Assembly (NCBI GenBank): GCA_017541885.1
Contig: JAFXYF010000011.1
Span: 1 to 64,000, forward strand
DNA: 64,000 bases
Origin: Bacilli bacterium
GTDB taxonomy: Bacteria; Bacillota_I; Bacilli_A; RF39; UBA660
Direction: 5' to 3'
Made by a program: the position numbers and the translations under genes. Positions 1 through 64,000 of this stretch are shown piece by piece (position 1 is the stretch's first letter; each line of letters starts with the position of its first letter). The notes beneath the pieces were generated by a model, which searched no databases, was not told the origin of the DNA, and saw only the letters and a program-made list of their open reading frames with translations.

Positions 1-1797
1 AAAGAGAAGAAAAAAGAAAAAATTACAACAGAACCTGAAAAGGTTCCGAAAACTATACCAAAAACTGCTCCTCCAACAGAACCAAAAGAAGAGCCTAAAG
101 AAGAGGAACCAGTAGAAGAACCAGAGATTATTTCAGAGGAAATTGAAACTATTTCAGAAGAAACAGAAGCTCCAACAGAGCCAGAGACTGTTCCTGAAAC
201 AGAACCTGAAACAGAAGCTCCAACAAAGCCAAAAACTGTTCCTGAAACAGAACCTGAAACAGAACCAGTAACAGAATCTGAGACAAAGCATGAAGCTACT
301 GCGTCAGAAATTATTGAAGAGCCACAAATAATATCAGATGAATTATTGGAAGAAATAATTACTGAGACTACTCCTGTAACAGAGCCTATAACAGAACCTG
401 TAACTATACCACAGATTGTTGTACCTGAAACTGTTCCAGTAACAGCCCCAGTTGTTTATACACAGCCAGAAACAGCACCTATAATGCAACCAGTTCCAAC
501 ACCACAACCTCAAGTTGTACAGGTACCTCTACAAGCAACACAAGAAATACCAATAGGAAATTATATTATTCCTACTGAAGAAGAAGATCTAGAAGACAAA
601 ACTAATCTATCTCTTATGATAGGAATTGGTTCACTATGTTTATGTGTTGTTTGGCCTCTAGCAATAGTTGGATTTGAATTTGCATATAAATCTCCAGAAA
701 GTAAAAAGAGAACACTATCAATGATTATTAATGCCTTAACTTTTGTATTAGGTGTTATTGCAATGATTCTAGTATTTACTGGACAAATAGGAAGCAAAGA
801 TCCAGTAATTGAACCAGATGATACTAAAGTGTTTTATGGTGAAGGTTATACCTTATCATATAATTCTTCTTGGAATGTAACAAAAAGAGATGATACTGGA
901 AAAGTATTACAATATAATTCTGAAAAATCATATTTTGGTCCTATAGGACAAAGTGATTTAAGTGTAACAATAGATTGTGACTTTTCTAAAATAAGTTGTA
1001 AGTCACAAACTTATGATGAATTCTATAATTATTGGTCTAAAGAAATAGATGCTAAAAAATATTTATTTACAAGAGACTCATCATTTGCACTTTTAAAAGA
1101 TGACATTTATTATGCAACATATAATTATTCATTAGTATCTAGTGGAGAATTAGTTGGAAAATACTATATAGTTATTTCAGTAGATAAGAACTCTGCTTTA
1201 TCATTCTATTCAGAAGCAGATGAACTTAATTTAGCAACACTAAATCCTGAAGTAATAGAATTATTAAAAACAATTAAAATAGAAGAAAGTAATATAGATG
1301 ATCCAGATAATCCAGCTAATAACTTAAGTAACTGGAATGTATATAAAGACTTAAGAAGTGATGCAGCAGGAAGAAAGAAGACTTTATATGGAGAATATAG
1401 AATGCTATCAAATGATACCAGTTACTGGGTATTTAAGAATGGAGAGTTCTGGTGGTATAAGAGTGAAAAAGATCTAAATGATAATTACTGGTATGGAACA
1501 ATAAGTGTTAAAACTGGAAAAAGAGGTATTGCATCAGTTGGACTAGAAGAAAGTAGACTAGATGCAATTATGGATGAAAATGATGGAAATGTTTCAGCTA
1601 GTGATATTTATTCTATAATCTTAACTCCTAAAAAGATTGTATCAGGAGGAGAAGATAAATCTTCTACAAATATTCCTAAAGGAACAAAATGGAAATTTGT
1701 ATGGACATTAATAAATCATAAAGACGAAGGAATAGAAGCCGAAGTATTAAATGTAGATACTGCTGATATGTCATATTTTGTTAAAGTAAAAGATTAG
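1..1797 (+). CDS. Pro/Thr/Glu-rich two-TM envelope protein (5' truncated)
   Basis: The frame is open from base 1, so the gene begins upstream of the window; a TTG at 346 is only an internal codon. The first ~190 codons are a low-complexity acidic tract of T-E-P / E-T-E-A-P / V-P-E-T units. Two hydrophobic segments follow (about 600-680 and 715-785 nt), joined by a short basic loop, then a ~330-residue soluble region rich in Tyr, Trp and Asn. The tract-TM-TM-domain order suggests a cytoplasmic disordered arm and an extracytoplasmic C-terminal domain, but topology is inferred. A zinc ribbon may lie in the missing N-terminus, as in similar proteins (compare the one at 61442). The next gene starts 10 nt after the stop and probably shares the transcript. 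Function is not recognised. Confidence 0.8.
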   Translation, partial: KEKKKEKITTEPEKVPKTIPKTAPPTEPKEEPKEEEPVEEPEIISEEIETISEETEAPTEPETVPETEPETEAPTKPKTVPETEPETEPVTESETKHEATASEIIEEPQIISDELLEEIITETTPVTEPITEPVTIPQIVVPETVPVTAPVVYTQPETAPIMQPVPTPQPQVVQVPLQATQEIPIGNYIIPTEEEDLEDKTNLSLMIGIGSLCLCVVWPLAIVGFEFAYKSPESKKRTLSMIINALTFVLGVIAMILVFTGQIGSKDPVIEPDDTKVFYGEGYTLSYNSSWNVTKRDDTGKVLQYNSEKSYFGPIGQSDLSVTIDCDFSKISCKSQTYDEFYNYWSKEIDAKKYLFTRDSSFALLKDDIYYATYNYSLVSSGELVGKYYIVISVDKNSALSFYSEADELNLATLNPEVIELLKTIKIEESNIDDPDNPANNLSNWNVYKDLRSDAAGRKKTLYGEYRMLSNDTSYWVFKNGEFWWYKSEKDLNDNYWYGTISVKTGKRGIASVGLEESRLDAIMDENDGNVSASDIYSIILTPKKIVSGGEDKSSTNIPKGTKWKFVWTLINHKDEGIEAEVLNVDTADMSYFVKVKD

Positions 1798-1807
1798 AGG
1801 TAATAAA

Positions 1808-2203
1808 ATGAAAAATAAAAAAATAATAATTTGGCTTATTATTTTACTATTAATAATAGGGGTATTAGTAATCTTATCTTTTTATAAAAAAGAAGATTCA
1901 TATACTAAGTCATTATTCAAGATGAAACCTTATAACAAAATTGTTTTAGAAGATATTAAAAGTATAACTATGACAAAATATACAGAAGGTGGTTCTGAAA
2001 GTACTTTATATGATTTTAAAAAAGATATTGAATATACTTATAATCAATTAAAAGAAACAAAAGTTGGAAAAGAAACAGATATGGCATGTGATGATAATAC
2101 AACAATCTATACGTTTACTTTAAAAAATGATGAAGAAATATCAATAGAATTTGAGTGTGACTGGTTAGTAACACAAAATAAAAGATATCTAATAAAAAAA
2201 TAG
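1808..2203 (+). CDS. Small N-terminally anchored membrane protein
   Basis: This 131-aa protein opens with a basic start and one strong hydrophobic helix (residues ~6-26) and continues as a charged extracytoplasmic domain with two Cys late in the chain, which could form a disulfide. The start is the ATG 10 nt after the upstream stop, preceded by AGAGGTAA. It is likely co-transcribed with the truncated gene before it. The stop codon lies inside the stem of a terminator shared with the convergent lipoprotein gene. I do not recognise the family. Confidence 0.75.
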   Translation: MKNKKIIIWLIILLLIIGVLVILSFYKKEDSYTKSLFKMKPYNKIVLEDIKSITMTKYTEGGSESTLYDFKKDIEYTYNQLKETKVGKETDMACDDNTTIYTFTLKNDEEISIEFECDWLVTQNKRYLIKK

Positions 2204-2223
2204 TCAAATGACTATTTTTTTTT
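2194..2223. terminator. Bidirectional intrinsic terminator
   Basis: Inverted repeat AAATAGTCA/TGACTATTT with a 2-nt loop, flanked by an A-run on the left and a T-run on the right. It can end transcription from both convergent neighbours. Confidence 0.8.
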
Positions 2224-2674
2224 AATATCCTAAACTCTCATGAAATTTTTTAACTCTGCCTCTATATTCAACAGGTACTTGTACAAATATCATTGTTTCA
2301 TCAATTCTACTAATATAATAGTATGTAGTATTTGTAGTTAAAGAATAGGTTACTTTATTGTTATATGATTTATCACTATCAGTAAAAGTAGTACTTTCTT
2401 TTTTTACATCTAAAAAGTTTTGTTTATTTGATTCATATGCTTCTATAGCATCATCTTCTTCATTAAAAATATAAAACTCTATATGCCATACAGAAGTAGA
2501 AGCCATTCCAGCTTGTATTACTTTTTGACTTTCTTTAAAATTATCACTTATATCATAAAAATATAATTCATTTTTATCACAACTATCTTGGAATTCTTCT
2601 AATGTAATAGGACTTTGTATTTTCCCACAACCAAAACATAAAAGTATTAATAATATAATAAATATCTTTTTCAT
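2222..2674 (-). CDS. Small lipoprotein of unknown function
   Basis: The 150-aa product has a short lipoprotein signal: basic MKK, Leu/Ile-rich core, then CFGC with Cys16 as the likely lipidated residue (the lipobox is a little atypical). The mature part is mixed alpha/beta in look, rich in Asp, Lys and Thr, with no motif I recognise. The ATG at 2672-2674 (complement) has a GAGGG ribosome binding site a few bases upstream. It is transcribed alone, convergent with the 1808 gene and divergent from the 2749 gene. Confidence 0.75.
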   Translation of the reverse strand: MKKIFIILLILLCFGCGKIQSPITLEEFQDSCDKNELYFYDISDNFKESQKVIQAGMASTSVWHIEFYIFNEEDDAIEAYESNKQNFLDVKKESTTFTDSDKSYNNKVTYSLTTNTTYYYISRIDETMIFVQVPVEYRGRVKKFHESLGY

Positions 2675-2748
2675 TTACATCCCTCATTATTATTAATTAT
2701 ATCACAATAAAAACTATTATGTTATAATGAGTTAGAAGGTGAGTAATT

Positions 2749-3573
2749 ATGAATGACAAAATCTTATTTATAGTTATCAATGGTGAGATTAAGTTTCTCC
2801 AAAATAGTACTATGGATCATAGAGAATGGTATTTATCTTTAGGTGGAAATATAGAAAACTATAATAATGTTATTAGAGGATATATTGTAAAAGATATGAT
2901 TATCTTTTTTAAAGACAATTTAAATTATGATAATGAAGTAATAGAATTTGCATCTAAAATGGGTCTTACTATGAAAGAGCAATTACATAGACCAGACTTA
3001 AAGATTTGTTGTGGTATAAATCCAGGACAAAATGGAGAAAAATGGGAACCAATAGTAGTTCTAAAAGATGAAGACTTACAAGGATATAAAACAGAAGAAC
3101 AAATAGCTAAAGAAGAAGCTATTGCTAAAAGAAAAGAAGAATTCGAAGCAATGAAAGATACTACTCAAGGACCAATCATAGAATTTAAAAATGATGTAGA
3201 AGATGCAAAATTTAGAAGAGCAGCAATTATATTCACAATAATTATGTTAGTAATTGTCTTTTTATCAAAACTATCAATGATGCAAGATAAAACAATGATG
3301 ATGAGTAATCGTTGGAATTTTATATTGTTTATCGGTCAAATAGGAAGCTTTTTAGCAACAATACTATTCTATTTAAAAAAGAGTTCTAAATCTAAGTTTT
3401 TTGCAATAGCTGCATCTGCTTTCTCTGTATTAATATTTAATATTGTAGATATTATAGTTGCAATTATAAATTTATTCTTCACATCAGATAGTAGAATAAT
3501 TCTAGGAATAGTAGATGGACTAAAGGCTATTTTGGTGAAGTTATTTAAAAAAGAGACAAATAACGGACAATAA
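2749..3573 (+). CDS. Unknown protein with C-terminal membrane segments
   Basis: This 274-aa protein has a soluble N-terminal ~155 residues including a CCGINPGQ stretch, a Lys/Glu-rich helical linker (about 118-140) and then three or four hydrophobic helices from about residue 165. It looks like a cytoplasmic domain tethered by a C-terminal membrane bundle. ATG at 2749 follows GAAGGTGAG. A clear intrinsic terminator directly downstream makes it monocistronic. I cannot name a family. Confidence 0.7.
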   Translation: MNDKILFIVINGEIKFLQNSTMDHREWYLSLGGNIENYNNVIRGYIVKDMIIFFKDNLNYDNEVIEFASKMGLTMKEQLHRPDLKICCGINPGQNGEKWEPIVVLKDEDLQGYKTEEQIAKEEAIAKRKEEFEAMKDTTQGPIIEFKNDVEDAKFRRAAIIFTIIMLVIVFLSKLSMMQDKTMMMSNRWNFILFIGQIGSFLATILFYLKKSSKSKFFAIAASAFSVLIFNIVDIIVAIINLFFTSDSRIILGIVDGLKAILVKLFKKETNNGQ

Positions 3574-3577
3574 ATGT

Positions 3578-3605
3578 AAAGAAGTAGATTTACTTCTTTT
3601 TTTGG
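3578..3605 (+). terminator. Intrinsic terminator
   Basis: Stem AAAGAAGTA/TACTTCTTT with a 4-nt loop followed by a T-run, just after the 2749 gene. Confidence 0.8.
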
Positions 3606-3619
3606 TAAAAAAATCTTGA

Positions 3620-3625
3620 TATAAT
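3620..3625 (+). promoter_or_regulatory. -10 element of the Ca2+-ATPase gene
   Basis: TATAAT preceded by TGA sits 38 nt before the ATG. No convincing -35 hexamer is visible at 17 nt spacing. Confidence 0.5.
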
Positions 3626-3657
3626 ATACTAGTAGGATAAGATTTAGAGGTGGTTTT

Positions 3658-6285
3658 ATGAAAGAAAATCGATACTATGCAATGAAACAAGAGGAAATCT
3701 TTCAAAAGTTTCAAACAAGTTTAGAAGGATTAACAACAAAAGAAGCTGATAAAAGGGCATCAATTCATGGAAGAAATGAATTACCACATAAAAAGCCTGA
3801 TAGCCTATTAAAAATATTCATAACAGAATTATTAGATCCTATTGTTATGCTTTTAGTCGTAGCTATTTTTGCATCTCTAAGTGTAGGAGAATACGTTGAT
3901 GCTATAGCAATTACTGTAATTATTACAATCGATTTAATAATGGGTACAGTACAAGAGAAAAAAGCAAACAATACAGCAGAAGCACTATCTAAATTAGTTC
4001 GTGAAAAAGTAAAAGTACAAAGAGATGGAAAAGAAGTTTTAGTAGATTCCGAAGAATTAGTTGTAGGTGACTTAGTATACTTAGAGTCAGGTGACAAAAT
4101 ATCTGCAGACTTAAGAATTATCGAATCTCATAACTTTACAATAGATGAATCAATTCTAACTGGAGAAAGTCTACCAGTAGAAAAAAATCATAAAGTATTA
4201 CCAAATGAAAGAATGCCAGTAACATCACAAACAAATATGTTATTTGCAGGTACATCAGTTACAACAGGTAGAGCAAAAGCAATAGTTGTAGAAATTGGTA
4301 AAAATACAGAAATTGGTGTTATTGCAACAACAATTAATAATACAAAAGAAGAAAAATCACCATTAACTATTCGTGTAGAAAAATTCTCAAAAGATATCAC
4401 AGTAATGATAGTAATGGTTGGTATGGTAATTGCTATTATCTTAGCAACTAAAAGCCTACCAGCAGAAGAAATACTATTATCAGTAATAGCTTTATCAGTA
4501 TCTGCTATGCCAGAAGGATTACCACTAGCTTTAACAATGGCCTTAACAATTGCATCTAATAAGATGGCAAAACATAAAGTAGTTGCTAAAAAATTATATT
4601 CAGTTGAGTCTTTAGGAAGTTGTACAGTTATAGCAAGTGATAAGACTGGTACATTAACAGTTAATGAACAAACTGCCAAAGTAATATTATTACCAAATGA
4701 TAACGAATATGTAATTACAGGAACAGGATATAAAGTAAATGGTACTGTTGCTGGTGAAAAATTATCTTTAGCTAAAGAAATAGCAACATTAGGAGTATTA
4801 AATAATGAAGCAAAGTTTACTGCAGATGAAAAGATAGGAGATTCTGTTGATATTGCATTCCTAGTTTTAGGAGAAAAAATGCAAGTAGATACAAAGAATT
4901 GTAAAATAATTGAAACTATTCCATATGAATCAGCAAATAAATATTCAGCTGTATTCTATAAGAAAAATGGAGAATCATATTGTACTATTAAAGGTTCTCT
5001 AGAAGTAGTTATGTCTTTCTGTAAAGATGTTAATTTAATCAAATCATTTGATAAGAAACGTCTAGAAGAACAAAACGAAAGACTTGCTAAAGATGGATAT
5101 CGTGTTATTGCAGTAGCAAACGGAAAAATAAAAGATAAAGATGACTATGAAGAATCTGATATTAAAGGATTAACTTTCATGGGAATGGTAGGATTTATTG
5201 ATCCAATTCGTAAAGAAGTAATAGGTGCTATTAAGAAATGTTCTTCTGCTGGAATTAAAGTATTAATGATAACAGGAGATCATCCTCTAACAGCATTTAA
5301 AATATCTAAAGACTTAAAACTAACAGATAATTATGATGATGTAACAACAGGTGATGAAGTAGATAAAGAATTAAATAAAGGTCTAGAAAGATTTGATGAG
5401 TTTGTAAAAAGTAAAAAAGTATTTACAAGAGTTACACCTCTTCAAAAATTAAAAATAGTTGAATCTCTTAAACGTCAAGGAGAATTCGTTGCTGTTACAG
5501 GTGACGGAGTAAATGATGCTCCAGCATTAAGAAGTGCCAATATTGGTATTGCTATGGGTAGTGGAACTGATATTGCAAGAGAAACAGCAAAGATGATTGT
5601 TATGGATGATAACTTTAACTCTATTGTAAATGGTGTTTTAGAAGGTCGTGTTGCTTACTCCAATATTCGTAAGATTACTTATTACTTAGTATCTTGTGGA
5701 GTAGCTGAAGTATTATTCTTCTGTTTATCAGTACTATTAAATATGCCAATGCCGTTAGTAGCAATTCAATTATTATGGTTAAATGTTGTAACTGATGGTA
5801 TTCAAGACTTTGCTTTATCTTTTGAAAGACCAGAAAAAGATATAATGAAAGAAAAACCTAGAGATCCAAAAGAAAGTTTATTTGATAAAGAGTTACTTGC
5901 TGAAATCTTAATCTCAGGTATAACAATAGGTTTAATAGTATTTGCACTATGGGTATATCTATTAAAATACTTAAAGATGGGTACACCTCTAGCAAGAGTA
6001 TATGTAGTAGCCTTAATGATTATAATTCAAAATATTCATGCCTTTAACTGTCGTAGTGAAAGAAAGAGTGCATTTACAGTACCAATTAGTAGTAACTATA
6101 TATTCCTATTTGGAGTATTAGGATCTATTATATTAGGTCTAGCTGTATTAGAAATTCCAGGATTAAACATATTCTTAAAGACAACATCACTACCATATAA
6201 TCATATAGCAGGACTATTCTGTATAGGTTTAATTATATTTGTAGTAATGGAATTGTATAAAATAATTAGATATCACAAAAAATAA
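3658..6285 (+). CDS. P-type (P2-type) calcium-transporting ATPase
   Basis: The 875-aa protein has the full set of P-type ATPase motifs: TGES in the actuator domain (T168), the phosphorylation motif DKTGTLT (D328), MITGDHP and GDGVNDAP in the P domain (D616). An N-terminal cation-ATPase domain and ten predicted membrane helices frame them. PEGLP in helix M4 (E286), LWLN and VTDG in M6 are the Ca2+-site residues of the SERCA/PMCA group. In M5 the Glu of the SERCA site is kept, but the neighbouring Asn is Gly, so one rather than two Ca2+ per cycle is plausible. The family exports Ca2+ at the cost of ATP. ATG at 3658 has AGAGGTGG 7 nt upstream. Transketolase follows after 37 nt. Substrate is inferred from motifs; Mn2+ is an alternative. 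Confidence 0.9.
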   Translation: MKENRYYAMKQEEIFQKFQTSLEGLTTKEADKRASIHGRNELPHKKPDSLLKIFITELLDPIVMLLVVAIFASLSVGEYVDAIAITVIITIDLIMGTVQEKKANNTAEALSKLVREKVKVQRDGKEVLVDSEELVVGDLVYLESGDKISADLRIIESHNFTIDESILTGESLPVEKNHKVLPNERMPVTSQTNMLFAGTSVTTGRAKAIVVEIGKNTEIGVIATTINNTKEEKSPLTIRVEKFSKDITVMIVMVGMVIAIILATKSLPAEEILLSVIALSVSAMPEGLPLALTMALTIASNKMAKHKVVAKKLYSVESLGSCTVIASDKTGTLTVNEQTAKVILLPNDNEYVITGTGYKVNGTVAGEKLSLAKEIATLGVLNNEAKFTADEKIGDSVDIAFLVLGEKMQVDTKNCKIIETIPYESANKYSAVFYKKNGESYCTIKGSLEVVMSFCKDVNLIKSFDKKRLEEQNERLAKDGYRVIAVANGKIKDKDDYEESDIKGLTFMGMVGFIDPIRKEVIGAIKKCSSAGIKVLMITGDHPLTAFKISKDLKLTDNYDDVTTGDEVDKELNKGLERFDEFVKSKKVFTRVTPLQKLKIVESLKRQGEFVAVTGDGVNDAPALRSANIGIAMGSGTDIARETAKMIVMDDNFNSIVNGVLEGRVAYSNIRKITYYLVSCGVAEVLFFCLSVLLNMPMPLVAIQLLWLNVVTDGIQDFALSFERPEKDIMKEKPRDPKESLFDKELLAEILISGITIGLIVFALWVYLLKYLKMGTPLARVYVVALMIIIQNIHAFNCRSERKSAFTVPISSNYIFLFGVLGSIILGLAVLEIPGLNIFLKTTSLPYNHIAGLFCIGLIIFVVMELYKIIRYHKK

Positions 6286-6322
6286 TTAAGTGTTATAATA
6301 AAGTCTAAAAGGAGGAACCTTT

Positions 6323-8296
6323 ATGATAAATGCAATAAATGCAAAAGAAATTGATGAAGAAAAAATTATAAACCAAATTAGATGTTTAGGAATCGATATG
6401 ATTCATGAAGCAAATTCAGGACACCCTGGAATTGTTTTAGGAGCAGCTCCAGCAATATATGCACTATATGCTCATCATTTAAAATTTGATCCAAAAAATC
6501 CAAACTATTTTAATAGAGATAGATTTGTAATGTCTGCGGGACATGGATCAGCATTATTATATGCCACTTTATATATGGCAGGTTTTGATTTAACTTTAGA
6601 TGATTTAAAAGCATTTAGACAATTAGGTTCTAAAACTCCAGGACATCCTGAAGTAGGAGTAACTCCAGGAGTAGATTGTACAACAGGTCCTTTAGGACAA
6701 GGTTTCGCAACAGCAGTAGGTATGGCTATTGCCGAAGCTCAGTTAAGAGAAAAATATAAAGTAATAGATCATTATACTTATGTACTTTGTGGAGATGGAG
6801 ATTTAATGGAAGGTATTTCCTATGAAGCTGCATCTATCGCAGGTAATTTAAAATTGAATAAATTAATAGTATTATATGATTCAAATAATGTTTGCTTAGA
6901 TGGTCCAACAAAAGATTCATTTAAAGAAAATGTTGCAATGAGATTTATCTCTCAAGGATGGAATGTTATCTCAGTAGAAGATGGTAATGCTTATGAACTA
7001 ATCTCAAAAGCAATTACTCAAGCTAAAAGTTCAACTGATAAACCAACATTAATTGAAATTAATTCAACAATCGGTAAATATTCTGAATTAGAAGGAACAT
7101 CTAAAGTACACGGATCTCCATTAAAAGAAGAAGATATTACAAAGATTAAAGAAAAAATGGGAGTAAGAGATATATTCTTCCAAGTATCTCAACAATCTTT
7201 AGAAGAGTTTAGATATATTATTAATGATAGATGTGAAAACCTATCAGAAAAATTTGAAGAAGCTCTAACAAAAATGCCAGTTGCAGAAAAAGAAGAATTA
7301 GAGTTCTTCATGAATCCAAATAAGAAAGTAGATTTTAAGAATTATATATATGATGCTCCAGAAGATAATATGGAGTCTCCTAGAGATACATCTAAAAAAG
7401 TATTAAATGGAATAGTTCCAAATACACCATATATGTTAGGTGGAGCAGCAGATACATTTGGACCAAATAAAACATACATAGAAAATGGCGGAAACTTTAC
7501 TCCAGAAAATAGATTAGGTAAAAATATATATTATGGTGTAAGAGAACATGCAATGGGAGCAATTACAAATGGATTAGCTCTATCAGGATATAGACCATAT
7601 TGTTCTACATTCTTAGCCTTTAGTGATTATTTAAGACCAACTCTTAGAATGGCATCACTTATGAATTTACCAAATATTTATGTATTTACTCATGATTCAA
7701 TTAGTGTAGGAGAAGATGGACCAACACATCAACCGGTAGAACAATTATTAGGATTGAGATCACTTCCTAATTTTGATGTATTCCGTCCAGCTGATGCTAA
7801 TGAAGTAATAGGCTCTTATAAAGCAATTTTTGCTAAAGAAGAAGGCCCAGCAACAATCCTTCTATCTAGAAATAAATTACCAATACTTGAATATACAAAA
7901 GCAAGTGATGTAGAAAAAGGTGGATATGTATTACTTGATACTATGACTAAACCAGATGCTATAGTAATAAGTAGTGGAGAAGAAATTCATCAAGTATTAG
8001 AAGCTGCTAAAAACTTAAGAACAAAAGGTGTAAATATTAGAGTAGTATCAATGCCTAACTTAGGTAGATTTATGAAACAAGATGAAGAATATAAAGAAAT
8101 GGTTCTTCCAGTAGAAGTTAGAAAGATAGTAGTAGAAACATCTAATTCAATGTCTTGGAATCAATTAATCTTCTATGATAAATATTTAATTACATTAAAT
8201 GATTTTGGTGCATCAGGTAAATATAAAGATGTTTATGAAAAGTATGGATTTGATGCTAAGAGTATTGAAGAAAAAATAGAAAATTTATTAAAATAA
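6323..8296 (+). CDS. tkt: Transketolase
   Basis: The 657-aa chain matches transketolase throughout. It starts with the IDMIHEANSGHPG substrate/TPP region, has the TPP motif GDGDLMEG followed by the NN of the metal-binding stretch, and the pyrimidine-binding domain with YGVREHAMGA and FSDYLRP. It transfers two-carbon ketol units from xylulose-5-phosphate in the non-oxidative pentose phosphate pathway, with thiamine diphosphate and a divalent metal. ATG at 6323 is preceded by AGGAGG. The next two genes are sirA and yneF, the order found in Bacillus subtilis, which supports both this call and theirs. Confidence 0.96.
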   Translation: MINAINAKEIDEEKIINQIRCLGIDMIHEANSGHPGIVLGAAPAIYALYAHHLKFDPKNPNYFNRDRFVMSAGHGSALLYATLYMAGFDLTLDDLKAFRQLGSKTPGHPEVGVTPGVDCTTGPLGQGFATAVGMAIAEAQLREKYKVIDHYTYVLCGDGDLMEGISYEAASIAGNLKLNKLIVLYDSNNVCLDGPTKDSFKENVAMRFISQGWNVISVEDGNAYELISKAITQAKSSTDKPTLIEINSTIGKYSELEGTSKVHGSPLKEEDITKIKEKMGVRDIFFQVSQQSLEEFRYIINDRCENLSEKFEEALTKMPVAEKEELEFFMNPNKKVDFKNYIYDAPEDNMESPRDTSKKVLNGIVPNTPYMLGGAADTFGPNKTYIENGGNFTPENRLGKNIYYGVREHAMGAITNGLALSGYRPYCSTFLAFSDYLRPTLRMASLMNLPNIYVFTHDSISVGEDGPTHQPVEQLLGLRSLPNFDVFRPADANEVIGSYKAIFAKEEGPATILLSRNKLPILEYTKASDVEKGGYVLLDTMTKPDAIVISSGEEIHQVLEAAKNLRTKGVNIRVVSMPNLGRFMKQDEEYKEMVLPVEVRKIVVETSNSMSWNQLIFYDKYLITLNDFGASGKYKDVYEKYGFDAKSIEEKIENLLK

Positions 8297-8342
8297 AACA
8301 AAAATAGACTTTCAATTTTGTTAACCTAAATATGGTGATAAA

Positions 8343-8771
8343 ATGAAAGTCTATTATATTTTTAAAATAAAAAAAGAATTTGTAAAACTCTATAAAGATA
8401 CTCCTTCAGTACTATATACAATTTTAAAAAATATTTATTATATGGATAAAGATTCAGTAGAGTATGGGTATCATTTATTTAATCAGTTAATAGATACTTT
8501 AGATAAATATAAATTAGATAAAGATCTATATATTGATATGCATCAAGATATTCCATATACAAAGATAAAAGATATTCATGAGATTCATAATCTATATAAG
8601 AATGAAATTAGTAAATTATTAATAAATAATTTTTATATGAAATTAGAACTTAAACAAGACTTTTCAAGTTTTTATAAAGTCTTATTAAATAAAGAAAATG
8701 ATTTATTTGCTTGTGATTTTAAATATACAGATTTCTTCTTTTTAGAAGATTATGTTAAAAAATCTTGTTAA
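8343..8771 (+). CDS. sirA: SirA-like sporulation inhibitor of replication
   Basis: The 142-aa product begins MKVYYIFKIKKEF, the typical start of SirA (YneE). It continues as a small helical Tyr/Lys-rich protein of the expected length. In Bacillus subtilis SirA binds DnaA domain I and blocks new rounds of replication as cells enter sporulation. The strongest support is position: it lies directly between transketolase and yneF, as in B. subtilis. Together with gpr and spoIIP elsewhere in the window it argues that this organism sporulates. The sequence is divergent, so the call rests on the N-terminal pattern plus synteny. Confidence 0.72.
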   Translation: MKVYYIFKIKKEFVKLYKDTPSVLYTILKNIYYMDKDSVEYGYHLFNQLIDTLDKYKLDKDLYIDMHQDIPYTKIKDIHEIHNLYKNEISKLLINNFYMKLELKQDFSSFYKVLLNKENDLFACDFKYTDFFFLEDYVKKSC

Positions 8772-8813
8772 ATTAAGTATTATTCGTTAAAATAAAGACA
8801 AGGAGATGAAAAC

Positions 8814-9032
8814 ATGAACCCAATGTTACAAGATATTATAATCTTAGTAGTAGGACTACTATTAGGAGCCCTAATTGGATTCTTCCTATCTAGATTCTTT
8901 ATGAAAGATTATTTAAAGAAAAATCCACCAATTAATGAAGATATGATTAAAGCATTAATGATGCAGATGGGTAGAAAACCAAATCAAAAACAAATTAATC
9001 AAATGATGAAAGCAATGGAGAAATATCAATAG
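8814..9032 (+). CDS. yneF: YneF family (UPF0154) small membrane protein
   Basis: The 72-aa protein has one N-terminal transmembrane helix (residues ~7-27), then the family's [10 protein letters not shown] and LMMQMGRKP stretch and a helical tail ending [13 protein letters not shown]. This is the usual length and layout of YneF. Its function is unknown in general. ATG at 8814 is preceded by AAGGAGATG. Position after sirA matches Bacillus. Confidence 0.9.
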
Positions 9033-9046
9033 ATATTTCTTTTTTG

Positions 9047-9075
9047 TTGATAAAAATAGACTTATGTGATATAAT
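9047..9075 (+). promoter_or_regulatory. Sigma-A type promoter
   Basis: TTGATA, 17 nt spacer, TATAAT; drives the 9102 gene, 26 nt upstream of its ATG. Confidence 0.6.
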
Positions 9076-9101
9076 ATAGGACATCTTTAGGGGGTATTAG
9101 A

Positions 9102-9935
9102 ATGAATAAAAAAGGATATATAGAAAGATTATTAAAATATACTAAAGAAAATAATATAAGTTTATATGATTATTATTTAAGACTTGCTAAACACATACGT
9201 TATAGTGATAACTATAAATTACAAGATTTTGAAAAACAAAACCCATTTATAAAACAAGAAGATATTGGCTTACTATATACAAGTACAGATGATAAAGTAG
9301 TAGAGTATTTTGCTAAATCTATGACTGAAAGAATTGAAGGAAAACAAGAAAAAACAACAAAAGAAGAAATAGAAGAATTATTAGATGAAGAATTATCTGA
9401 TAGTAAATTAGTTTCAATTAGTAGAAAAATTGCTGATAAAATGAATGGTTTTGCAGTAGTAAGAGAAGATAAGACAAATAGAGTTCACCTATATTATCAT
9501 GATGCTAAGACTAATGTATTAACAGGTGAAGAAATATATTTAAATAATAGTGTAGAAGCAGATTCTGGATACTATGTTAACTATGAAGATTATATTGATA
9601 ATATGTTAGATGAATTAATGAATAAATATCCTGAATCTAATACAATGACTTTTATAAGAGATGATGGATTAGTAAGACCATTAAGAGAAGTATTAGAAGA
9701 AGCATATGATATCTTAAGACAAAGAGGAGCTATGCGTTTCGGACAAGATCTATTTAAAGAAACAATTAATTCATTTGCAGATTTAAAGAAGTTAGATACT
9801 AATTATACTGAAGACTATGCAGGAGAACCTCTTCGTGTAGGTGTTTATGTAAGACGTGATTTAGTAACAAGAATATTTGATAAATATAAAGTAAAAGTAG
9901 AATATATTGAAAATAAAAATACAATAAAAAAATAG
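9102..9935 (+). CDS. Conserved-looking hypothetical cytoplasmic protein
   Basis: The 277-aa protein has no signal peptide or membrane helix. It is charged and probably two-domain: a helical N-terminal ~115 residues with an EEIEELLDEEL segment, and a C-terminal part with VREDKTNRVHLYYHD and a Tyr/Asp-rich region. ATG at 9102 follows GGGGG at 9091-9095. It has its own promoter and a bidirectional terminator. I do not recognise it. Confidence 0.75.
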   Translation: MNKKGYIERLLKYTKENNISLYDYYLRLAKHIRYSDNYKLQDFEKQNPFIKQEDIGLLYTSTDDKVVEYFAKSMTERIEGKQEKTTKEEIEELLDEELSDSKLVSISRKIADKMNGFAVVREDKTNRVHLYYHDAKTNVLTGEEIYLNNSVEADSGYYVNYEDYIDNMLDELMNKYPESNTMTFIRDDGLVRPLREVLEEAYDILRQRGAMRFGQDLFKETINSFADLKKLDTNYTEDYAGEPLRVGVYVRRDLVTRIFDKYKVKVEYIENKNTIKK

Positions 9936-9953
9936 GAGAAATCCTATTTTTTA
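9926..9953. terminator. Bidirectional intrinsic terminator
   Basis: AATAGGA/TCCTATT with a GAAA loop, A-run before and T-run after; sits between the convergent 9102 gene and yggS. Confidence 0.8.
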
Positions 9954-10592
9954 TTTTGTATAATCTCTCGGACCAAAAATACCAGTTCCAACACGAATAT
10001 AAGTAGATCCACACTTAACTGCATATAAATAGTCATTTGTCATACCCATAGATAATACATCTAAACTAAATTTATTAGCTAACTCTTTTAGTTTATTAAA
10101 GTATTTTATATTCTCTTCAGGATTATTAGTATTAGGTGCTACACACATAAGTCCAATACAATTAATATTATTCATTTTATTAATCTTATCTAAAGCATCT
10201 TTTATTACATTATACTCAGGTATAAATCCATATTTAGATTCTTCCTTGGCAATATTCACTTCTAAGAGAATATCTTGTTTGGTGATAGTTCTCTTATCTA
10301 TTTCACTTGCTAGTTTAATAGAGTCTACAGAGTGTATTAAGAATACCTTATCCTTTAATAAATCTTTAACTTTGTTAGTTTGTAAATGACCAATCATATG
10401 CCAGTTTATATCTTTTGGAAGCGACTTTCTTTTTTCTATTAATTCTTGTACATGATTCTCACCAAAATCTCTAACACCAACATTATAAGCTTCCATTATT
10501 TCATAATTTGTTCTAGTCTTTGAAACACAAATTAGTTTAGCATTATAATCTTTAATTTCATCATTAATTCTAAGTATGTTTTCTTTTATCAT
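9951..10592 (-). CDS. yggS: Pyridoxal phosphate homeostasis protein (YggS/PLPBP)
   Basis: The 213-aa protein shows the YggS signatures: LICVSKTR with the PLP-binding lysine (K25), DFGENHVQEL, WHMIGHLQTNK, a LLEVNIAKEESKYG segment, and the C-terminal LSMGMTNDY and TYIRVGTGIFGPR that hold the phosphate. These are fold-type III PLP proteins without known catalysis that buffer PLP and keep amino and keto acid pools in balance. Length is slightly under the usual ~225 residues. It stands alone on the minus strand, divergent from uvrC. Confidence 0.94.
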   Translation of the reverse strand: MIKENILRINDEIKDYNAKLICVSKTRTNYEIMEAYNVGVRDFGENHVQELIEKRKSLPKDINWHMIGHLQTNKVKDLLKDKVFLIHSVDSIKLASEIDKRTITKQDILLEVNIAKEESKYGFIPEYNVIKDALDKINKMNNINCIGLMCVAPNTNNPEENIKYFNKLKELANKFSLDVLSMGMTNDYLYAVKCGSTYIRVGTGIFGPRDYTK

Positions 10593-10664
10593 ATAATCAC
10601 CATAATAATTATAACAAAATTAAAAGATATATGATATAATCTTAGTGAATTCGGAGGTGATAGG

Positions 10665-12425
10665 ATGAAAGATTTTAAAGAGAAGTTATCTTTAGTACCA
10701 ACTAAGCCTGGAAGCTATCAAATGAAAAATAAAGATGGTGTAATTATTTATGTTGGTAAAGCTAAAAATCTTCAAAGACGATTAAGAAGTTATTTTACTA
10801 GAACAGTAACAGGAAAAACTAAAATGTTAGTAGAAGATATTGATGACTTTGATTACATTGTTACATCAAGTGAACTAGAAAGTTTAATACTAGAAATTAC
10901 TTTAATCAAAAAATATGATCCAAAATATAATATCTTACTAAGAGATGATAAATCCTATCCCTATATTGAATTAACTAATGATAAATATCCAGTATTAAAA
11001 ATAGTTAGAAATGTTCATAGAAAGAAAAATAAAAATCACTTATATGGACCATATCCAAATGTTCAAGCTGCAAGAAAAACAGTTAATATGATTAATCGTA
11101 TATATCCACTTCGAAAATGTGACAAATTAAAGAAAGAATTATGCCTTTACTATCACATTCATGAATGTTTAGGGTATTGTTGCAAAGACATTAGTAAAGA
11201 AACAATTGATGAAATGAAAAAAGAAATAATTTCTTTCTTAAAAGGTGATGCAACTGAGATTACTAAAAAGATTAATGAAGAAATGGTTAAAGCAAGTGAA
11301 AACTTAAACTATGAAAAAGCTTTAGAGTTAAAGAATATGTTAGAAGATATTGATACTACTCTAAAGAAACAAAAGATTGATCTTAATAATAATGCCAATT
11401 TTGATTTAGTAAACTACTACTATGATAATAACTATTTAGGAATAGAAATATTCTTTATCAGACAAGGTTTATTATTTGGTAGACATAATGAGATAATTAC
11501 TTCTTTAGGAGATATAGAAAACGAAGTAACTGAATACTTAGTTAAATTCTATGATAAAGGAGTATTACCAAATGAATTAGTAGTACCTGAAGAATTAGAT
11601 GAAAATTTATTAAAAGAATATTTTGAAATAAAAGTAACTAAACCTCAAAAAGGAAAATTAAAAAACTTAGTAGATTTAGCTAAAGAGAATGCTAAAGAAC
11701 AAATGGATTTAGAAAAAGAAACTCTAAAAAGAGATGATGATGAAAGAACAAAAGCCTTAGAAGAATTAAGAGTACTTTTAGGCTTAAAAGAATTACATCG
11801 TATGGAGTCTTTTGATAACTCTCATTTATTTGGTACATTCTATGTAGGTGGAATGGTTGTTTTTGATGACTTCCTACCTAATAAAGATTTATATCGTAAA
11901 TATAAAATATCTACAGAAGTAAAAGATGATTTATCTGCAATGAGAGAAGTTCTTTATAGAAGATACTTTAAAACTATTATGGATGAATCTTATAAACCAG
12001 ATTTAATTGTAATGGATGGTGGAGAATTACAAATTAGTGTTGCGAAAGAAATACTTAACTCATTAAACTTATATATTCCAATAATTGGACTTGTTAAAGA
12101 CAAGAATCATAGAACTAGTTATATTATGAATGAAAACTATGAAAGACTAGAAGTAGAAAAAGATTCTAAACTTTTCCTTTTCTTAACAAGAATTCAAGAA
12201 GAAGTCCATAGATATGCTATTACATATCATAGAAACATTAAAGCCAAAGGAGCTTTATCTAGTCTTTTAGATGCTGCTCCTGGAATAGGTGAAGTAAGAA
12301 AAAAAGAATTATTAAAACATTTTGGTTCTCTAAAAAAATTAAAAGAAGCAAGTTTTGAAGAACTTGAGACAGTTATTGGACACGAAATTGCTGAAAAACT
12401 CTTTTCATATTTAAAAGAACTATAG
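10665..12425 (+). CDS. uvrC: Excinuclease ABC subunit C
   Basis: The 586-aa protein has UvrC architecture. The N-terminal GIY-YIG nuclease (GSYQ..., IIYVGKAKNLQRR) makes the 3' incision. A Cys-containing linker, a UVR domain (NYEKALELKNMLEDID) that contacts UvrB, the RNase H-like 5' nuclease (SFDNSHLFGT with catalytic-type D384, and VMDGGELQ), and a C-terminal helix-hairpin-helix pair (APGIGEVRKKELLKHFG) follow. It acts in nucleotide excision repair with UvrA and UvrB, which are not in the window. ATG at 10665 has GGAGGTGA upstream. Confidence 0.97.
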   Translation: MKDFKEKLSLVPTKPGSYQMKNKDGVIIYVGKAKNLQRRLRSYFTRTVTGKTKMLVEDIDDFDYIVTSSELESLILEITLIKKYDPKYNILLRDDKSYPYIELTNDKYPVLKIVRNVHRKKNKNHLYGPYPNVQAARKTVNMINRIYPLRKCDKLKKELCLYYHIHECLGYCCKDISKETIDEMKKEIISFLKGDATEITKKINEEMVKASENLNYEKALELKNMLEDIDTTLKKQKIDLNNNANFDLVNYYYDNNYLGIEIFFIRQGLLFGRHNEIITSLGDIENEVTEYLVKFYDKGVLPNELVVPEELDENLLKEYFEIKVTKPQKGKLKNLVDLAKENAKEQMDLEKETLKRDDDERTKALEELRVLLGLKELHRMESFDNSHLFGTFYVGGMVVFDDFLPNKDLYRKYKISTEVKDDLSAMREVLYRRYFKTIMDESYKPDLIVMDGGELQISVAKEILNSLNLYIPIIGLVKDKNHRTSYIMNENYERLEVEKDSKLFLFLTRIQEEVHRYAITYHRNIKAKGALSSLLDAAPGIGEVRKKELLKHFGSLKKLKEASFEELETVIGHEIAEKLFSYLKEL

Positions 12426-12456
12426 TAAAATAAATAATAGAGAAGAGGATGATTAA

Positions 12457-13287
12457 ATGAATAAAAAAGGTTTCACATTAATTGAAATTTTAGCCGCAGT
12501 AACAATATTAGGAATTCTATCAGTTTTAGCAATAGGATGGTATACAAATTACTTAGAGTATTCTAAAAAGAATTCATATAAAACAATGGCTAAATCTATT
12601 TCAACTGCAGCAGAAGAATATGTAATGGATAATCCAGGTGCTGCAACAAAAACATTTGGAGAAGAAAAAGAAGATGGTTCAATAGAATACTATATTGACC
12701 CAGCTTATGCAAATCCTATATATATTACAGATTTAATAGAAAAAGGCTATTTAAATGGAGCTCAAGATCCTGATAATAAAGGAACTAACTGCAAGGGTAG
12801 TGTAAGAATAGGATTAATTGATTTTGATGATAAAAATGCTTTAGATGAATACATTTATGAAGTAGATATTAGTTGTGCTAATAGAAATGGTCGTTATCTT
12901 TATACATTTAAAAATACACCAGATGGTAAAAATAAATCTGTAGAAGAAGCAAACATTACAATTGCTAAAGAAGAATTATATCTAGAAGGAACATCAGTAT
13001 CTGCTCCCACATTCAAATTAAGAATTGTTACTTGTTCTCAAGCTTTAAATGGAGAATACCATTTTAGAAAAGGTATGACAGTTAAAGAGTGGGTAAATAG
13101 TGGGTACTTTGATGAAGCACTTGTAGATTATATTGCAAGATGGGGTGCGTCTCCAGCAGAAAAGGATTACTATAGAGAAAGTGTTAAAGAAGATGTATTA
13201 GATGATATTGTAAGTTTAATTACACATGATGAGAATTATGTAATTCAAGAAAATGAATTTTTAGATTTTAATTCACCATTATGCTAA
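12457..13287 (+). CDS. Orphan type IV prepilin-like protein
   Basis: The start MNKKGFTLIEI is a textbook prepilin signal: short basic leader, Gly5-Phe6 cleavage site, Glu at +5, then a hydrophobic helix to about residue 29. The ~245-residue globular part has paired cysteines, usual in Gram-positive pilins and pseudopilins. The family is processed by a PilD/ComC-type peptidase and assembled by a PilB/PilC motor, but no such gene is within this window. The gene lies alone between uvrC and mutL. It could be a minor pseudopilin, a DNA-uptake component or a free surface protein. Confidence 0.85.
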   Translation: MNKKGFTLIEILAAVTILGILSVLAIGWYTNYLEYSKKNSYKTMAKSISTAAEEYVMDNPGAATKTFGEEKEDGSIEYYIDPAYANPIYITDLIEKGYLNGAQDPDNKGTNCKGSVRIGLIDFDDKNALDEYIYEVDISCANRNGRYLYTFKNTPDGKNKSVEEANITIAKEELYLEGTSVSAPTFKLRIVTCSQALNGEYHFRKGMTVKEWVNSGYFDEALVDYIARWGASPAEKDYYRESVKEDVLDDIVSLITHDENYVIQENEFLDFNSPLC

Positions 13288-13288
13288 T

Positions 13289-13318
13289 AAAAAACATTGT
13301 GAAAACAATGTTTTTTTT
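13289..13318 (+). terminator. Intrinsic terminator
   Basis: Perfect 12-bp stem AAAAAACATTGT with GAAA loop, after the prepilin gene. Confidence 0.85.
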
Positions 13319-13357
13319 ATTTATTAATTAATGATATAATAAGAAAGAGGTGATACC

Positions 13358-15148
13358 ATGAGTAAAATACAAGTTATGGATGAAGTTCTTGCCAACAAAA
13401 TTGCTGCAGGAGAAGTAGTAGAAAAATGTATGAATGTTGTAAAAGAACTAGTAGAAAACTCAATAGATGCCGAAGCAACAGAAATAACCATTAACTTAGT
13501 AGATTCTGGTGTCAAAGAAATAACAGTAATAGATAATGGTATTGGAATGGATGAAGAAGATGCTAAAAAAGCATTTGAACGTCATGCAACTTCTAAATTA
13601 AAAAAACTAGATGACTTATTTAATATTGAGTCATTAGGATTTAGAGGTGAAGCATTACCATCTATTGCCAGTGTATCAAATGTAAGATTAAAAACTAGTG
13701 ATGGTAAAGTAGGTACAGAAGTAACTATTTCTGGAGGAAAAGATTTAAAAGTAAAAAGAAGTGATTTACAAATAGGAACTTCTATTACAGTAACTGATTT
13801 ATTCTATAATACTCCAGTAAGATTAAAATATTTAAAGAACTTATATGTAGAGTTATCTTATATAGTTGAATATGTTAATAAAATGGCTTTATCATATCCA
13901 AATATTAAATTTACTTTGATTAATAATGATAAAGTATTATTGCAAACTGATGGTAATGGAGATCAGTTAAAAGTAGTTTATGAAATATATGGAGTAGATA
14001 TTACTAAAAAGATGATTCCAATAAGTAATGAAAATGATGATTACTATATTCATGGATTTATTTCATATCCAGAAGTAACTAAAGGTAATCGTAATTCTAT
14101 TACTACTTTAGTAAATGGAAGAGTAATTAAAAATAATGAACTTAATAAATGTATTGTAGATTGTTATCACACATATATTCATAAAGATAGATATCCAGTG
14201 ATTATCTTAAATATTGATGTAGATCCAATTTTAGTAGATATAAATATTCATCCTACTAAAATGGATATTAAGTTTTCTAAATTAGATACATTAAAAGATT
14301 TACTAATAAAAACCATTACAACAACTTTAGAAGGATTAACTCTAATCCCTGAAGTATCAGTAAGAGATAGTTATTCAGTAAGTGAAGTACATAAACAAAT
14401 CTATAATAAAAAAGAAGAAGTAGAAGAACCTAAAGAAGAAATAAAATATGAAGAAATTAAATTAGATTTTGATGTACAAGAAGAAAAGAAAGAACTAAAA
14501 AAAGAAGAACAAGAACTAAAAGAAGAATTACCATTTGAAGTAGAAGTAGAAGATGAAAAAGTCGCAAGAATAAAGAAGATGCATCCAATAGGTGTTGTAA
14601 TGCTTACATATATTGTTGCCGAAAATGAAGATGGAATGTATTTAATAGATCAACATGCTGCCGCAGAACGTATTAATTATGAAAAAATACTAAAAGAATT
14701 ACAAGAAGAAAAACAAGTAATTGATTTATTAATTCCAATTAAAATAGAACTTCGAAAAGATGAGTTTATTCTTGCCAAAGAAAGATTGCATTTATTAGAA
14801 GATTATGGATTTGTCTTTGATGAATTTGGTTTTAATACAATATTAGTTAGATCTCATCCAGTATGGGTAGATGAAACAAGAGCAGAAGATATTATTCGTA
14901 AATTAGTAGATTTAATAATAGATAAAAAAGATTTTGATTTTGATCAATTTGTTTGGCGTATGGCCGCAACAGCTGCTTGTCGTATGTCAGTTATGGCAGG
15001 GGACTATATCTCTATAGAAGATCAAGAATGGATTTTAGAAAACATTAGATATTGTGATAATCCATTTACTTGTCCTCATGGAAGACCAACAATTATTACT
15101 TATACTAAATATGAATTAGAAAAGTTATTTAAGAGACAACTAGATTAG
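13358..15148 (+). CDS. mutL: DNA mismatch repair protein MutL
   Basis: The 596-aa protein has the GHKL ATPase N-terminus (KIAAGEVVEKC, KELVENSIDA, DNGIGMDEEDA, FRGEALPSI). It also has the metal-dependent endonuclease motif of non-E. coli MutL, DQHAAAER followed by E (D431), and the C-terminal ATAACR and CPHGRP zinc-site motifs. It therefore should be a nicking MutL that works with MutS and the sliding clamp. A Glu/Lys-rich linker (~350-400) separates the halves. ATG at 13358 follows AGAGGTGAT. It ends 8 nt before miaA, as in the Bacillus mutSL-miaA region, but mutS is not adjacent. Confidence 0.97.
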   Translation: MSKIQVMDEVLANKIAAGEVVEKCMNVVKELVENSIDAEATEITINLVDSGVKEITVIDNGIGMDEEDAKKAFERHATSKLKKLDDLFNIESLGFRGEALPSIASVSNVRLKTSDGKVGTEVTISGGKDLKVKRSDLQIGTSITVTDLFYNTPVRLKYLKNLYVELSYIVEYVNKMALSYPNIKFTLINNDKVLLQTDGNGDQLKVVYEIYGVDITKKMIPISNENDDYYIHGFISYPEVTKGNRNSITTLVNGRVIKNNELNKCIVDCYHTYIHKDRYPVIILNIDVDPILVDINIHPTKMDIKFSKLDTLKDLLIKTITTTLEGLTLIPEVSVRDSYSVSEVHKQIYNKKEEVEEPKEEIKYEEIKLDFDVQEEKKELKKEEQELKEELPFEVEVEDEKVARIKKMHPIGVVMLTYIVAENEDGMYLIDQHAAAERINYEKILKELQEEKQVIDLLIPIKIELRKDEFILAKERLHLLEDYGFVFDEFGFNTILVRSHPVWVDETRAEDIIRKLVDLIIDKKDFDFDQFVWRMAATAACRMSVMAGDYISIEDQEWILENIRYCDNPFTCPHGRPTIITYTKYELEKLFKRQLD

Positions 15149-15156
15149 GAGGTATT

Positions 15157-16035
15157 ATGAAAGATATTATTGTCATAGTAGGTCCTACTGGAGTAGGTAA
15201 AACAAAACTAAGTATTGAACTTGCTAAAAAGTTAGATGCCGAAATAATAAATGGAGACTCTGTCGCAATCTATAAAAAATTAGATATTGGTTCAGCTAAA
15301 CCTACAGTAGAAGAAAGAGAGAATATTCCGCATCACCTAATAGATATCAGAGATGTAGAAGAAGATTATACTGTTTATGATTATCAAAAAGATGTAAGAA
15401 AGTTAATTAATGAAATAACAAGTAGAGGTAATAGAATAATTATTGTTGGAGGAACAGGACTTTATATTAAAGCCGCTCTATATGATTATAAATTTACTGA
15501 AGGTACTACATATAAAGAATATGAAGAATTAACTAATGTAGAAATTTTAGACAAAATAAAAAAATATCAAGTAGAATATTTACCTGAAGTACAAAATAGA
15601 AAAAGATTAGTAAGACTTCTAAATAAATTAGAAAATAATGAAGAACTAACATATGATAAAGATGAATGTTTATATCCTATTAGAGTAATAGGACTAACGA
15701 CAGATAGAGACTATTTATATGAAAGAATTAATTCTAGAGTAGATATTATGATTAAAAATGGATTATTAGATGAAATTAATTCATTAAAAGACTCATATAA
15801 AAAGTCAAGAGTATTAAATACTGGAATAGGGTATAAAGAGTTTTATGATTACTTATTTAATAATAAACCATTAGATATAGTAATAGATGATATAAAGAAA
15901 GATTCAAGAAGATATGCTAAAAGACAATTTACATTTTTTAAACACCAATTTAATACTAATTGGTATGATGTAGATTTTAATGATTTTAATAATACAATAG
16001 AAGAAGTATATAATGATATAAAAAAAGAAGCATAG
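15157..16035 (+). CDS. miaA: tRNA dimethylallyltransferase
   Basis: The 292-aa enzyme has the P-loop GPTGVGKTKLS, INGDSVAIYKKLDIGSAKP (with the catalytic Asp), IPHHLIDI, and GGTGLYIKA, all MiaA markers. It adds a dimethylallyl group to N6 of A37 in tRNAs reading UNN codons. The start ATG at 15157 has AGGAGG within the 8-nt gap after mutL, so the two are one operon. The length is at the short end of the family (~300-315). Confidence 0.96.
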   Translation: MKDIIVIVGPTGVGKTKLSIELAKKLDAEIINGDSVAIYKKLDIGSAKPTVEERENIPHHLIDIRDVEEDYTVYDYQKDVRKLINEITSRGNRIIIVGGTGLYIKAALYDYKFTEGTTYKEYEELTNVEILDKIKKYQVEYLPEVQNRKRLVRLLNKLENNEELTYDKDECLYPIRVIGLTTDRDYLYERINSRVDIMIKNGLLDEINSLKDSYKKSRVLNTGIGYKEFYDYLFNNKPLDIVIDDIKKDSRRYAKRQFTFFKHQFNTNWYDVDFNDFNNTIEEVYNDIKKEA

Positions 16036-16050
16036 TTTTATGCTTCTTTT
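16023..16050. terminator. Bidirectional intrinsic terminator
   Basis: AAAAGAAGCATA/TATGCTTCTTTT with a GTTT loop. The stem contains the miaA stop and the 3' end of the convergent transglutaminase gene. Confidence 0.8.
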
Positions 16051-16970
16051 AATTCTGGATAATATGGTTGATGGAATTGATGGTCTGCTTTTCCATTATC
16101 TCTATCACTCTCAAGTAATTGTTTTGTTGTTAATAAGAAGAATTCATGTGTTCTCTCAGGAGTAACACCATTTGATACTGGGTCATCCCAAGTAAGATCA
16201 ATATGTAACCATTTATTATAGTAAACTGCATTCCAAATATGATGTTCTGTAGAAACTCTAAAACTCTTCATTCCAGCTTTTTCTAAGAACAATTGCATCA
16301 AATCAGTATATCCGCCACAAACAGCTTTACCTTGGAATAATGGACCATAAGCAATATCTGAATCATATGCACTATCACCATTCTCAGAACGACTTGTATC
16401 ATACTGAGCATGATCAACAATCCAGTCATGAACTCTTAACATATTGTTGTAGTTACTATCATTACTTTTCCAAAGTTGTGCATATAGCTCATCAACTTTT
16501 TGATTTATTTGATCAATTTCTTCAGGAGTATAACTTCTAACAATATTAATTGTAACTCTTCCTAAACTATCATATTCTGTTTCAATATGAGAAAATCCAT
16601 TATATGGATGAACATAATTATTAATATCAGATAATTTAGTTCTATCATTTGCGATAGCTTGTACATCTGCTAAACATCCAGGATAATCTTCAGTACAATA
16701 GAATGTAAAAGTAGATTTACCAGCATTGATAACAGTATAGTAAATATTAATAATATCTTGTTCATCTAATGGAACAAATCTTTCAGTATTTTGAACAAAT
16801 TCAAAATCATAATCTCGGTAGTATTCATTAACATCTCCTAAAGTAACATACTTATATGGAGAAAGATATTGATCTACATATACAAAGACAGAATCTTTAT
16901 ACTTGAAGATAACACCTAAAAATATCAATACAATACCAGCGGTTAGGATCCCTTTTATAATCTTTTTCAT
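16038..16970 (-). CDS. Membrane-anchored transglutaminase-like protein
   Basis: The 310-aa protein has an N-terminal transmembrane anchor (residues ~5-22) and an extracytoplasmic region ending in a transglutaminase core. The triad is visible: Cys218 in KAVCGGYTD, His244 in EHHIWNAV and Asp258 in LHIDLTWDD. The family includes proteases, peptide N-glycanases and crosslinking enzymes; bacterial anchored forms often act on cell-wall or surface proteins. Sequence before the core (about 45-165) is family-specific and unknown. It is monocistronic with its own ATG/GAGG signal at 16970. The substrate cannot be told from sequence, though surface adhesins encoded nearby are candidates. Confidence 0.85.
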   Translation of the reverse strand: MKKIIKGILTAGIVLIFLGVIFKYKDSVFVYVDQYLSPYKYVTLGDVNEYYRDYDFEFVQNTERFVPLDEQDIINIYYTVINAGKSTFTFYCTEDYPGCLADVQAIANDRTKLSDINNYVHPYNGFSHIETEYDSLGRVTINIVRSYTPEEIDQINQKVDELYAQLWKSNDSNYNNMLRVHDWIVDHAQYDTSRSENGDSAYDSDIAYGPLFQGKAVCGGYTDLMQLFLEKAGMKSFRVSTEHHIWNAVYYNKWLHIDLTWDDPVSNGVTPERTHEFFLLTTKQLLESDRDNGKADHQFHQPYYPELKEA

Positions 16971-17050
16971 TTCCTCACCATTCCTAATTATATTTTAAAT
17001 CCGAGTTTGATTTTAGTAAACAAATATTTTTAGATAAACTGTCAAGCATG

Positions 17051-17077
17051 AAAAAAACCAATTACTTGAATTGGTTT
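17051..17077 (-). terminator. Intrinsic terminator of rpsT
   Basis: AAACCAATT/AATTGGTTT stem with ACTTG loop, followed on the minus strand by a T-run. Confidence 0.8.
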
Positions 17078-17339
17078 ACTCCATACTGTTTTTTGACTTA
17101 ATTAATCTTGATTTTAAACGAGCAGCTTTGTTCTTGTGAACTAAACCACTTCCCATAGCTTTATCAATTCTTTGGAAAGCTATATTTAAGCTATTTGCAG
17201 CTTCTTCTTTGTTTCCAGCTTTAACTTCTTTTTCGAATTTTTTAATTGCAGTTTTCATGCTTGAAGATACTAAAGTATTAACATCAGCTTTCTTTGCATT
17301 ACTACGCATACGCTTTTTAGCACTTTTAATATTTGGCAT
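17076..17339 (-). CDS. rpsT: 30S ribosomal protein S20
   Basis: The 87-aa basic, helical protein opens MPNIKSAKKRMR and carries the S20 tail LVHKNKAARLKSRL. S20 is a primary 16S rRNA binder. ATG at 17337-17339 (complement) has a GAGGTGA site upstream. Divergent arrangement with gpr is the Bacillus order, a useful synteny mark. Confidence 0.97.
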   Translation of the reverse strand: MPNIKSAKKRMRSNAKKADVNTLVSSSMKTAIKKFEKEVKAGNKEEAANSLNIAFQRIDKAMGSGLVHKNKAARLKSRLIKSKNSME

Positions 17340-17439
17340 AATTTCACCTCACTTTTTGTAAACAAGTTAATTCTATCAAAAAAATTAAAAAAATGCAAAT
17401 AAAAAGTACATATTTGTAAATAATAAAAATGGTGATTTT

Positions 17440-18222
17440 ATGCATAAAGTAAATGTACCAAGCAATAGTATTCGTACAGATCTTGTTTTAGAAGAAGATT
17501 TATCATCTAAAGAAAGTCTAAAATTAGATGATAATAATCCTATTAAAAAAGTAGATTTAGTAAAAGGAAAAGATAAATATACTACACTTCTTTTTAAAGA
17601 TATTACAGATAAAGAAGAATATATTTTAGTACAAAAAAAATTAAAAGAAGTATTAAAAGAGTATATTGATCCAAAAGATAAAGATTCATATTTAATAATT
17701 GGATTAGGTAATCCAAAATCTACTCCAGATTCATTAGGACCAAAAACAATTAAAGAAATATTAGTAACAAGATACCTTTATTTATTAGGAGAATTAGATT
17801 TAAATGTATCATCAGTATCTATATATGAACCTAATGTTTGTGGTAATACAGGTATTGAATCAGTAAATTTAATAAAAAAAGTAATAGAAGAAGTAAAACC
17901 TACTAAAGTAATTATAATAGATGCCTTAAAAGCATCTCACATAGAAAGATTAGTAAAAACAATACAAATAACAAATTCTGGAATACATCCTGGAAGTGGT
18001 ATTTTTAATGATCAAGGTGAAATAAGTGAAAAAACAATGAATTGTAAAATTATTGCGATAGGTATTCCTACAGTAGTAGATAAAAATACAATGATTAATA
18101 AAGTATCAGATGATAACTTTATGGTTACTCCTACAAATATAGATTTTATGGTCGAAAAGTTATCTCATCTATTAGGTACAACAATAAATCATATAATTAA
18201 TCCCAAAATCTTCGACAAATAA
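17440..18222 (+). CDS. gpr: Spore germination protease GPR
   Basis: The 260-aa protein matches GPR: NSIRTDLVLEE near the N-terminus (where the zymogen is processed in Bacillus), GLGNPKSTPDSLGP with Asp97, YEPNV.GNTGIES, and IIIDALKAS with Asp161. These two Asp correspond to the pair of the GPR aspartic-type active site; their spacing (64) is close to the Bacillus value (66). GPR degrades small acid-soluble spore proteins during germination. It is about 110 residues shorter than the Bacillus enzyme. It sits between rpsT (divergent) and spoIIP, as in B. subtilis. Confidence 0.92.
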   Translation: MHKVNVPSNSIRTDLVLEEDLSSKESLKLDDNNPIKKVDLVKGKDKYTTLLFKDITDKEEYILVQKKLKEVLKEYIDPKDKDSYLIIGLGNPKSTPDSLGPKTIKEILVTRYLYLLGELDLNVSSVSIYEPNVCGNTGIESVNLIKKVIEEVKPTKVIIIDALKASHIERLVKTIQITNSGIHPGSGIFNDQGEISEKTMNCKIIAIGIPTVVDKNTMINKVSDDNFMVTPTNIDFMVEKLSHLLGTTINHIINPKIFDK

Positions 18223-18259
18223 TAATGTAATAGTATTTTAAAATTATTTTGGTGATTCA

Positions 18260-19111
18260 ATGAAAAAGAGAATTATTATACTATTAATTATTTCTATTAT
18301 AAGTATTTATGTTGGATATAAATATTTTGGTAAGAAAAAAACATTAAATAGTAATCAAGATATAGTTAAATTTATAATTAATACAAGATTTTCTAATGAA
18401 ACACTAAAAGATAAAATAAAAAGCTATTCCCTAAAATGGAATATTCCGCTATTAAAAGAGTATGAAGAAGAGACAAAAGTAGAAGAAGATAAATCTCCAA
18501 TAATATATTTATATAATTCACATCCAATAGAAGAGTATCAATCTGAAACAATAGGTAATTATACATTAAATCCTACAGTTAGTATGAATAATTATATTCT
18601 AAAAGAATTATTTGAAAAAGAAGGATTTTATACATATGTAGAAGAAGAATCAGTCACAAATATTCTAAATAATAATAATTGGAATTATGCATCAAGCTAT
18701 AAAGCAAGTAGATTACTTTTAGAGAAAAGAAAACAAGAGTATAATTCTTTAACTTATTTTATAGATATTCATAGAGATAGTTTAACTAAAGATAAGACTA
18801 CAGTTGTAATAAATGATAAAGAATACGCAAAAGTATTATTTATTGTAGGATTAGAAAATAAGAATTATAAATATAATTTAGAATTTACTGAAAAAATAGT
18901 AAATAAATTAGATGAGAAATATCCAAATCTTTGTAAAGGAATATATAAAAAACAAGGAGCAGGAGTAAACGGAGTATATAATCAAGATTTCTCTCCAAAT
19001 ACTATTCTTATTGAAATTGGTGGATATGAGAATAATACAACTGAAATATTAAATACAGATCTTGCTTTTAAAGAAATTTTTTTGGAGGTTATTAATGAAG
19101 AAATTAATTAA
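18260..19111 (+). CDS. spoIIP: Stage II sporulation protein P (peptidoglycan amidase/endopeptidase)
   Basis: The 283-aa protein has an N-terminal membrane anchor (residues ~4-22) and the SpoIIP catalytic domain: IIYLYNSHPIEEY (His88), FIDIHRDS (His171) and ILIEIGGYENN (Glu). With SpoIID and SpoIIM it thins septal peptidoglycan and drives engulfment in sporulating cells. It is shorter than Bacillus SpoIIP (~400 aa), mainly in the linker after the anchor. ATG at 18260 is 38 nt after gpr, with a weak GGTGA site. The next gene overlaps its end by 17 nt. Confidence 0.92.
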   Translation: MKKRIIILLIISIISIYVGYKYFGKKKTLNSNQDIVKFIINTRFSNETLKDKIKSYSLKWNIPLLKEYEEETKVEEDKSPIIYLYNSHPIEEYQSETIGNYTLNPTVSMNNYILKELFEKEGFYTYVEEESVTNILNNNNWNYASSYKASRLLLEKRKQEYNSLTYFIDIHRDSLTKDKTTVVINDKEYAKVLFIVGLENKNYKYNLEFTEKIVNKLDEKYPNLCKGIYKKQGAGVNGVYNQDFSPNTILIEIGGYENNTTEILNTDLAFKEIFLEVINEEIN

Positions 19112-19382
19112 ACCATGTTTCTTCATATTAATAATATTATTTGTAATTATATTCCTAAATAGAAACAATGAGAATATCGGTGATAATGTTTTATCAGAAG
19201 AATCAATAATAAGATTTGAAGAAGATTTAAAAGAAGGAAAAGAAATAATCCCATCTAATTATTTAACGCCAAAGAAAGACTATCATAATAAAGCAAATAT
19301 GATAGGTATGAAGTGCTCTAATATAATAGAGAAAGCCGTAAATAAAGTATTACAAAAATTGTTAGATTCTATTGATAATTAA
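19095..19382 (+). CDS. Small membrane protein after spoIIP (YqxA-position)
   Basis: I choose the ATG at 19095 because GGAGG lies at 19084-19088; a longer frame from 19062 has no such site. The 95-aa product has one N-terminal helix (about 6-23) and a charged tail containing NMIGMKCSNIIEKAVN. It overlaps spoIIP by 17 nt, so translation is likely coupled. In Bacillus the gene after spoIIP is yqxA, also a small membrane protein. The position suggests an equivalent, but sequence identity is too thin to assert it. Confidence 0.7.
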   Translation: MKKLIKPCFFILIILFVIIFLNRNNENIGDNVLSEESIIRFEEDLKEGKEIIPSNYLTPKKDYHNKANMIGMKCSNIIEKAVNKVLQKLLDSIDN

Positions 19383-19412
19383 AAACATAATGAAATCATT
19401 ATGTTTTATTTT
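19382..19412 (+). terminator. Intrinsic terminator of the gpr-spoIIP unit
   Basis: AAAACATAATGA/TCATTATGTTTT with a 2-nt loop, then ATTTTG. Confidence 0.8.
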
Positions 19413-19507
19413 GTAAAGTAGTGTAAACAATTAATTAAAAATGTTATTAAAAACGTTGAAATATAAAGAAATGACATAATTTTTTATTAAGAAAATTGAC
19501 ATAAAAC

Positions 19508-19536
19508 TTGTATCAAGCAAAAAAAAATAGTAAACT
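19508..19536 (+). promoter_or_regulatory. Possible promoter of the camelysin-like operon
   Basis: TTGTAT, 17 nt, TAAACT. A TTGACA at 19496 has no partner at proper spacing. The transcript would begin just before the leader hairpin at 19549. Weak call. Confidence 0.35.
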
Positions 19537-19548
19537 ATAGTTAGTATA

Positions 19549-19591
19549 GTAGGAAGAAATGTAGAATGTGATGATAAACATTTGTTCCTAC
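19549..19591 (+). promoter_or_regulatory. 5' leader stem-loop before the secreted-protein operon
   Basis: GTAGGAAGAAATG (19549-19561) pairs with CATTTGTTCCTAC (19579-19591), 12 of 13 positions, around a 17-nt loop. A second small hairpin GCCA-CTAA-TGGC (19607-19618) lies directly before the AGGAGG site of the first gene. No T-run follows, so this is not a terminator. It may stabilise the 5' end of an abundant mRNA or bind a regulator. Confidence 0.55.
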
Positions 19592-19636
19592 CAACAATAA
19601 GTTAAAGCCACTAATGGCATAGGAGGTAAAATTAAA

Positions 19637-20242
19637 ATGCAAGACAGAATGCACAATTTAAAATTTTTACTATTACTATCAGCAATCTTAGTAGTAGGAG
19701 TAGTGGTTGCTTATGCAGCGTTATCAACCACTTTAACCATCACATTTGGAAACGTAACACAAAATGCGTTGACATGGAACGTTGCTTTTACAACTGGTAC
19801 AGTTACAGGTACACCAGCTGGAACTAGTGGTACAGGAAGAAGCTGTGGAGATGCTACAGTAACAGCAAACAGTGTTTCTGTTGCAGCAACAACTCTATCA
19901 AAACCAGATGATAAATGTACATATGCACTAGTAATTAAGAATACTGGTGGTATCGCAGCTACTTTATCATCATTAAAACCAACTGCACCAAGTGGAACAA
20001 CATGCGCAACAAAACAAGATGCTTCATCATCAGTAGGAGCAAAATTAGTATGTGGTAATTTAACATATGAAATTACTACAGATTCAGCAGGATCTACACC
20101 ATTAAAAACTGGAGGAACTCTTGCAGCATCAACTGGTACACAAAATGCATACTTAGTAGTTAAGTATACAGGTACTTCATTAAACAGTAGTGCCACAACA
20201 CAAACAGGTGCAAAATTCACATTTGTTTATGGACAAAAATAG
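19637..20242 (+). CDS. Camelysin/TasA-like SipW-type secreted protein 1
   Basis: The 201-aa product has a short basic start, a hydrophobic core and the junction VAYAALSTTLTITFG, the pattern of SipW-class signal peptides (camelysin/TasA group) with likely cleavage near AYA. The mature ~170 residues are Thr/Ser/Gly-rich beta-strand-like sequence with four Cys, in contexts SCGD, DKCTY, TTCAT and LVCGN, shared with the other three paralogs. Members of this group form matrix fibres or surface coats. It is the first gene of a run of six, 15 nt before its paralog. ATG at 19637 has AGGAGG 10 nt upstream. Fibre formation is inference. Confidence 0.75.
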   Translation: MQDRMHNLKFLLLLSAILVVGVVVAYAALSTTLTITFGNVTQNALTWNVAFTTGTVTGTPAGTSGTGRSCGDATVTANSVSVAATTLSKPDDKCTYALVIKNTGGIAATLSSLKPTAPSGTTCATKQDASSSVGAKLVCGNLTYEITTDSAGSTPLKTGGTLAASTGTQNAYLVVKYTGTSLNSSATTQTGAKFTFVYGQK

Positions 20243-20257
20243 AAGGAGAAAATTAAT

Positions 20258-20839
20258 ATGAAAAAAAGACATGATTACAAATTTTTATTGTTAGTTGCTG
20301 TAATTATGGTAGCAGGTATCGGAATTGCTTATGCTGCTTTATCAACAACATTAACAATTACATTTGGAACAATTACTCAAAATGCTTTAACATGGGATGT
20401 TGGATTTACAGGAACATCCGCAACTGCAACTGCAGGTGGAACTAGTGCAACAGGAAGAACATGTGGAAATGCATCAATTACAGCAAGTTCAGTAACAATT
20501 GCAAACACTACATTATCAAAACCTGGAGATAAATGTACTTGGGAATTAACTGTTGCTAATAATGGTACAGTTAATGCTACATTAGGTGGAATTACACCTA
20601 CAGCACCAACTAGTATAACTTGTGGTACTGCATCAGGAGCAAACTTAGTATGTGGAAATATTACATACAACTTAACAACTGATTCAGGTGGCTCTACTTT
20701 ATTAACAACAGGTGGAGCACTTAATTCGGGAGCTACTCAAAAAATCTACTTAGTTGCAAAATATAATGCAAGTGGATTACAATCATCTGCAATTACACAT
20801 AATGGTGCAAAGTTCACCTTAACATATAATCAAGCATAA
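20258..20839 (+). CDS. Camelysin/TasA-like SipW-type secreted protein 2
   Basis: This 193-aa paralog carries IAYAALSTTLTITFG after its hydrophobic segment and NALTWDVGF in the mature start. The same four Cys positions occur (TCGN, DKCTW, ITCGT, LVCGN). The mature chain has almost no charged residues and is rich in Thr, Ala, Gly and Asn, which fits an assembled fibre subunit. AAGGAG precedes the ATG, 15 nt after protein 1 ends. It is likely the closest relative of protein 1 by the shared TLSKP.DKCT stretch. Confidence 0.75.
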   Translation: MKKRHDYKFLLLVAVIMVAGIGIAYAALSTTLTITFGTITQNALTWDVGFTGTSATATAGGTSATGRTCGNASITASSVTIANTTLSKPGDKCTWELTVANNGTVNATLGGITPTAPTSITCGTASGANLVCGNITYNLTTDSGGSTLLTTGGALNSGATQKIYLVAKYNASGLQSSAITHNGAKFTLTYNQA

Positions 20840-20853
20840 AGGAGTTAATTAAA

Positions 20854-21438
20854 ATGGAAGAAGAAAATAAGAAAAATAGACAAACAATTATTATTGTTAC
20901 AATCCTATGTGCATGCTTATTTGGATTAGCAATAGCTTATGCAGCTTTAAGTGCTACACTTCAAATTACTTTTGGTAACGTAACACAAAACGCGTTATCA
21001 TGGAACGTAGGATTTGAGCCAGGAACTGTTCAAGGAACAAAAACTGGTACAAACACAGTATGTGGTGAAGCAACAGCTACTGCAAGTACTGTATCAATTG
21101 CAAATACTACATTAACTACATTACATGATAAATGTGTATATCACTTTGTAGTTAAAAATACAGGAACAGTAGATGCATTATTATCATCAATCTCAGCTAA
21201 GACTCCATCTTCAGTATCATGTGATACTTCTGAAACATCACAAATGGTATGTGCAAATATTACTTATCGTTTAACAAGCGATTCTGCTGGTCTTTCTTTA
21301 TTAGGAGCAAATAATACATTAGTTGCTAATACAGGAACATTAGATGTTTATTTAACTGCTGAATACACTGGTACTTCAACTGGTGGAGCAAGTAGTCAAA
21401 ATAGTGGAGGATTCACTCTTAATTACACACAAAAATAA
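20854..21438 (+). CDS. Camelysin/TasA-like SipW-type secreted protein 3
   Basis: The 194-aa paralog starts with an unusual acidic-then-basic leader (MEEENKKNRQ), a hydrophobic core and IAYAALSATLQITFG. Mature motifs NALSWNVGF and the four Cys (VCGE, DKCVY, VSCDT, MVCAN) align with proteins 1 and 2, and it ends in GGFTLNYTQK, like their FTxxYxQ ends. AAAGGAG precedes the ATG. Its different leader and more divergent body suggest an older duplication or a distinct role such as a minor subunit. Confidence 0.75.
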   Translation: MEEENKKNRQTIIIVTILCACLFGLAIAYAALSATLQITFGNVTQNALSWNVGFEPGTVQGTKTGTNTVCGEATATASTVSIANTTLTTLHDKCVYHFVVKNTGTVDALLSSISAKTPSSVSCDTSETSQMVCANITYRLTSDSAGLSLLGANNTLVANTGTLDVYLTAEYTGTSTGGASSQNSGGFTLNYTQK

Positions 21439-21475
21439 TAAATAAAAAGAATAAAAAGAAAGGGAATGGGTCATT

Positions 21476-23158
21476 ATGGAAAACGATAAAATTAACGATG
21501 AATTTTATGCAAGTGAAGATGAAGAAATAAAAGATGAAAATCCTATTGAAGAATTAAACTTGCAATCCGAAGAACCAAAAGAGTCTTCTATAGAAGAAAC
21601 ACAAGAACCAAAAGAAGAACACGAAGATCCAAATATTCTTTCTAATAATACCTTTGAAGTGGAAAAAGAGGAATCACAGGTAGAAGGATCTACTGAAGTA
21701 CCAGCAGATGTTGAACTATCTAGAACAGCAGAATTAAGAATGATGTTCGGAGAAAGTCCAACTCCTTCTAAACCAAAGAACAATGAGCAAAATAACAATG
21801 AGCAAAAGAATAATAAACATAAGAATAAACACAAAAACAAAAATAAATTTAATGAGAATAAAGCAGTTGAACAAAATAATACTGTACAACAAAACAATAA
21901 TGAACAACATAATGAAAATAATAATAAACCAGAAAATGATGTTCATCAAAACAATGACGTACAACAAAATAATAATGTTCAACAAAACATTGAAAAACAA
22001 AATAATGAACCATTGCACATTGAACAAGAGCACATTGAACCAAAACACATTGATCCAATTCCAGAACCTGAGAGAATTCCTTTCTCTGGTAATGAATTAA
22101 AGATTAAAGAAGAACCTGAAATTCCTAATAATATAAAAGAAGCACCAAAATATGAAAGCTTTTCACATAGAATGCTAAGATATGGTTTATTTACTATTCT
22201 TTCTTTAGTTTTTCTAACAATTGCTATTGTAGGATTTAATAAATTTAAGAAAGACACATCAACATATACAGAAGATGCAAAAGTAAATTATCAAGTATGC
22301 TTAAAAGAAAATGATTATTATAAAGATCAATGTATTGGTGAGGAAAAAGAATATATCTCATCTGCAACAGAAACAATAAGATTAGATTACTCTTATAATG
22401 CTGTTTATCAAAAAATAGCAAAGAAAGATTATAAATATTATGTAAAGAGTACTCTTCTTATTAAAACAGATGATGATAATGAAAAGGAATTATTAAAAAA
22501 AGAAAAAAATCTTACTAAAAAACAAAAAATAGAATTAAATGGAAATGTTATGACTATTGCTGAAACAATAGATATACCATTCCAAGAATATAATAGTTAT
22601 GCTCAAAAATATAAAAATGATTATTCATTAGTAAGTAACTGCTATTTAGAAGTTTCATTGATATTAAAAGACGGAAAAGAAGAAACTGTTTTATCTTCAG
22701 TTACTATGCCATTAACAAAAATTACTTATAATATAACTAAAAATGAAAAAGTAAATGAAATTTCTGAATACAAAGTTCCTACAAATCTAGCTCTAAGAAT
22801 ATTATTCACAGCATTAATAATTTTAGGTTTAGGATTGATTTTATATTCAGTATATGACTTAGGAAAGTTCTTATCTAAGATGAGAAGAAAAGAATCAGCA
22901 TATGATAAGAAATTAAAACAAATTCTTAATACATATGATAGAGTTATTATTACTCTAGAAGATAAGAATACAGTTAATCCAGATCAAGATGTATATACAG
23001 TTAAATCATTCCTTGAATTACTAGATGTTAGAGATACTATTGATAAACCAATTTTATATCATAAAGTTAATAATATTAAATCTGAATTTTATGTACAAGA
23101 TATTAATAAAACATATAAGTTTACAATGAAAGAATCTGATTTTGAAGAAAAACAGTAG
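21476..23158 (+). CDS. Asn-rich two-TM protein, DUF5305-like extracytoplasmic domain
   Basis: The 560-aa protein has three parts. Residues 1-~225 are acidic then Asn/Gln/His/Lys low-complexity (nt ~21780-22060), certainly disordered. A first membrane helix (~238-256) is followed by a ~180-residue domain with DAKVNYQVCLKEN and a YISSATETIRLDYSY segment that looks like the DUF5305 family, whose genes often accompany SipW-type peptidases. A second helix (~440-462) leads to a ~95-residue cytoplasmic tail. Both long ends would be inside the cell. It may scaffold or regulate export or assembly of its neighbours; that is inference from context. AAAGGGAATGGG precedes the ATG. Confidence 0.7.
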   Translation: MENDKINDEFYASEDEEIKDENPIEELNLQSEEPKESSIEETQEPKEEHEDPNILSNNTFEVEKEESQVEGSTEVPADVELSRTAELRMMFGESPTPSKPKNNEQNNNEQKNNKHKNKHKNKNKFNENKAVEQNNTVQQNNNEQHNENNNKPENDVHQNNDVQQNNNVQQNIEKQNNEPLHIEQEHIEPKHIDPIPEPERIPFSGNELKIKEEPEIPNNIKEAPKYESFSHRMLRYGLFTILSLVFLTIAIVGFNKFKKDTSTYTEDAKVNYQVCLKENDYYKDQCIGEEKEYISSATETIRLDYSYNAVYQKIAKKDYKYYVKSTLLIKTDDDNEKELLKKEKNLTKKQKIELNGNVMTIAETIDIPFQEYNSYAQKYKNDYSLVSNCYLEVSLILKDGKEETVLSSVTMPLTKITYNITKNEKVNEISEYKVPTNLALRILFTALIILGLGLILYSVYDLGKFLSKMRRKESAYDKKLKQILNTYDRVIITLEDKNTVNPDQDVYTVKSFLELLDVRDTIDKPILYHKVNNIKSEFYVQDINKTYKFTMKESDFEEKQ

Positions 23159-23168
23159 GGGGACTTTC

Positions 23169-23765
23169 ATGATTAGAAAAAAGAAAATAGTTATAACTTC
23201 GTTAGTAGTAGCAATTGTAATGCTTCTAAGTATATCTATAGCTTATGCTGCATTATCAACAACATTAACAATTACAATGAATCAAATTACGCAAAATGCC
23301 ATGACATGGGATATAGGATTTCAAACAGGAACAGTAACTGGTGTTGTTACAACGACAAATAACTTAGCAAGTTGTGGAACTGCGACTGCTACATCAACAA
23401 CAATATCAGGTATTTCTACTACTTTATCAGATGTAGGAGATAGATGTGCTTATACATTTACAGTAAAAAATAATGGTACCATTGGAGGTAAGATTGCATC
23501 CATTAGTGTAACTCAACCATCAGGACAATCATGTTCTGTAAATGGAAGTACAATGGTATGTGGAGATATAACATATAAATTGCATTATGATAGTGCAACT
23601 TCTACATCATTGGTTGCTGTAGGTAATACAATTGCTCCAAAGAGTGGATCAACACCTACAACTAAAACCATCGTATTGACAATAGAAAATACTGGTTCAG
23701 CAGCACCAACTGCAGATTATAATCAATCTGGATTTGCATACACAATTAAATATGGACAGAATTAA
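23169..23765 (+). CDS. Camelysin/TasA-like SipW-type secreted protein 4
   Basis: I start at ATG 23169, 7 nt after AGGGGGA; a longer frame from 23142 would overlap the upstream gene and lacks a site. The 198-aa product has IAYAALSTTLTITMN at the signal junction, NAMTWDIGF, and the same four Cys (SCGT, DRCAY, SCSV, MVCGD), ending AYTIKYGQN. It lies between the Asn-rich membrane protein and the signal peptidase, 10 nt after one and 17 nt before the other, so it is firmly in the same operon. Confidence 0.75.
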   Translation: MIRKKKIVITSLVVAIVMLLSISIAYAALSTTLTITMNQITQNAMTWDIGFQTGTVTGVVTTTNNLASCGTATATSTTISGISTTLSDVGDRCAYTFTVKNNGTIGGKIASISVTQPSGQSCSVNGSTMVCGDITYKLHYDSATSTSLVAVGNTIAPKSGSTPTTKTIVLTIENTGSAAPTADYNQSGFAYTIKYGQN

Positions 23766-23782
23766 AAAGAGGTGAAGTGATT

Positions 23783-24940
23783 ATGAAAAATTCTCATAAG
23801 ATGTTAAGTATCGAAGTAGGTCTCATAATTGCTTCTCTTTTTTGTATGTTTGCATTTTCAATTAATTACTATGTATATTTGGGTATAATCGTTGCTCTTT
23901 CAATAGGAATGTATTTCTTATTAAAACCAGAAAGAGTAAAAGAAAGATTTGACCTAGATATCTTATTAATTATCACAATTTCAATTCTTTTCTACTATGC
24001 AATTACATATTTCTTAGGATTCTTCTCTGGATTCTATTATACAAGCTATAGTAGAAAGATTCTAACAATGATCATAAATACAATTTCAGGATTACTTGTT
24101 ATTATTTCTATTGAAAACATTCGTGAAGTATTAATAAAAAACAATGCTTATCATAAATCAATTGTATGGTTAACTCCAATAATCTGTTTCTTATTAGAAG
24201 TTCCAACTCTAGTAAACTTTAGATTATTTCATACAAGAGTAGATATATTTAGTGCTTTTTTAGTAACACTATTACCAGCATTAATAAAAAACTTCACGTT
24301 AACATATATAACTTATAAATCAAATAAAAAGAATAGTATTTTATATCAAGCATTATTAACAATACCTGCATACTACGTGCCAGTATTTCCTAACTTAGGA
24401 GAGTTTATTAGTATAGTTGTTAATATAACTTTACCAATACTTATCTTATTATTAATAATGAATATTTCTACAATTAAATTTGAAAAAGTTATTAATAGTA
24501 GGAATCTACGACATAAAAAAATATTAATTAGAGTATTTAATGTATTAATGGTATTAATAGTACTTATAATGATCTATTTAAACTGTAATTTATTTAGATT
24601 TACCTCTCTCGCAATTGGTTCTACGTCTATGCAAGGATCAATTGATAAAGGAGATATAGTAATAATTGATAAACATGATAAAACACCAAAAGAAAATGAC
24701 GTAATTGCTTTCCATGAACAAGGAAGAATAGTTGTTCATAGAATGGTTAATATAAAAGATTTCAAAACGGTTAATTATTACATCACAAAAGGTGATGCAA
24801 ATAACGATGTAGATGCATGGTATGTTGCCAAAGAAAGTATAGTAGGGAAGGTTAAGTTGAGAATAAGATGGCTAGGATGGCCAACTGTAGCACTATCAGA
24901 AATGTTAGCACAAGGTAGCACCAATACAGAAAGTGATTAA
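23783..24940 (+). CDS. sipW: Polytopic SipW-type signal peptidase I (Ser/His class)
   Basis: I choose ATG 23783 (AGAGGTGA upstream) over an earlier GTG at 23777. The 385-aa protein has about 265 residues of hydrophobic helices (seven or eight), unusual for signal peptidase I, then an S26 catalytic domain. That domain has Ser282 in TSMQGSIDKGDIV, His319 in IVVHRMV where ordinary bacterial enzymes have Lys, and the GDANND motif (Asp338). The Ser-His pair is the archaeal/eukaryotic ER type, which in Bacillus is SipW, needed for TasA processing. Its operon position after four substrate-like genes makes it their likely dedicated peptidase. The symbol is by function class, not strict orthology. Confidence 0.8.
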   Translation: MKNSHKMLSIEVGLIIASLFCMFAFSINYYVYLGIIVALSIGMYFLLKPERVKERFDLDILLIITISILFYYAITYFLGFFSGFYYTSYSRKILTMIINTISGLLVIISIENIREVLIKNNAYHKSIVWLTPIICFLLEVPTLVNFRLFHTRVDIFSAFLVTLLPALIKNFTLTYITYKSNKKNSILYQALLTIPAYYVPVFPNLGEFISIVVNITLPILILLLIMNISTIKFEKVINSRNLRHKKILIRVFNVLMVLIVLIMIYLNCNLFRFTSLAIGSTSMQGSIDKGDIVIIDKHDKTPKENDVIAFHEQGRIVVHRMVNIKDFKTVNYYITKGDANNDVDAWYVAKESIVGKVKLRIRWLGWPTVALSEMLAQGSTNTESD

Positions 24941-24952
24941 TTAAAAGTATAA

Positions 24953-24983
24953 GCCTATTATATCTTAATATAATAGGCGTTTT
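24953..24983 (+). terminator. Intrinsic terminator after the sipW-like gene
   Basis: Perfect 11-bp stem GCCTATTATAT/ATATAATAGGC with CTTA loop, then GTTTTG. The T-run is short and the next gene starts 37 nt later without an obvious promoter, so partial read-through into the first BspA-like gene is plausible. Confidence 0.7.
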
Positions 24984-25019
24984 GTGCATTTAAATAATAG
25001 TAGTTAGGAGGCGATAAAA

Positions 25020-28000
25020 ATGACTAGAAGACAATTAAACACATTTGTTTTAATATGTGTGTCATTTTTGTTATGCCTTGTAACCATAGGATACTCTGCA
25101 TTGCAAACGACTCTAACAGTAAGTGGAGATGTAGAAGTTCTAAAAAACAGAGATCCAGTTTTACTTGAAACATCATATGCAGATACATATGCATTTAGGG
25201 ACCCTGTATATAAAGATAAAATTAAAACAATTACATTCAATGATCAAATAAGTCCACCTTCTGGATTTATAGCAAGTTGGGATGTAGGAGTACCACAAAT
25301 AGGAAATGTCATGGCATATATTAAAAATAATGCAACAAGTGGATATTATGATTTATATATTCAAGGTGATGGACACTTATATGCTAATGAAAATAGTTCA
25401 TTTATGTTTTATCAAATGACAGCTGTTGATCAAGTAAATGGTCTTGATAAATTAGATGTTTCTCGTGTTACAGATATGTCTCAAATGTTCTGGAGTTTAG
25501 GAGAAAATAGCCAATCATTTACTCTTACTATTCCAAATAATTGGGACACGACTAATGTAACAAATATGGATAGAATGTTTTATTGGACTGGATATAATAG
25601 TCCAGTATTTACTCTAAGTTTAGGAACAAACTTTGATACAAGTAATGTTAATAGTATGGAAATGATGTTTGATAGTTGTGGACATGAAAGTACAGTTATG
25701 ACATTAAATCTTGGAAGTAAGTTTAATACTGCTAAAGTAACTAGTATGATGCAAATGTTCTGTGATACTGGTTATTCTTCACCAGTATTCACATTAACAC
25801 TCGGATCAAACTTTAATACAAGTAATGTTACTGATATGTCTAGTATGTTTTTAAAGACTGGTCATGATAGTACAGTTTTCACATTAAATTTAGGCTCTAA
25901 GTTCTACACAAGTAAAGTTACAGATATGTACCAAATGTTTGCTCTTATAGGAACAAACAGTTCATCATTCACACTTACTTTAGGAAATAATTTTAATACA
26001 AGTAATGTAACCAATATGGAAGCTATGTTTAAATGGATGGGTGATGGAAATCCAAACTTTTCTTTGAATTTAGGCTCATATTTTGATACAAGTAAAGTAA
26101 CAAATATGAAAGAAATGTTTTGGTATACAGGACGAGATTGTACTAACTTTACTTTAACATTAGGAAACAATTTTGATACTTCAAATGTAACAGATATGAA
26201 TGGAATGTTCAGTAATACTGGTTATTGGAGTCCTGGATTTACTTTAAATTTAGGAAGCAAATTTAATACAGCGAAAGTTACAGATATGGCAGAGATGTTC
26301 CAAGAAACAGGACATCAAAGTACATCATTTACTTTAAGCTTAGGAAATCTCTTTGATACAAGTAGTGTAACAGATATGAGATCAATGTTTAGACAAACGG
26401 GATATAGTAGTACATCATTTACACTAAATCTTGGATCAAAATTCAACACAGCTAATGTAACCGATATGAATTCTATGTTTGATGAAACAGGTTATAACAG
26501 TCCAGTGTTTACTTTAACATTAGGAAGTTTATTTAATACAGCTAATGTAACTGATATGACATTTATGTTCCATGCAACAGGTCATGAAAGTACTGTAATG
26601 ACATTAAGTTTAGGTAATTCCTTTAATACTCAGAATGTTGAATACATGTATGGAATGTTCTATGAAACAGGTTATACGAGTAGTGCATTTACACTTAGTT
26701 TAGGAAGTAATTTTAATACAGCAAGTTGTACTACAATGTCTTGGATGTTTGCCTTTACAGGAATGAATAGTCAGTCATACACATTAAACTTAGGAAGTAA
26801 ATTTAATACAAGTAATGTAACAGATATGTCATTTATGTTTTATGGTAGTGGATGGTGTTCCCCAGCATTTTCATTATCCTTAGGATCATTATTCTATACA
26901 AGTAATGTAACAGATATGCAAAGCATGTTCTGTGCAACAGGATTCTATAGTAATTCATTTCAGTTAAATCTTGGAACACACTTTGATACTACTAATGTAA
27001 CTAATATGAATAGTATGTTTAGTAACTGTGCATGGGAAGTTCCAAATTTCACACTAACTTTGGGATCATATTTTGATACAAGAAATGTAACAGATATGCA
27101 AAGTATGTTTGCATATTGTGGTTATAGTAGTACTCAAATGACTCTTAACTTAGGAAGTAAGTTTAATACAGCTAAGGTAACAAATATGCAATCTATGTTT
27201 TCAAGTTGTGGATATACAAGTACAGTATTTACACTATCTTTAGGAAGTCAATTTAATACAAGCTTAGTAACAGATATGTCATTTATGTTTGATAGTTGTG
27301 GATTTAATAGTACAGTAATGACATTAAGTTTAGGATCATACTTTGATACAACTAATGTTACTGATATGCAATATATGTTTGATCAAACTGGATCAAATAG
27401 TACTGCTTTCTCACTTTCATTAGGATCTAAGTTTGCTACAAGTAATGTAACAAATATGAGTCATATGTTCTTTTCAACAGGTATGAATAGTAATTCATTC
27501 CAATTAAATTTAGGATCAAAATTTAATACAAGTAATGTTACAGATATGTCATATATGTTTAATCAAACAGGTAGATTTGTAACAAACTTCACATTAACTT
27601 TAGGTTCATATTTCTATACAAGTAATGTAACAGATATGGATCACATGTTTAGTGGAGCAGGAGAAGAAAGTACAGTATATACTCTAAATCTAGGAACACA
27701 TTTTGATACAAGTAATGTTACAAATATGGCTAATATGTTCTATGGAGCAGGAGCCGCTAATACAAGTTTCACTTTAAGTCTAGGAAACTATTTTGATACT
27801 TCAAATGTTACTGATATGAATGGTATGTTCTGGTCAACAGGTCTAATAAATCCAAACTTTACTTTAAATTTAGGATCAAAATTCTATACAAGTAATGTTA
27901 CTGATATGTCATATATGTTCTTACAAACAGGTAGTGATAGTACTGTGTTCTCAATTAACTTTGGATCACATTTTGATACAAGTAATGTTACGAATATGGA

Positions 28001-28217
28001 CTGGATGTTCCAAGCAGCTGGAAACAACAACAATATAGTACTAGACTTAACAGGATTTAATTTCAATAATGTTACAACAGCAGAGAATATGTTCCAATAC
28101 TGGTGGGCATCAAATCCAACAATTTATGTTAAGAATCAATCAGATAAAAACTTTATCTTAGCACATACAGGAGATACATCTACAGTAGATTCATCACACG
28201 TAATTATAAGATCATAA
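25020..28217 (+). CDS. Giant BspA-like (DUF285) repeat surface protein A
   Basis: The 1,065-aa protein has an N-terminal membrane/signal segment ending IGYSALQTTLTVSGDV, matching the SipW-type junction of the upstream genes. A ~115-residue head with YIQGDGHLYANE follows, then 30 tandem units of 30 residues (90 bp) of pattern T-S-N-V-T-D-M-x-x-M-F-x-x-T-G-x-x-S-x-x-F-T-L-x-L-G-S. A ~30-residue cap with IYVKN ends the chain. This is the BspA/TIGR02167/DUF285 repeat type of gut and oral bacterial adhesins and mycoplasma lipoproteins, usually a leucine-rich-like solenoid. There is no LPxTG motif or C-terminal anchor, so it is either released after cleavage or held by its N-terminal helix. AGGAGG precedes the ATG. 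Confidence 0.85.
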   Translation: MTRRQLNTFVLICVSFLLCLVTIGYSALQTTLTVSGDVEVLKNRDPVLLETSYADTYAFRDPVYKDKIKTITFNDQISPPSGFIASWDVGVPQIGNVMAYIKNNATSGYYDLYIQGDGHLYANENSSFMFYQMTAVDQVNGLDKLDVSRVTDMSQMFWSLGENSQSFTLTIPNNWDTTNVTNMDRMFYWTGYNSPVFTLSLGTNFDTSNVNSMEMMFDSCGHESTVMTLNLGSKFNTAKVTSMMQMFCDTGYSSPVFTLTLGSNFNTSNVTDMSSMFLKTGHDSTVFTLNLGSKFYTSKVTDMYQMFALIGTNSSSFTLTLGNNFNTSNVTNMEAMFKWMGDGNPNFSLNLGSYFDTSKVTNMKEMFWYTGRDCTNFTLTLGNNFDTSNVTDMNGMFSNTGYWSPGFTLNLGSKFNTAKVTDMAEMFQETGHQSTSFTLSLGNLFDTSSVTDMRSMFRQTGYSSTSFTLNLGSKFNTANVTDMNSMFDETGYNSPVFTLTLGSLFNTANVTDMTFMFHATGHESTVMTLSLGNSFNTQNVEYMYGMFYETGYTSSAFTLSLGSNFNTASCTTMSWMFAFTGMNSQSYTLNLGSKFNTSNVTDMSFMFYGSGWCSPAFSLSLGSLFYTSNVTDMQSMFCATGFYSNSFQLNLGTHFDTTNVTNMNSMFSNCAWEVPNFTLTLGSYFDTRNVTDMQSMFAYCGYSSTQMTLNLGSKFNTAKVTNMQSMFSSCGYTSTVFTLSLGSQFNTSLVTDMSFMFDSCGFNSTVMTLSLGSYFDTTNVTDMQYMFDQTGSNSTAFSLSLGSKFATSNVTNMSHMFFSTGMNSNSFQLNLGSKFNTSNVTDMSYMFNQTGRFVTNFTLTLGSYFYTSNVTDMDHMFSGAGEESTVYTLNLGTHFDTSNVTNMANMFYGAGAANTSFTLSLGNYFDTSNVTDMNGMFWSTGLINPNFTLNLGSKFYTSNVTDMSYMFLQTGSDSTVFSINFGSHFDTSNVTNMDWMFQAAGNNNNIVLDLTGFNFNNVTTAENMFQYWWASNPTIYVKNQSDKNFILAHTGDTSTVDSSHVIIRS
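25455..28090 (+). repeat. Array of 30 tandem 90-bp coding repeats
   Basis: Units are in register every 90 nt and encode the 30-residue DUF285-type repeat. Copies differ at many synonymous and variable positions, so this is an old, diversified array rather than a fresh expansion. Confidence 0.85.
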
Positions 28218-28241
28218 AAAGAACCAAATGGTTCTTTTTTT
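28216..28241 (+). terminator. Intrinsic terminator
   Basis: AAAAAGAACCA/TGGTTCTTTTT with 2-nt loop and T-run, after surface protein A. Confidence 0.85.
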
Positions 28242-28283
28242 GTTAATAATTGTAAAGGCTATGTAATTAAAAGCCTACAATAA

Positions 28284-28312
28284 TTGTAAAAGTTTTAAAT
28301 AACTGCTATAAT
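28284..28312 (+). promoter_or_regulatory. Promoter of surface protein B
   Basis: TTGTAA, 17 nt, TATAAT; 27 nt upstream of the GTG start. Confidence 0.55.
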
Positions 28313-28339
28313 TATATATTGTAGACAAGAGATGATAAA

Positions 28340-30472
28340 GTGACAAGAAGAAAATTAAATACAATTTATTTATCACTAGTAACAATATTATTGTGCTTAG
28401 TATCTATTGGCTATTCTGCCTTAGAGCAAAATCTATTAATAAGTGGAGACGTCACAGTATTAAAGCCGAATGAGCCTATTATAAAAAAAGTGGGAATATT
28501 GGGATCATTTGATAGGACAGCATTTAGGAGTAATACATATAGAGAAAAGATTAAAGTAATAAATCTTGACGATGAAATAAACCCACCAGCAAATATAATT
28601 GCAAGTTGGGACTATGGTGAAACTGGTAATGGAAATGTAATGGCATATATTACAGCAAATCAAGATGATAACACAAAATATGATCTTTATATTCAAGGCG
28701 ATGGTCATTTATATGCCAATGAAAACAGTTTCTATTTATTTGGAGGTCTTAAAGGTGTAGATCAAATAAATGGAATAGATAATTTAGATGTCTCTAGAGT
28801 AACCAGTATGAAAAGTATGTTTAATAATACGGGATATAATAGTACAGTATTTACTTTAAATTTAGGAAATAATTTTAATACAAGTAAAGTAACTGATATG
28901 ACAGCAATGTTTTCTTCTACAGGCTATAGTAGTACGGCATTTACTTTAAATTTAGGAAATAAGTTCTATACAAGTAATGTAACAAGAATGGATAGTATGT
29001 TTGAAAATACAGGATATAATAGTACAGTATTTACTTTAAATTTAGGATCTAATTTTGATACTAGTAATGTTACTAGGATGGATCGTATGTTTTATCAAAC
29101 AGCTTATAATGATGCTAATTTTACTTTAAATTTAAGAGAAAAGTTTGCTGCAAGTAATGTTACAAATATGGAAAGAATGTTTCAATATACAGGATATAGT
29201 AGTACAGTATTTACTTTAAATTTAGGAAATAATTTTGATGGAAGTAATGTTACTAATATGTCCTGGATGTTTGCTCAGACAGGATATAGTAGTCCAGTGT
29301 TTACTTTAAATTTAGGAAATAATTTTAATACAAGCAAAGTTACTACTATTGAAGGAATGTTTTATTATACAGGGTATAGTAGTACAAAATTTACTCTAGA
29401 TTTAGGAAATAAGTTTGATACAAGCAATGTTAATAGGGAAATGAGCCAAATGTTTGCTTTTGCAGGATATAGTAGTCCAGTATTCACTTTAAATTTAGGA
29501 CCTAATTTTGATACAAATAATGTTACTAAAATGTATGATATGTTTTTATATACAGGATACAGTAGTACAAAATTTACTCTTGATTTAGGAAATAAATTTA
29601 ATACAAGTAATGTTAAAGATATGGGTAGTATGTTTTTTTATACAGGCTATAATAGTCCAGTATTTACATTAAATCTAGGGCCTAATTTTGATACAAGTAA
29701 CGTTACAAGTATGTCATCTATGTTTAATGATACAGGCTATAAAAGTACAGTAATTACTTTGAATTTGGGAGATAAGTTTGATACAAGTAAAGTAACGAGT
29801 ATGTCAAGTATGTTTTATGATTTAGGCAGTTACAACACTAGTTTTACTCTTAATTTAGGAAATAAATTTGATACAACCAAAGTAAAAAATATGAATTATA
29901 TGTTTTATTATACAGGCTACCGTAGTACAACATTTACTTTAAATTTAGGAGATAAGTTTTATACAAGCAATGTAACAAGTATGGCTAATATGTTTTATAG
30001 AACAGGCTATAGTAGTCCAGTATTTACGTTAAATTTAGGATCTAATTTTGATACAAGTAAAGTTACCACTATGTCCAGAATGTTTGATAGCACAGGTTAT
30101 AGTAGTACAGTATTTACTTTAAATTTAGGATCTAATTTTGATACAAGTAAAGTTACAGATATGGAAGGAATGTTTAATCAAGAAGGCTATAGTAATACTA
30201 ATTTTACTCTTAATTTAGGAGATAAATTTAATACAAGTAATGTAACAAAAATGGAGAGTATGTTCTCTAGAGCAGGAAAGAATAATACTCACTTTACTCT
30301 TGATTTAGGTGATAGTTTTGTCTTCGACAATGTTACATCATATTCTTCTGTTTTTTATGGTTGGACAACAACACAAAAGATATATGTAAAAAATGCAACG
30401 GTTCAAAGTTGGATAATAAGCAATGCTGGAAACAGCAATTTAACAACATCAAATGTCCTAGTAAGAACATAA
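28340..30472 (+). CDS. BspA-like (DUF285) repeat surface protein B
   Basis: GTG start at 28340 is chosen because the product then begins MTRRKLNT like its three relatives, with an AGAGATGAT stretch upstream. The 710-aa protein has the signal segment SIGYSALEQNLLISGDV, a head with YIQGDGHLYANE and 18 units of the 30-residue repeat, then the cap QKIYVKNATVQSWI. Variable positions in its units are more uniform than in protein A (TGYSSTVFTLNLG recurs almost unchanged), which suggests more recent expansion or homogenisation. Its head is closest to protein B' at 33107. No wall-anchor motif is present. Confidence 0.85.
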   Translation: MTRRKLNTIYLSLVTILLCLVSIGYSALEQNLLISGDVTVLKPNEPIIKKVGILGSFDRTAFRSNTYREKIKVINLDDEINPPANIIASWDYGETGNGNVMAYITANQDDNTKYDLYIQGDGHLYANENSFYLFGGLKGVDQINGIDNLDVSRVTSMKSMFNNTGYNSTVFTLNLGNNFNTSKVTDMTAMFSSTGYSSTAFTLNLGNKFYTSNVTRMDSMFENTGYNSTVFTLNLGSNFDTSNVTRMDRMFYQTAYNDANFTLNLREKFAASNVTNMERMFQYTGYSSTVFTLNLGNNFDGSNVTNMSWMFAQTGYSSPVFTLNLGNNFNTSKVTTIEGMFYYTGYSSTKFTLDLGNKFDTSNVNREMSQMFAFAGYSSPVFTLNLGPNFDTNNVTKMYDMFLYTGYSSTKFTLDLGNKFNTSNVKDMGSMFFYTGYNSPVFTLNLGPNFDTSNVTSMSSMFNDTGYKSTVITLNLGDKFDTSKVTSMSSMFYDLGSYNTSFTLNLGNKFDTTKVKNMNYMFYYTGYRSTTFTLNLGDKFYTSNVTSMANMFYRTGYSSPVFTLNLGSNFDTSKVTTMSRMFDSTGYSSTVFTLNLGSNFDTSKVTDMEGMFNQEGYSNTNFTLNLGDKFNTSNVTKMESMFSRAGKNNTHFTLDLGDSFVFDNVTSYSSVFYGWTTTQKIYVKNATVQSWIISNAGNSNLTTSNVLVRT
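28798..30360 (+). repeat. Array of 18 tandem 90-bp coding repeats
   Basis: Same 30-residue unit as in the neighbouring genes; one unit (near 29430) has an extra residue, breaking the strict 90-nt register once. Confidence 0.8.
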
Positions 30473-30498
30473 AAAGAGTCAAAAGACTCTTTTTTTTG
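30471..30498 (+). terminator. Intrinsic terminator (copy 1)
   Basis: AAAAAGAGTC/GACTCTTTTT with AAAA loop; identical to the copy at 32982. Confidence 0.85.
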
Positions 30499-30595
30499 TT
30501 GTTTAAAAATGTAAACAATAAATACATTAATATAATATGGTATTAAATATATATTATAATTATAATAAGGAATACTATAGATAGGAGATGATAAT
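30471..30595 (+). repeat. Duplicated intergenic region, copy 1
   Basis: Terminator plus promoter/leader of surface protein A'. It matches 32982-33106 at all but about three positions over ~125 nt. It contains several TATAAT-like boxes (30531, 30555, 30561) and the translation start region. Confidence 0.85.
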
Positions 30596-32983
30596 GTGAC
30601 AAGAAGACAATTAAATACTATTTGTTTAACTCTTGTAACAGTTTTATTATGCTTCGTAACTATAGGATATTCTGCACTACAAAAAACTTTAACTATAAGT
30701 GGAGATGTAACAATTTTAAAGCCAAGAGATCCAGTACTTTTGTCTACATCATATTTTGATGATTATGCATTTAGAGATTATGAGTATAAAGATAAAATAA
30801 AAATAATAAATTTTAGTGATCAAATAAGTCCACCTTCTGGATATACTGCAAGTTGGGACGTAGGAGAATCTCAAACTGGTAATGTAATGGCCTATATTAA
30901 GCCAAATTCATCAGATAGCAATTATTATGATTTATATATTCAAGGTGATGGGCATTTATATGCAAACGAAGATAGTTCATTTATGTTTTATGAAATGACT
31001 GCAGTAGATCAAATAAATGGATTAGATAAACTAGATACATCTAGAGTAACAAATATGGCTCAAATGTTTTGGTCAACAGGTGCAAATAGTCAGTCATTTA
31101 CTCTTACAATACCAAATAATTGGGATACTACAAATGTAACAGATATGGCCAGAATGTTTTATTGGACAGGACATGATAGCCCAGTGTTTACTTTAAACTT
31201 AGGATCAAACTTTAATACAGCAAATGTAACAGATATGGATATGATGTTTGATACCTGTGGGTATGAGAGTACTGTTTTTACTCTTAATTTAGGAAGTAAA
31301 TTTAATACAGCTAAAGTAACTAGTATGATGCAGATGTTTTGTGATACAGGTTATTCAAGCCCAGTATTTACATTAAATTTAGGATCTAATTTTAATACAA
31401 GTAATGTAATAGATATGAATAGTATGTTTTTAAAAACAGGCTATAATAGTACAGTATTTACTCTAAATCTAGGAAGCAAGTTCTACACAAGTAATGTAAC
31501 AGACATGTATCAAATGTTTGCACTTATTGGAACAAATAGTTCATCATTCACACTTACATTAGGATCAAACTTTAATACTATAAATGTAACCGATATGGGA
31601 AGTATGTTTAAATGGACTGGATCAGGTAATTCAAGCTTCACCCTAAGTTTAGGAAATAATTTTGATACAAGTAATGTTACCAATATGGCTGAAATGTTTA
31701 ATGAGACAGGTTACAATAGCACAACATTTACTTTGAATTTAGGTTCAAAGTTTAATACATCAAACGTAAACGATATGTCTTCCATGTTTGAAGGAACAGG
31801 ATATTGGAGTACATCATTTACACTAACTCTAGGAAGTTTATTTAATACTGGAAGTGTAACAAACATGAATGCAATGTTTAAAGACACAGGACACCAAAGT
31901 ACAGTATTTACTTTGAATTTAGGTTCAAGCTTTAATACTATAAATGTAACTGATATGGAAAGCATGTTTGAAAATTGTGGTTATAGTAGTCCAGCATTTA
32001 CTCTAACATTAGGAAATAACTTTAATACATCAAATGTTGAGCACATGTATGCAATGTTTATGGATACAGGACTTAATAGTAATTATTTTACATTAAATTT
32101 AGGATCAAAGTTTTATACAAGTAACGTAATAGAAATGAATTTTATGTTTTATGGTACGGGAAGATATTGTTCTGCATTTACTCTTAACTTAGGCTCAAAC
32201 TTTGATACATCAAGTGTCACAACTATGTATTGTATGTTTTGTTATGCTGGCTACAGTAGTCCTAATTTTACATTAAGTTTAGGATCAAAATTTGATACAA
32301 GTAATGTAGAAGTAATGGGAAGTATGTTTGATCAAACAGGATATAGTAGTACAGTAATGACACTAGATTTAGGATCAAAGTTTTATACAAGCAATGTAAC
32401 TACTATGGACAGGATGTTTAGTCATACAGGATATAGTAGTACAGTATTTACTTTGAATCTAGGAAGTAATTTTGATACAAGTAATGTAACAAATATGGAA
32501 GGTATGTTCTGGAATGTAGGACATGATAGTACAGTGTTTACATTAAATCTAGGATCAAAATTTGATACAAGTAATGTTACAAGTATGTCTACTATGTTTT
32601 ACGGAGTAGGTTATAGTAACACAAGCTTTACTCTAAACTTAGGATCAAAATTTTATACAAGTAACATTGATAATATGTATAATATGTTTGCTTATGCAGG
32701 ATACAATAGTACATCATTTACTTTAACTTTTGGATCACATTTTGATACAAGTAATGTTACATATATGAGAGAAATGTTTGAAGGAGTAGGTTGGTATAAT
32801 ATAAATTTAGTATTAGATTTAACAGGCTTTGACTTTAGTAATGTAACTAATTCTTCAGATATGTTTTATGGTTGGAAAACAAATCAAAAAATTTATGTAA
32901 AAAACGCATCAGATAGAAGTTGGATTATTGCAAACGGTGGAAGTAGTAACCTAACAACATCAAATGTAATTATAAGAACATAA
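30596..32983 (+). CDS. BspA-like (DUF285) repeat surface protein A'
   Basis: GTG start at 30596 preceded by TAGGAGATG; an overlapping ATG at 30594 runs into a stop. The 795-aa protein has the signal junction IGYSALQKTLTISGDV, a head close to protein A (including FTLTIPNNWDTTNV at the array start) and 21 repeats of 30 residues. Its C-terminal cap (YGW..NQKIYVKNAS) is instead like protein B. It therefore looks like a mosaic of A and B. No wall anchor is visible. Confidence 0.85.
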   Translation: MTRRQLNTICLTLVTVLLCFVTIGYSALQKTLTISGDVTILKPRDPVLLSTSYFDDYAFRDYEYKDKIKIINFSDQISPPSGYTASWDVGESQTGNVMAYIKPNSSDSNYYDLYIQGDGHLYANEDSSFMFYEMTAVDQINGLDKLDTSRVTNMAQMFWSTGANSQSFTLTIPNNWDTTNVTDMARMFYWTGHDSPVFTLNLGSNFNTANVTDMDMMFDTCGYESTVFTLNLGSKFNTAKVTSMMQMFCDTGYSSPVFTLNLGSNFNTSNVIDMNSMFLKTGYNSTVFTLNLGSKFYTSNVTDMYQMFALIGTNSSSFTLTLGSNFNTINVTDMGSMFKWTGSGNSSFTLSLGNNFDTSNVTNMAEMFNETGYNSTTFTLNLGSKFNTSNVNDMSSMFEGTGYWSTSFTLTLGSLFNTGSVTNMNAMFKDTGHQSTVFTLNLGSSFNTINVTDMESMFENCGYSSPAFTLTLGNNFNTSNVEHMYAMFMDTGLNSNYFTLNLGSKFYTSNVIEMNFMFYGTGRYCSAFTLNLGSNFDTSSVTTMYCMFCYAGYSSPNFTLSLGSKFDTSNVEVMGSMFDQTGYSSTVMTLDLGSKFYTSNVTTMDRMFSHTGYSSTVFTLNLGSNFDTSNVTNMEGMFWNVGHDSTVFTLNLGSKFDTSNVTSMSTMFYGVGYSNTSFTLNLGSKFYTSNIDNMYNMFAYAGYNSTSFTLTFGSHFDTSNVTYMREMFEGVGWYNINLVLDLTGFDFSNVTNSSDMFYGWKTNQKIYVKNASDRSWIIANGGSSNLTTSNVIIRT
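31045..32880 (+). repeat. Array of 21 tandem 90-bp coding repeats
   Basis: Units 1-7 follow the order of variable residues seen in the first seven units of protein A (for example SMMQMFCDTGYSSPVF and DMYQMFALIGTNSSSF). This shows descent of the whole block from a common array. Confidence 0.8.
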
Positions 32984-33008
32984 AAAGAGTCAAAAGACTC
33001 TTTTTTTT
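32982..33008 (+). terminator. Intrinsic terminator (copy 2)
   Basis: Same hairpin as at 30471, after surface protein A'. Confidence 0.85.
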
Positions 33009-33106
33009 GTTGTTTAAAAATGTAAACAATAAATACATTTATATAATATGGTATTAAATATATATTATAATTAAAATAAGGAATACTATAGATAGAAGAT
33101 GATAAT
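32982..33106 (+). repeat. Duplicated intergenic region, copy 2
   Basis: Near-identical to 30471-30595; the seen differences are ATTAATAT to ATTTATAT, TTATAATAAGG to TTAAAATAAGG, and TAGGAGATG to TAGAAGATG. The last weakens the ribosome binding site of protein B'. Confidence 0.85.
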
Positions 33107-35191
33107 ATGACAAGAAGACAATTAAATACAATTTATTTATCACTTGTTACAGTATTATTATGCCTTGTATCTGTAGGATACTCAGCTCTAGAACAAAATC
33201 TACTACTAAGTGGAGATGTAAACATTTTAAAACCGAGAGAGCCTATAATAAAGAGTTCATCATATTCTGATAATACTGCATTTAGAAGTAGTACTTACAA
33301 AGAGAAAATAAAAATAATAAATCTGGATGATGAATTAAATCCTCCAGCAAATATAATTGCAAGTTGGGATATAGGAGTATCGCAAACAGGTAATGTGATG
33401 GCGTATATAACTGCTAATCAAAATGATAATACGTACTATGATTTATACATTCAAGGAGATGGACATTTATATGCAAATGAAAACAGTTCTTATTTGTTTA
33501 AAGACTTGAAGGGTGTAGATCAAATTAATGGATTAAACAATCTTGATACTTCAAGAGTAACTAAAATGGTACACATGTTTTCTTCAACTGGTTATAATAG
33601 TACAGCTTTTACATTGGATTTAGGAAACAGTTTTGATACAAGTAGTGTAACTGAAATGAATTCTATGTTTTATAAAACAGGATATAATAGTCCTATATTT
33701 ACTTTAACATTGGGGAATAGTTTTGATACAAGAACTGTCGTAGATATGGATTCAATGTTTTATAGTACAGGATATAGTAGCACAACTTTTACACTAGATT
33801 TGGGGTCAAACTTTGATACAGGTAATGTAACAAAAATGAAATCTATGTTTTGTCAAACAGGCTATAAAAGTCCAGTATTTACACTAAATCTTGGTTCAAA
33901 TTTTGATACATCAAATGTTACAAATATGGATGAAGTGTTCTCATCAACTGGATACAGTAGTACAATATTTACACTAAATTTGGGTACTAAGTTCGATACA
34001 AGTAAAGTAACAAGAATGTATAGTATGTTTTATCAAACAGGCTATAGTAGTACAAATTTCACACTAGATTTAGGTCAAAAATTTAATACTGAAAATGTAA
34101 CATACATGTATATGATGTTTTATTATACCGGATATAAAAGTCCTATTTTTACCTTAAATTTAGGTGATAAATTTGACACAAGTAGTGTTACATCGATGTA
34201 CTGTATGTTTACTTCTATAGCCCATAGTAGTACAAACTTTACTTTAAATTTAGGTAATAAATTTGATACAAGTAATGTAACAAGTATGGAACATATGTTT
34301 TCAGGTACTGGATTTAAAAGTAATATATTTACTTTAGATTTAGGCCAGAAATTTAACACTGAAAATGTTACAACGATGAGAAGTATGTTTGAAGAATGTG
34401 CATATACAAGTCCAGTATTTACTTTAAACCTTGGAGATAAATTTGATACAAGTAATGTTACAACGATGACAAGTATGTTTGAATCTATTGGTAGGAATAG
34501 TACTGTTTTAACACTTAATTTAGGCAATAAATTTGATACAAGTAATGTAACTAGTATGGCATATATGTTTTCTAATGCGGGATATAGTAGTACTAATTTT
34601 AGTATAAATTTAGGAAATCTATTTGATACAAGTAATGTCACAGCTATGCAAGGTATGTTTAGATCAACCGGTTATAATAGTAATACATTCACATTAGATT
34701 TAGGTAACAACTTTGATACATCAAGTGCTACAACCATGTACCAAATGTTCGATAGTACAGGGAAATATAGTACTAATTTTACATTAAATCTAGGAAATAA
34801 ATTCTACACAAATAATGTAACACAAATGGCATATATGTTTGAATGCACAGGATATAGTAATCCATCATTTACATTAAATTTTGGTTCACATTTTGATACA
34901 AGTAATGTTACTGAGATGTTTTATATGTTTAATGGAATTGCACATAGTAATCCATCATTTGTTTTAGATTTAAGAGGATTTGATTTTTCCAATGTTACTA
35001 GTTATACAGGAATGTTTGGTACAACAGCAACAAATATGTCAAACAATGCACCATTTTTGGCCAGCCAAAAGATATATGTTAAAAATGCAACAGATCAAAG
35101 TTGGATAATAAATAATGTTGGAGCAAATGCTAGTATTACATTAAATAAAAATGGTAATTTAACGACAGCAAACGTCCTAATTAGGACATAA
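33107..35191 (+). CDS. BspA-like (DUF285) repeat surface protein B'
   Basis: The 694-aa protein begins MTRRQLNTIYLSL with junction VGYSALEQNLLLSGDV. Its head is shared with protein B (PANIIASWD, LKGVDQINGL). It has 17 repeat units and a longer cap containing an insertion before QKIYVKNATDQSWI and another before NLTTANV. The ATG is preceded by AGAAGATG, weaker than in A'. With the other three it makes an A-B-A'-B' gene order. No sorting signal is present. Confidence 0.85.
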   Translation: MTRRQLNTIYLSLVTVLLCLVSVGYSALEQNLLLSGDVNILKPREPIIKSSSYSDNTAFRSSTYKEKIKIINLDDELNPPANIIASWDIGVSQTGNVMAYITANQNDNTYYDLYIQGDGHLYANENSSYLFKDLKGVDQINGLNNLDTSRVTKMVHMFSSTGYNSTAFTLDLGNSFDTSSVTEMNSMFYKTGYNSPIFTLTLGNSFDTRTVVDMDSMFYSTGYSSTTFTLDLGSNFDTGNVTKMKSMFCQTGYKSPVFTLNLGSNFDTSNVTNMDEVFSSTGYSSTIFTLNLGTKFDTSKVTRMYSMFYQTGYSSTNFTLDLGQKFNTENVTYMYMMFYYTGYKSPIFTLNLGDKFDTSSVTSMYCMFTSIAHSSTNFTLNLGNKFDTSNVTSMEHMFSGTGFKSNIFTLDLGQKFNTENVTTMRSMFEECAYTSPVFTLNLGDKFDTSNVTTMTSMFESIGRNSTVLTLNLGNKFDTSNVTSMAYMFSNAGYSSTNFSINLGNLFDTSNVTAMQGMFRSTGYNSNTFTLDLGNNFDTSSATTMYQMFDSTGKYSTNFTLNLGNKFYTNNVTQMAYMFECTGYSNPSFTLNFGSHFDTSNVTEMFYMFNGIAHSNPSFVLDLRGFDFSNVTSYTGMFGTTATNMSNNAPFLASQKIYVKNATDQSWIINNVGANASITLNKNGNLTTANVLIRT
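33550..35030 (+). repeat. Array of 17 tandem 90-bp coding repeats
   Basis: Same 30-residue unit; includes variant units with T-E-N-V (LGQKFNTENVT) that recur at units 7 and 10, a sign of unit copying inside the array. Confidence 0.8.
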
Positions 35192-35197
35192 AATAGG

Positions 35198-35227
35198 TAA
35201 AGAGGCACCTGCCTCTTTATTTTTTTC
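35198..35227 (+). terminator. Intrinsic terminator
   Basis: TAAAGAGGC/GCCTCTTTA with ACCT loop and a long T-run after surface protein B'. Confidence 0.85.
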
Positions 35228-35269
35228 TCATTTTGTGGTATAATATGTCTACCAATGGGGGTTGATGGT

Positions 35270-36607
35270 ATGGAAAAGAAAACAGTAAGCATATCATTAG
35301 GTACAGTTATACGTGAATGTTCGAAAGAACCAAACTTATCACTTGATCATTCCACCTATTTTTCTCTAAAAAATAGAGAGAATGTCCATGAAGTATTTAA
35401 ATATAAGAAATTTAACGATGACTTTGCTAGTCAGTTAGATTGTTTTAATGACGGAACAAATTTAATTGGTATGATTAGACCATCATATTCAGAGTTTATA
35501 AATAAAGTAACAAGACTTTTAAATTTAAGATTAAAAGGTAAAGTTGCAGATGATGAAGAATTAACTAAGAAATTACTTGAAAGAGTAGAGCAATTAAAAA
35601 CTGTTACTTCAGAATATGAGTTAGAGCAAGAATTCCCTCTATTATGTGAAGATTTAAGAGCAGGTAGAAGATACTATCATGATCTTCAAAGATTAAAGAA
35701 AAATGAAGGAATAACTCCAGAAAAATTTGCTGATGGAGAACATTATTACTATGGTTGTGCAATGAAAAAAGGATTACATAACTTCGTAATAACACAAGCA
35801 GAACTTTATACAAGATTTATTACAAGAAGAAAAGAATTCCAAGAAAAATTACAACAAACATCATATAATGGTTATATCGCAAAAAACTTTGATTTAGATA
35901 AGTTCTATATGGTAGTTATTAATGAATATTTAGTTAAAGCAGAAGGTAGTAAAAATAAAGAAGAAATAGAGTATTACATTAATTTAGTTGATAAATATTT
36001 AGAGTCAAACAGAAAGAAAGACTTTTCTATTAGAACAGATGCAGGATTAAAAGTAGATTTAGAATCTATTAAAAAACGTCTTAAAAACTTAAAACGTATT
36101 GTTAGTGATAATAATAGTCAAGTAGAGTGGATCTTAATTCCAGAAGGAAGAGATTTTACAAGAACTCAAAGAGAGAAAAAAGAAGAATCTACTACTATAA
36201 TGAATTATGAAGAAGTAGAGAAACTAAGACAAAAAGGTGAAAGAAAAAGAGCTTTCTATGAAAGTACTCCTTACTTAGTAAAAGCTATTGGTTTAAGAAA
36301 ATATAATGGTTATATTGCTTATATCTATGAAAATGGAGAAGTTGTATTAGATCGTGAATATCAAGAAAATGCTCCATCTACTGCTATGGGTGATGCAATA
36401 TATCATTTAAGTGTAAGTGACTTTGAAACATTATCAAAGTTTGATAAACAAATTCTTATGAAACATCCACGAGTAGGAAGAATGAACCATACTAATACTT
36501 GGGAAGAAAGAGTATCTAGAATTATAGAGAGAGAAGCAACAGAAGAAGAAAAAGTAGAATCTAAAAAACTAGTAAAAAGATTACAAGATAAAAACGAGTC
36601 AATTTAG
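35270..36607 (+). CDS. Hypothetical cytoplasmic protein
   Basis: I choose ATG 35270 because GGGGG at 35257-35261 gives proper spacing; the ATG at 35255 overlaps that site. The 445-aa product has no signal or membrane helix. It is charged and mostly helical (about 60-330), with a C-terminal ~110-residue part including LRKYNGYIAYIYENGEVVLD and HPRVGRMNHT that could be a small alpha/beta domain. A TATAAT at 35239 precedes it and a strong terminator follows, so it is a single-gene unit. I do not recognise the family. Confidence 0.75.
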   Translation: MEKKTVSISLGTVIRECSKEPNLSLDHSTYFSLKNRENVHEVFKYKKFNDDFASQLDCFNDGTNLIGMIRPSYSEFINKVTRLLNLRLKGKVADDEELTKKLLERVEQLKTVTSEYELEQEFPLLCEDLRAGRRYYHDLQRLKKNEGITPEKFADGEHYYYGCAMKKGLHNFVITQAELYTRFITRRKEFQEKLQQTSYNGYIAKNFDLDKFYMVVINEYLVKAEGSKNKEEIEYYINLVDKYLESNRKKDFSIRTDAGLKVDLESIKKRLKNLKRIVSDNNSQVEWILIPEGRDFTRTQREKKEESTTIMNYEEVEKLRQKGERKRAFYESTPYLVKAIGLRKYNGYIAYIYENGEVVLDREYQENAPSTAMGDAIYHLSVSDFETLSKFDKQILMKHPRVGRMNHTNTWEERVSRIIEREATEEEKVESKKLVKRLQDKNESI

Positions 36608-36620
36608 ACTCGTTTTTTTT
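36591..36620. terminator. Bidirectional intrinsic terminator
   Basis: AAAACGAGTC/GACTCGTTTT with a 6-nt loop between convergent genes; T-run on the plus side, A-run on the left serves the minus strand. Confidence 0.8.
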
Positions 36621-37491
36621 ATTGATATAATTCTTTCTTAATAATTTCTAAGTTTGATCTCATTATTGAAGAATAAGTTTCTTTATTACTTCTTTCTTCA
36701 TCACTAATATTATCTAATCTATGTAATTCTAATTTAGTAATTGAAGGATATGTTTCAAGTAAATAAGTAACATTTTCATTATTTTCTAATTCTTTAAATG
36801 AAATAATATAACTTACTTGACCATTTATTACAGCATTTTCTGCATCTACTAATGTTTTTTGACTAGCATCAGTATCAATACAAATAACATTTAATCCAAA
36901 CTTTTCTAAATATTTTAAAGCAGAATCAGCAACAATAATTGTTTTATTATCAGTACTATCAACTGCAACTCTATATTCAGCATCAATCTCAGATAATTCA
37001 ATCTTTAATTCATCATATGCATCATCTACTTCTTTTTTAAGATATGCATTTGAAATATATTCCTCTAAAGCAGTTCTAACATTTTGACTCATCATTAAAA
37101 GTGATGATGGATTTAACCATAACTCTTCAGGAGAGTAGTCAGTCTCTAAAACATAAGCAGTATCAATTATCTTTAAATTAGGATTCTTTGCAAGTAAATC
37201 AACTGCTAAATCTCTTTCTTTTTCAAGCAATCCATTATATACAAATAAATCAGTCTTAGAAATATCATTTATTTGTTTAGTACTAATCTTATAGGCATTA
37301 ATATCAACACCATCAGGATATATTGAAGTAATATTTGCATGATTTCCATACAATTTTTTTACTACATATTCATTAGGATAATTAGTAACAACAATCTCAA
37401 TATTATCCATACTATCATTATTACATCCTGTAAGTAATAATGTACTTCCTATAATTAATAAAAACATAAAAATAAATTTAATCTTTTTCAT
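36619..37491 (-). CDS. ZnuA/TroA-like lipoprotein lacking the metal ligands
   Basis: The 290-aa protein has a lipoprotein signal (LLLTGC, Cys23) and follows the cluster A-I (ZnuA/TroA) binding-protein pattern: [21 protein letters not shown], a long connecting helix, KYLEKFGL, and a second lobe. But each of the three usual His ligands is replaced: D-I-N (63-65) stands where D-P-H is expected, E-L-W (123-125) where P-H-W is expected, and A-D-S (188-190) where the third His falls. No ABC permease or ATPase is adjacent. It may bind something else or act as a structural surface protein. It overlaps yidD by 14 nt, so it is translationally coupled to it. Confidence 0.8.
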
Positions 37492-37711
37492 AACGCTTCT
37501 CCTTCATTGGTACAGGGTCAAAGCCAGAACCTCCTAGAGGACGACATCTCCCAATTCTTTTTATTGCCAAAATACTACCTTTAATTGCCCCGAATCTCTC
37601 AATTGCTTCTACAGCATACTCTGAACAAGTAGGAGTAAATCTACAAAGAGAATGGCTTTTTAAAGGCATTTTTTGATATAAATGAATGATTGCGATTAAT
37701 ACTTTCTTCAT
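37478..37711 (-). CDS. yidD: Membrane protein insertion efficiency factor YidD
   Basis: The 77-aa protein has the YidD core: [23 protein letters not shown], with its Cys residues, and [16 protein letters not shown]. YidD helps YidC/Oxa1 insert inner-membrane proteins. It is normally next to rnpA and yidC near the origin; here it heads a two-gene unit with the ZnuA-like lipoprotein. The basic start and short amphipathic N-terminus are typical. Confidence 0.95.
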
Positions 37712-37836
37712 ACAATCACCATTATAATTTTACTATGAAAAATGAAATCTTACAAGTCCAATTAAATGTTAAGAAAGTAATTGAATAAAAATATTTGTTG
37801 TGCTAAAATTATTATGATAGGAGGAGGCTAAGTGAT

Positions 37837-39993
37837 ATGGGAATATTTGACAAAATTTTTACTCATAAAGAAGAGATAAATGAACAACCAGTAGAAACAC
37901 CAATCGAAATCACTAAGAAAATAGATTGTATTTTATCGATCCTTGAAAACTTATCATTTATGAATAAAGATGAAATCAGACAAAGAATCTCTGATAAAGA
38001 ATATTTCGATCAAAGTATTTTAGATAAACTTAATATTAATTCCCCTGAAAATCTAGAATATCTAAGAAAATACTTTGGTAAAGCTAAATTTGGTTATGGC
38101 TCAGTTAAGCTAAATCAAATAAGAAAAAAGCTAGAAGCTATTGCCTCTGAGAAATCTTTAGAAGGAGTTCCAAGTACAAATATATTAAATGGAATAATTA
38201 CTTTAATAGATCAAGAAATACTAGAATATGCAAATATACTAAGTAAATTTGATAATGCTTTAAAAGAAGCAGAAGAAAGTACAAATAGTTATACTGAAAT
38301 AATTGATAAAGTAGAAAATCTAAAGAAACAATTTAAAGAACAAGAATTAGGTTATCCAGTACCATTAGATACTAAAGTAACTGAAATGGTAAAAGAACTA
38401 CAAGAATTGCCATATGGTGGTTATGGACAAGCTGAAATTAAAAATTTTATAGATGCAGCTAAGAAAATGATTGAAGAAGGAAGAATCATAGAAGCAGATA
38501 CAACTCAAACATTAGATAGAATAAATAGTGAGTTATTTATTCCTAGAAAAAATAGATATCTTCAAGATGTAGAAAATTTAAAAAGAAAACTACAAATGAT
38601 AGATGAGTCTCCATATATTTCAGAATTTGAAAAAGAACAAAATAAACATACAGTAATAAAAGAATTCAATGTAATGAATGGTCATAATGAAGAAGTAGGA
38701 GGTAATTTAGAGCAATTAAAGAAAAACTTATCACTACTTGAATATGGCGGTTATGGAGAAGAAATAATTAATCAATTCTCTAAAAGAGCAGAGACAATGA
38801 TATCTGATGGAAAAAGAATTAGAAAACCAGAAGACGAAGTAAGAAAAGATATCATTGCAGATTATCAAAGATTAATTGAAAACTATCAAACTCATTTACA
38901 AAGAATGAAAGAAAAAGTCGCATCAGTTGATAAATCAAATCTTACAATGCAAGAAAAAGACAAGAAAAAAGCTATTTTATTAGAAGATTTCCATGATGAA
39001 ATGGGTCTACCAATTGATTATAAAGAAAGATTAAACTCAATGATTCTAGAATTAAAAAAACTAGATAGAGGAGGATATGGAGATCTTAAAATAGATGAAT
39101 TTAAGAGAAAATCTTTAGATAGATTAAAAGATGTTAATACAAGAGTAGAAATAAGAGATGCCCTAAAAGAAATTAGAGAATTCCAAGAACATCTAATTAA
39201 AGAATATAAAGAAGAATTAAGAAAATTATATGATGCATCTGAACGTATTAGTCACGATAGACATTTATCTGAAGATGAAAAACAAAGAGCAATCGAAGAA
39301 TTTGATAGAGATTTTAAATTCAAAGTTGGATATAGAATGAACTTTGCTAAATACATTGATAATAGAGCAGAAGAACTTGCTACACTTCCAGGTGGAGGTT
39401 ATGGTAAAGAAGCAATTGATGAATTTAGAGAAAAAGTACAAATAATAACTGAATGTACTCCAGATGAAAAAGAAAAATATGATAAGATTCGTACTCAGTT
39501 TAATATTTTAAGAAAACAATATAATATGAATTATAAAACATTCAAAGAATGGAAAAGATTGAAATTATTAGAAGTTTCTGAAAATGATAGAGAAAACTTA
39601 GAAAAAGAATTAAATGTAAAAATTGCTTATATGTTATCTTTATCTCCTAAAGCATTAAATGATTATTACTTAGAAGATGATCGTAGAAGAAAAGAACAAG
39701 TAGATAAACATAACTATGAAGTAGTATTTAAACATTTAGCCAAAGAAGAAGCTAAAGCATCAGGAGACGAAGAATTATATCAAGAAAGATTAAATGATCT
39801 TCAAAATGGAGTAGATAGATATTCTAAAGAAGAAATAGAAGAAGCAACACAAGAATTAAAAATACTATCTCTTACATCAGATGATTTAGAAGATGATGAA
39901 AGATTAATAAGTCTAGTAGAATATATTGATTCAACACTATTAAGACAAATGATGTATATAGAAGCAAGACTTGTTAAAGAACATGAAATATAA
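37837..39993 (+). CDS. Coiled-coil protein with five ~109-residue GGYG repeats
   Basis: The 718-aa protein is highly charged (Glu/Lys/Arg), without signal peptide or membrane helix. A motif L-x-x-L-x-x-G-G-Y-G-x-x-x-I-x-x-F recurs at residues 194, 304, 412 and 520, with a weaker FGYG at about 85. The spacings are 109, 110, 108 and 108, so the protein is a tandem array of long helical repeats, probably helical hairpins with a conserved turn. The start MGIFDKIF could be an amphipathic membrane-contact helix. AGGAGGAGG precedes the ATG. It stands alone with its own terminator. I do not recognise the family; a cytoskeletal or scaffold role is only a guess. Confidence 0.8.
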   Translation: MGIFDKIFTHKEEINEQPVETPIEITKKIDCILSILENLSFMNKDEIRQRISDKEYFDQSILDKLNINSPENLEYLRKYFGKAKFGYGSVKLNQIRKKLEAIASEKSLEGVPSTNILNGIITLIDQEILEYANILSKFDNALKEAEESTNSYTEIIDKVENLKKQFKEQELGYPVPLDTKVTEMVKELQELPYGGYGQAEIKNFIDAAKKMIEEGRIIEADTTQTLDRINSELFIPRKNRYLQDVENLKRKLQMIDESPYISEFEKEQNKHTVIKEFNVMNGHNEEVGGNLEQLKKNLSLLEYGGYGEEIINQFSKRAETMISDGKRIRKPEDEVRKDIIADYQRLIENYQTHLQRMKEKVASVDKSNLTMQEKDKKKAILLEDFHDEMGLPIDYKERLNSMILELKKLDRGGYGDLKIDEFKRKSLDRLKDVNTRVEIRDALKEIREFQEHLIKEYKEELRKLYDASERISHDRHLSEDEKQRAIEEFDRDFKFKVGYRMNFAKYIDNRAEELATLPGGGYGKEAIDEFREKVQIITECTPDEKEKYDKIRTQFNILRKQYNMNYKTFKEWKRLKLLEVSENDRENLEKELNVKIAYMLSLSPKALNDYYLEDDRRRKEQVDKHNYEVVFKHLAKEEAKASGDEELYQERLNDLQNGVDRYSKEEIEEATQELKILSLTSDDLEDDERLISLVEYIDSTLLRQMMYIEARLVKEHEI

Positions 39994-40018
39994 AAGACTG
40001 CAATGCAGTCTTTTCTTT
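39992..40018 (+). terminator. Intrinsic terminator
   Basis: AAAAGACTGC/GCAGTCTTTT with AAT loop and T-rich tail. Confidence 0.8.
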
Positions 40019-40058
40019 TTATATTAAAAAGGTTATAATGTAGTATAGGAGAATATAT

Positions 40059-41105
40059 ATGAGAAGTGATAGAAAACAAACAATTATTTTCATAATCATA
40101 TTACTTATATTAAGTATGGGTATAGGTTATGCATATCTAACTACCACTTTAAGTATAGATGGTATAAGTGATATAGATAGTGCCAGTTGGGATGTGCATT
40201 GGGCAAATGTACAAGTACAAAGTGGATCAGTATCAGGTGCACAAGTAACACAAGCCCCAACTATCTCTGGAAATGGAACTACAGTAACATATCATATAAG
40301 ATTAAAAGAACCAGGAGACTTTTACGAATTTACTGTAGATGCAGTAAATGCAGGAACAATAGATGCAATGATTGAATCAATGAGCACAACATTAAATGGT
40401 GGATCAGTTGTGGGAAATCTACCTAATTATATAGAAATAAATTTAACATATGCAGATGGAATTGAGTTGTATACTCATCATTTATTATCGGCTTCAACGA
40501 CAGAAACATATAAATTCACAATAAGGTATAAGACAGACATAGAGCCAAATGAACTTCCATCAACTAATTATTCTCTTGAATTAATAACTGAAATAGAATA
40601 TGTTCAAGCAGATAGTCATGCTTTTCCACCAAGAGAAGACCTATATGGTACAAATTCTAATATGGTAGGATTAGATAGTTTTTATTATCCAGATTCAGCT
40701 GAATATGTCTTATATGATAATTATCAAGATGCGATTGACAATTTTGGAGCAAACACATTTATAAAATATAAAGTGATAAATGGTATTATCAAGGAAATGT
40801 ATATAGGATTTGTTCATAATAATAATGTATACTATTTGAAAGGTGGAGATAGTGGAGCTTCATACGAAGAAAATGTTGAAACACTAATAAATGCCTTTGG
40901 TAGTGAAAACTGTGGTGTAAAAGATAGTGATACATTTAAATGTGAAGAAGCTGTAAGAGCATACACACAATATCCAATTGAAGTATCTAAAAATGGAAAT
41001 GTTAGAGTAGTGGCAAGAATAGGAGAAGAATCATTAGAAAACGCAAGTGCCGTGTGTGCCATAAACAATGGATATAGTATTTGTAGTCTTAACAGAGTAC
41101 AATAG
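40059..41105 (+). CDS. SipW-type secreted protein with unique C-terminal domain
   Basis: The 348-aa product has an N-terminal hydrophobic segment ending GIGYAYLTTTLSIDG, the same junction pattern as the operon at 19.6 kb. A camelysin-like beta domain (~25-195, with ASWDVHWANV and VNAGTIDAMI) follows. About 150 extra residues with four Cys (NCGV, KCEE, VCAI, ICSL) form a separate C-terminal domain. It is thus a likely substrate of the SipW-type peptidase although it lies 15 kb from it. TATAAT at 40034 and AGGAG before the ATG give it its own expression signals. It could be an accessory or capping subunit. Confidence 0.72.
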   Translation: MRSDRKQTIIFIIILLILSMGIGYAYLTTTLSIDGISDIDSASWDVHWANVQVQSGSVSGAQVTQAPTISGNGTTVTYHIRLKEPGDFYEFTVDAVNAGTIDAMIESMSTTLNGGSVVGNLPNYIEINLTYADGIELYTHHLLSASTTETYKFTIRYKTDIEPNELPSTNYSLELITEIEYVQADSHAFPPREDLYGTNSNMVGLDSFYYPDSAEYVLYDNYQDAIDNFGANTFIKYKVINGIIKEMYIGFVHNNNVYYLKGGDSGASYEENVETLINAFGSENCGVKDSDTFKCEEAVRAYTQYPIEVSKNGNVRVVARIGEESLENASAVCAINNGYSICSLNRVQ

Positions 41106-41129
41106 TGATATAAGAAACATCTTAATAAC

Positions 41130-41160
41130 AAAATATGACTTTATTAGTCATATTTTTTTT
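41130..41160 (+). terminator. Intrinsic terminator
   Basis: AAATATGACT/AGTCATATTT with TTATT loop and T-run. Confidence 0.85.
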
Positions 41161-41183
41161 GATATAATGTTGTTGGTGATTTT

Positions 41184-41855
41184 ATGGAAGAGTTATTTAA
41201 AAGACTTAGTATTAAACCTAAAAATCTAGAATTATATAAAACAGCTTTTTCTCATAGTTCATATGTTAATGAACATAAAGTAAAAAGTAATTATGAAAGA
41301 TTAGAATTCTTAGGGGATGCAGTACTTGATTTAGTAATGGCTGATTATTTATATACACATTACAAAGAAACAGAAGGAGAAATGACTAAGGTACGTGCTA
41401 ATTATGTTTGTGAAAATGCAAACTTTAGTTATGCTAGTGACTTAGGACTTCAAAAATATATTCTAGTAGGTAATGGAGAATTAAAAGATGGACCTTCTCC
41501 TAAAAAAGCCATAGTAGCAGATATTTTTGAAGCTCTAATGGGAGCAATCTACTTAGACTTAGGTTATGCAACTGTTAGAAATGTAATATTAAAAATAGTT
41601 GTACCTTATATAGAAAATCCTGATATAACATTCTTTAGTGATTATAAGAGTAGCTTACAAGAATATGTTCAAACAGAACAAAGATCTTTAGAATATGTAG
41701 TTACAAAAGAAGAAGGGCCAGCCCATAATAAAACATTCACAACAGATGTAATGATCGATAATATTGTTTATGGTACAGGAGTAGGACCTTCTAAAAAAGA
41801 AGCAGAACAAGAAGCTGCAAAACAAGCTTTAGAAAAATTAGCTATCAAAAGATAG
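41184..41855 (+). CDS. rnc: Ribonuclease III
   Basis: The 223-aa enzyme has the RNase III signature ERLEFLGDAVLDL with its acidic residues, the second acidic motif ADIFEALMGAIYLD, and a C-terminal dsRNA-binding domain (ending KKEAEQEAAKQALEKL). It cleaves double-stranded RNA, including rRNA precursors. TATAAT at 41161-41166 and GGTGATT precede the ATG. It is followed by its own terminator and then an RNase J paralog, so the two neighbouring genes both concern RNA processing. Confidence 0.97.
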   Translation: MEELFKRLSIKPKNLELYKTAFSHSSYVNEHKVKSNYERLEFLGDAVLDLVMADYLYTHYKETEGEMTKVRANYVCENANFSYASDLGLQKYILVGNGELKDGPSPKKAIVADIFEALMGAIYLDLGYATVRNVILKIVVPYIENPDITFFSDYKSSLQEYVQTEQRSLEYVVTKEEGPAHNKTFTTDVMIDNIVYGTGVGPSKKEAEQEAAKQALEKLAIKR

Positions 41856-41863
41856 CTTTTTTT
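41840..41863 (+). terminator. Intrinsic terminator of rnc
   Basis: AGCTATC/GATAGCT with AAAA loop and T7; the stem overlaps the last codons of rnc. Confidence 0.8.
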
Positions 41864-41975
41864 ATTCCAATTTTTATAATAATTTGATATAATGATACTG
41901 CTGTTTGTGCTTATCATTGTAATTAATGCATGATATAATAAAAAAAAGATAAAAAAATATATGAAAGGAGAAATT

Positions 41976-43628
41976 ATGAGTAAAATTAAAATATTTGCTT
42001 TAGGCGGTTTAAACGAGAACGGTAAAAACATGTACGTAGTAAACGTAGATGAAGAAATATTTGTATTTGATGCTGGTCTAAAGTATGATAACGATATTAA
42101 TTTAGGAATAGATTATATTATTCCAAATATCGATTATTTAATAAATAATAGAGAAAAGATTAAAGGTATCTTTTTAACACATGGACATGATGGAAATATA
42201 GGAGGTATTGCAGATGTATTAGAGCAATTACCTGAAGTACCAGTTTATGGAACAAGATTAACTCTAAAAATAGCTAAAAAAGATATCTCAGATGAATTAT
42301 TAAAAACAGTAAAATTAATTGAAATAAAACCACACGTAAAATTAGATTTTGGAAAGAATTCAATTTTTCCAATAAGTGTAACACATTCAATTCCAGAAGC
42401 AGTATGTTATGTTTTATATACTCCAGATGGAGCAATAGTGTATACTGGAGACTTTGTATTTGATTCAACTATGATTGGACCATATAAAACTGATATTGGA
42501 AAATTAGCATATGTTGGAAAGCAAGGAGTATTATGTTTATTATGTGAATCATTCTATGCAGATAAACAAGGACATACATCTCCAAACAATAGAGTAAAAG
42601 GATTTATTAGAGATGTATTAGCAAAGACTAATAATCGTATTATTGCAACTATCTTCCCAGCTCACTATTATCGTATTCAAGAAATCTTCGATGAAGTATC
42701 AAAGACTCATAGAAAGATTGTAGTAATGGGTAAACCACTACAAGAAATGATTAATAGTGCAATAGAAGATGGATATTTAAAAATTGATAAGAGTATGATT
42801 GGTACTTTAGCTGATATTGATAGTAATAATTCAGTAGTATTAATTTCAGATGAAAAAGAAAAACCATTTGCAAACTTAGATAGAATTATTAAAGGATTCG
42901 ATAAATATATTGAGATTAAAGAAAATGACACTATATTTATTACAGAACCTAGCTATCCTGGAATAGAGAAAAGAACTGCTGTAATAATGGATGAAATAGC
43001 AATGCTTGGAGCAGATGCTGTATCTCTATCAAGTAAAAAACATTTATTGCATCACTCTTCACGTGAAGACTTAATGTTAATGATTGATTTAATGAATCCA
43101 AAATATTATTTTCCTGTAAAAGGAGAATATAGAAATCAATATACTAATGGAGAAATTGCTGAAGAATTAGGTCTACCTAAAGAAAATATCATTTTAAAAC
43201 TAAATGGAGATGTTTTAGAGTTAGTTGCTGGAGAAAATACAAACTCTCTAGAACATATTGAAACAGGAGATATCTTAATTGATGGTAAGAGTCAAAGTGA
43301 TATTGGAAACTTAGTATTAAAAGATAGAGAAATGTTAGGAGAAAATGGTATTGTTATTATAAGTTGTACACTAGATAAAGATACCAAAGAAATATTAGGT
43401 GGTCCTGAAATACTAACAAGAGGATTCATCTACGTAAAAGAAAGTCAAGATTTATTAGAAGAAACAAAGAAAATATCTCGTGAAGTCATTGAAAATACAA
43501 TAGCATCAAACGGCAATAAAGTAGATTACACATTAATTAAAAATGATGTAAGAGATGTTTTAGGAAAATTCTTCTATCAAGAAACTGAATCTAAACCAAT
43601 GATAATAACTGTAATTCAAGAAATTTAA
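41976..43628 (+). CDS. rnjB: RNase J family protein, J2-like with degenerate active site
   Basis: ATG 41976 is chosen because of GAAAGGAGAAA just upstream. The 550-aa protein aligns with RNase J over its whole length: metallo-beta-lactamase, beta-CASP (HLLHHSSREDL) and C-terminal domains (GDGILIDGKSQSDIG-like region). The metal motif HxHxDH reads H69-G-H-D-G-N74, so the Asp and last His are gone, and the PVHGEY His is Lys382. THSIPEA and YTGDF are intact. B. subtilis J2 and Staphylococcus J2 likewise have weakened sites and work as partners of J1. This is therefore probably a non-catalytic or poorly active J2-type subunit; J1 would be elsewhere. Confidence 0.85.
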   Translation: MSKIKIFALGGLNENGKNMYVVNVDEEIFVFDAGLKYDNDINLGIDYIIPNIDYLINNREKIKGIFLTHGHDGNIGGIADVLEQLPEVPVYGTRLTLKIAKKDISDELLKTVKLIEIKPHVKLDFGKNSIFPISVTHSIPEAVCYVLYTPDGAIVYTGDFVFDSTMIGPYKTDIGKLAYVGKQGVLCLLCESFYADKQGHTSPNNRVKGFIRDVLAKTNNRIIATIFPAHYYRIQEIFDEVSKTHRKIVVMGKPLQEMINSAIEDGYLKIDKSMIGTLADIDSNNSVVLISDEKEKPFANLDRIIKGFDKYIEIKENDTIFITEPSYPGIEKRTAVIMDEIAMLGADAVSLSSKKHLLHHSSREDLMLMIDLMNPKYYFPVKGEYRNQYTNGEIAEELGLPKENIILKLNGDVLELVAGENTNSLEHIETGDILIDGKSQSDIGNLVLKDREMLGENGIVIISCTLDKDTKEILGGPEILTRGFIYVKESQDLLEETKKISREVIENTIASNGNKVDYTLIKNDVRDVLGKFFYQETESKPMIITVIQEI

Positions 43629-43642
43629 AAAGAGGTGATAGT

Positions 43643-44119
43643 GTGTCTACAAGAGATCTAGCAAAAAAAATAATACCAGTAGGTATAATTTTAGTTGTTT
43701 TAATTGTGATAATAATTGCAGTCTATTTTCCACCTAATGGAAAACTAGTTTGTACATTATCTAGCGCTCCCGGAGATCCACATGCCGATTATACATATAC
43801 AGCTTATTTCAAATTTTGGAAAGTAAATAAAATTGTAACTGAAGAAGTAATTACATCAAAGAATAAAAAAATATTAGAAATATTTGAACAACAAGAAAAA
43901 GATATTAATAAAGAATTCGAAATATTAGATTTTTATGAAAGAAATATTAATCTAGAAGGTAAGCATCTAACATCAGTTACAACAATAGATTACGACAGAA
44001 TAGATTATAAGAAAATGGCTTCTATAGGAAATAAAGTAACCAACAAAGAAAAATCATTAAAAGTAGGAGCTACTAAAAAAATGTATGAAGAATCAGGAGC
44101 TAAATGTAGCTACAAATAG
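43643..44119 (+). CDS. Single-TM protein of unknown function
   Basis: GTG start at 43643, with AGAGGTGAT just upstream, 14 nt after the RNase J gene, so likely the same transcript. The 158-aa product has one N-terminal helix (residues ~10-29) and an extracytoplasmic domain with two Cys (VCTL near the membrane and KCSYK at the end), which may form a disulfide. Its stop codon is inside a hairpin ending in TTTT. Family not recognised. Confidence 0.7.
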   Translation: MSTRDLAKKIIPVGIILVVLIVIIIAVYFPPNGKLVCTLSSAPGDPHADYTYTAYFKFWKVNKIVTEEVITSKNKKILEIFEQQEKDINKEFEILDFYERNINLEGKHLTSVTTIDYDRIDYKKMASIGNKVTNKEKSLKVGATKKMYEESGAKCSYK

Positions 44120-44128
44120 CTCCTTTTA
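44095..44128 (+). terminator. Probable terminator before tRNA-Arg
   Basis: AGGAGCTA/TAGCTCCT with an inner GTAGCTAC palindrome, then TTTT; overlaps the end of the 43643 gene and abuts the tRNA. Short T-run, so read-through into the tRNA is possible. Confidence 0.55.
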
Positions 44129-44129
44129 T

Positions 44130-44206
44130 GTATCCGTAGCTCAGTAGGATAGAGCAATCGCCTCCTAAGCGGTAGGTCATGAGTTCGATTCTCATCGGGT
44201 ACACCA
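44130..44206 (+). tRNA. tRNA-Arg (anticodon CCU)
   Basis: A full cloverleaf can be drawn: acceptor GTATCCG/CGGGTAC, D arm GCTC/GAGC, anticodon stem ATCGC/GCGGT around loop CTCCTAA (anticodon CCT at 44164-44166), T arm with TTCGATT loop, and an encoded CCA end. It reads the AGG arginine codon. Confidence 0.95.
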
Positions 44207-44216
44207 TAAAAAAATG

Positions 44217-44239
44217 ACACTCTAATAAGAGTGTTTTTT
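44217..44239 (+). terminator. Intrinsic terminator after tRNA-Arg
   Basis: ACACTCT/AGAGTGT with AATA loop and a T-run. Confidence 0.8.
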
Positions 44240-44259
44240 ATGTGATAATCAAGTAAAAC

Positions 44260-44288
44260 TTGCTATTTTTGTATGTTTGTGATATAAT
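44260..44288 (+). promoter_or_regulatory. Promoter of the GH25-like gene
   Basis: TTGCTA, 17 nt, TATAAT; 26 nt upstream of the chosen ATG. Confidence 0.6.
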
Positions 44289-44314
44289 TAGCTACTAGCA
44301 ATGGGGGTTTGTTT

Positions 44315-45538
44315 ATGTTAAATGTAAGTTTAACTAAAAAATGTATGGCAATTGTGACAGCAGGTATTTTATTATCGAGTAAATCTTTTTTAACACCTAG
44401 AATAGTAGAAGTAAAAGATCCAATGAAAGGTGTAGCAATTTCAGAAGAAACATTAGATGTTAACTGGGATAGTATTTCTGCTGAAAATGACTTCGTATTA
44501 ATTCATGCTGGTACAGGTGCTAAAGACGATGAAATGTTTGAGAAAAACTATAAAAAGGCAAGAGAAAAAGGCTTAGAAGTTGGTGTATTCGTTACTAATA
44601 ATTTAAGTACATATTATAATAATTCACCTAGCGATATTACTAAATATGCCGAGTATAGATATAGTCATGTTAAGATAAGTCAGTTAATTGGTAAGAAAAT
44701 ATCATACCCAATTTATTTAAGAATTGATTATGGTGAAACACCAATTGAATTTGCTTTACCAAAAGAACATGCTAATGATTTATTTGACCGTTATGAATTA
44801 ATAATGACTCATAATAAATTTATTCCAGGAGTATATGCCAAAGAAGAAGTATATAATTATTTAAGAGAAAATGTTGATGACTTCGATGAAAGATTTGTAC
44901 ATATTATTGATGAGTCTACTAATGTTCTTGAAGAAGAAAAAACTGAAGAACAAGTAGAAGCTCCAGTAGAAACACCAGTTGAAGAACAACCTGTAGAAGA
45001 AGGAACAGTTTCTAAAGCAGAAGATATTCCTGAAGTAACAGCAGAAGCTCAAGCTGAAAAATTATTTGATAAAGAAGCAAAAATTGTAGTTGCTCCATTA
45101 TCAACAAAAGTAGAGCCAGTAAAAACATATACTAATTATCATGAAACAAGTCGTGCTGCTATACCAGTAGTATTATTATCAATGGATTTATTAACTTGTT
45201 TAGGATTACAAGCTTATGCACATAATGAAAAGAAAAAAAGAAGATTAATGAAAGAAACATTATTATTTGATAATCAACCAGTTGAAATGTTTACTGAAGA
45301 ACCAGTAATTACAGAAGTTTTAGAAGATAAACCAACTATGGTAGAAGTATTAGTAAATGATGATGTTCAACCAGTATTAATGAATGAAGATGTAATTACT
45401 AAATTAGGTGATAAACCATTAAAGGTTGTTAATGAAGAAGTAATTATCGATACAAGTGAAAAGAAAAGAGATTTCTTTATTGAAGATCCTGTAGAAGTAA
45501 TTACAGATGAAGATGAACCTAAAATAATAAGATTTTAA
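44315..45538 (+). CDS. Membrane-linked protein with degenerate GH25-like domain
   Basis: I choose ATG 44315 with GGGGGTTT upstream; a TTG six bases earlier has poor spacing. The 407-aa protein has a hydrophobic N-terminus (~8-24), then ~170 residues that read like the GH25 lysozyme barrel: MKGVAISEETLDVNWDSI, FVLIHAG, YKKAREKGLEVGVFV, YPIYLRIDYG, PGVYA. Catalytic GH25 enzymes have D-I-S at the first strand; here it is A-I-S, so muramidase activity is doubtful. A Glu/Val/Pro-rich linker, a second hydrophobic segment (~285-305) and an acidic tail follow. A peptidoglycan-binding or regulatory role is more likely than hydrolysis. Confidence 0.65.
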   Translation: MLNVSLTKKCMAIVTAGILLSSKSFLTPRIVEVKDPMKGVAISEETLDVNWDSISAENDFVLIHAGTGAKDDEMFEKNYKKAREKGLEVGVFVTNNLSTYYNNSPSDITKYAEYRYSHVKISQLIGKKISYPIYLRIDYGETPIEFALPKEHANDLFDRYELIMTHNKFIPGVYAKEEVYNYLRENVDDFDERFVHIIDESTNVLEEEKTEEQVEAPVETPVEEQPVEEGTVSKAEDIPEVTAEAQAEKLFDKEAKIVVAPLSTKVEPVKTYTNYHETSRAAIPVVLLSMDLLTCLGLQAYAHNEKKKRRLMKETLLFDNQPVEMFTEEPVITEVLEDKPTMVEVLVNDDVQPVLMNEDVITKLGDKPLKVVNEEVIIDTSEKKRDFFIEDPVEVITDEDEPKIIRF

Positions 45539-45563
45539 AATAGTTCGAAAGAACTATTTTTTC
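45537..45563 (+). terminator. Intrinsic terminator
   Basis: AAAATAGTTC/GAACTATTTT with GAAA loop and T-rich tail. Confidence 0.85.
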
Positions 45564-45610
45564 TTTTGTTTTAATATTTTTATATGTATAATGAGATTAG
45601 GAGGAGACTT

Positions 45611-46150
45611 ATGAAAATTTTAAAGAATAAATTTAAAAACGAATTAAATATAAGAACAGAAAAAGATTTTCCTAAAAAAGGAATAGAGTTTATTGATATT
45701 ACTCCATTATTTTTACAAAAAGAAACTCTAAAAGAAATGAGTGATTTATTTAAAAAAGAAATTAAAAAATATGAAGTAGATTATATTGTTGGACCTGAAG
45801 CTAGAGGATTCTTAATAGGATCTATGTTATCTACATCACTTAAAGTAGGTTTTATTCCCGTTAGAAAGAAAGGTAAATTACCACCAACTACAGTAGTCGC
45901 AACAGCAAACTATAATAAAGAGTATGGTAATGATGTATTAGAATTACCAAAACTAGTTAATGAAGATTATAAAAATAAAAAGTTCTATATTGTAGATGAT
46001 ATATATGCAACAGGTAATACTATGAATGCTATAGAAAAATGTATTAAGGAATTAGGGGGAAAAGTAGTAGGAGAAGGAGTTATTATAAATATTAAAGAAT
46101 TAAATGATAAAAAAGATTTATTCTCTTTAATAGATATAAATGAAGAGTAA
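45611..46150 (+). CDS. apt: Adenine phosphoribosyltransferase
   Basis: ATG 45611 is chosen since AGGAGGAGA lies just before it; a longer frame from 45584 would include that site. The 179-aa protein has the Apt hallmarks: FPKKGIEFIDITPL, VGPEARGFLIGS, VRKKGKLP and the PRPP-binding VDDIYATGNT. It makes AMP from adenine and PRPP in purine salvage. In many Firmicutes apt lies beside relA; here it is followed at once by a HAD-type gene, possibly a nucleotide phosphatase in the same operon. Confidence 0.95.
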   Translation: MKILKNKFKNELNIRTEKDFPKKGIEFIDITPLFLQKETLKEMSDLFKKEIKKYEVDYIVGPEARGFLIGSMLSTSLKVGFIPVRKKGKLPPTTVVATANYNKEYGNDVLELPKLVNEDYKNKKFYIVDDIYATGNTMNAIEKCIKELGGKVVGEGVIINIKELNDKKDLFSLIDINEE

Positions 46151-46170
46151 CTCCAAAAGGAGTGTTCGGT

Positions 46171-46671
46171 ATGAAATACTTTGAAGAAGGAGATATTTTA
46201 TTATCTGATTTTGATGGGGTATTCCTAGATTCCCAAAAAAGATTTAATGAAGTAATGAAAGAAGAAACTGACTTTGATAAGTGGATTGAGTTTTTGAATG
46301 GAATAAACTGGAGAAGGTTCTTAAGAGAATGTGAATTTATGCCTGGAGCATTAGAAACATTCACAGAACTTGAAAGACTAAAAATATTAAGAGGTTTTAT
46401 CACAAGAATTCATTCATTTGAAGAGGGAAATGAAAAGTGTATTTTACTAAGAGAATTAGGCTTTAAAGTACCAGTATATTATGTACTACCAAAACAGTCT
46501 AAAGCAGATGTTTACATTCCAAGTCGTAAAGTTATACTTTTAGATGATGATGAAAAAAATTGTTTTGAATGGGAAGAAAAGCAAGGAAAATCAATACTTT
46601 ATAATCCAGAAGAAAAAACCTGTGGAAAAAAGTTTGTAAAATCGTTGACACAATTGACGAAAAATCTTTGA
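46171..46671 (+). CDS. HAD-superfamily-like hydrolase
   Basis: ATG 46171 follows AAGGAG at 46157. The 166-aa protein has the HAD motif I D-F-D-G-V (LLSDFDGVFLDS), a Thr-containing GFITRIHS stretch where motif II falls, and an LLDDDEKNC segment for motif IV. HAD enzymes of this size are often 5'-nucleotidases or phosphoglycolate-type phosphatases; position behind apt favours nucleotide metabolism, but this is inference. It ends with TGA, one of only three in the window. Confidence 0.75.
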   Translation: MKYFEEGDILLSDFDGVFLDSQKRFNEVMKEETDFDKWIEFLNGINWRRFLRECEFMPGALETFTELERLKILRGFITRIHSFEEGNEKCILLRELGFKVPVYYVLPKQSKADVYIPSRKVILLDDDEKNCFEWEEKQGKSILYNPEEKTCGKKFVKSLTQLTKNL

Positions 46672-46695
46672 AAAAAAATCCAAAAATGCTACAAT
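46668..46695 (+). promoter_or_regulatory. Promoter of the phosphoesterase leader
   Basis: TTGAAA, 16 nt, TACAAT. It begins inside the end of the HAD gene; the predicted transcript starts about 20 nt before the mini-ORF. Confidence 0.5.
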
Positions 46696-46721
46696 TATGG
46701 TATAGAGAGTAGGTTGATGAT

Positions 46722-46769
46722 ATGAGCCGTAATATCATTTTTGGACAACTTAATCTTAACAATTACTAA
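46722..46769 (+). CDS. Possible 15-codon Asn-rich leader peptide
   Basis: ATG-to-TAA frame encoding MSRNIIFGQLNLNNY, with four Asn, three of them in the last five codons. Its stop codon is the first base pair region of a terminator hairpin. An AGGTTGATG stretch offers a weak ribosome binding site, and ATGATAT/ATATCAT (46717-46738) could hide the start codon. The layout is that of an attenuation leader; translation is not proven. Confidence 0.45.
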   Translation: MSRNIIFGQLNLNNY

Positions 46770-46797
46770 ACGACGCTACCAGTGCCGTTTTTTTTAG
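46768..46797 (+). terminator. Leader terminator/attenuator before the phosphoesterase gene
   Basis: AAACGACGCT/AGTGCCGTTT stem (one mismatch, one G-U) with ACC loop and eight Ts, only 11 nt before the next ATG, so it controls that gene rather than ending the previous one. Confidence 0.7.
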
Positions 46798-46807
46798 GGA
46801 GGAAAAT

Positions 46808-49800
46808 ATGGCTAGGAGTCAAGATCTAAAGAAATTTAGAGAAACAAATTTAACAACTTATTTAGAGAACAATGGTATGACTTTTGATACGGAAATACCA
46901 AAAAGCGAAAGAGTAAAATTATGCTCATCAGATGATTTCACAGGGGTAGTGGATGAATTCGAAGACAAATATACTGGCGAGAAAGCACCTGTCATGATAG
47001 GACATGTAGGTGGTTTTTATGTTACCGCTTCACTTGCAGGTCTATCAGATCATATTTCAAAAACAAAACCTTATGTATTATTTTTTGATAGAAAAAATGC
47101 TAATGTAGAGAATGCTTTATATGACACATTATTGATGAAGACATGTAAGTCAAAAGAAGAATATATTTGTAGATTATTTAATCTTTCAAAGACAGATATT
47201 ATTAAAGCATTAAAACCTTCTTTATATGTAGGTTATGTAGAAGAAGTATTATCTGAAGAAAATGATTTTACTGGATTAAATAAAAGAGAAAAGAAAGAAA
47301 AATTAAAAGTTTTATATGAAAAGAATGCAAAAGAAATAGATGCAAAAATAGAAAAAGAATATGTAAAAGATGAAGTAATTGTAGAATTAATAGAAAATGA
47401 CTTTAATTTAACAAAGATAAATAAGTATGCTTTATCAAGACCTTATGATGATGCAAAACATTTAGAATTATTAACTGAGCATACTAAGAAAAGATTAAGT
47501 AAAAAAGAATATGAAGTATTTGAAAGATTAGCAACTCATATGACTAAATATCTTGCTAGAGGTGAAAATTATCATGACCTAGTTCATTATCTAAGTGAAG
47601 ATATTAAGAAAAACGGAGATAAACATATCTTAGCAAATGATCATATCTTTAAAGGATATAAGAATCTATTTAATGGTAGAGGAAGCTATGTTAAATTCTT
47701 ATCTGGAATTGATATTAGTACTCAAAAAGGTGTTAAGAAACTAGAAGAAGTACTAAGAAGAGACGGCTTTATTCCAGAAAATATTAAAGAAAATTCATTC
47801 CCAATTGACTTAGCATTTGTTCCTCATATGACTCAATTAAAAGAAGCATATCCATTAATTAAACAAAATGTTCAAGACTATATAATGGTCTATAGAGATA
47901 AGAAAACAAGTTATTTCGTAACAAATAGTACTGCAACTCTAGATGAAAAAACTCTAGAAAGTATAGGAGCAGCATTTATTGATTATGAAAGACAAAATAG
48001 AAGAGAATTAAAGAATTTATCAAAGATAGAAGAACGTGATGGATACCCATTATTAATGTTCATGGCAGGTTCTAACTTTGGTAATATTTATCATAGTGAA
48101 GTAGATACTAATAATATGATTGATATGGCTATAGCAAATCATGTTGATACTATTTATATTCAAGGATTAATATATTCAACATATTATCATAATCAAACTT
48201 CTAGTAGATTATTAACAGATCCTACATATGAAACATTAGATTCAAGACTAGAAGCAGCACAAAAAGTAATTAAAAAATTAAATAATGCTGGAATTAAAGT
48301 TGTATATCAAATGGGTGATGAAGAATATAACTTATATCAAGACTTATTTAGAATCTATGTAAGAGAACAAGGAGTAAAAGGAAATAACTTCTTAAAAAGA
48401 GAAGATTTAAGAAGCAAATTCGATTGGGTAAGACCAGTTATAATTCAAGAATTAATTCCTTATTTAATAAGAAGTGGAGAAGATGTAGCAAATCTTTATA
48501 CTGATGAAGAAACAAGAACTAATGTATCTAAATTATGTCATGCAATTAAAAGATATAGAGAAGGTCTTCCTTTAGGAGATTTAGCTGGATTAATTAAACC
48601 AGAATTCCTAGAAGATACAGATATGTTTAGAGTAGTTTATTCAACAATAGATAAATATAGTAAAGATGATCCAGCAATTGCTGTTAACTTAATCGCATCA
48701 AACGGAAGAAGTACAAAAGGTAATGCTAGTGTTATTAAGAATTTAAGACTATATCAATCAGATGTAGTAGATAAAGCTAAATTAAAACAAACTCCACAAT
48801 TATTTGTAGATAGTAAACAACCATTCATGCAAATAGCATATGAAGGTGATGAATTTACTATGAATGTTCCACCTATGATAAATGATAGTTTCTATATGGA
48901 ACATCCTGATCTACTTGCAGGTATTAAAGAACATGTAATAGGAGATCCTACATATAAAAGAGTTACTCAAGTAAATGCAAAACCAAATTATCCTGGAGGA
49001 TGGATGATTTCAGGCGATATCCGTGATCGTATGCTTATAGTTCCATACTATAAGAGAGTAAAAGAAGTAATGGATCATGTCCAAAAGACAGGTAAAAAGA
49101 TGGATTTAAAAACAGTAGGTATTATTAATGATTGGCATATTGGTTCTACTACAGAACGTCCAGAATATGCAGTTAAATTCTTAGATTATTTATTCTATGA
49201 ATGCAATCCTACAGGAATAGTTGTAAATGGAGATCTACAACAAGGATATAACTTTGGAAAATATCCAAATGAGTCTCGTCATGTAGCCGCAACTTCTATG
49301 ACACAACAAATGATAAGTGCTAATAAATTAATGAGACCATATCTAAGAAGTGGATTTGGAGTTGTATCTGGAGACTTTGATAAAGCAGATCCTAATACTA
49401 CTGCAAAGATTATGGCTCATTTAACAAATGCAAAATTAATTGAAAAATTTGATGGATTATATGGAAAAGTAGATAGAGTAAAACGAGGAGTAGATTACAA
49501 GAAAGTAGATCTAAAATTACCAGAAGAATTAAAACCATATGAAAAAGCAATAAGAGATAAATTATCTAAAGTAGTTAATCTTGAATTTATGGATATCGTT
49601 GAAGGTAACCATGAATGGAATAGTGACTGGGATCACAAAGGATATAATGAAATAGAATTACTAAGACAAGAATTAGATACATTAAAAGATGCAAGTGGTA
49701 GTGACATTGATGTTACACTTACAGAATTCTTAGTTAATAGTAAAGGAGACTTTGTAAATGCTCCATATGGCTTTAGAACAATAAATGGTTATAATAACCT

Positions 49801-50278
49801 TTATGCTCACTGCTTTAAAGGTGGAGGAGGAACATCATCTCCAACAGTATCTATTTCTAAATGGTTAGGAAGCATGGCTCCAAACCTTCCAAGAATTGAT
49901 AAAATAAACTCTGCACATTACCATTTATTTGAAACATCAGTAATTGATAATACTTTAATTACAATTACAGGTTCTAGTGCAGGACAATCTGGATTTGAAC
50001 AAAACTTAGGATATAGTAGTCAACCACTATTTGTAGTAGAACGATACTTACCAGATGGTAGAATTGTAATGGAAACAATCGGTACTAAATTCCTAGATAA
50101 GTATCAAATCAAGAATCCATATATTAAAGAAATTGGCTTAGAAAACTTCATTCAAAAATGTATGACTGAAGAAGCAACTATATTTGATAGAGATAAACCT
50201 AAACAAATTCAAAAAATCTACCAAAGACAATTACAAGCAAAAGATCCAAATAAGATTATTGGACCAAAAATTGATTAA
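46808..50278 (+). CDS. Large metallophosphoesterase of unknown family
   Basis: The 1,156-aa protein carries a complete calcineurin-like metallophosphoesterase set in its C-terminal third: D775-W-H777 (NDWHIGS), G-D809 (VNGDLQQG), G-N934-H935-E (VEGNHEW), AHCFKGG, and H1037-Y-H1039. The preceding ~770 residues have no family I recognise. Residues ~410-520 look like a decayed second copy (LLMFMAGSNFGNIYHS, VDTIYIQGLIYS, VVYQMGDEEYN). There is no signal or membrane helix, so it is cytoplasmic; nuclease or phosphodiesterase activity on nucleic acid is plausible. GGGAGGA precedes the ATG, directly behind a terminator-type leader. It is a single-gene unit with a downstream terminator. Confidence 0.8.
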   Translation: MARSQDLKKFRETNLTTYLENNGMTFDTEIPKSERVKLCSSDDFTGVVDEFEDKYTGEKAPVMIGHVGGFYVTASLAGLSDHISKTKPYVLFFDRKNANVENALYDTLLMKTCKSKEEYICRLFNLSKTDIIKALKPSLYVGYVEEVLSEENDFTGLNKREKKEKLKVLYEKNAKEIDAKIEKEYVKDEVIVELIENDFNLTKINKYALSRPYDDAKHLELLTEHTKKRLSKKEYEVFERLATHMTKYLARGENYHDLVHYLSEDIKKNGDKHILANDHIFKGYKNLFNGRGSYVKFLSGIDISTQKGVKKLEEVLRRDGFIPENIKENSFPIDLAFVPHMTQLKEAYPLIKQNVQDYIMVYRDKKTSYFVTNSTATLDEKTLESIGAAFIDYERQNRRELKNLSKIEERDGYPLLMFMAGSNFGNIYHSEVDTNNMIDMAIANHVDTIYIQGLIYSTYYHNQTSSRLLTDPTYETLDSRLEAAQKVIKKLNNAGIKVVYQMGDEEYNLYQDLFRIYVREQGVKGNNFLKREDLRSKFDWVRPVIIQELIPYLIRSGEDVANLYTDEETRTNVSKLCHAIKRYREGLPLGDLAGLIKPEFLEDTDMFRVVYSTIDKYSKDDPAIAVNLIASNGRSTKGNASVIKNLRLYQSDVVDKAKLKQTPQLFVDSKQPFMQIAYEGDEFTMNVPPMINDSFYMEHPDLLAGIKEHVIGDPTYKRVTQVNAKPNYPGGWMISGDIRDRMLIVPYYKRVKEVMDHVQKTGKKMDLKTVGIINDWHIGSTTERPEYAVKFLDYLFYECNPTGIVVNGDLQQGYNFGKYPNESRHVAATSMTQQMISANKLMRPYLRSGFGVVSGDFDKADPNTTAKIMAHLTNAKLIEKFDGLYGKVDRVKRGVDYKKVDLKLPEELKPYEKAIRDKLSKVVNLEFMDIVEGNHEWNSDWDHKGYNEIELLRQELDTLKDASGSDIDVTLTEFLVNSKGDFVNAPYGFRTINGYNNLYAHCFKGGGGTSSPTVSISKWLGSMAPNLPRIDKINSAHYHLFETSVIDNTLITITGSSAGQSGFEQNLGYSSQPLFVVERYLPDGRIVMETIGTKFLDKYQIKNPYIKEIGLENFIQKCMTEEATIFDRDKPKQIQKIYQRQLQAKDPNKIIGPKID

Positions 50279-50303
50279 AAAGGCGACATATGTCGCTTTT
50301 TTT
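50277..50303 (+). terminator. Intrinsic terminator
   Basis: GCGACA/TGTCGC palindrome followed by seven Ts. Confidence 0.75.
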
Positions 50304-50417
50304 GTTGTATAAAACTAAAAAATTAAATTCATAACCTTTTTAGAAAGAAAAAAATAATTTGCTCTAAAGAAAATGAAAAAATCTTTCGTTTTTTTAGGCA
50401 AAAATCGTTAATTTTTC

Positions 50418-50446
50418 TTGACTTTAAAAGCTCAAATGATTATTAT
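50418..50446 (+). promoter_or_regulatory. Promoter of the giant adhesin gene
   Basis: TTGACT, 17 nt, TATTAT. The gap 50304-50417 is an AT-rich stretch without other visible signals. Confidence 0.55.
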
Positions 50447-50491
50447 ATAAAGCCATACCGATGGGTGCATTCATAAGAAAGGGTGAATTTA

Positions 50492-53400
50492 ATGAAAGAT
50501 TCAGGGGGCAATAATAAGAAAAAAGCCTTAAGCTATAAGACTTTTGCATTAGTCTTAATAGCTGTTTTAAGTGTGGTCTTTTTTGCTTTTGGCGGATGGA
50601 ACAGAGTTCAATCTGCAATAGTTGATTTACAAAAAAGATTCGCAGATAATGAAGAAATCGACGGAAAGGAAAGAACAGATAACGGTGATGGTACATATAA
50701 ATTATCATTAAGTGTTACAGGTGATGCAGATACTGATACTAGAACACCACATGCTAATATCTTAATAGTATATGATCAATCTGGATCAATGCTAGCACAT
50801 TTAGCATCTAGCAAAGGATCATTTGGACACACAGGAACATTACAATCTTCTGGTTGGGAACAATTATATAAGACACGTGTTTCTCATGGAAGTGGTTATG
50901 GTAGATACTATACTTGTAGCAATCCAATAACAGATGCAGAAGAATATACTGGTACATTATATTATGACAGTAATGGAAATGGGCAAGGTGGATGTACAGA
51001 ATATAGTGGAAATAGATATTCAGCAATAACTCGTGCAGCAAGTGCAGAAAAAACTGTATATGATTTTGCTAATGCATTATTAAGTAAGAATCCAACAAGT
51101 GGACAAGATACTGATGCTGTAGAGATGGCTTTAGTAACATTTAATACAAATTCTCCTGTTTCAGGATCATCAGATCCTGCTCAAGGATGGACTAGTAGCA
51201 AGACTACTTTTACTAACTTATTTAGTAATACAGGAACATCTTATAAGAGATCATATTCTGGTTTAACAAACTGGCAACAAGCATTAACAAAAGCACGTAG
51301 TGTATTAGAAGATGCTGATGGTGATCAAACATTCGTAGTTTTCGTAACAGATGGTGCACCAACTGTATATCAAACTAATTATGGAACAAGCGATAAAGTA
51401 AATCCAGATGTAGCATATCCATATGCAAAAACTCCTGCTTACAATTTAAATCACTTTAAGACTCAAAATGGTCAAAACAATGGTTCAGTAGTTGCAACAG
51501 GTGGAAATACAACATTATATGGTGTATATGCATTTGGTGATGAAGCAGACTTCTTAGATGATTTAATCTATTATGCAAAAGATGGTACTGCTAGACCTGC
51601 TTCACAAGGTGGAGAAACTTCAGCAACTGTAGATACTACAAATTACTATAATGCTTCTGATAGTGCTGCTTTAACATCATCATTAGCAGACATCTTTAAC
51701 TCTATAGTAAATACTGTAGGTTTAGGAGAAGCATTTATTCAAGATGGAACTACTCAAAAAGTTGAAACAACATCAGGTGATATTTCAACATTACTAGAAG
51801 TAGATGAAAACTCATTTGAATATTGGATGGAGTTCCCAATTACTAATAATAAAATTACAAGAGTTGACCCACTATCAGGTACTGAATATGAAATAAGTTT
51901 AAGAAAAGATAATGCAACAGGAAAAATCATTGCATCATCTACTTATTGGGGAGAAAACTCTGATATAGAAGTTGATGGAGAACTAAGTGTTGGAACATTT
52001 AAATATAAATGGGAAACAGCTAATAAGTTATATAACTTTAATCCTCCAGCAGCAACATTCGATAAATATGATGAAGAAACAAATCCAGATGGTTCAGGAC
52101 AAGTTAAATGGCCATTAGGTAAAGTAGAAGAAAATGGAACAGTAATTCAAGAAGGTGTAGGAACATTATTAGATGGTGTAAAATACACTGTTACTTTTGA
52201 TGTATACCCATCACAAGAAACATATGATACTGTTGCAAGTATTAAGAATGCAGATAATGCTCAAACTGCATATAATAATTTAGATGCAAATATTAAGAAG
52301 TATTTAAAATATGAAAATGGAACATTTACTCTTGAAACAAATACAAATGCAACATTAACATATACAGATACTCATGATGGAAATACAACTCCAACTACTA
52401 AGAAATATAGAAATCCAGATCCAGTAGTTACAGTAGCATCTGAAATGGATGTTGAAAAAGTTTGGTTAAATCAATTAGATGCAAAAGCAGCACCTGACAA
52501 TTTAACATTAAACATGAACGTTGTAAGAGATAACGTTGAAGTATCTGGATTAAGCGTTGAAGTTAAAAAATCAAATAACTGGAAAGATTCAGTAGCAATT
52601 GCTACAGGATTAATGAGAACAAAAGTTGTAGATGGAAAAACAGTTGTTGAAGTATTAGATAAAGGACATGATTATACTTTAACAGAACCAGTTATTAATC
52701 AACCAGACTTCAAGTCATATCAATGGGAACTACAAATGGAAACAGTTCACCCAATGATAATCAATGGACAATTAACAACATTAATTGAAGTACCAACAAA
52801 TGAAATCCCATCTGGAATGGCTTCAACTGATGAGGTTTATAAATTTAATGGACATACTTTCTATAGATTTAATGGAAAAGTATATTATGACAAAGTAGTA
52901 CCAACTGCTGGACAAGCTCAAACAAATGCACAATTAAATGCATATAACATCCGTAAGAGTAACTTTAACTTTACAAAGAAAGTAGAAGGAGATCCAGTTG
53001 GTGGAGAAGCATTTACATTTACATTTAAAGTTGATAATACAACAAATGAAGATGTATGGTTCTCAGTATGTGATCCTGCAAAATTAGCTTCATTAGGAAA
53101 AACATGTGAAGATGCAGATGCAAACACATACTATGAAAGAGAAATAGGTGTTCAAGGTGCTACAGCAGAAGAAGGAGACACTGGATACTTCTTTGCACCA
53201 GATAATACAAATATTACTTTAAATATAAAAGATGGATGGAATGTTCGTGTAACAAATATTGGAACAGGTTCTACATATAACATTACTGAATCTGCACCAG
53301 AATCACCATTCACTTTAACAAATATTGATGGAACAGTAACAATTAGTGTTCCAGAATTACCTGCAAATGCAGTACAAACTTCAGAAGGAGTTTATACTGT

Positions 53401-56400
53401 AACAGCAGCAGATGGAACTGTAACAACATATAAAGCAGTAGGAGATCATTATGAATATGAATATACTCCTAATACAAATGTACAAAACAGAACTCTATCT
53501 GGACAAATTATTGCACCAAACAATACATATAGTGCAGTATTTACAAATACTTATCCAAAAACTCATTTAACAGTTAATAAAGTATGGAATGTAGCAGAAG
53601 ATGCTAAAAAACCTGTAGAAGTAACTTTATATAGATCAGTAAGTGGTGGAGAAAAGCAAAAAGTTACACAAACAGGATTAACTAATCCAGTTACATTAAA
53701 TGCAGCTAATAATTGGACATATACATTTAAAGATTTAGATTTATATGATACAAATAATAGAGTATATGATTACTTTACAGAAGAGTCAGAAATTACTGGT
53801 GGAACATATGTAACAACATATGAAGGAAAAGAAGATATCGTAGTAAGTGCTACAGATATTCCAGCAAATACTGAATCAATTGATGTAAATGTAACAATCG
53901 GTACAGAAACACAAGTTGTAACATTAAATAAAGAAAACAACTGGAGAGTAACAATTCCAGAAGTTAATTATGTAAATGAAGATGGAACAATTAAATATGT
54001 TTCAGTACGTTCAACAAGTAGTGCAGAAATTCACTATGCATTAACAAATAAAACAAATACAATTACAAATGAAGAAAGAGTAAATATTTCAGGTACTAAG
54101 ACTTGGACAGATACAAATAACCAAGATGGATTAAGACCTGAAACTATTACAATTCATTTAAATGCAGATGGAAATGGTATTGCAGAAACAACTGTAAGAC
54201 CAGCACAAGATGGATCTTGGACATATGCATTTAATAACTATCCAAAATATAAATATGATGAAGCAACAAAAACTTATGTAGCTATTGTTTATACAATTAC
54301 AGAAGATGTTGTTGCAAACTATACAACAGATATTCCAGAAGGATCATATGATGTAACAAATACTCATATTCCATTTGAGACAACTGTAACAGTTATTAAG
54401 AATTGGAATGATGATGATAACAGAGATGGATTAAGACCAGAATCAGTTAAATTCAAAGTTACAGATAATAAGGGATTAATGATTCCAGGATTTACTGATA
54501 ATACAGAATTATCATTAACTGAAGGTACTGATGGTAACTGGGTATATACTAAGACAGGATTACCAAGAAGAGCCGCTGGACAAGAAATCACTTATAGTGT
54601 TGTTGAAATTACAAGACCAACTGGATATGTACCTGCAGATGCAGATAACGAACCTGTTGTAACAGTTGAAAAGGGAGCAACAGAATTAGGTGCTCAAGTA
54701 TTCACAATTGAATATACAAATGTTCATACACCTTCTGTAGTACCAATCAGTGGTGAAAAACATTGGTCTGATAATGATGATCAAGATGGTTTAAGACCAA
54801 CATCATTAACAGTAGAATTAATTGGTACAGTTTATGCAGAAGATGGAAAAACAGTATTAGAAACAATTAATACTGGAAAAACAGCTACACTTCCAAATGC
54901 TGATGGAAGTTGGACATATGACTTTGGTAATATGCCAGAGTATCAAGATGGATATGTTGGTCGTCATATTACATACTCTGTAAGAGAGACTGCAGTTCCA
55001 AGTGGATATACAGAAACACAAGGACCAAATACATATGATATTACAAACTCTCATACACCAGAAACAATTACAAAATCTGGTACAAAGACTTGGGAAGATA
55101 ATAATAACCAAGATGGTAAGAGACCAACAAGTATTACAGTACAATTAACTGGTAAGATTACAGTTACAAATACTGATGGATCTACAACTGAACAAACAGT
55201 TGAAACAAGAACTATCGATGTAGTACCAAATGCACAAGGTGCTTGGTCATACTCATTTGCAGGATTACCAAGATATGCAAATCATGGACAAGAAATTGTT
55301 TATACTGTTACTGATACAGTTAACGGATATAGTGCAACAAATAATAGTATGAATTTAGTTAATACATTAATACCTGAAACTGTCGATGTTGAAGGTGAAA
55401 AGATCTGGGACGATGCTAATAACCAAGACGGAATAAGACCACAATCAATTACCGTACAATTAGTTGGACAAGTTCTAGATACAGATGGAGAAACAGTATT
55501 AGCTACAATTGATACTACAGGAAAGACTGCTACATTATCAGAAGAAGCAGGATGGACTTATAAGTTCGAAGGATTACAAAAGAATATTAACTTAGGTACT
55601 GTTGAAAATCCTGATGTTCGTGAAATTACTTATACTGTAACTGACTCAGTTGATGGATATACTACAACAAGTGAGGGTTACAATGTTAAGAATACACACG
55701 TACCAGAAACAGTAGTATTTGATGGATTAAAAGACTGGGTTGATAATGATGATCAAGATGGTAAGAGACCAGAAAGTATTACAGTTAGATTAACTGGTAC
55801 AATTACAAAAGATGGAAGAACAGTTGAAGCTTACAGTGATGTAATTACAGTAACAGCAGCAACTGCAACAGAAGATGATGATAATAAGTGGGCATATGAA
55901 TTCAATCCAGCTCCAAAATATAAAGATGGTATTGAAATTCAATATGTTATTACTGAAGATGCTGTACCAGAATATACAAGTACTGGTGTTGCAGCAGCAG
56001 ATGGAACAATTACAAATACACATACTCCAGGAAAAGTAGATGTTGCAGGTTCTAAGACTTGGGATGATGCAAATAACCAAGATGGTAAGAGACCAACATC
56101 AATTTCAATCACTTTAACTGGAACTGTTAAATATCAAAAAGATGGTCAAGAAGTAACAGAAGTTGTAAGACCAGCAGTAACTAAGACAGTAACTGCAAAT
56201 GATAATTGGTCATGGAGTTGGCCAGGATTAGATAAATATGACAATGGTCATGAAATTATCTATACAATTTCTGAAACACAAGTTACAGATTACAATGAAC
56301 CAGTAGTAGATGGATATAATGTTAAGAATACACATACTCCAGAAACTACTAAGGTTGAAGGTAAGAAGACTTGGACAGATACAAATGACCAAGATGGTTT

Positions 56401-59400
56401 AAGACCAGCATCAATTGATATTACATTAAGTGCTGTTGTTAAATATACAAAAGATGGTCAAGAAGTAACTGAAACTGCAAGACCTGATGAAACTAAGACA
56501 GTTACAGCAGCAGAAAACTGGTCATGGAGTTGGGATCCACTTCCAAAATACTATCAAGGACATGAAATTGAATATACAATTACTGAAGGTGCTGTAAATT
56601 ATTACGAATCTGCAGTAACAGGATATGATGTAGAAAATACACATACTCCATTTGAAACAACAGTAACAGTTGTTAAGAACTGGAACGATGGAAATAACCA
56701 AGATGGATTAAGACCAGATGCTATTACATTTAGAGTAGCAGATGACAAGGGATTAATGATCCCAGGATTTACAGATGATACTGAATTAAGACTTACTGCT
56801 GATGAAGGTAATGTATGGACTTATACTAAGACTGGATTACCTAGACGTGCAGCAGGACAAGAAATTACTTATAGTGTTATCGAAATTTCAAGACCTGATG
56901 GATATACACCTGCTTCAGATAATGAACCAGTTGTAACAGAAGAAGTAAATGCAGAAACTAATGCAAAAACATTTACTATCGCATATACAAATGAACATAC
57001 ACCTGCAGTTGTAGATGTAAATGGTTCTAAGGAATGGGATGATGATGGAGATAGAGATGGTATTAGACCAACATCTATTAAGATCACATTAACTGGAACA
57101 ACTGAATATGAAGATGAAAATGGAAATAAGGTAACTGAAACAGTTAAAGAAGCTGAAACTAAGACAGTAACAGCAGCTGATAATTGGTCATGGAGTTGGC
57201 CAAACTTACCTAAGTTCAATAAAGGTCATGAAATTACATATACAATTTCAGAAGAAAAAGTAGCTGGATATAATGATCCAGAAGTTGACGGATATAACGT
57301 TAAGAATACACATAAACCTTCTGAAACATCAGTAAAAGTTAAGAAAGTATGGGCTGATGATAACAATAGAGATTTAATTAGACCAACTCAAGTATTAATT
57401 ACACTTTACGCTAATGATGCTGAATATGGACAATATCCAGTAACAATTAACGATGCAATTAATGCAAATGAATGGGAGATTACAATCGATCATCTACCAT
57501 TAAATGATAAAGGAAAAGTAATAACTTATACTGCAAAAGAAAAAGTTGTTTCTGAATCAGAAACAGATGTACCAGCAGGATATACAGAATCTCACTCTGG
57601 TACAACAGTTACAAATACACATACACCAGAACCTACACAAATCTCTGGTAAGAAGGTATGGAAAGATGATAGTGATAGAGATGGTAAGAGACCAACATCT
57701 ATTACAATCAATGTATATGATGAAGATGATAAGACAACAATTGTTAAATCAGAAACTGTATCTGGAAATAATACAGATGAAGAATGGTCATATACAATTT
57801 CAGGATTAAATAAATATAAGAACGTAAATGGTGAACGTAAGACAATCAACTACGTAGTAGATGAAGTATTACCAGCAGGATATACAAAAGCTATTGATGG
57901 AACTACAATCACTAATACTTATAATACTGAAAAGAAAAATATCCCAGTATCTAAGACATGGGTAGATGAAAAAGGCGAGAATTATCGTCCAACATCAATC
58001 ACTGTTAACTTATTAGCAGATGGTGTAAAAGTTGATGAAACTGTATTAAGTGATGAAAATGAATGGAAACATACATTTGAAAACTTACCAGTAAATAAAA
58101 ATCATGGTACTGGAACAGTAACTTATACTGTTGAAGAAGTAGAAACACAACAAATTAAAGATTATTATGATGTAACATATCCAGAAACTGGAGAAGATGA
58201 AGGATTAGTAATTGTTAATACAATTAAAGACTTATCTAAAGAAATTCCAGTTGTAAAAGTATGGGATGATGAAAATAATCGTGATAAAGTTAGACCTACA
58301 TCTATTACATTTACATTAAAGGGAACTGTACCAAGTAAGACTGATCCAGTTTATACTGATTCAATTACAATTTCTACAGCTGACGTAGATGCAAATGATG
58401 CAAATAGATGGGTATCTAAATTTGAAAATGTACCAATCTTCCATGAAGGTACATGGATTACTTACACAGTTGAAGAATCAGGAGTAGATACTGAAATGTA
58501 TCCAAATACTACAAACGTAACTGCAGCAGATGGAACAATAACACTTACAAACTCTCACTCTCATTTATTAAAAGATATCGTTGCTTCTAAAGCATGGGAC
58601 GATAATGATGATAATGATGGTAAGAGACCAGGAAGCGTTAAGATTACATTATATGCAGACGGAGTAGAACAAGAAACATTAGAAGCTACTGAAGATACTC
58701 AATGGAAAGTAACATTCAAAGATTATCCAGTAAATAGAGAAGGAAAAGTGGGAGAACCAATTGAATATACTGTTGCTGAAACAGATGAAAATATTCCTGA
58801 AGGATATGAACCATCAGTAGATGGATATACAATTACAAACTCTCATGAACCTGCAACTATTACTTACAAAGTAACTAAGAACTGGGAAGACTTTGATAAT
58901 AATGATGGTAAGAGACCAGACTTTATTACTGTACGTTTAGTAGGTAAAGTAGGAGATACAGTAGTAAAAGAAGAAGTAATGGACGTATATGAAATCAATG
59001 CAGGATTCGAAAATGAACCTTGGACATATGCATTCACTAACTTACCAAAATACTACAATAAAGAGTTAGTACAATATACATTAACAGAAGATAAAGTTGA
59101 CTTATATGAAACAGAAAAGATTACATTTGTAGAAAATACTGAAGAAACTACAGAGATTACAAATGAAATTACAAACTCACATGATAAGATTCCATATAAT
59201 GAAAATGGTGAAATCACTGTTAACAAATATTGGTATGATGAAAATGATAAGTATAAGAAGAGACCAGGAAGTATTACAGTTAACTTACTTGCATTTGATG
59301 AAGTAGTAGCAACTGCTGAATTATCAGAAGCAAATGATTGGACATTTACTTTCGAAAATCTTCCAAAATATATGATCAAAGACGGAGAAGTAGGAGTAGA

Positions 59401-59620
59401 AATAGTATATTCTATCCAAGAGGTAGCTGTACCATTCTATCAAACTGAAATCGAAGGATTTGATATTACAAATACTTATAATGGACCAGTTCCTGAAATC
59501 ACTCCTCCAAATACAGGAGTAGCTATGACTAAGGAAAATGGAAACATCTTATTCGAAATGATTCTTACATTACTTGCTACAAGTTATACAGTAGTAGTTT
59601 TAAGAAAAGTAAATGAATAA
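50492..59620 (+). CDS. Giant vWA/Cna_B-repeat cell-wall adhesin with PPNTG sorting signal
   Basis: ATG 50492 is chosen over GTG 50483 because GAAAGGGTGA fits it. The 3,042-aa protein has a signal/TM segment (~15-35) and a von Willebrand A domain (~88-410) with MIDAS D95-x-S-x-S and VTDGAP. A linker and divergent Cna_B-like domains follow, then 17 clear Cna_B units of pattern K-x-W-x-D-x-x-x-x-D-G-x-R-P-x-S-I, each closing in Y-T-x-x-E and N-T-H-T-P. The Lys, Glu and Asn for internal isopeptide bonds are kept, so each unit should be covalently locked. The end is PPNTG (3005-3009), a hydrophobic helix and a basic tail: a sortase signal. This is a tip-type adhesin/pilus-like stalk. The sortase gene is next. 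Confidence 0.92.
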   Translation: MKDSGGNNKKKALSYKTFALVLIAVLSVVFFAFGGWNRVQSAIVDLQKRFADNEEIDGKERTDNGDGTYKLSLSVTGDADTDTRTPHANILIVYDQSGSMLAHLASSKGSFGHTGTLQSSGWEQLYKTRVSHGSGYGRYYTCSNPITDAEEYTGTLYYDSNGNGQGGCTEYSGNRYSAITRAASAEKTVYDFANALLSKNPTSGQDTDAVEMALVTFNTNSPVSGSSDPAQGWTSSKTTFTNLFSNTGTSYKRSYSGLTNWQQALTKARSVLEDADGDQTFVVFVTDGAPTVYQTNYGTSDKVNPDVAYPYAKTPAYNLNHFKTQNGQNNGSVVATGGNTTLYGVYAFGDEADFLDDLIYYAKDGTARPASQGGETSATVDTTNYYNASDSAALTSSLADIFNSIVNTVGLGEAFIQDGTTQKVETTSGDISTLLEVDENSFEYWMEFPITNNKITRVDPLSGTEYEISLRKDNATGKIIASSTYWGENSDIEVDGELSVGTFKYKWETANKLYNFNPPAATFDKYDEETNPDGSGQVKWPLGKVEENGTVIQEGVGTLLDGVKYTVTFDVYPSQETYDTVASIKNADNAQTAYNNLDANIKKYLKYENGTFTLETNTNATLTYTDTHDGNTTPTTKKYRNPDPVVTVASEMDVEKVWLNQLDAKAAPDNLTLNMNVVRDNVEVSGLSVEVKKSNNWKDSVAIATGLMRTKVVDGKTVVEVLDKGHDYTLTEPVINQPDFKSYQWELQMETVHPMIINGQLTTLIEVPTNEIPSGMASTDEVYKFNGHTFYRFNGKVYYDKVVPTAGQAQTNAQLNAYNIRKSNFNFTKKVEGDPVGGEAFTFTFKVDNTTNEDVWFSVCDPAKLASLGKTCEDADANTYYEREIGVQGATAEEGDTGYFFAPDNTNITLNIKDGWNVRVTNIGTGSTYNITESAPESPFTLTNIDGTVTISVPELPANAVQTSEGVYTVTAADGTVTTYKAVGDHYEYEYTPNTNVQNRTLSGQIIAPNNTYSAVFTNTYPKTHLTVNKVWNVAEDAKKPVEVTLYRSVSGGEKQKVTQTGLTNPVTLNAANNWTYTFKDLDLYDTNNRVYDYFTEESEITGGTYVTTYEGKEDIVVSATDIPANTESIDVNVTIGTETQVVTLNKENNWRVTIPEVNYVNEDGTIKYVSVRSTSSAEIHYALTNKTNTITNEERVNISGTKTWTDTNNQDGLRPETITIHLNADGNGIAETTVRPAQDGSWTYAFNNYPKYKYDEATKTYVAIVYTITEDVVANYTTDIPEGSYDVTNTHIPFETTVTVIKNWNDDDNRDGLRPESVKFKVTDNKGLMIPGFTDNTELSLTEGTDGNWVYTKTGLPRRAAGQEITYSVVEITRPTGYVPADADNEPVVTVEKGATELGAQVFTIEYTNVHTPSVVPISGEKHWSDNDDQDGLRPTSLTVELIGTVYAEDGKTVLETINTGKTATLPNADGSWTYDFGNMPEYQDGYVGRHITYSVRETAVPSGYTETQGPNTYDITNSHTPETITKSGTKTWEDNNNQDGKRPTSITVQLTGKITVTNTDGSTTEQTVETRTIDVVPNAQGAWSYSFAGLPRYANHGQEIVYTVTDTVNGYSATNNSMNLVNTLIPETVDVEGEKIWDDANNQDGIRPQSITVQLVGQVLDTDGETVLATIDTTGKTATLSEEAGWTYKFEGLQKNINLGTVENPDVREITYTVTDSVDGYTTTSEGYNVKNTHVPETVVFDGLKDWVDNDDQDGKRPESITVRLTGTITKDGRTVEAYSDVITVTAATATEDDDNKWAYEFNPAPKYKDGIEIQYVITEDAVPEYTSTGVAAADGTITNTHTPGKVDVAGSKTWDDANNQDGKRPTSISITLTGTVKYQKDGQEVTEVVRPAVTKTVTANDNWSWSWPGLDKYDNGHEIIYTISETQVTDYNEPVVDGYNVKNTHTPETTKVEGKKTWTDTNDQDGLRPASIDITLSAVVKYTKDGQEVTETARPDETKTVTAAENWSWSWDPLPKYYQGHEIEYTITEGAVNYYESAVTGYDVENTHTPFETTVTVVKNWNDGNNQDGLRPDAITFRVADDKGLMIPGFTDDTELRLTADEGNVWTYTKTGLPRRAAGQEITYSVIEISRPDGYTPASDNEPVVTEEVNAETNAKTFTIAYTNEHTPAVVDVNGSKEWDDDGDRDGIRPTSIKITLTGTTEYEDENGNKVTETVKEAETKTVTAADNWSWSWPNLPKFNKGHEITYTISEEKVAGYNDPEVDGYNVKNTHKPSETSVKVKKVWADDNNRDLIRPTQVLITLYANDAEYGQYPVTINDAINANEWEITIDHLPLNDKGKVITYTAKEKVVSESETDVPAGYTESHSGTTVTNTHTPEPTQISGKKVWKDDSDRDGKRPTSITINVYDEDDKTTIVKSETVSGNNTDEEWSYTISGLNKYKNVNGERKTINYVVDEVLPAGYTKAIDGTTITNTYNTEKKNIPVSKTWVDEKGENYRPTSITVNLLADGVKVDETVLSDENEWKHTFENLPVNKNHGTGTVTYTVEEVETQQIKDYYDVTYPETGEDEGLVIVNTIKDLSKEIPVVKVWDDENNRDKVRPTSITFTLKGTVPSKTDPVYTDSITISTADVDANDANRWVSKFENVPIFHEGTWITYTVEESGVDTEMYPNTTNVTAADGTITLTNSHSHLLKDIVASKAWDDNDDNDGKRPGSVKITLYADGVEQETLEATEDTQWKVTFKDYPVNREGKVGEPIEYTVAETDENIPEGYEPSVDGYTITNSHEPATITYKVTKNWEDFDNNDGKRPDFITVRLVGKVGDTVVKEEVMDVYEINAGFENEPWTYAFTNLPKYYNKELVQYTLTEDKVDLYETEKITFVENTEETTEITNEITNSHDKIPYNENGEITVNKYWYDENDKYKKRPGSITVNLLAFDEVVATAELSEANDWTFTFENLPKYMIKDGEVGVEIVYSIQEVAVPFYQTEIEGFDITNTYNGPVPEITPPNTGVAMTKENGNILFEMILTLLATSYTVVVLRKVNE
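54077..59490 (+). repeat. Tandem Cna_B-domain coding repeats (17 clear units)
   Basis: Units of roughly 85-125 codons. The unit at ~54364 and the unit at ~56650 share a special body (KGLMIPGFTD, GLPRRAAGQEITYSV) absent from the others, showing copying of a block within the gene. Confidence 0.8.
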
Positions 59621-59650
59621 TAAAATCGAGCGGTAACCCGCTCTTTTTTA
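59621..59650 (+). terminator. Intrinsic terminator
   Basis: GAGCGG/CCGCTC with TAAC loop and six Ts; the most GC-rich stem in the window. Confidence 0.85.
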
Positions 59651-59678
59651 TTGAAAAAATAAGCCTTTTATGCTATAA
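59650..59678 (+). promoter_or_regulatory. Promoter of the sortase gene
   Basis: TTGAAA, 17 nt, TATAAT; the sortase is thus transcribed separately from its substrate gene. Confidence 0.65.
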
Positions 59679-59702
59679 TATGCAATTGAATTGAGGGATA
59701 CT

Positions 59703-60422
59703 ATGAAGGATAAAAAAATATTATTAGTAGTATTAATTACTGTATTCTTAGGTTTAGTAATTTATAACACAACAATACCTAATACTCCTAAACCAAAGGA
59801 ACCAGAAAAGATTATTATTCCAGTAAGTGAAGTAGTAGAGTATAACTATGAAGATTATTTTAATAATTTAAAAAATACTTATGGTAATAATGATATTGTC
59901 GCAGTAGTACAAATACCTAATGTATTAGAAGAAGTAGTTGTTCAAACAAGTGACAATGATTATTATTTAAAACATGATATACATCATAATTATGATGATA
60001 ATGGTACTAGTTTCTTAGACTATAGAAATAAAATTAGAGAATCTAAAAAACTATTAATATATGGTCATAGTGATCCATATGGAATATTACCATTTGTTAA
60101 ATTAACAAATTATAATGATAAGAAGTTTATGGAAGATAATCCATACATATATATTATTGATAAAGATGGAAAAAGAGAATATGAAGTATTCTCAAGTTAC
60201 ATTGAAACAAAAGACTTTGATTATGTTAATTTAGAAAGCTTTTCAGGACTTACTTATAAAGAACATTTAGATAAGTTGAGAAAGAAGTCATTTGTAAAAC
60301 ATGATATAGAGTTAAACGATGACTCTAAAGTATTAATTTTACAAACTTGTAGTTTTGATGAAAGAGTATCTGCAAAGACTAAATTTCAAATAGTAGTAGC
60401 TAAAGAAGTAGACAACAATTAG
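59703..60422 (+). CDS. Class B-type sortase
   Basis: ATG 59703 with GAGGG upstream is preferred over a TTG at 59691. The 239-aa protein has an N-terminal anchor helix (~5-23) and the sortase barrel: YLKHDIHHNYDDNGTSFLDYRN (class B-type second half), IYGHSD with His122 and LQTCSF with Cys216. The usual Arg a few residues before the last strand is uncertain: the aligned position looks like Lys227 (TKFQIVVA), with Arg221 nearby. Sortases cleave a sorting motif after Thr and join the protein to peptidoglycan. The giant PPNTG adhesin just upstream is the evident substrate. Confidence 0.87.
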   Translation: MKDKKILLVVLITVFLGLVIYNTTIPNTPKPKEPEKIIIPVSEVVEYNYEDYFNNLKNTYGNNDIVAVVQIPNVLEEVVVQTSDNDYYLKHDIHHNYDDNGTSFLDYRNKIRESKKLLIYGHSDPYGILPFVKLTNYNDKKFMEDNPYIYIIDKDGKREYEVFSSYIETKDFDYVNLESFSGLTYKEHLDKLRKKSFVKHDIELNDDSKVLILQTCSFDERVSAKTKFQIVVAKEVDNN

Positions 60423-60437
60423 TTGTCTATTTTTTTA
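60409..60437 (+). terminator. Intrinsic terminator of the sortase gene
   Basis: TAGACAAC/GTTGTCTA with AATTA loop and T-run; overlaps the stop. Confidence 0.85.
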
Positions 60438-60464
60438 TTAAAAGTGTTGTACTATAACGAATTA

Positions 60465-60493
60465 TTGACAAAAACCAACATTTGTGGTATAAT
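60465..60493 (+). promoter_or_regulatory. Strong sigma-A type promoter
   Basis: TTGACA, 17 nt, TATAAT: both hexamers are consensus. Confidence 0.8.
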
Positions 60494-60524
60494 TTATACA
60501 CATTGAGTGTAGGGGGTTAAGAAT

Positions 60525-61379
60525 ATGAAGGGGATTAATAAAATTAATATTTATCACAAGTTAACTGCTGTTTTACTTGCAAGTTCTATGGCATTTTCTT
60601 TAACAGGATGTGCTGGTAGAGTAGATATGAAAAAATTATCACCTAGCGCTATACTTGAAATTCAAGATGTTAAAGATGTAACTTTAGTAGATGAATTGCT
60701 TGAAAAAGAAGAATTATCATATAATGATGATTTAAATATTATTGAAGCTGCTGAAAAGCTAGAAAAATCATTAGATATTTTAGATCAGTTAAAAGATGTA
60801 GATTTTAAAGATGTATCTAAACTTGATTCATTAACAAAAGAACAAAAAGAAGCTGCTTTAGCTTTAACAACAGAAGATATTGAATTATTAAAAGAAGATG
60901 CTACATATAATGGTAAAGATTTAGTAGAATTTGAAAGAAAATTATTTGCTTTAAAAACTTTATATCATTTAAAAGAAACTACACAAGACTGGGTACAAAC
61001 TAATGGTAGAGATATTTCTATTGAATACATGATGGCTGCAGTTAAAGGTAGTGTAGCAGATGAATTAGAATTATCTACAAAAGATTATTCTAAGATTACT
61101 ATTCCAGCTAAATTCTATTCAAAAGAACCAGAAGATTATGTAATTCATGTTGGAGATGACATCTATAGAGTACCAGTTGGAGTAGGAGAAATCTGGAATA
61201 CAATTGATTATATTTATGCAGTACAAGAAGCTACTTTAAAAGGTGATAAGGAATTAGAAACTTATCGTAAAGCTTTAAATTATGGTAAGACTACAATGGC
61301 TGCAGGATCTAATCATAAAAAGAATAAATTAAGTGAGCAATATAGTGCTTCATATATTGAAAAGAATTACGTAAAATAG
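60525..61379 (+). CDS. Lipoprotein of unknown function
   Basis: The 284-aa product has a lipoprotein signal with FSLTGC and Cys29. The mature part is helical and acidic with short Leu-Asp-Lys units (LEKSLDILDQLKDVDFKD), then a more conserved-looking region including HVGDDIYRVPVGVGEIWNTIDYIY. AGGGGG precedes the ATG. A consensus promoter suggests strong expression. No family recognised; the terminator overlaps its last codons. Confidence 0.78.
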   Translation: MKGINKINIYHKLTAVLLASSMAFSLTGCAGRVDMKKLSPSAILEIQDVKDVTLVDELLEKEELSYNDDLNIIEAAEKLEKSLDILDQLKDVDFKDVSKLDSLTKEQKEAALALTTEDIELLKEDATYNGKDLVEFERKLFALKTLYHLKETTQDWVQTNGRDISIEYMMAAVKGSVADELELSTKDYSKITIPAKFYSKEPEDYVIHVGDDIYRVPVGVGEIWNTIDYIYAVQEATLKGDKELETYRKALNYGKTTMAAGSNHKKNKLSEQYSASYIEKNYVK

Positions 61380-61392
61380 TAATTCTTTTTTA
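61362..61392 (+). terminator. Intrinsic terminator
   Basis: AAGAATTAC/GTAATTCTT with 8-nt loop and T-run. Confidence 0.8.
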
Positions 61393-61441
61393 TTGCTTTT
61401 TTATATAGTATGGTAAAATTATATTAAGAATAGGTGATTAT

Positions 61442-61918
61442 ATGTATTGTGAAAAATGTGGAGAAAAAATAAAAGAAGGAAATTCTTTTTGTACTAATTG
61501 TGGTACTCCTAAAAAGATAATTAATAAAGTTGAAGAAAAAGAAGAAAATAAAGTAGAAGTTACACCTACAGTTGTAGTAGTAAATAATTCTCAAGAAGAA
61601 GATAATAAAAAAGCAAATCTATTATGTACTATCTCAGTACTTCTATATTTTGTAGGACCTTTAGCTATATTTATTATTGCTTTATTCTCTAGTTTAATAT
61701 CTAGATCTTTAGGATCAATTATAAGTGCTTTATCAGGCGCAACAAGAATAGCTGCAATTGTCTTAATGATAGTTGCTAGAGTTAAATATCCTAATAATAC
61801 ATTTGCTAAAGTATTAATGTGGATTTATATTGGCCTAGCTATTTTAGCTGCAATCTTTGTGGTGCTATTTATAGTATTCCTAATTATAGGAATAGCTTCG
61901 TTCGCATCATTATATTAG
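61442..61918 (+). CDS. Zinc-ribbon membrane protein
   Basis: The 158-aa protein starts with a zinc ribbon, MYCEKCGEKIKEGNSFCTNCG (two CxxC pairs 11 residues apart), followed by a Glu/Lys linker and about three hydrophobic helices from residue ~63. This N-terminal ribbon plus membrane helix design is common in Firmicutes; the ribbon is cytoplasmic. The Gly/Ala/Ile-rich helices look like a small membrane bundle. Function unknown. The next small gene begins 7 nt after its stop. Confidence 0.8.
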   Translation: MYCEKCGEKIKEGNSFCTNCGTPKKIINKVEEKEENKVEVTPTVVVVNNSQEEDNKKANLLCTISVLLYFVGPLAIFIIALFSSLISRSLGSIISALSGATRIAAIVLMIVARVKYPNNTFAKVLMWIYIGLAILAAIFVVLFIVFLIIGIASFASLY

Positions 61919-61925
61919 GAGTAAT

Positions 61926-62126
61926 ATGACAGTAGAAGAATTAAGAAAGAAAATGATTGAAGATTTAGAGCCAGCTTTCTTTATTGGAGGTTTTGGTGGA
62001 GCAATGCTAGAATTTGAAGAAATAAAAAAAGCTAGTAAAGAAAAGGTAATAGAAATTGCTAAGAAAAAGGGTTATATTAAGTCAGAAGAAGAAGTAGAAG
62101 ATAATCCTAAAGTAAAGAGATTTTGA
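61926..62126 (+). CDS. Small acidic/basic hypothetical protein
   Basis: The 66-aa protein has no signal or membrane helix. It has a GGFGGAMLEFEEI stretch in the middle and a Lys-rich helical C-terminus. AGGAG precedes ATG 61926, 7 nt after the zinc-ribbon gene, so the two are co-transcribed. It resembles small unknown Firmicutes proteins of the MTVEELRKKM... kind. It ends in TGA, and its stop overlaps the -35 box of the next promoter. Confidence 0.75.
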   Translation: MTVEELRKKMIEDLEPAFFIGGFGGAMLEFEEIKKASKEKVIEIAKKKGYIKSEEEVEDNPKVKRF

Positions 62127-62151
62127 CAAATATCAAAACTTATGTTAAAAT
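62123..62151 (+). promoter_or_regulatory. Promoter of the His-leader operon
   Basis: TTGACA, 17 nt, TAAAAT; transcription should start about 25 nt before the leader ATG. Confidence 0.65.
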
Positions 62152-62181
62152 AATCGCAATTAAATGAAAGGGAGGATTATT

Positions 62182-62244
62182 ATGAAATATTCATATAATC
62201 AAATTCATCATCATAATAGTCTGCACTTGTTAATACGACATTAA
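62182..62244 (+). CDS. His-rich leader peptide (20 aa)
   Basis: A strong GGGAGG site lies 6 nt before the ATG. The peptide is MKYSYNQI-HHH-NSLHLLIRH: five His in 20 residues, including three in a row at 62206-62214. It is followed by two overlapping hairpin options and a terminator, then a gene start at 62388. This is the layout of an amino-acid attenuation leader responding to charged tRNA-His. It is too short for ordinary gene finding. Confidence 0.75.
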   Translation: MKYSYNQIHHHNSLHLLIRH

Positions 62245-62345
62245 AAGCTCGTAGGTACAAGTGCTATTTGTAGTGCTTGTATCGCTTATAAATATAGATG
62301 ACTATTATAATGCTATACAGGTACTATCTGTATAGCATTTTTTTA
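62223..62345 (+). promoter_or_regulatory. Attenuator: competing hairpins and terminator
   Basis: Segment 1 (GCACTTGT, 62223-62230, within the leader frame) can pair with segment 2 (ACAAGTGC, 62257-62264). Segment 2 alternatively pairs with segment 3 (TACAAGTGCTA 62256-62266 with TAGTGCTTGTA 62271-62281, TTTG loop, 11 pairs incl. two G-U). The terminator is ATGCTATACAG (62310-62320)/CTGTATAGCAT (62328-62338) with seven Ts. Segment 3 (62276-62287) can pair imperfectly with the terminator's left arm and so act as antiterminator. Confidence 0.65.
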
Positions 62346-62387
62346 TTAGAAAAATGAAAAAAATATGATTATGAAGGAGAAAAGAAT

Positions 62388-63273
62388 TTGAAAACAATAA
62401 AAAATGGTATCGTCTTTAGTAACGATATAAAAAGAATACTAGAAGGAGTTAATTCATTAGACTTTAGGTATGATTATATACCAAATGAAGATACAATAAG
62501 AAAGGTAAGATATGACTTTAAAAAACAAGTAAATAAAATCTTTGATAAAGTATCTATTATTTCAGAAGATGAAATGTTAGAAGTAAATAATTTGATTGAA
62601 GGTGGATATCCCCATCGTAACTTTGGATAAGATTTATATTAAACCAGATGAAGAAAATATATTCTTCTTAGACTGTACTAGAATAAATGGTAGTGATGAA
62701 CTAACAACTAGAACTAAAGGTAGTTTAGAAGAACAAGTAAAAGATTTAAGAAATAGAATTAAATCTAGACAAGTAATACTTGCAGATGATGTAGTATTCT
62801 CTGGAAGTGTTTTAAAGAAAATAATTAGTTTATTAAAAGGACAAGGAATAGAAGTAGTACAAGTAGTATCTTGTATTTGTACAAAAGAAGGATATGACTA
62901 TTTTAATAAGAATTTAAAATATGGATTAAAAACAAATATCTTATTAGAAGAAGATGTCATAGATCAAATTTGTGAAAGAGATTTCTATTTTGGAATTGCT
63001 GGTTCAGGTATAGTTGTAAAAACTAAAGAAGGATTTATGAAAGCACCATACTTTGAACCATTTGGTAATCCAAATGAAAGAGCATCTATTCCAGAAAAAG
63101 ATTCTAAATCATTCTCAGAAGGATGTATTAAAAGAAGTATAATGCTTTGGGAAGAGATAGATAAATTAAAAGGAGAAAAAACAAAAATGTCTGAACTACC
63201 AGAAAAAATAGTTGGTACTAAAGAAAATGATGAAGTAGTAAAAGTATTAAAATTGAAAGGAAGAAGTTTATGA
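62388..63273 (+). CDS. Phosphoribosyltransferase-like gene with +1 frameshift
   Basis: TTG start at 62388 with AAGGAG 8 nt upstream. The first frame runs 80 codons to a TAA at 62628; the rest of the protein continues one base later and runs to 63273. Joining at CCCC (62610-62613) gives GGYP followed by IVTLDKIYIK, a smooth sequence of about 295 residues. The second part has VILADDVVFSGS, like the PRPP loop of type I phosphoribosyltransferases, and IFFLDCTRIN as a core strand. The ATG at 62596 has no site and is not a true start. The break may be programmed, a sequencing/assembly slip in a homopolymer, or a real mutation. The last bases overlap the next gene (ATGA). Confidence 0.65.
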
Positions 63274-63794
63274 AAAAAATACAAATAGGAGTTATGGGTT
63301 CGGCTGCTGATTTAAATTATAGTGATGAGGCTTTAGCCTTTACTAAAGAGTTAGGAGAATTAATTGCAGATTCTGGCAATATCTTAGTCTATGGAGCAGA
63401 AAAAGAGTATACCTCTTTATCTACTGAAGCTGCAAAGGCAGCAAGTAAAAAAGGTGGTATAACAGTAGGAGTTGCGGGAGGAAAAAGTAAAAAAGTATTT
63501 GGTAAATTCCGTCCAACAATCCTTATTAATTCAGGGCAAGAAATAGGAGGAGGACGTGAATTTAACCTAGTCTTATCTTGTGATGTAATAATTGCTTTAG
63601 GAGGAGGATCAGGAACTCTTACTGAGATTGCTATAGCTTATCAAGCAGGCATCCCAATTATCACTGTAAATAAGTTCGGTGGATGGTCAAAAGAGTTGGC
63701 TAACCTATATTTAGATGAAAGGTGTAGGTTAAAGTGTATTCCAGCCAGTACTGCCAAAGAAGCACTCGATTTAGCAATAAAACAAGTTAAATAA
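63270..63794 (+). CDS. LOG/TIGR00725-like nucleotide-binding protein
   Basis: The 174-aa protein has a Rossmann-like start (IGVMGSAAD), LIADSGNILVYGAEKEY, EIGGGREFNLVLSCDVIIALGGGSGTLTEI and AYQAGIPI. This matches the TIGR00725 / LOG (lysine-decarboxylase-like) group, where GGG-x-G-T-x-x-E is the signature. Related LOG enzymes release base or ribose-5-phosphate from nucleoside monophosphates. The ATG overlaps the preceding phosphoribosyltransferase-like gene (ATGA), so both are one translationally coupled unit, pointing to nucleotide or PRPP chemistry. The exact substrate is unknown. Confidence 0.88.
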   Translation: MKKIQIGVMGSAADLNYSDEALAFTKELGELIADSGNILVYGAEKEYTSLSTEAAKAASKKGGITVGVAGGKSKKVFGKFRPTILINSGQEIGGGREFNLVLSCDVIIALGGGSGTLTEIAIAYQAGIPIITVNKFGGWSKELANLYLDERCRLKCIPASTAKEALDLAIKQVK

Positions 63795-63835
63795 TGTAAA
63801 CATAAGTAAAATAAGGCTCTACAACGTTTTCTGCA

Positions 63836-63844
63836 TGTTATAAT
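63836..63844 (+). promoter_or_regulatory. Extended -10 promoter of the SDR gene
   Basis: TGTTATAAT; no good -35 hexamer is seen. Confidence 0.5.
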
Positions 63845-63875
63845 TAAAGAGTAGAAAATAGGAGGAATAAAAATT

Positions 63876-64000
63876 GTGTTTAATTTAAAAGGTAGGGTTG
63901 CTGTCATTACCGGAGCAAGTTCAGGACTTGGAAAACAAATGGCAGAAGGATTTGCTAAACAAGGAGCAGATTTAGTATTACTTGCTAGACGTGTAGAACG
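63876..64000 (+). CDS. Short-chain dehydrogenase/reductase (3' truncated)
   Basis: GTG start at 63876 follows AGGAGGAAT. The visible 41 codons encode LKGRVAVITGASSGLGKQM and LVLLARR, the SDR Rossmann start with T-G-x-x-x-G-x-G and a basic residue after the second strand that suggests NADP(H). The window ends inside the gene, so substrate and catalytic Tyr/Lys cannot be seen. Confidence 0.88.
   Translation, partial: MFNLKGRVAVITGASSGLGKQMAEGFAKQGADLVLLARRVE

Follow-up and report, generated by a model that had tools for sequence, protein, structure and literature searches.

A conserved histidine-codon leader attenuator upstream of a phosphoribosyltransferase gene carrying a +1 frameshift site: a proposed two-layer response to histidine starvation

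The window analysed here is a stretch of 64,000 nucleotides (contig JAFXYF010000011.1, positions 1 to 64,000) from a Bacilli bacterium of the lineage RF39, UBA660. Near its end, on the forward strand, a sigma-70-type promoter (62123-62151; TTGACA at 62123-62128, 17 nt, TAAAAT at 62146-62151) precedes GGGAGG (62170-62175), the ribosome-binding site of a 20-codon leader ORF encoding MKYSYNQIHHHNSLHLLIRH and a stop (62182-62244). Three consecutive His codons (CAT CAT CAT, 62206-62214) make up the putative stall site; at the local codon usage (His 1.35%), the probability of at least 5 His in 20 codons is about 6e-6. Three further segments follow these codons: segment 1 (GCACTTGT / GCACUUGU, 62223-62230), segment 2 (ACAAGTGCTA / ACAAGUGCUA, 62257-62266), which can pair with segment 1 or 3, and segment 3 (TAGTGCTTGT, 62271-62280). 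Segment 3 with its tail (UAGUGCUUGU plus tail, 62271-62287) can pair with segment 2 or, according to our computation, with the 5' arm of the terminator, the latter pairing (3:4) being the antiterminator. The intrinsic terminator (62309-62346) is made of a hairpin (62309-62339), whose 5' arm is segment 4, and a T-run. The promoter, ribosome-binding site, ORF, segments and terminator were read directly from the sequence. Most close relatives keep TTGACA, and relatives retain an SD-like site and the ORF. The leader RNA folds 5.4 SD better than dinucleotide shuffles. All the elements named by an earlier sequence-only reading (promoter, GGGAGG, the ORF with HHH, mutually exclusive segments and terminator) are present.

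Behind the leader lie a gene for a phosphoribosyltransferase (PRTase, PF00156) and a SLOG/LOG-like gene (PF18306, TIGR00725-like; 63270-63794, forward strand) without any His residue, in agreement with the phosphoribosyltransferase and LOG-like genes that had been proposed. The start of SLOG overlaps the PRTase stop (ATGA) at this locus, and the overlap was found in most loci. A search of PDB sequences with the PRTase returned a chance match only. Further upstream, the window contains a 3,045-aa repetitive surface-protein-like ORF with a PPNTG sorting-like end (50483-59620), followed by a sortase gene (59691-60422), and a tRNA-Arg(CCU) gene (44130-44203), the only tRNA found in the window.

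The leader matched no Rfam family at its cut-off, and the Rfam His_leader (RF00514) was absent among matches at the gathering score or with E up to 10. A hit to the trpB motif (RF04312; 30.5 bits against a cut-off of 59) was discarded, as two generic hairpins alone were matched. Firmicutes had been said usually to use T-box leaders for this type of control. The T-box model (RF00230) had no match in the window; the host lineage does use T-boxes, 12 of which were found elsewhere in this genome.

Recurrence in relatives, which is the decisive control, confirmed that the leader is real. A core covariance model was searched in 386 genomes sampled from the host family (a sample, not the whole family), consisting of draft assemblies, some of them certainly metagenome-derived, and found the leader in 42 genomes from 28 genera. 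A looser model reached 54 genomes, its weakest matches (L153, L155, L158, L159 and L161) being judged chance. Among 395 genomes sampled from the class, strong matches occurred in the host family only; one match of 31.9 bits in a genome outside the family (G077) was also attributed to chance. A phage or plasmid origin was considered and rejected: the leader core had no match in viral contigs, PHROGs gave no match, and the PRTase had one weak plasmid match. A relative from the same genus (G019, JAFWKJ010000012.1, a Bacilli MAG from sheep ileum) carries a near-identical leader before the same two genes. In five further members of the genus the leader precedes an M20 peptidase gene, with a GNAT gene in between in one of them.

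Relatives with the terminator but without the frame, or with no His codons in it, would have contradicted the sequence-only reading; the comparison did not contradict it. Nearly all His-type relatives retain the ORF and two or more His codons in register, with synonymous exchanges between CAT and CAC. Across the 60 aligned leaders of all types, His occupies codon positions 2/3/4 in most, with position 3 in 49 and position 4 in 52. The peptides themselves vary at the N-terminus and partly at the C-terminus; in MLKTLKNHHHNNRTC, MLKQINRQHHHNNLHL and MTNLNRQHHHSNRTC the usual ending or its frame is lost and HHH is retained. The near-invariant stretch CTGCACTTGTTAATACGACATTAA looks like the result of an RNA-level constraint, because it includes segment 1 and its third codon positions are kept.

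Helix statistics were computed on the 60 leaders and compared with 500 shuffles and with slid versions of the helices, the latter controls being important because related sequences inflate pairing and covariation counts. Pairing held in 97.5% of cells for helix 1:2, four of whose pairs show double changes, and in 94.8% for helix 2:3; the slid controls paired at 16-55%. Covariation of both helices was above all 500 shuffles, and that of 2:3 also surpassed all slid controls. In the case of helix 1:2, a single slid version came near on covariation (0.135 vs 0.140), yet it pairs in only 47% of cells. One position changed jointly in all three segments, from G:C:G to A:U:A, in 8 sequences, as expected if segment 2 has to pair with both 1 and 3. 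A terminator lies behind 66 of the 67 leaders tested. When the transcript was folded up to the 3' arm of the terminator, at a stage where this arm has yet to emerge, with a ribosome placed at the stall site or at the stop, the 3:4 pairing was stronger in the stalled state for 47 of 66 leaders and weaker for 8 in this crude folding model. Pairing and covariation thus support the mutually exclusive 1:2 and 2:3 helices that had been proposed from one sequence.

The genes found behind the His leader include hisS (TIGR00442, 348 bits, cut-off 287) and, at two loci, hisG (TIGR00070, above the curated cut-off). Histidine-racemase-like genes, whose best matches are the HisR and CntK models, below cut-off, M20 ArgE/DapE-like genes and the PRTase-SLOG pair were also found in this position. 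At four loci (L064, L068, L069 and L076) a His leader stands before a gene for a His-poor protein of about 470 aa that matches no Pfam or NCBIfam model and, by eye, resembles S51 peptidases; at L076 an S66 peptidase gene follows. At another (L025), a gene for a cation-efflux-like protein ending in six His ends about 840 bases upstream of the His leader of an M20 gene.

In other leader types, the His codons are replaced in register by TGT TGT, by Arg codons or by TGG. Genome G751 contains a CysCys leader (L087/L109, G751:C10; MLLYRNTCCMKSMHLSL and a stop) with TGT TGT in the HisHis register, which precedes cysS (TIGR00435, 487 bits), a second copy of this gene. No such leader was found before the other cysS of G751 or the cysS of related genomes where the upstream region was readable, some starts being placed uncertainly. 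In the same genome, a Trp leader (ending in NNLWRHIGNTYTSRY and a stop, L144) precedes trpS (TIGR00233, 331 bits, cut-off 177). This leader is of the Trp-Arg-His or Trp-His-His (WRH) type; others of that type stand before M20 genes (L142, L143, L145, L147, L148, L150 and L151). ArgArgArg leaders precede an M20 gene different from that behind His leaders; loci with this leader and an Arg-poor M20 protein are L146, L149, L152, L154, L156 and L157. In a tree, M20 proteins encoded behind His leaders branch separately from those behind WRH leaders. The leader of L088 reads RRRR, before a gene of 301 residues with one Arg.

The His codons kept in register, the hisS and hisG partners and the codon swaps before cysS and trpS strongly support the earlier model of a ribosome-mediated transcription attenuator with a His leader. 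At low His-tRNA, the leader ribosome would stall at HHH and leave segment 1 free to pair with 2, so that segment 3 would pair with the 5' arm of the terminator and RNA polymerase would read through. With enough histidine, the ribosome at the stop would cover segment 1, helix 2:3 would form and the terminator would work. We infer that the leader is read through on histidine limitation, and we hold this first layer, taken alone, to be highly probable. One RNA scaffold with His, Cys, Arg or Trp codons in register also means that the codons predict the amino acid served. On this basis, the uncharacterised M20 and S51-like genes and the PRTase-SLOG pair can be assigned to histidine or arginine stress. 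The description of the window's genes as a non-histidine operon was right in that no gene at this locus is a known His enzyme; it does not fit the PRTase, which sits behind a His leader in all 14 genomes where it was seen and is therefore a member of the histidine regulon.

Proteins made during starvation should avoid the scarce amino acid, so that their composition supports the assigned signals independently of the leader. Expected counts were derived from the proteins of this window, and P values are indicative only, because the expectation is window-based and HisS is also Thr-poor. HisS proteins behind the leader contain 3 His in 6,493 residues vs 88.7 expected (E. coli HisS has 8 in 424, counted on its translation), though Thr is depleted as strongly as His and the composition also reflects the family. 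The PRTases have 4 His in 4,233 residues (57 expected), the SLOG proteins 3 in 2,093 (28 expected) and HisG 0 in 424; the M20 proteins behind the His leader are mildly His-poor (18 vs 28.5 expected). Behind Arg leaders, Arg is the most depleted residue of M20 (18 vs 52 expected), and behind WRH leaders, which hold one Trp codon, M20 has 6 Trp vs 12 expected and 32 Arg vs 61 expected. CysS behind the Cys leader has 2 Cys vs 4 to 8 in 11 other copies, and TrpS behind the Trp leader has no Trp vs 2 expected, which is not significant. Purging of the sensed amino acid is a sequence-only, independent test of an attenuator's signal that could be used elsewhere.

The PRTase gene is open in two frames joined at GGA TAT CCC CAT, a feature absent from the sequence-only reading. 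The zero frame starts at TTG (62388-62630, forward strand) and gives 80 aa without a shift, ending in GYPHRNFG; the +1-frame remainder (62611-63273, forward strand) carries the PF00156 domain, and the fused protein has 294 aa and no His. The site itself is TAT CCC CAT (62607-62615, forward strand), with CCC-C as the slip sequence and the His codon CAT in the A site, downstream of an SD-like AAGGTGG (62599-62605, forward strand). Of 14 orthologues, 12 are broken in this way (that of the window, L020 at 4007-4035 and 10 more), with TAY or TTT before CCC CAT and a codon for Cys, Arg or Tyr behind it; 3 of these 12 sites came to light once the pattern was already on record. The two unbroken orthologues (L074 and L077) have CCA ATT at the site and keep the leader. 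All 14 PRTases found sit behind a His leader, hence there is no unlinked control.

Fused PRTases align over their full length with invariant residues on either side of the join, and the +1 part has a dN/dS of about 0.11-0.19 in three pairs of relatives. CCC accounts for 4 of 18,682 codons in the window, and the sole tRNA-Pro found in the genome has the anticodon UGG, two partial tRNAs at contig ends being untyped. Anti-SD pairing before the slip codon was above phase-matched windows within each gene (combined P 9e-14 over 12 genes, with kinship ignored) and is weak or absent as a stretch in the two unbroken orthologues. Four sites (L073, L078, L043 and L164) have AGGAGG or GGGAGG exactly three bases before CCC, the prfB spacing; in the remaining ones the SD-like element is weaker or further away. 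The PRTase gene shares with programmed +1 frameshifts of the prfB type a conserved slip site, purifying selection on the +1 frame and an SD-like stimulator, the last at variable spacing. Reinitiation was considered instead and rejected, since in L060 and L061 no ATG, GTG or TTG start was seen by eye in the +1 frame from its last stop to the conserved PIV.

The A-site codon is CAU, not UGA, so the site, although it would act in the manner of prfB, does not belong to the RF2 type. CAU is the only zero-frame His codon in 11 of the 12 broken genes, and 10 of the 12 trans-frame PRTases lack His altogether. A ribosome that decodes CAU runs into a stop codon, in most cases four codons further on. With histidine, CAU would be read after CCC and translation would end at that stop; with His-tRNA scarce, the empty A site would allow peptidyl-tRNA-Pro to move from CCC onto the CCC that overlaps it, giving the complete PRTase. 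Because the start of SLOG overlaps the stop of the PRTase gene in most loci, SLOG probably depends on the shift as well, through translational coupling to the complete PRTase. Completing the product of a slip would take little or no histidine.

Leader and frameshift together would form a two-layer histidine-starvation switch, turning on genes that this gut bacterium needs when histidine is exhausted, a reading that we consider probable. A histidine response of the second layer is somewhat less assured, though still likely, and we infer both that the frameshift takes place in cells and that it rises on His limitation. There is a good chance that this is the first natural hungry-codon programmed frameshift, in which the complete product of a gene required under histidine starvation would appear only once His-tRNA runs too low to decode the one His codon remaining in the reading path. 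Attenuator and frameshift would then be stacked, transcription and translation sensing the same signal independently, which we judge to be similarly likely.

The main alternative to a histidine-sensing second layer keeps the attenuator as proposed and takes the frameshift as constitutive or as sensing another signal, such as tRNA-Pro charging or m1G37, with the His codon a by-product of Pro-Ile. CCC-N is the classic +1 slip site for tRNA-Pro lacking m1G37, and the identity of CAU is weak evidence alone, being forced once a CCC-C slip site precedes Ile (CCC then ATY; Pro-Ile in the +1 frame); by our own estimate, a chance match of the site's His codon has a probability of perhaps about 1 in 10. 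CCC_UGA shifts also occur in Listeria phages and, incidentally, in E. coli pheL (PMC5009743). Yet the gene, otherwise purged of His codons, retains the zero-frame CAU in 12 of 14 orthologues; the transcript would already be under His control, and the unshifted orthologues show that the site can be lost. We therefore regard this alternative as unlikely. The split in the PRTase gene could also be put down to decay into a pseudogene or to faulty assembly, given the one-base shift it needs and the draft, mostly metagenome-type assemblies. An assembly error is very unlikely because the site is conserved at the same position and with the same sequence in 12 species of several genera, and the dN/dS of 0.11-0.19 behind the shift argues against decay; we give this explanation hardly any weight.

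Two other explanations concern what the leader senses. If the leader worked by peptide arrest or ligand sensing, in the manner of ermC or tnaC, the LHLLIRH peptide or the RNA would be the sensor rather than charged tRNA, which would agree with the near-invariant sequence of the 3' half of the ORF and of parts of the loop. What is invariant, however, is the nucleotide sequence, pairing segment 1 included; some peptides end in HHHNNRTC or HHHNNLHL, and codon swaps track the cognate synthetase, making this explanation improbable. Sensing of queuosine in the tRNAs for His, Tyr and Asn, and not of histidine charging, was suggested by the 9 of 20 codons in the window's leader that are NAU or NAC for these amino acids. 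It was rejected as extremely improbable: the Tyr codons are not conserved whereas the His codons are, Q-tRNAs do not decode the codons found in the Cys, Arg and Trp versions, and hisS and hisG are among the genes behind the leader. Charging of His-tRNA thus remains the preferred signal of the attenuator.

His-leader attenuators were predicted in 2022 before the his operons of some Firmicutes, namely the B. cereus group, Peptostreptococcaceae and Erysipelotrichales (PMC9413887). These and the enterobacterial his leader (RF00514) share with the present leader consecutive His codons in a short ORF, alternative hairpins, a terminator and sensing of His-tRNA by codons. Unlike them, the leader described here occurs in another lineage with another RNA sequence that has no Rfam match at cut-off; it would control hisS, hisG, peptidases, racemase-like genes and the PRTase-SLOG operon, and its scaffold is reused with Cys, Arg and Trp codons. 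Attenuators predicted in 2005 before trpS and leuS of Streptomyces (PMC1262725) are similar in that a leader peptide precedes an aminoacyl-tRNA synthetase gene, in one case trpS2. They belong to a different phylum, and one scaffold for several amino acids is not described for them.

The frameshift site resembles that of prfB (RF2), with which it shares an SD-like stretch, a UAU codon, a P-site slip codon and a slow A-site codon, as well as, in the proposed model, a short zero-frame product, a functional trans-frame product and a sensor that is also the effector. In contrast, prfB slips on CUU-U at UGA and senses RF2, whereas the PRTase gene would slip on CCC-C at the sense codon CAU and would sense His-tRNA; the spacing of the SD-like element is prfB-like in only some PRTase sites. 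The CCC_UGA shift of Listeria phage tsh and E. coli pheL likewise involves a +1 slip of tRNA-Pro on CCC, but with a stop codon in the A site, and the pheL shift is considered incidental (PMC5009743). In hungry-codon frameshifting of E. coli (Gallant and others; PMC5009743), as proposed here, a starved A-site codon provokes slippage of the peptidyl-tRNA; there it was studied as an effect of starvation. A review of 2016 knew of no hungry-codon frameshift giving a starvation-specific trans-frame product with its own function (PMC5009743), and a search of titles and abstracts brought up no paper resembling a natural example, which is not proof of absence. If confirmed, a frameshift at a single His codon would be without natural precedent, and the PRTase site offers a conserved natural candidate for a phenomenon that has been studied for decades.
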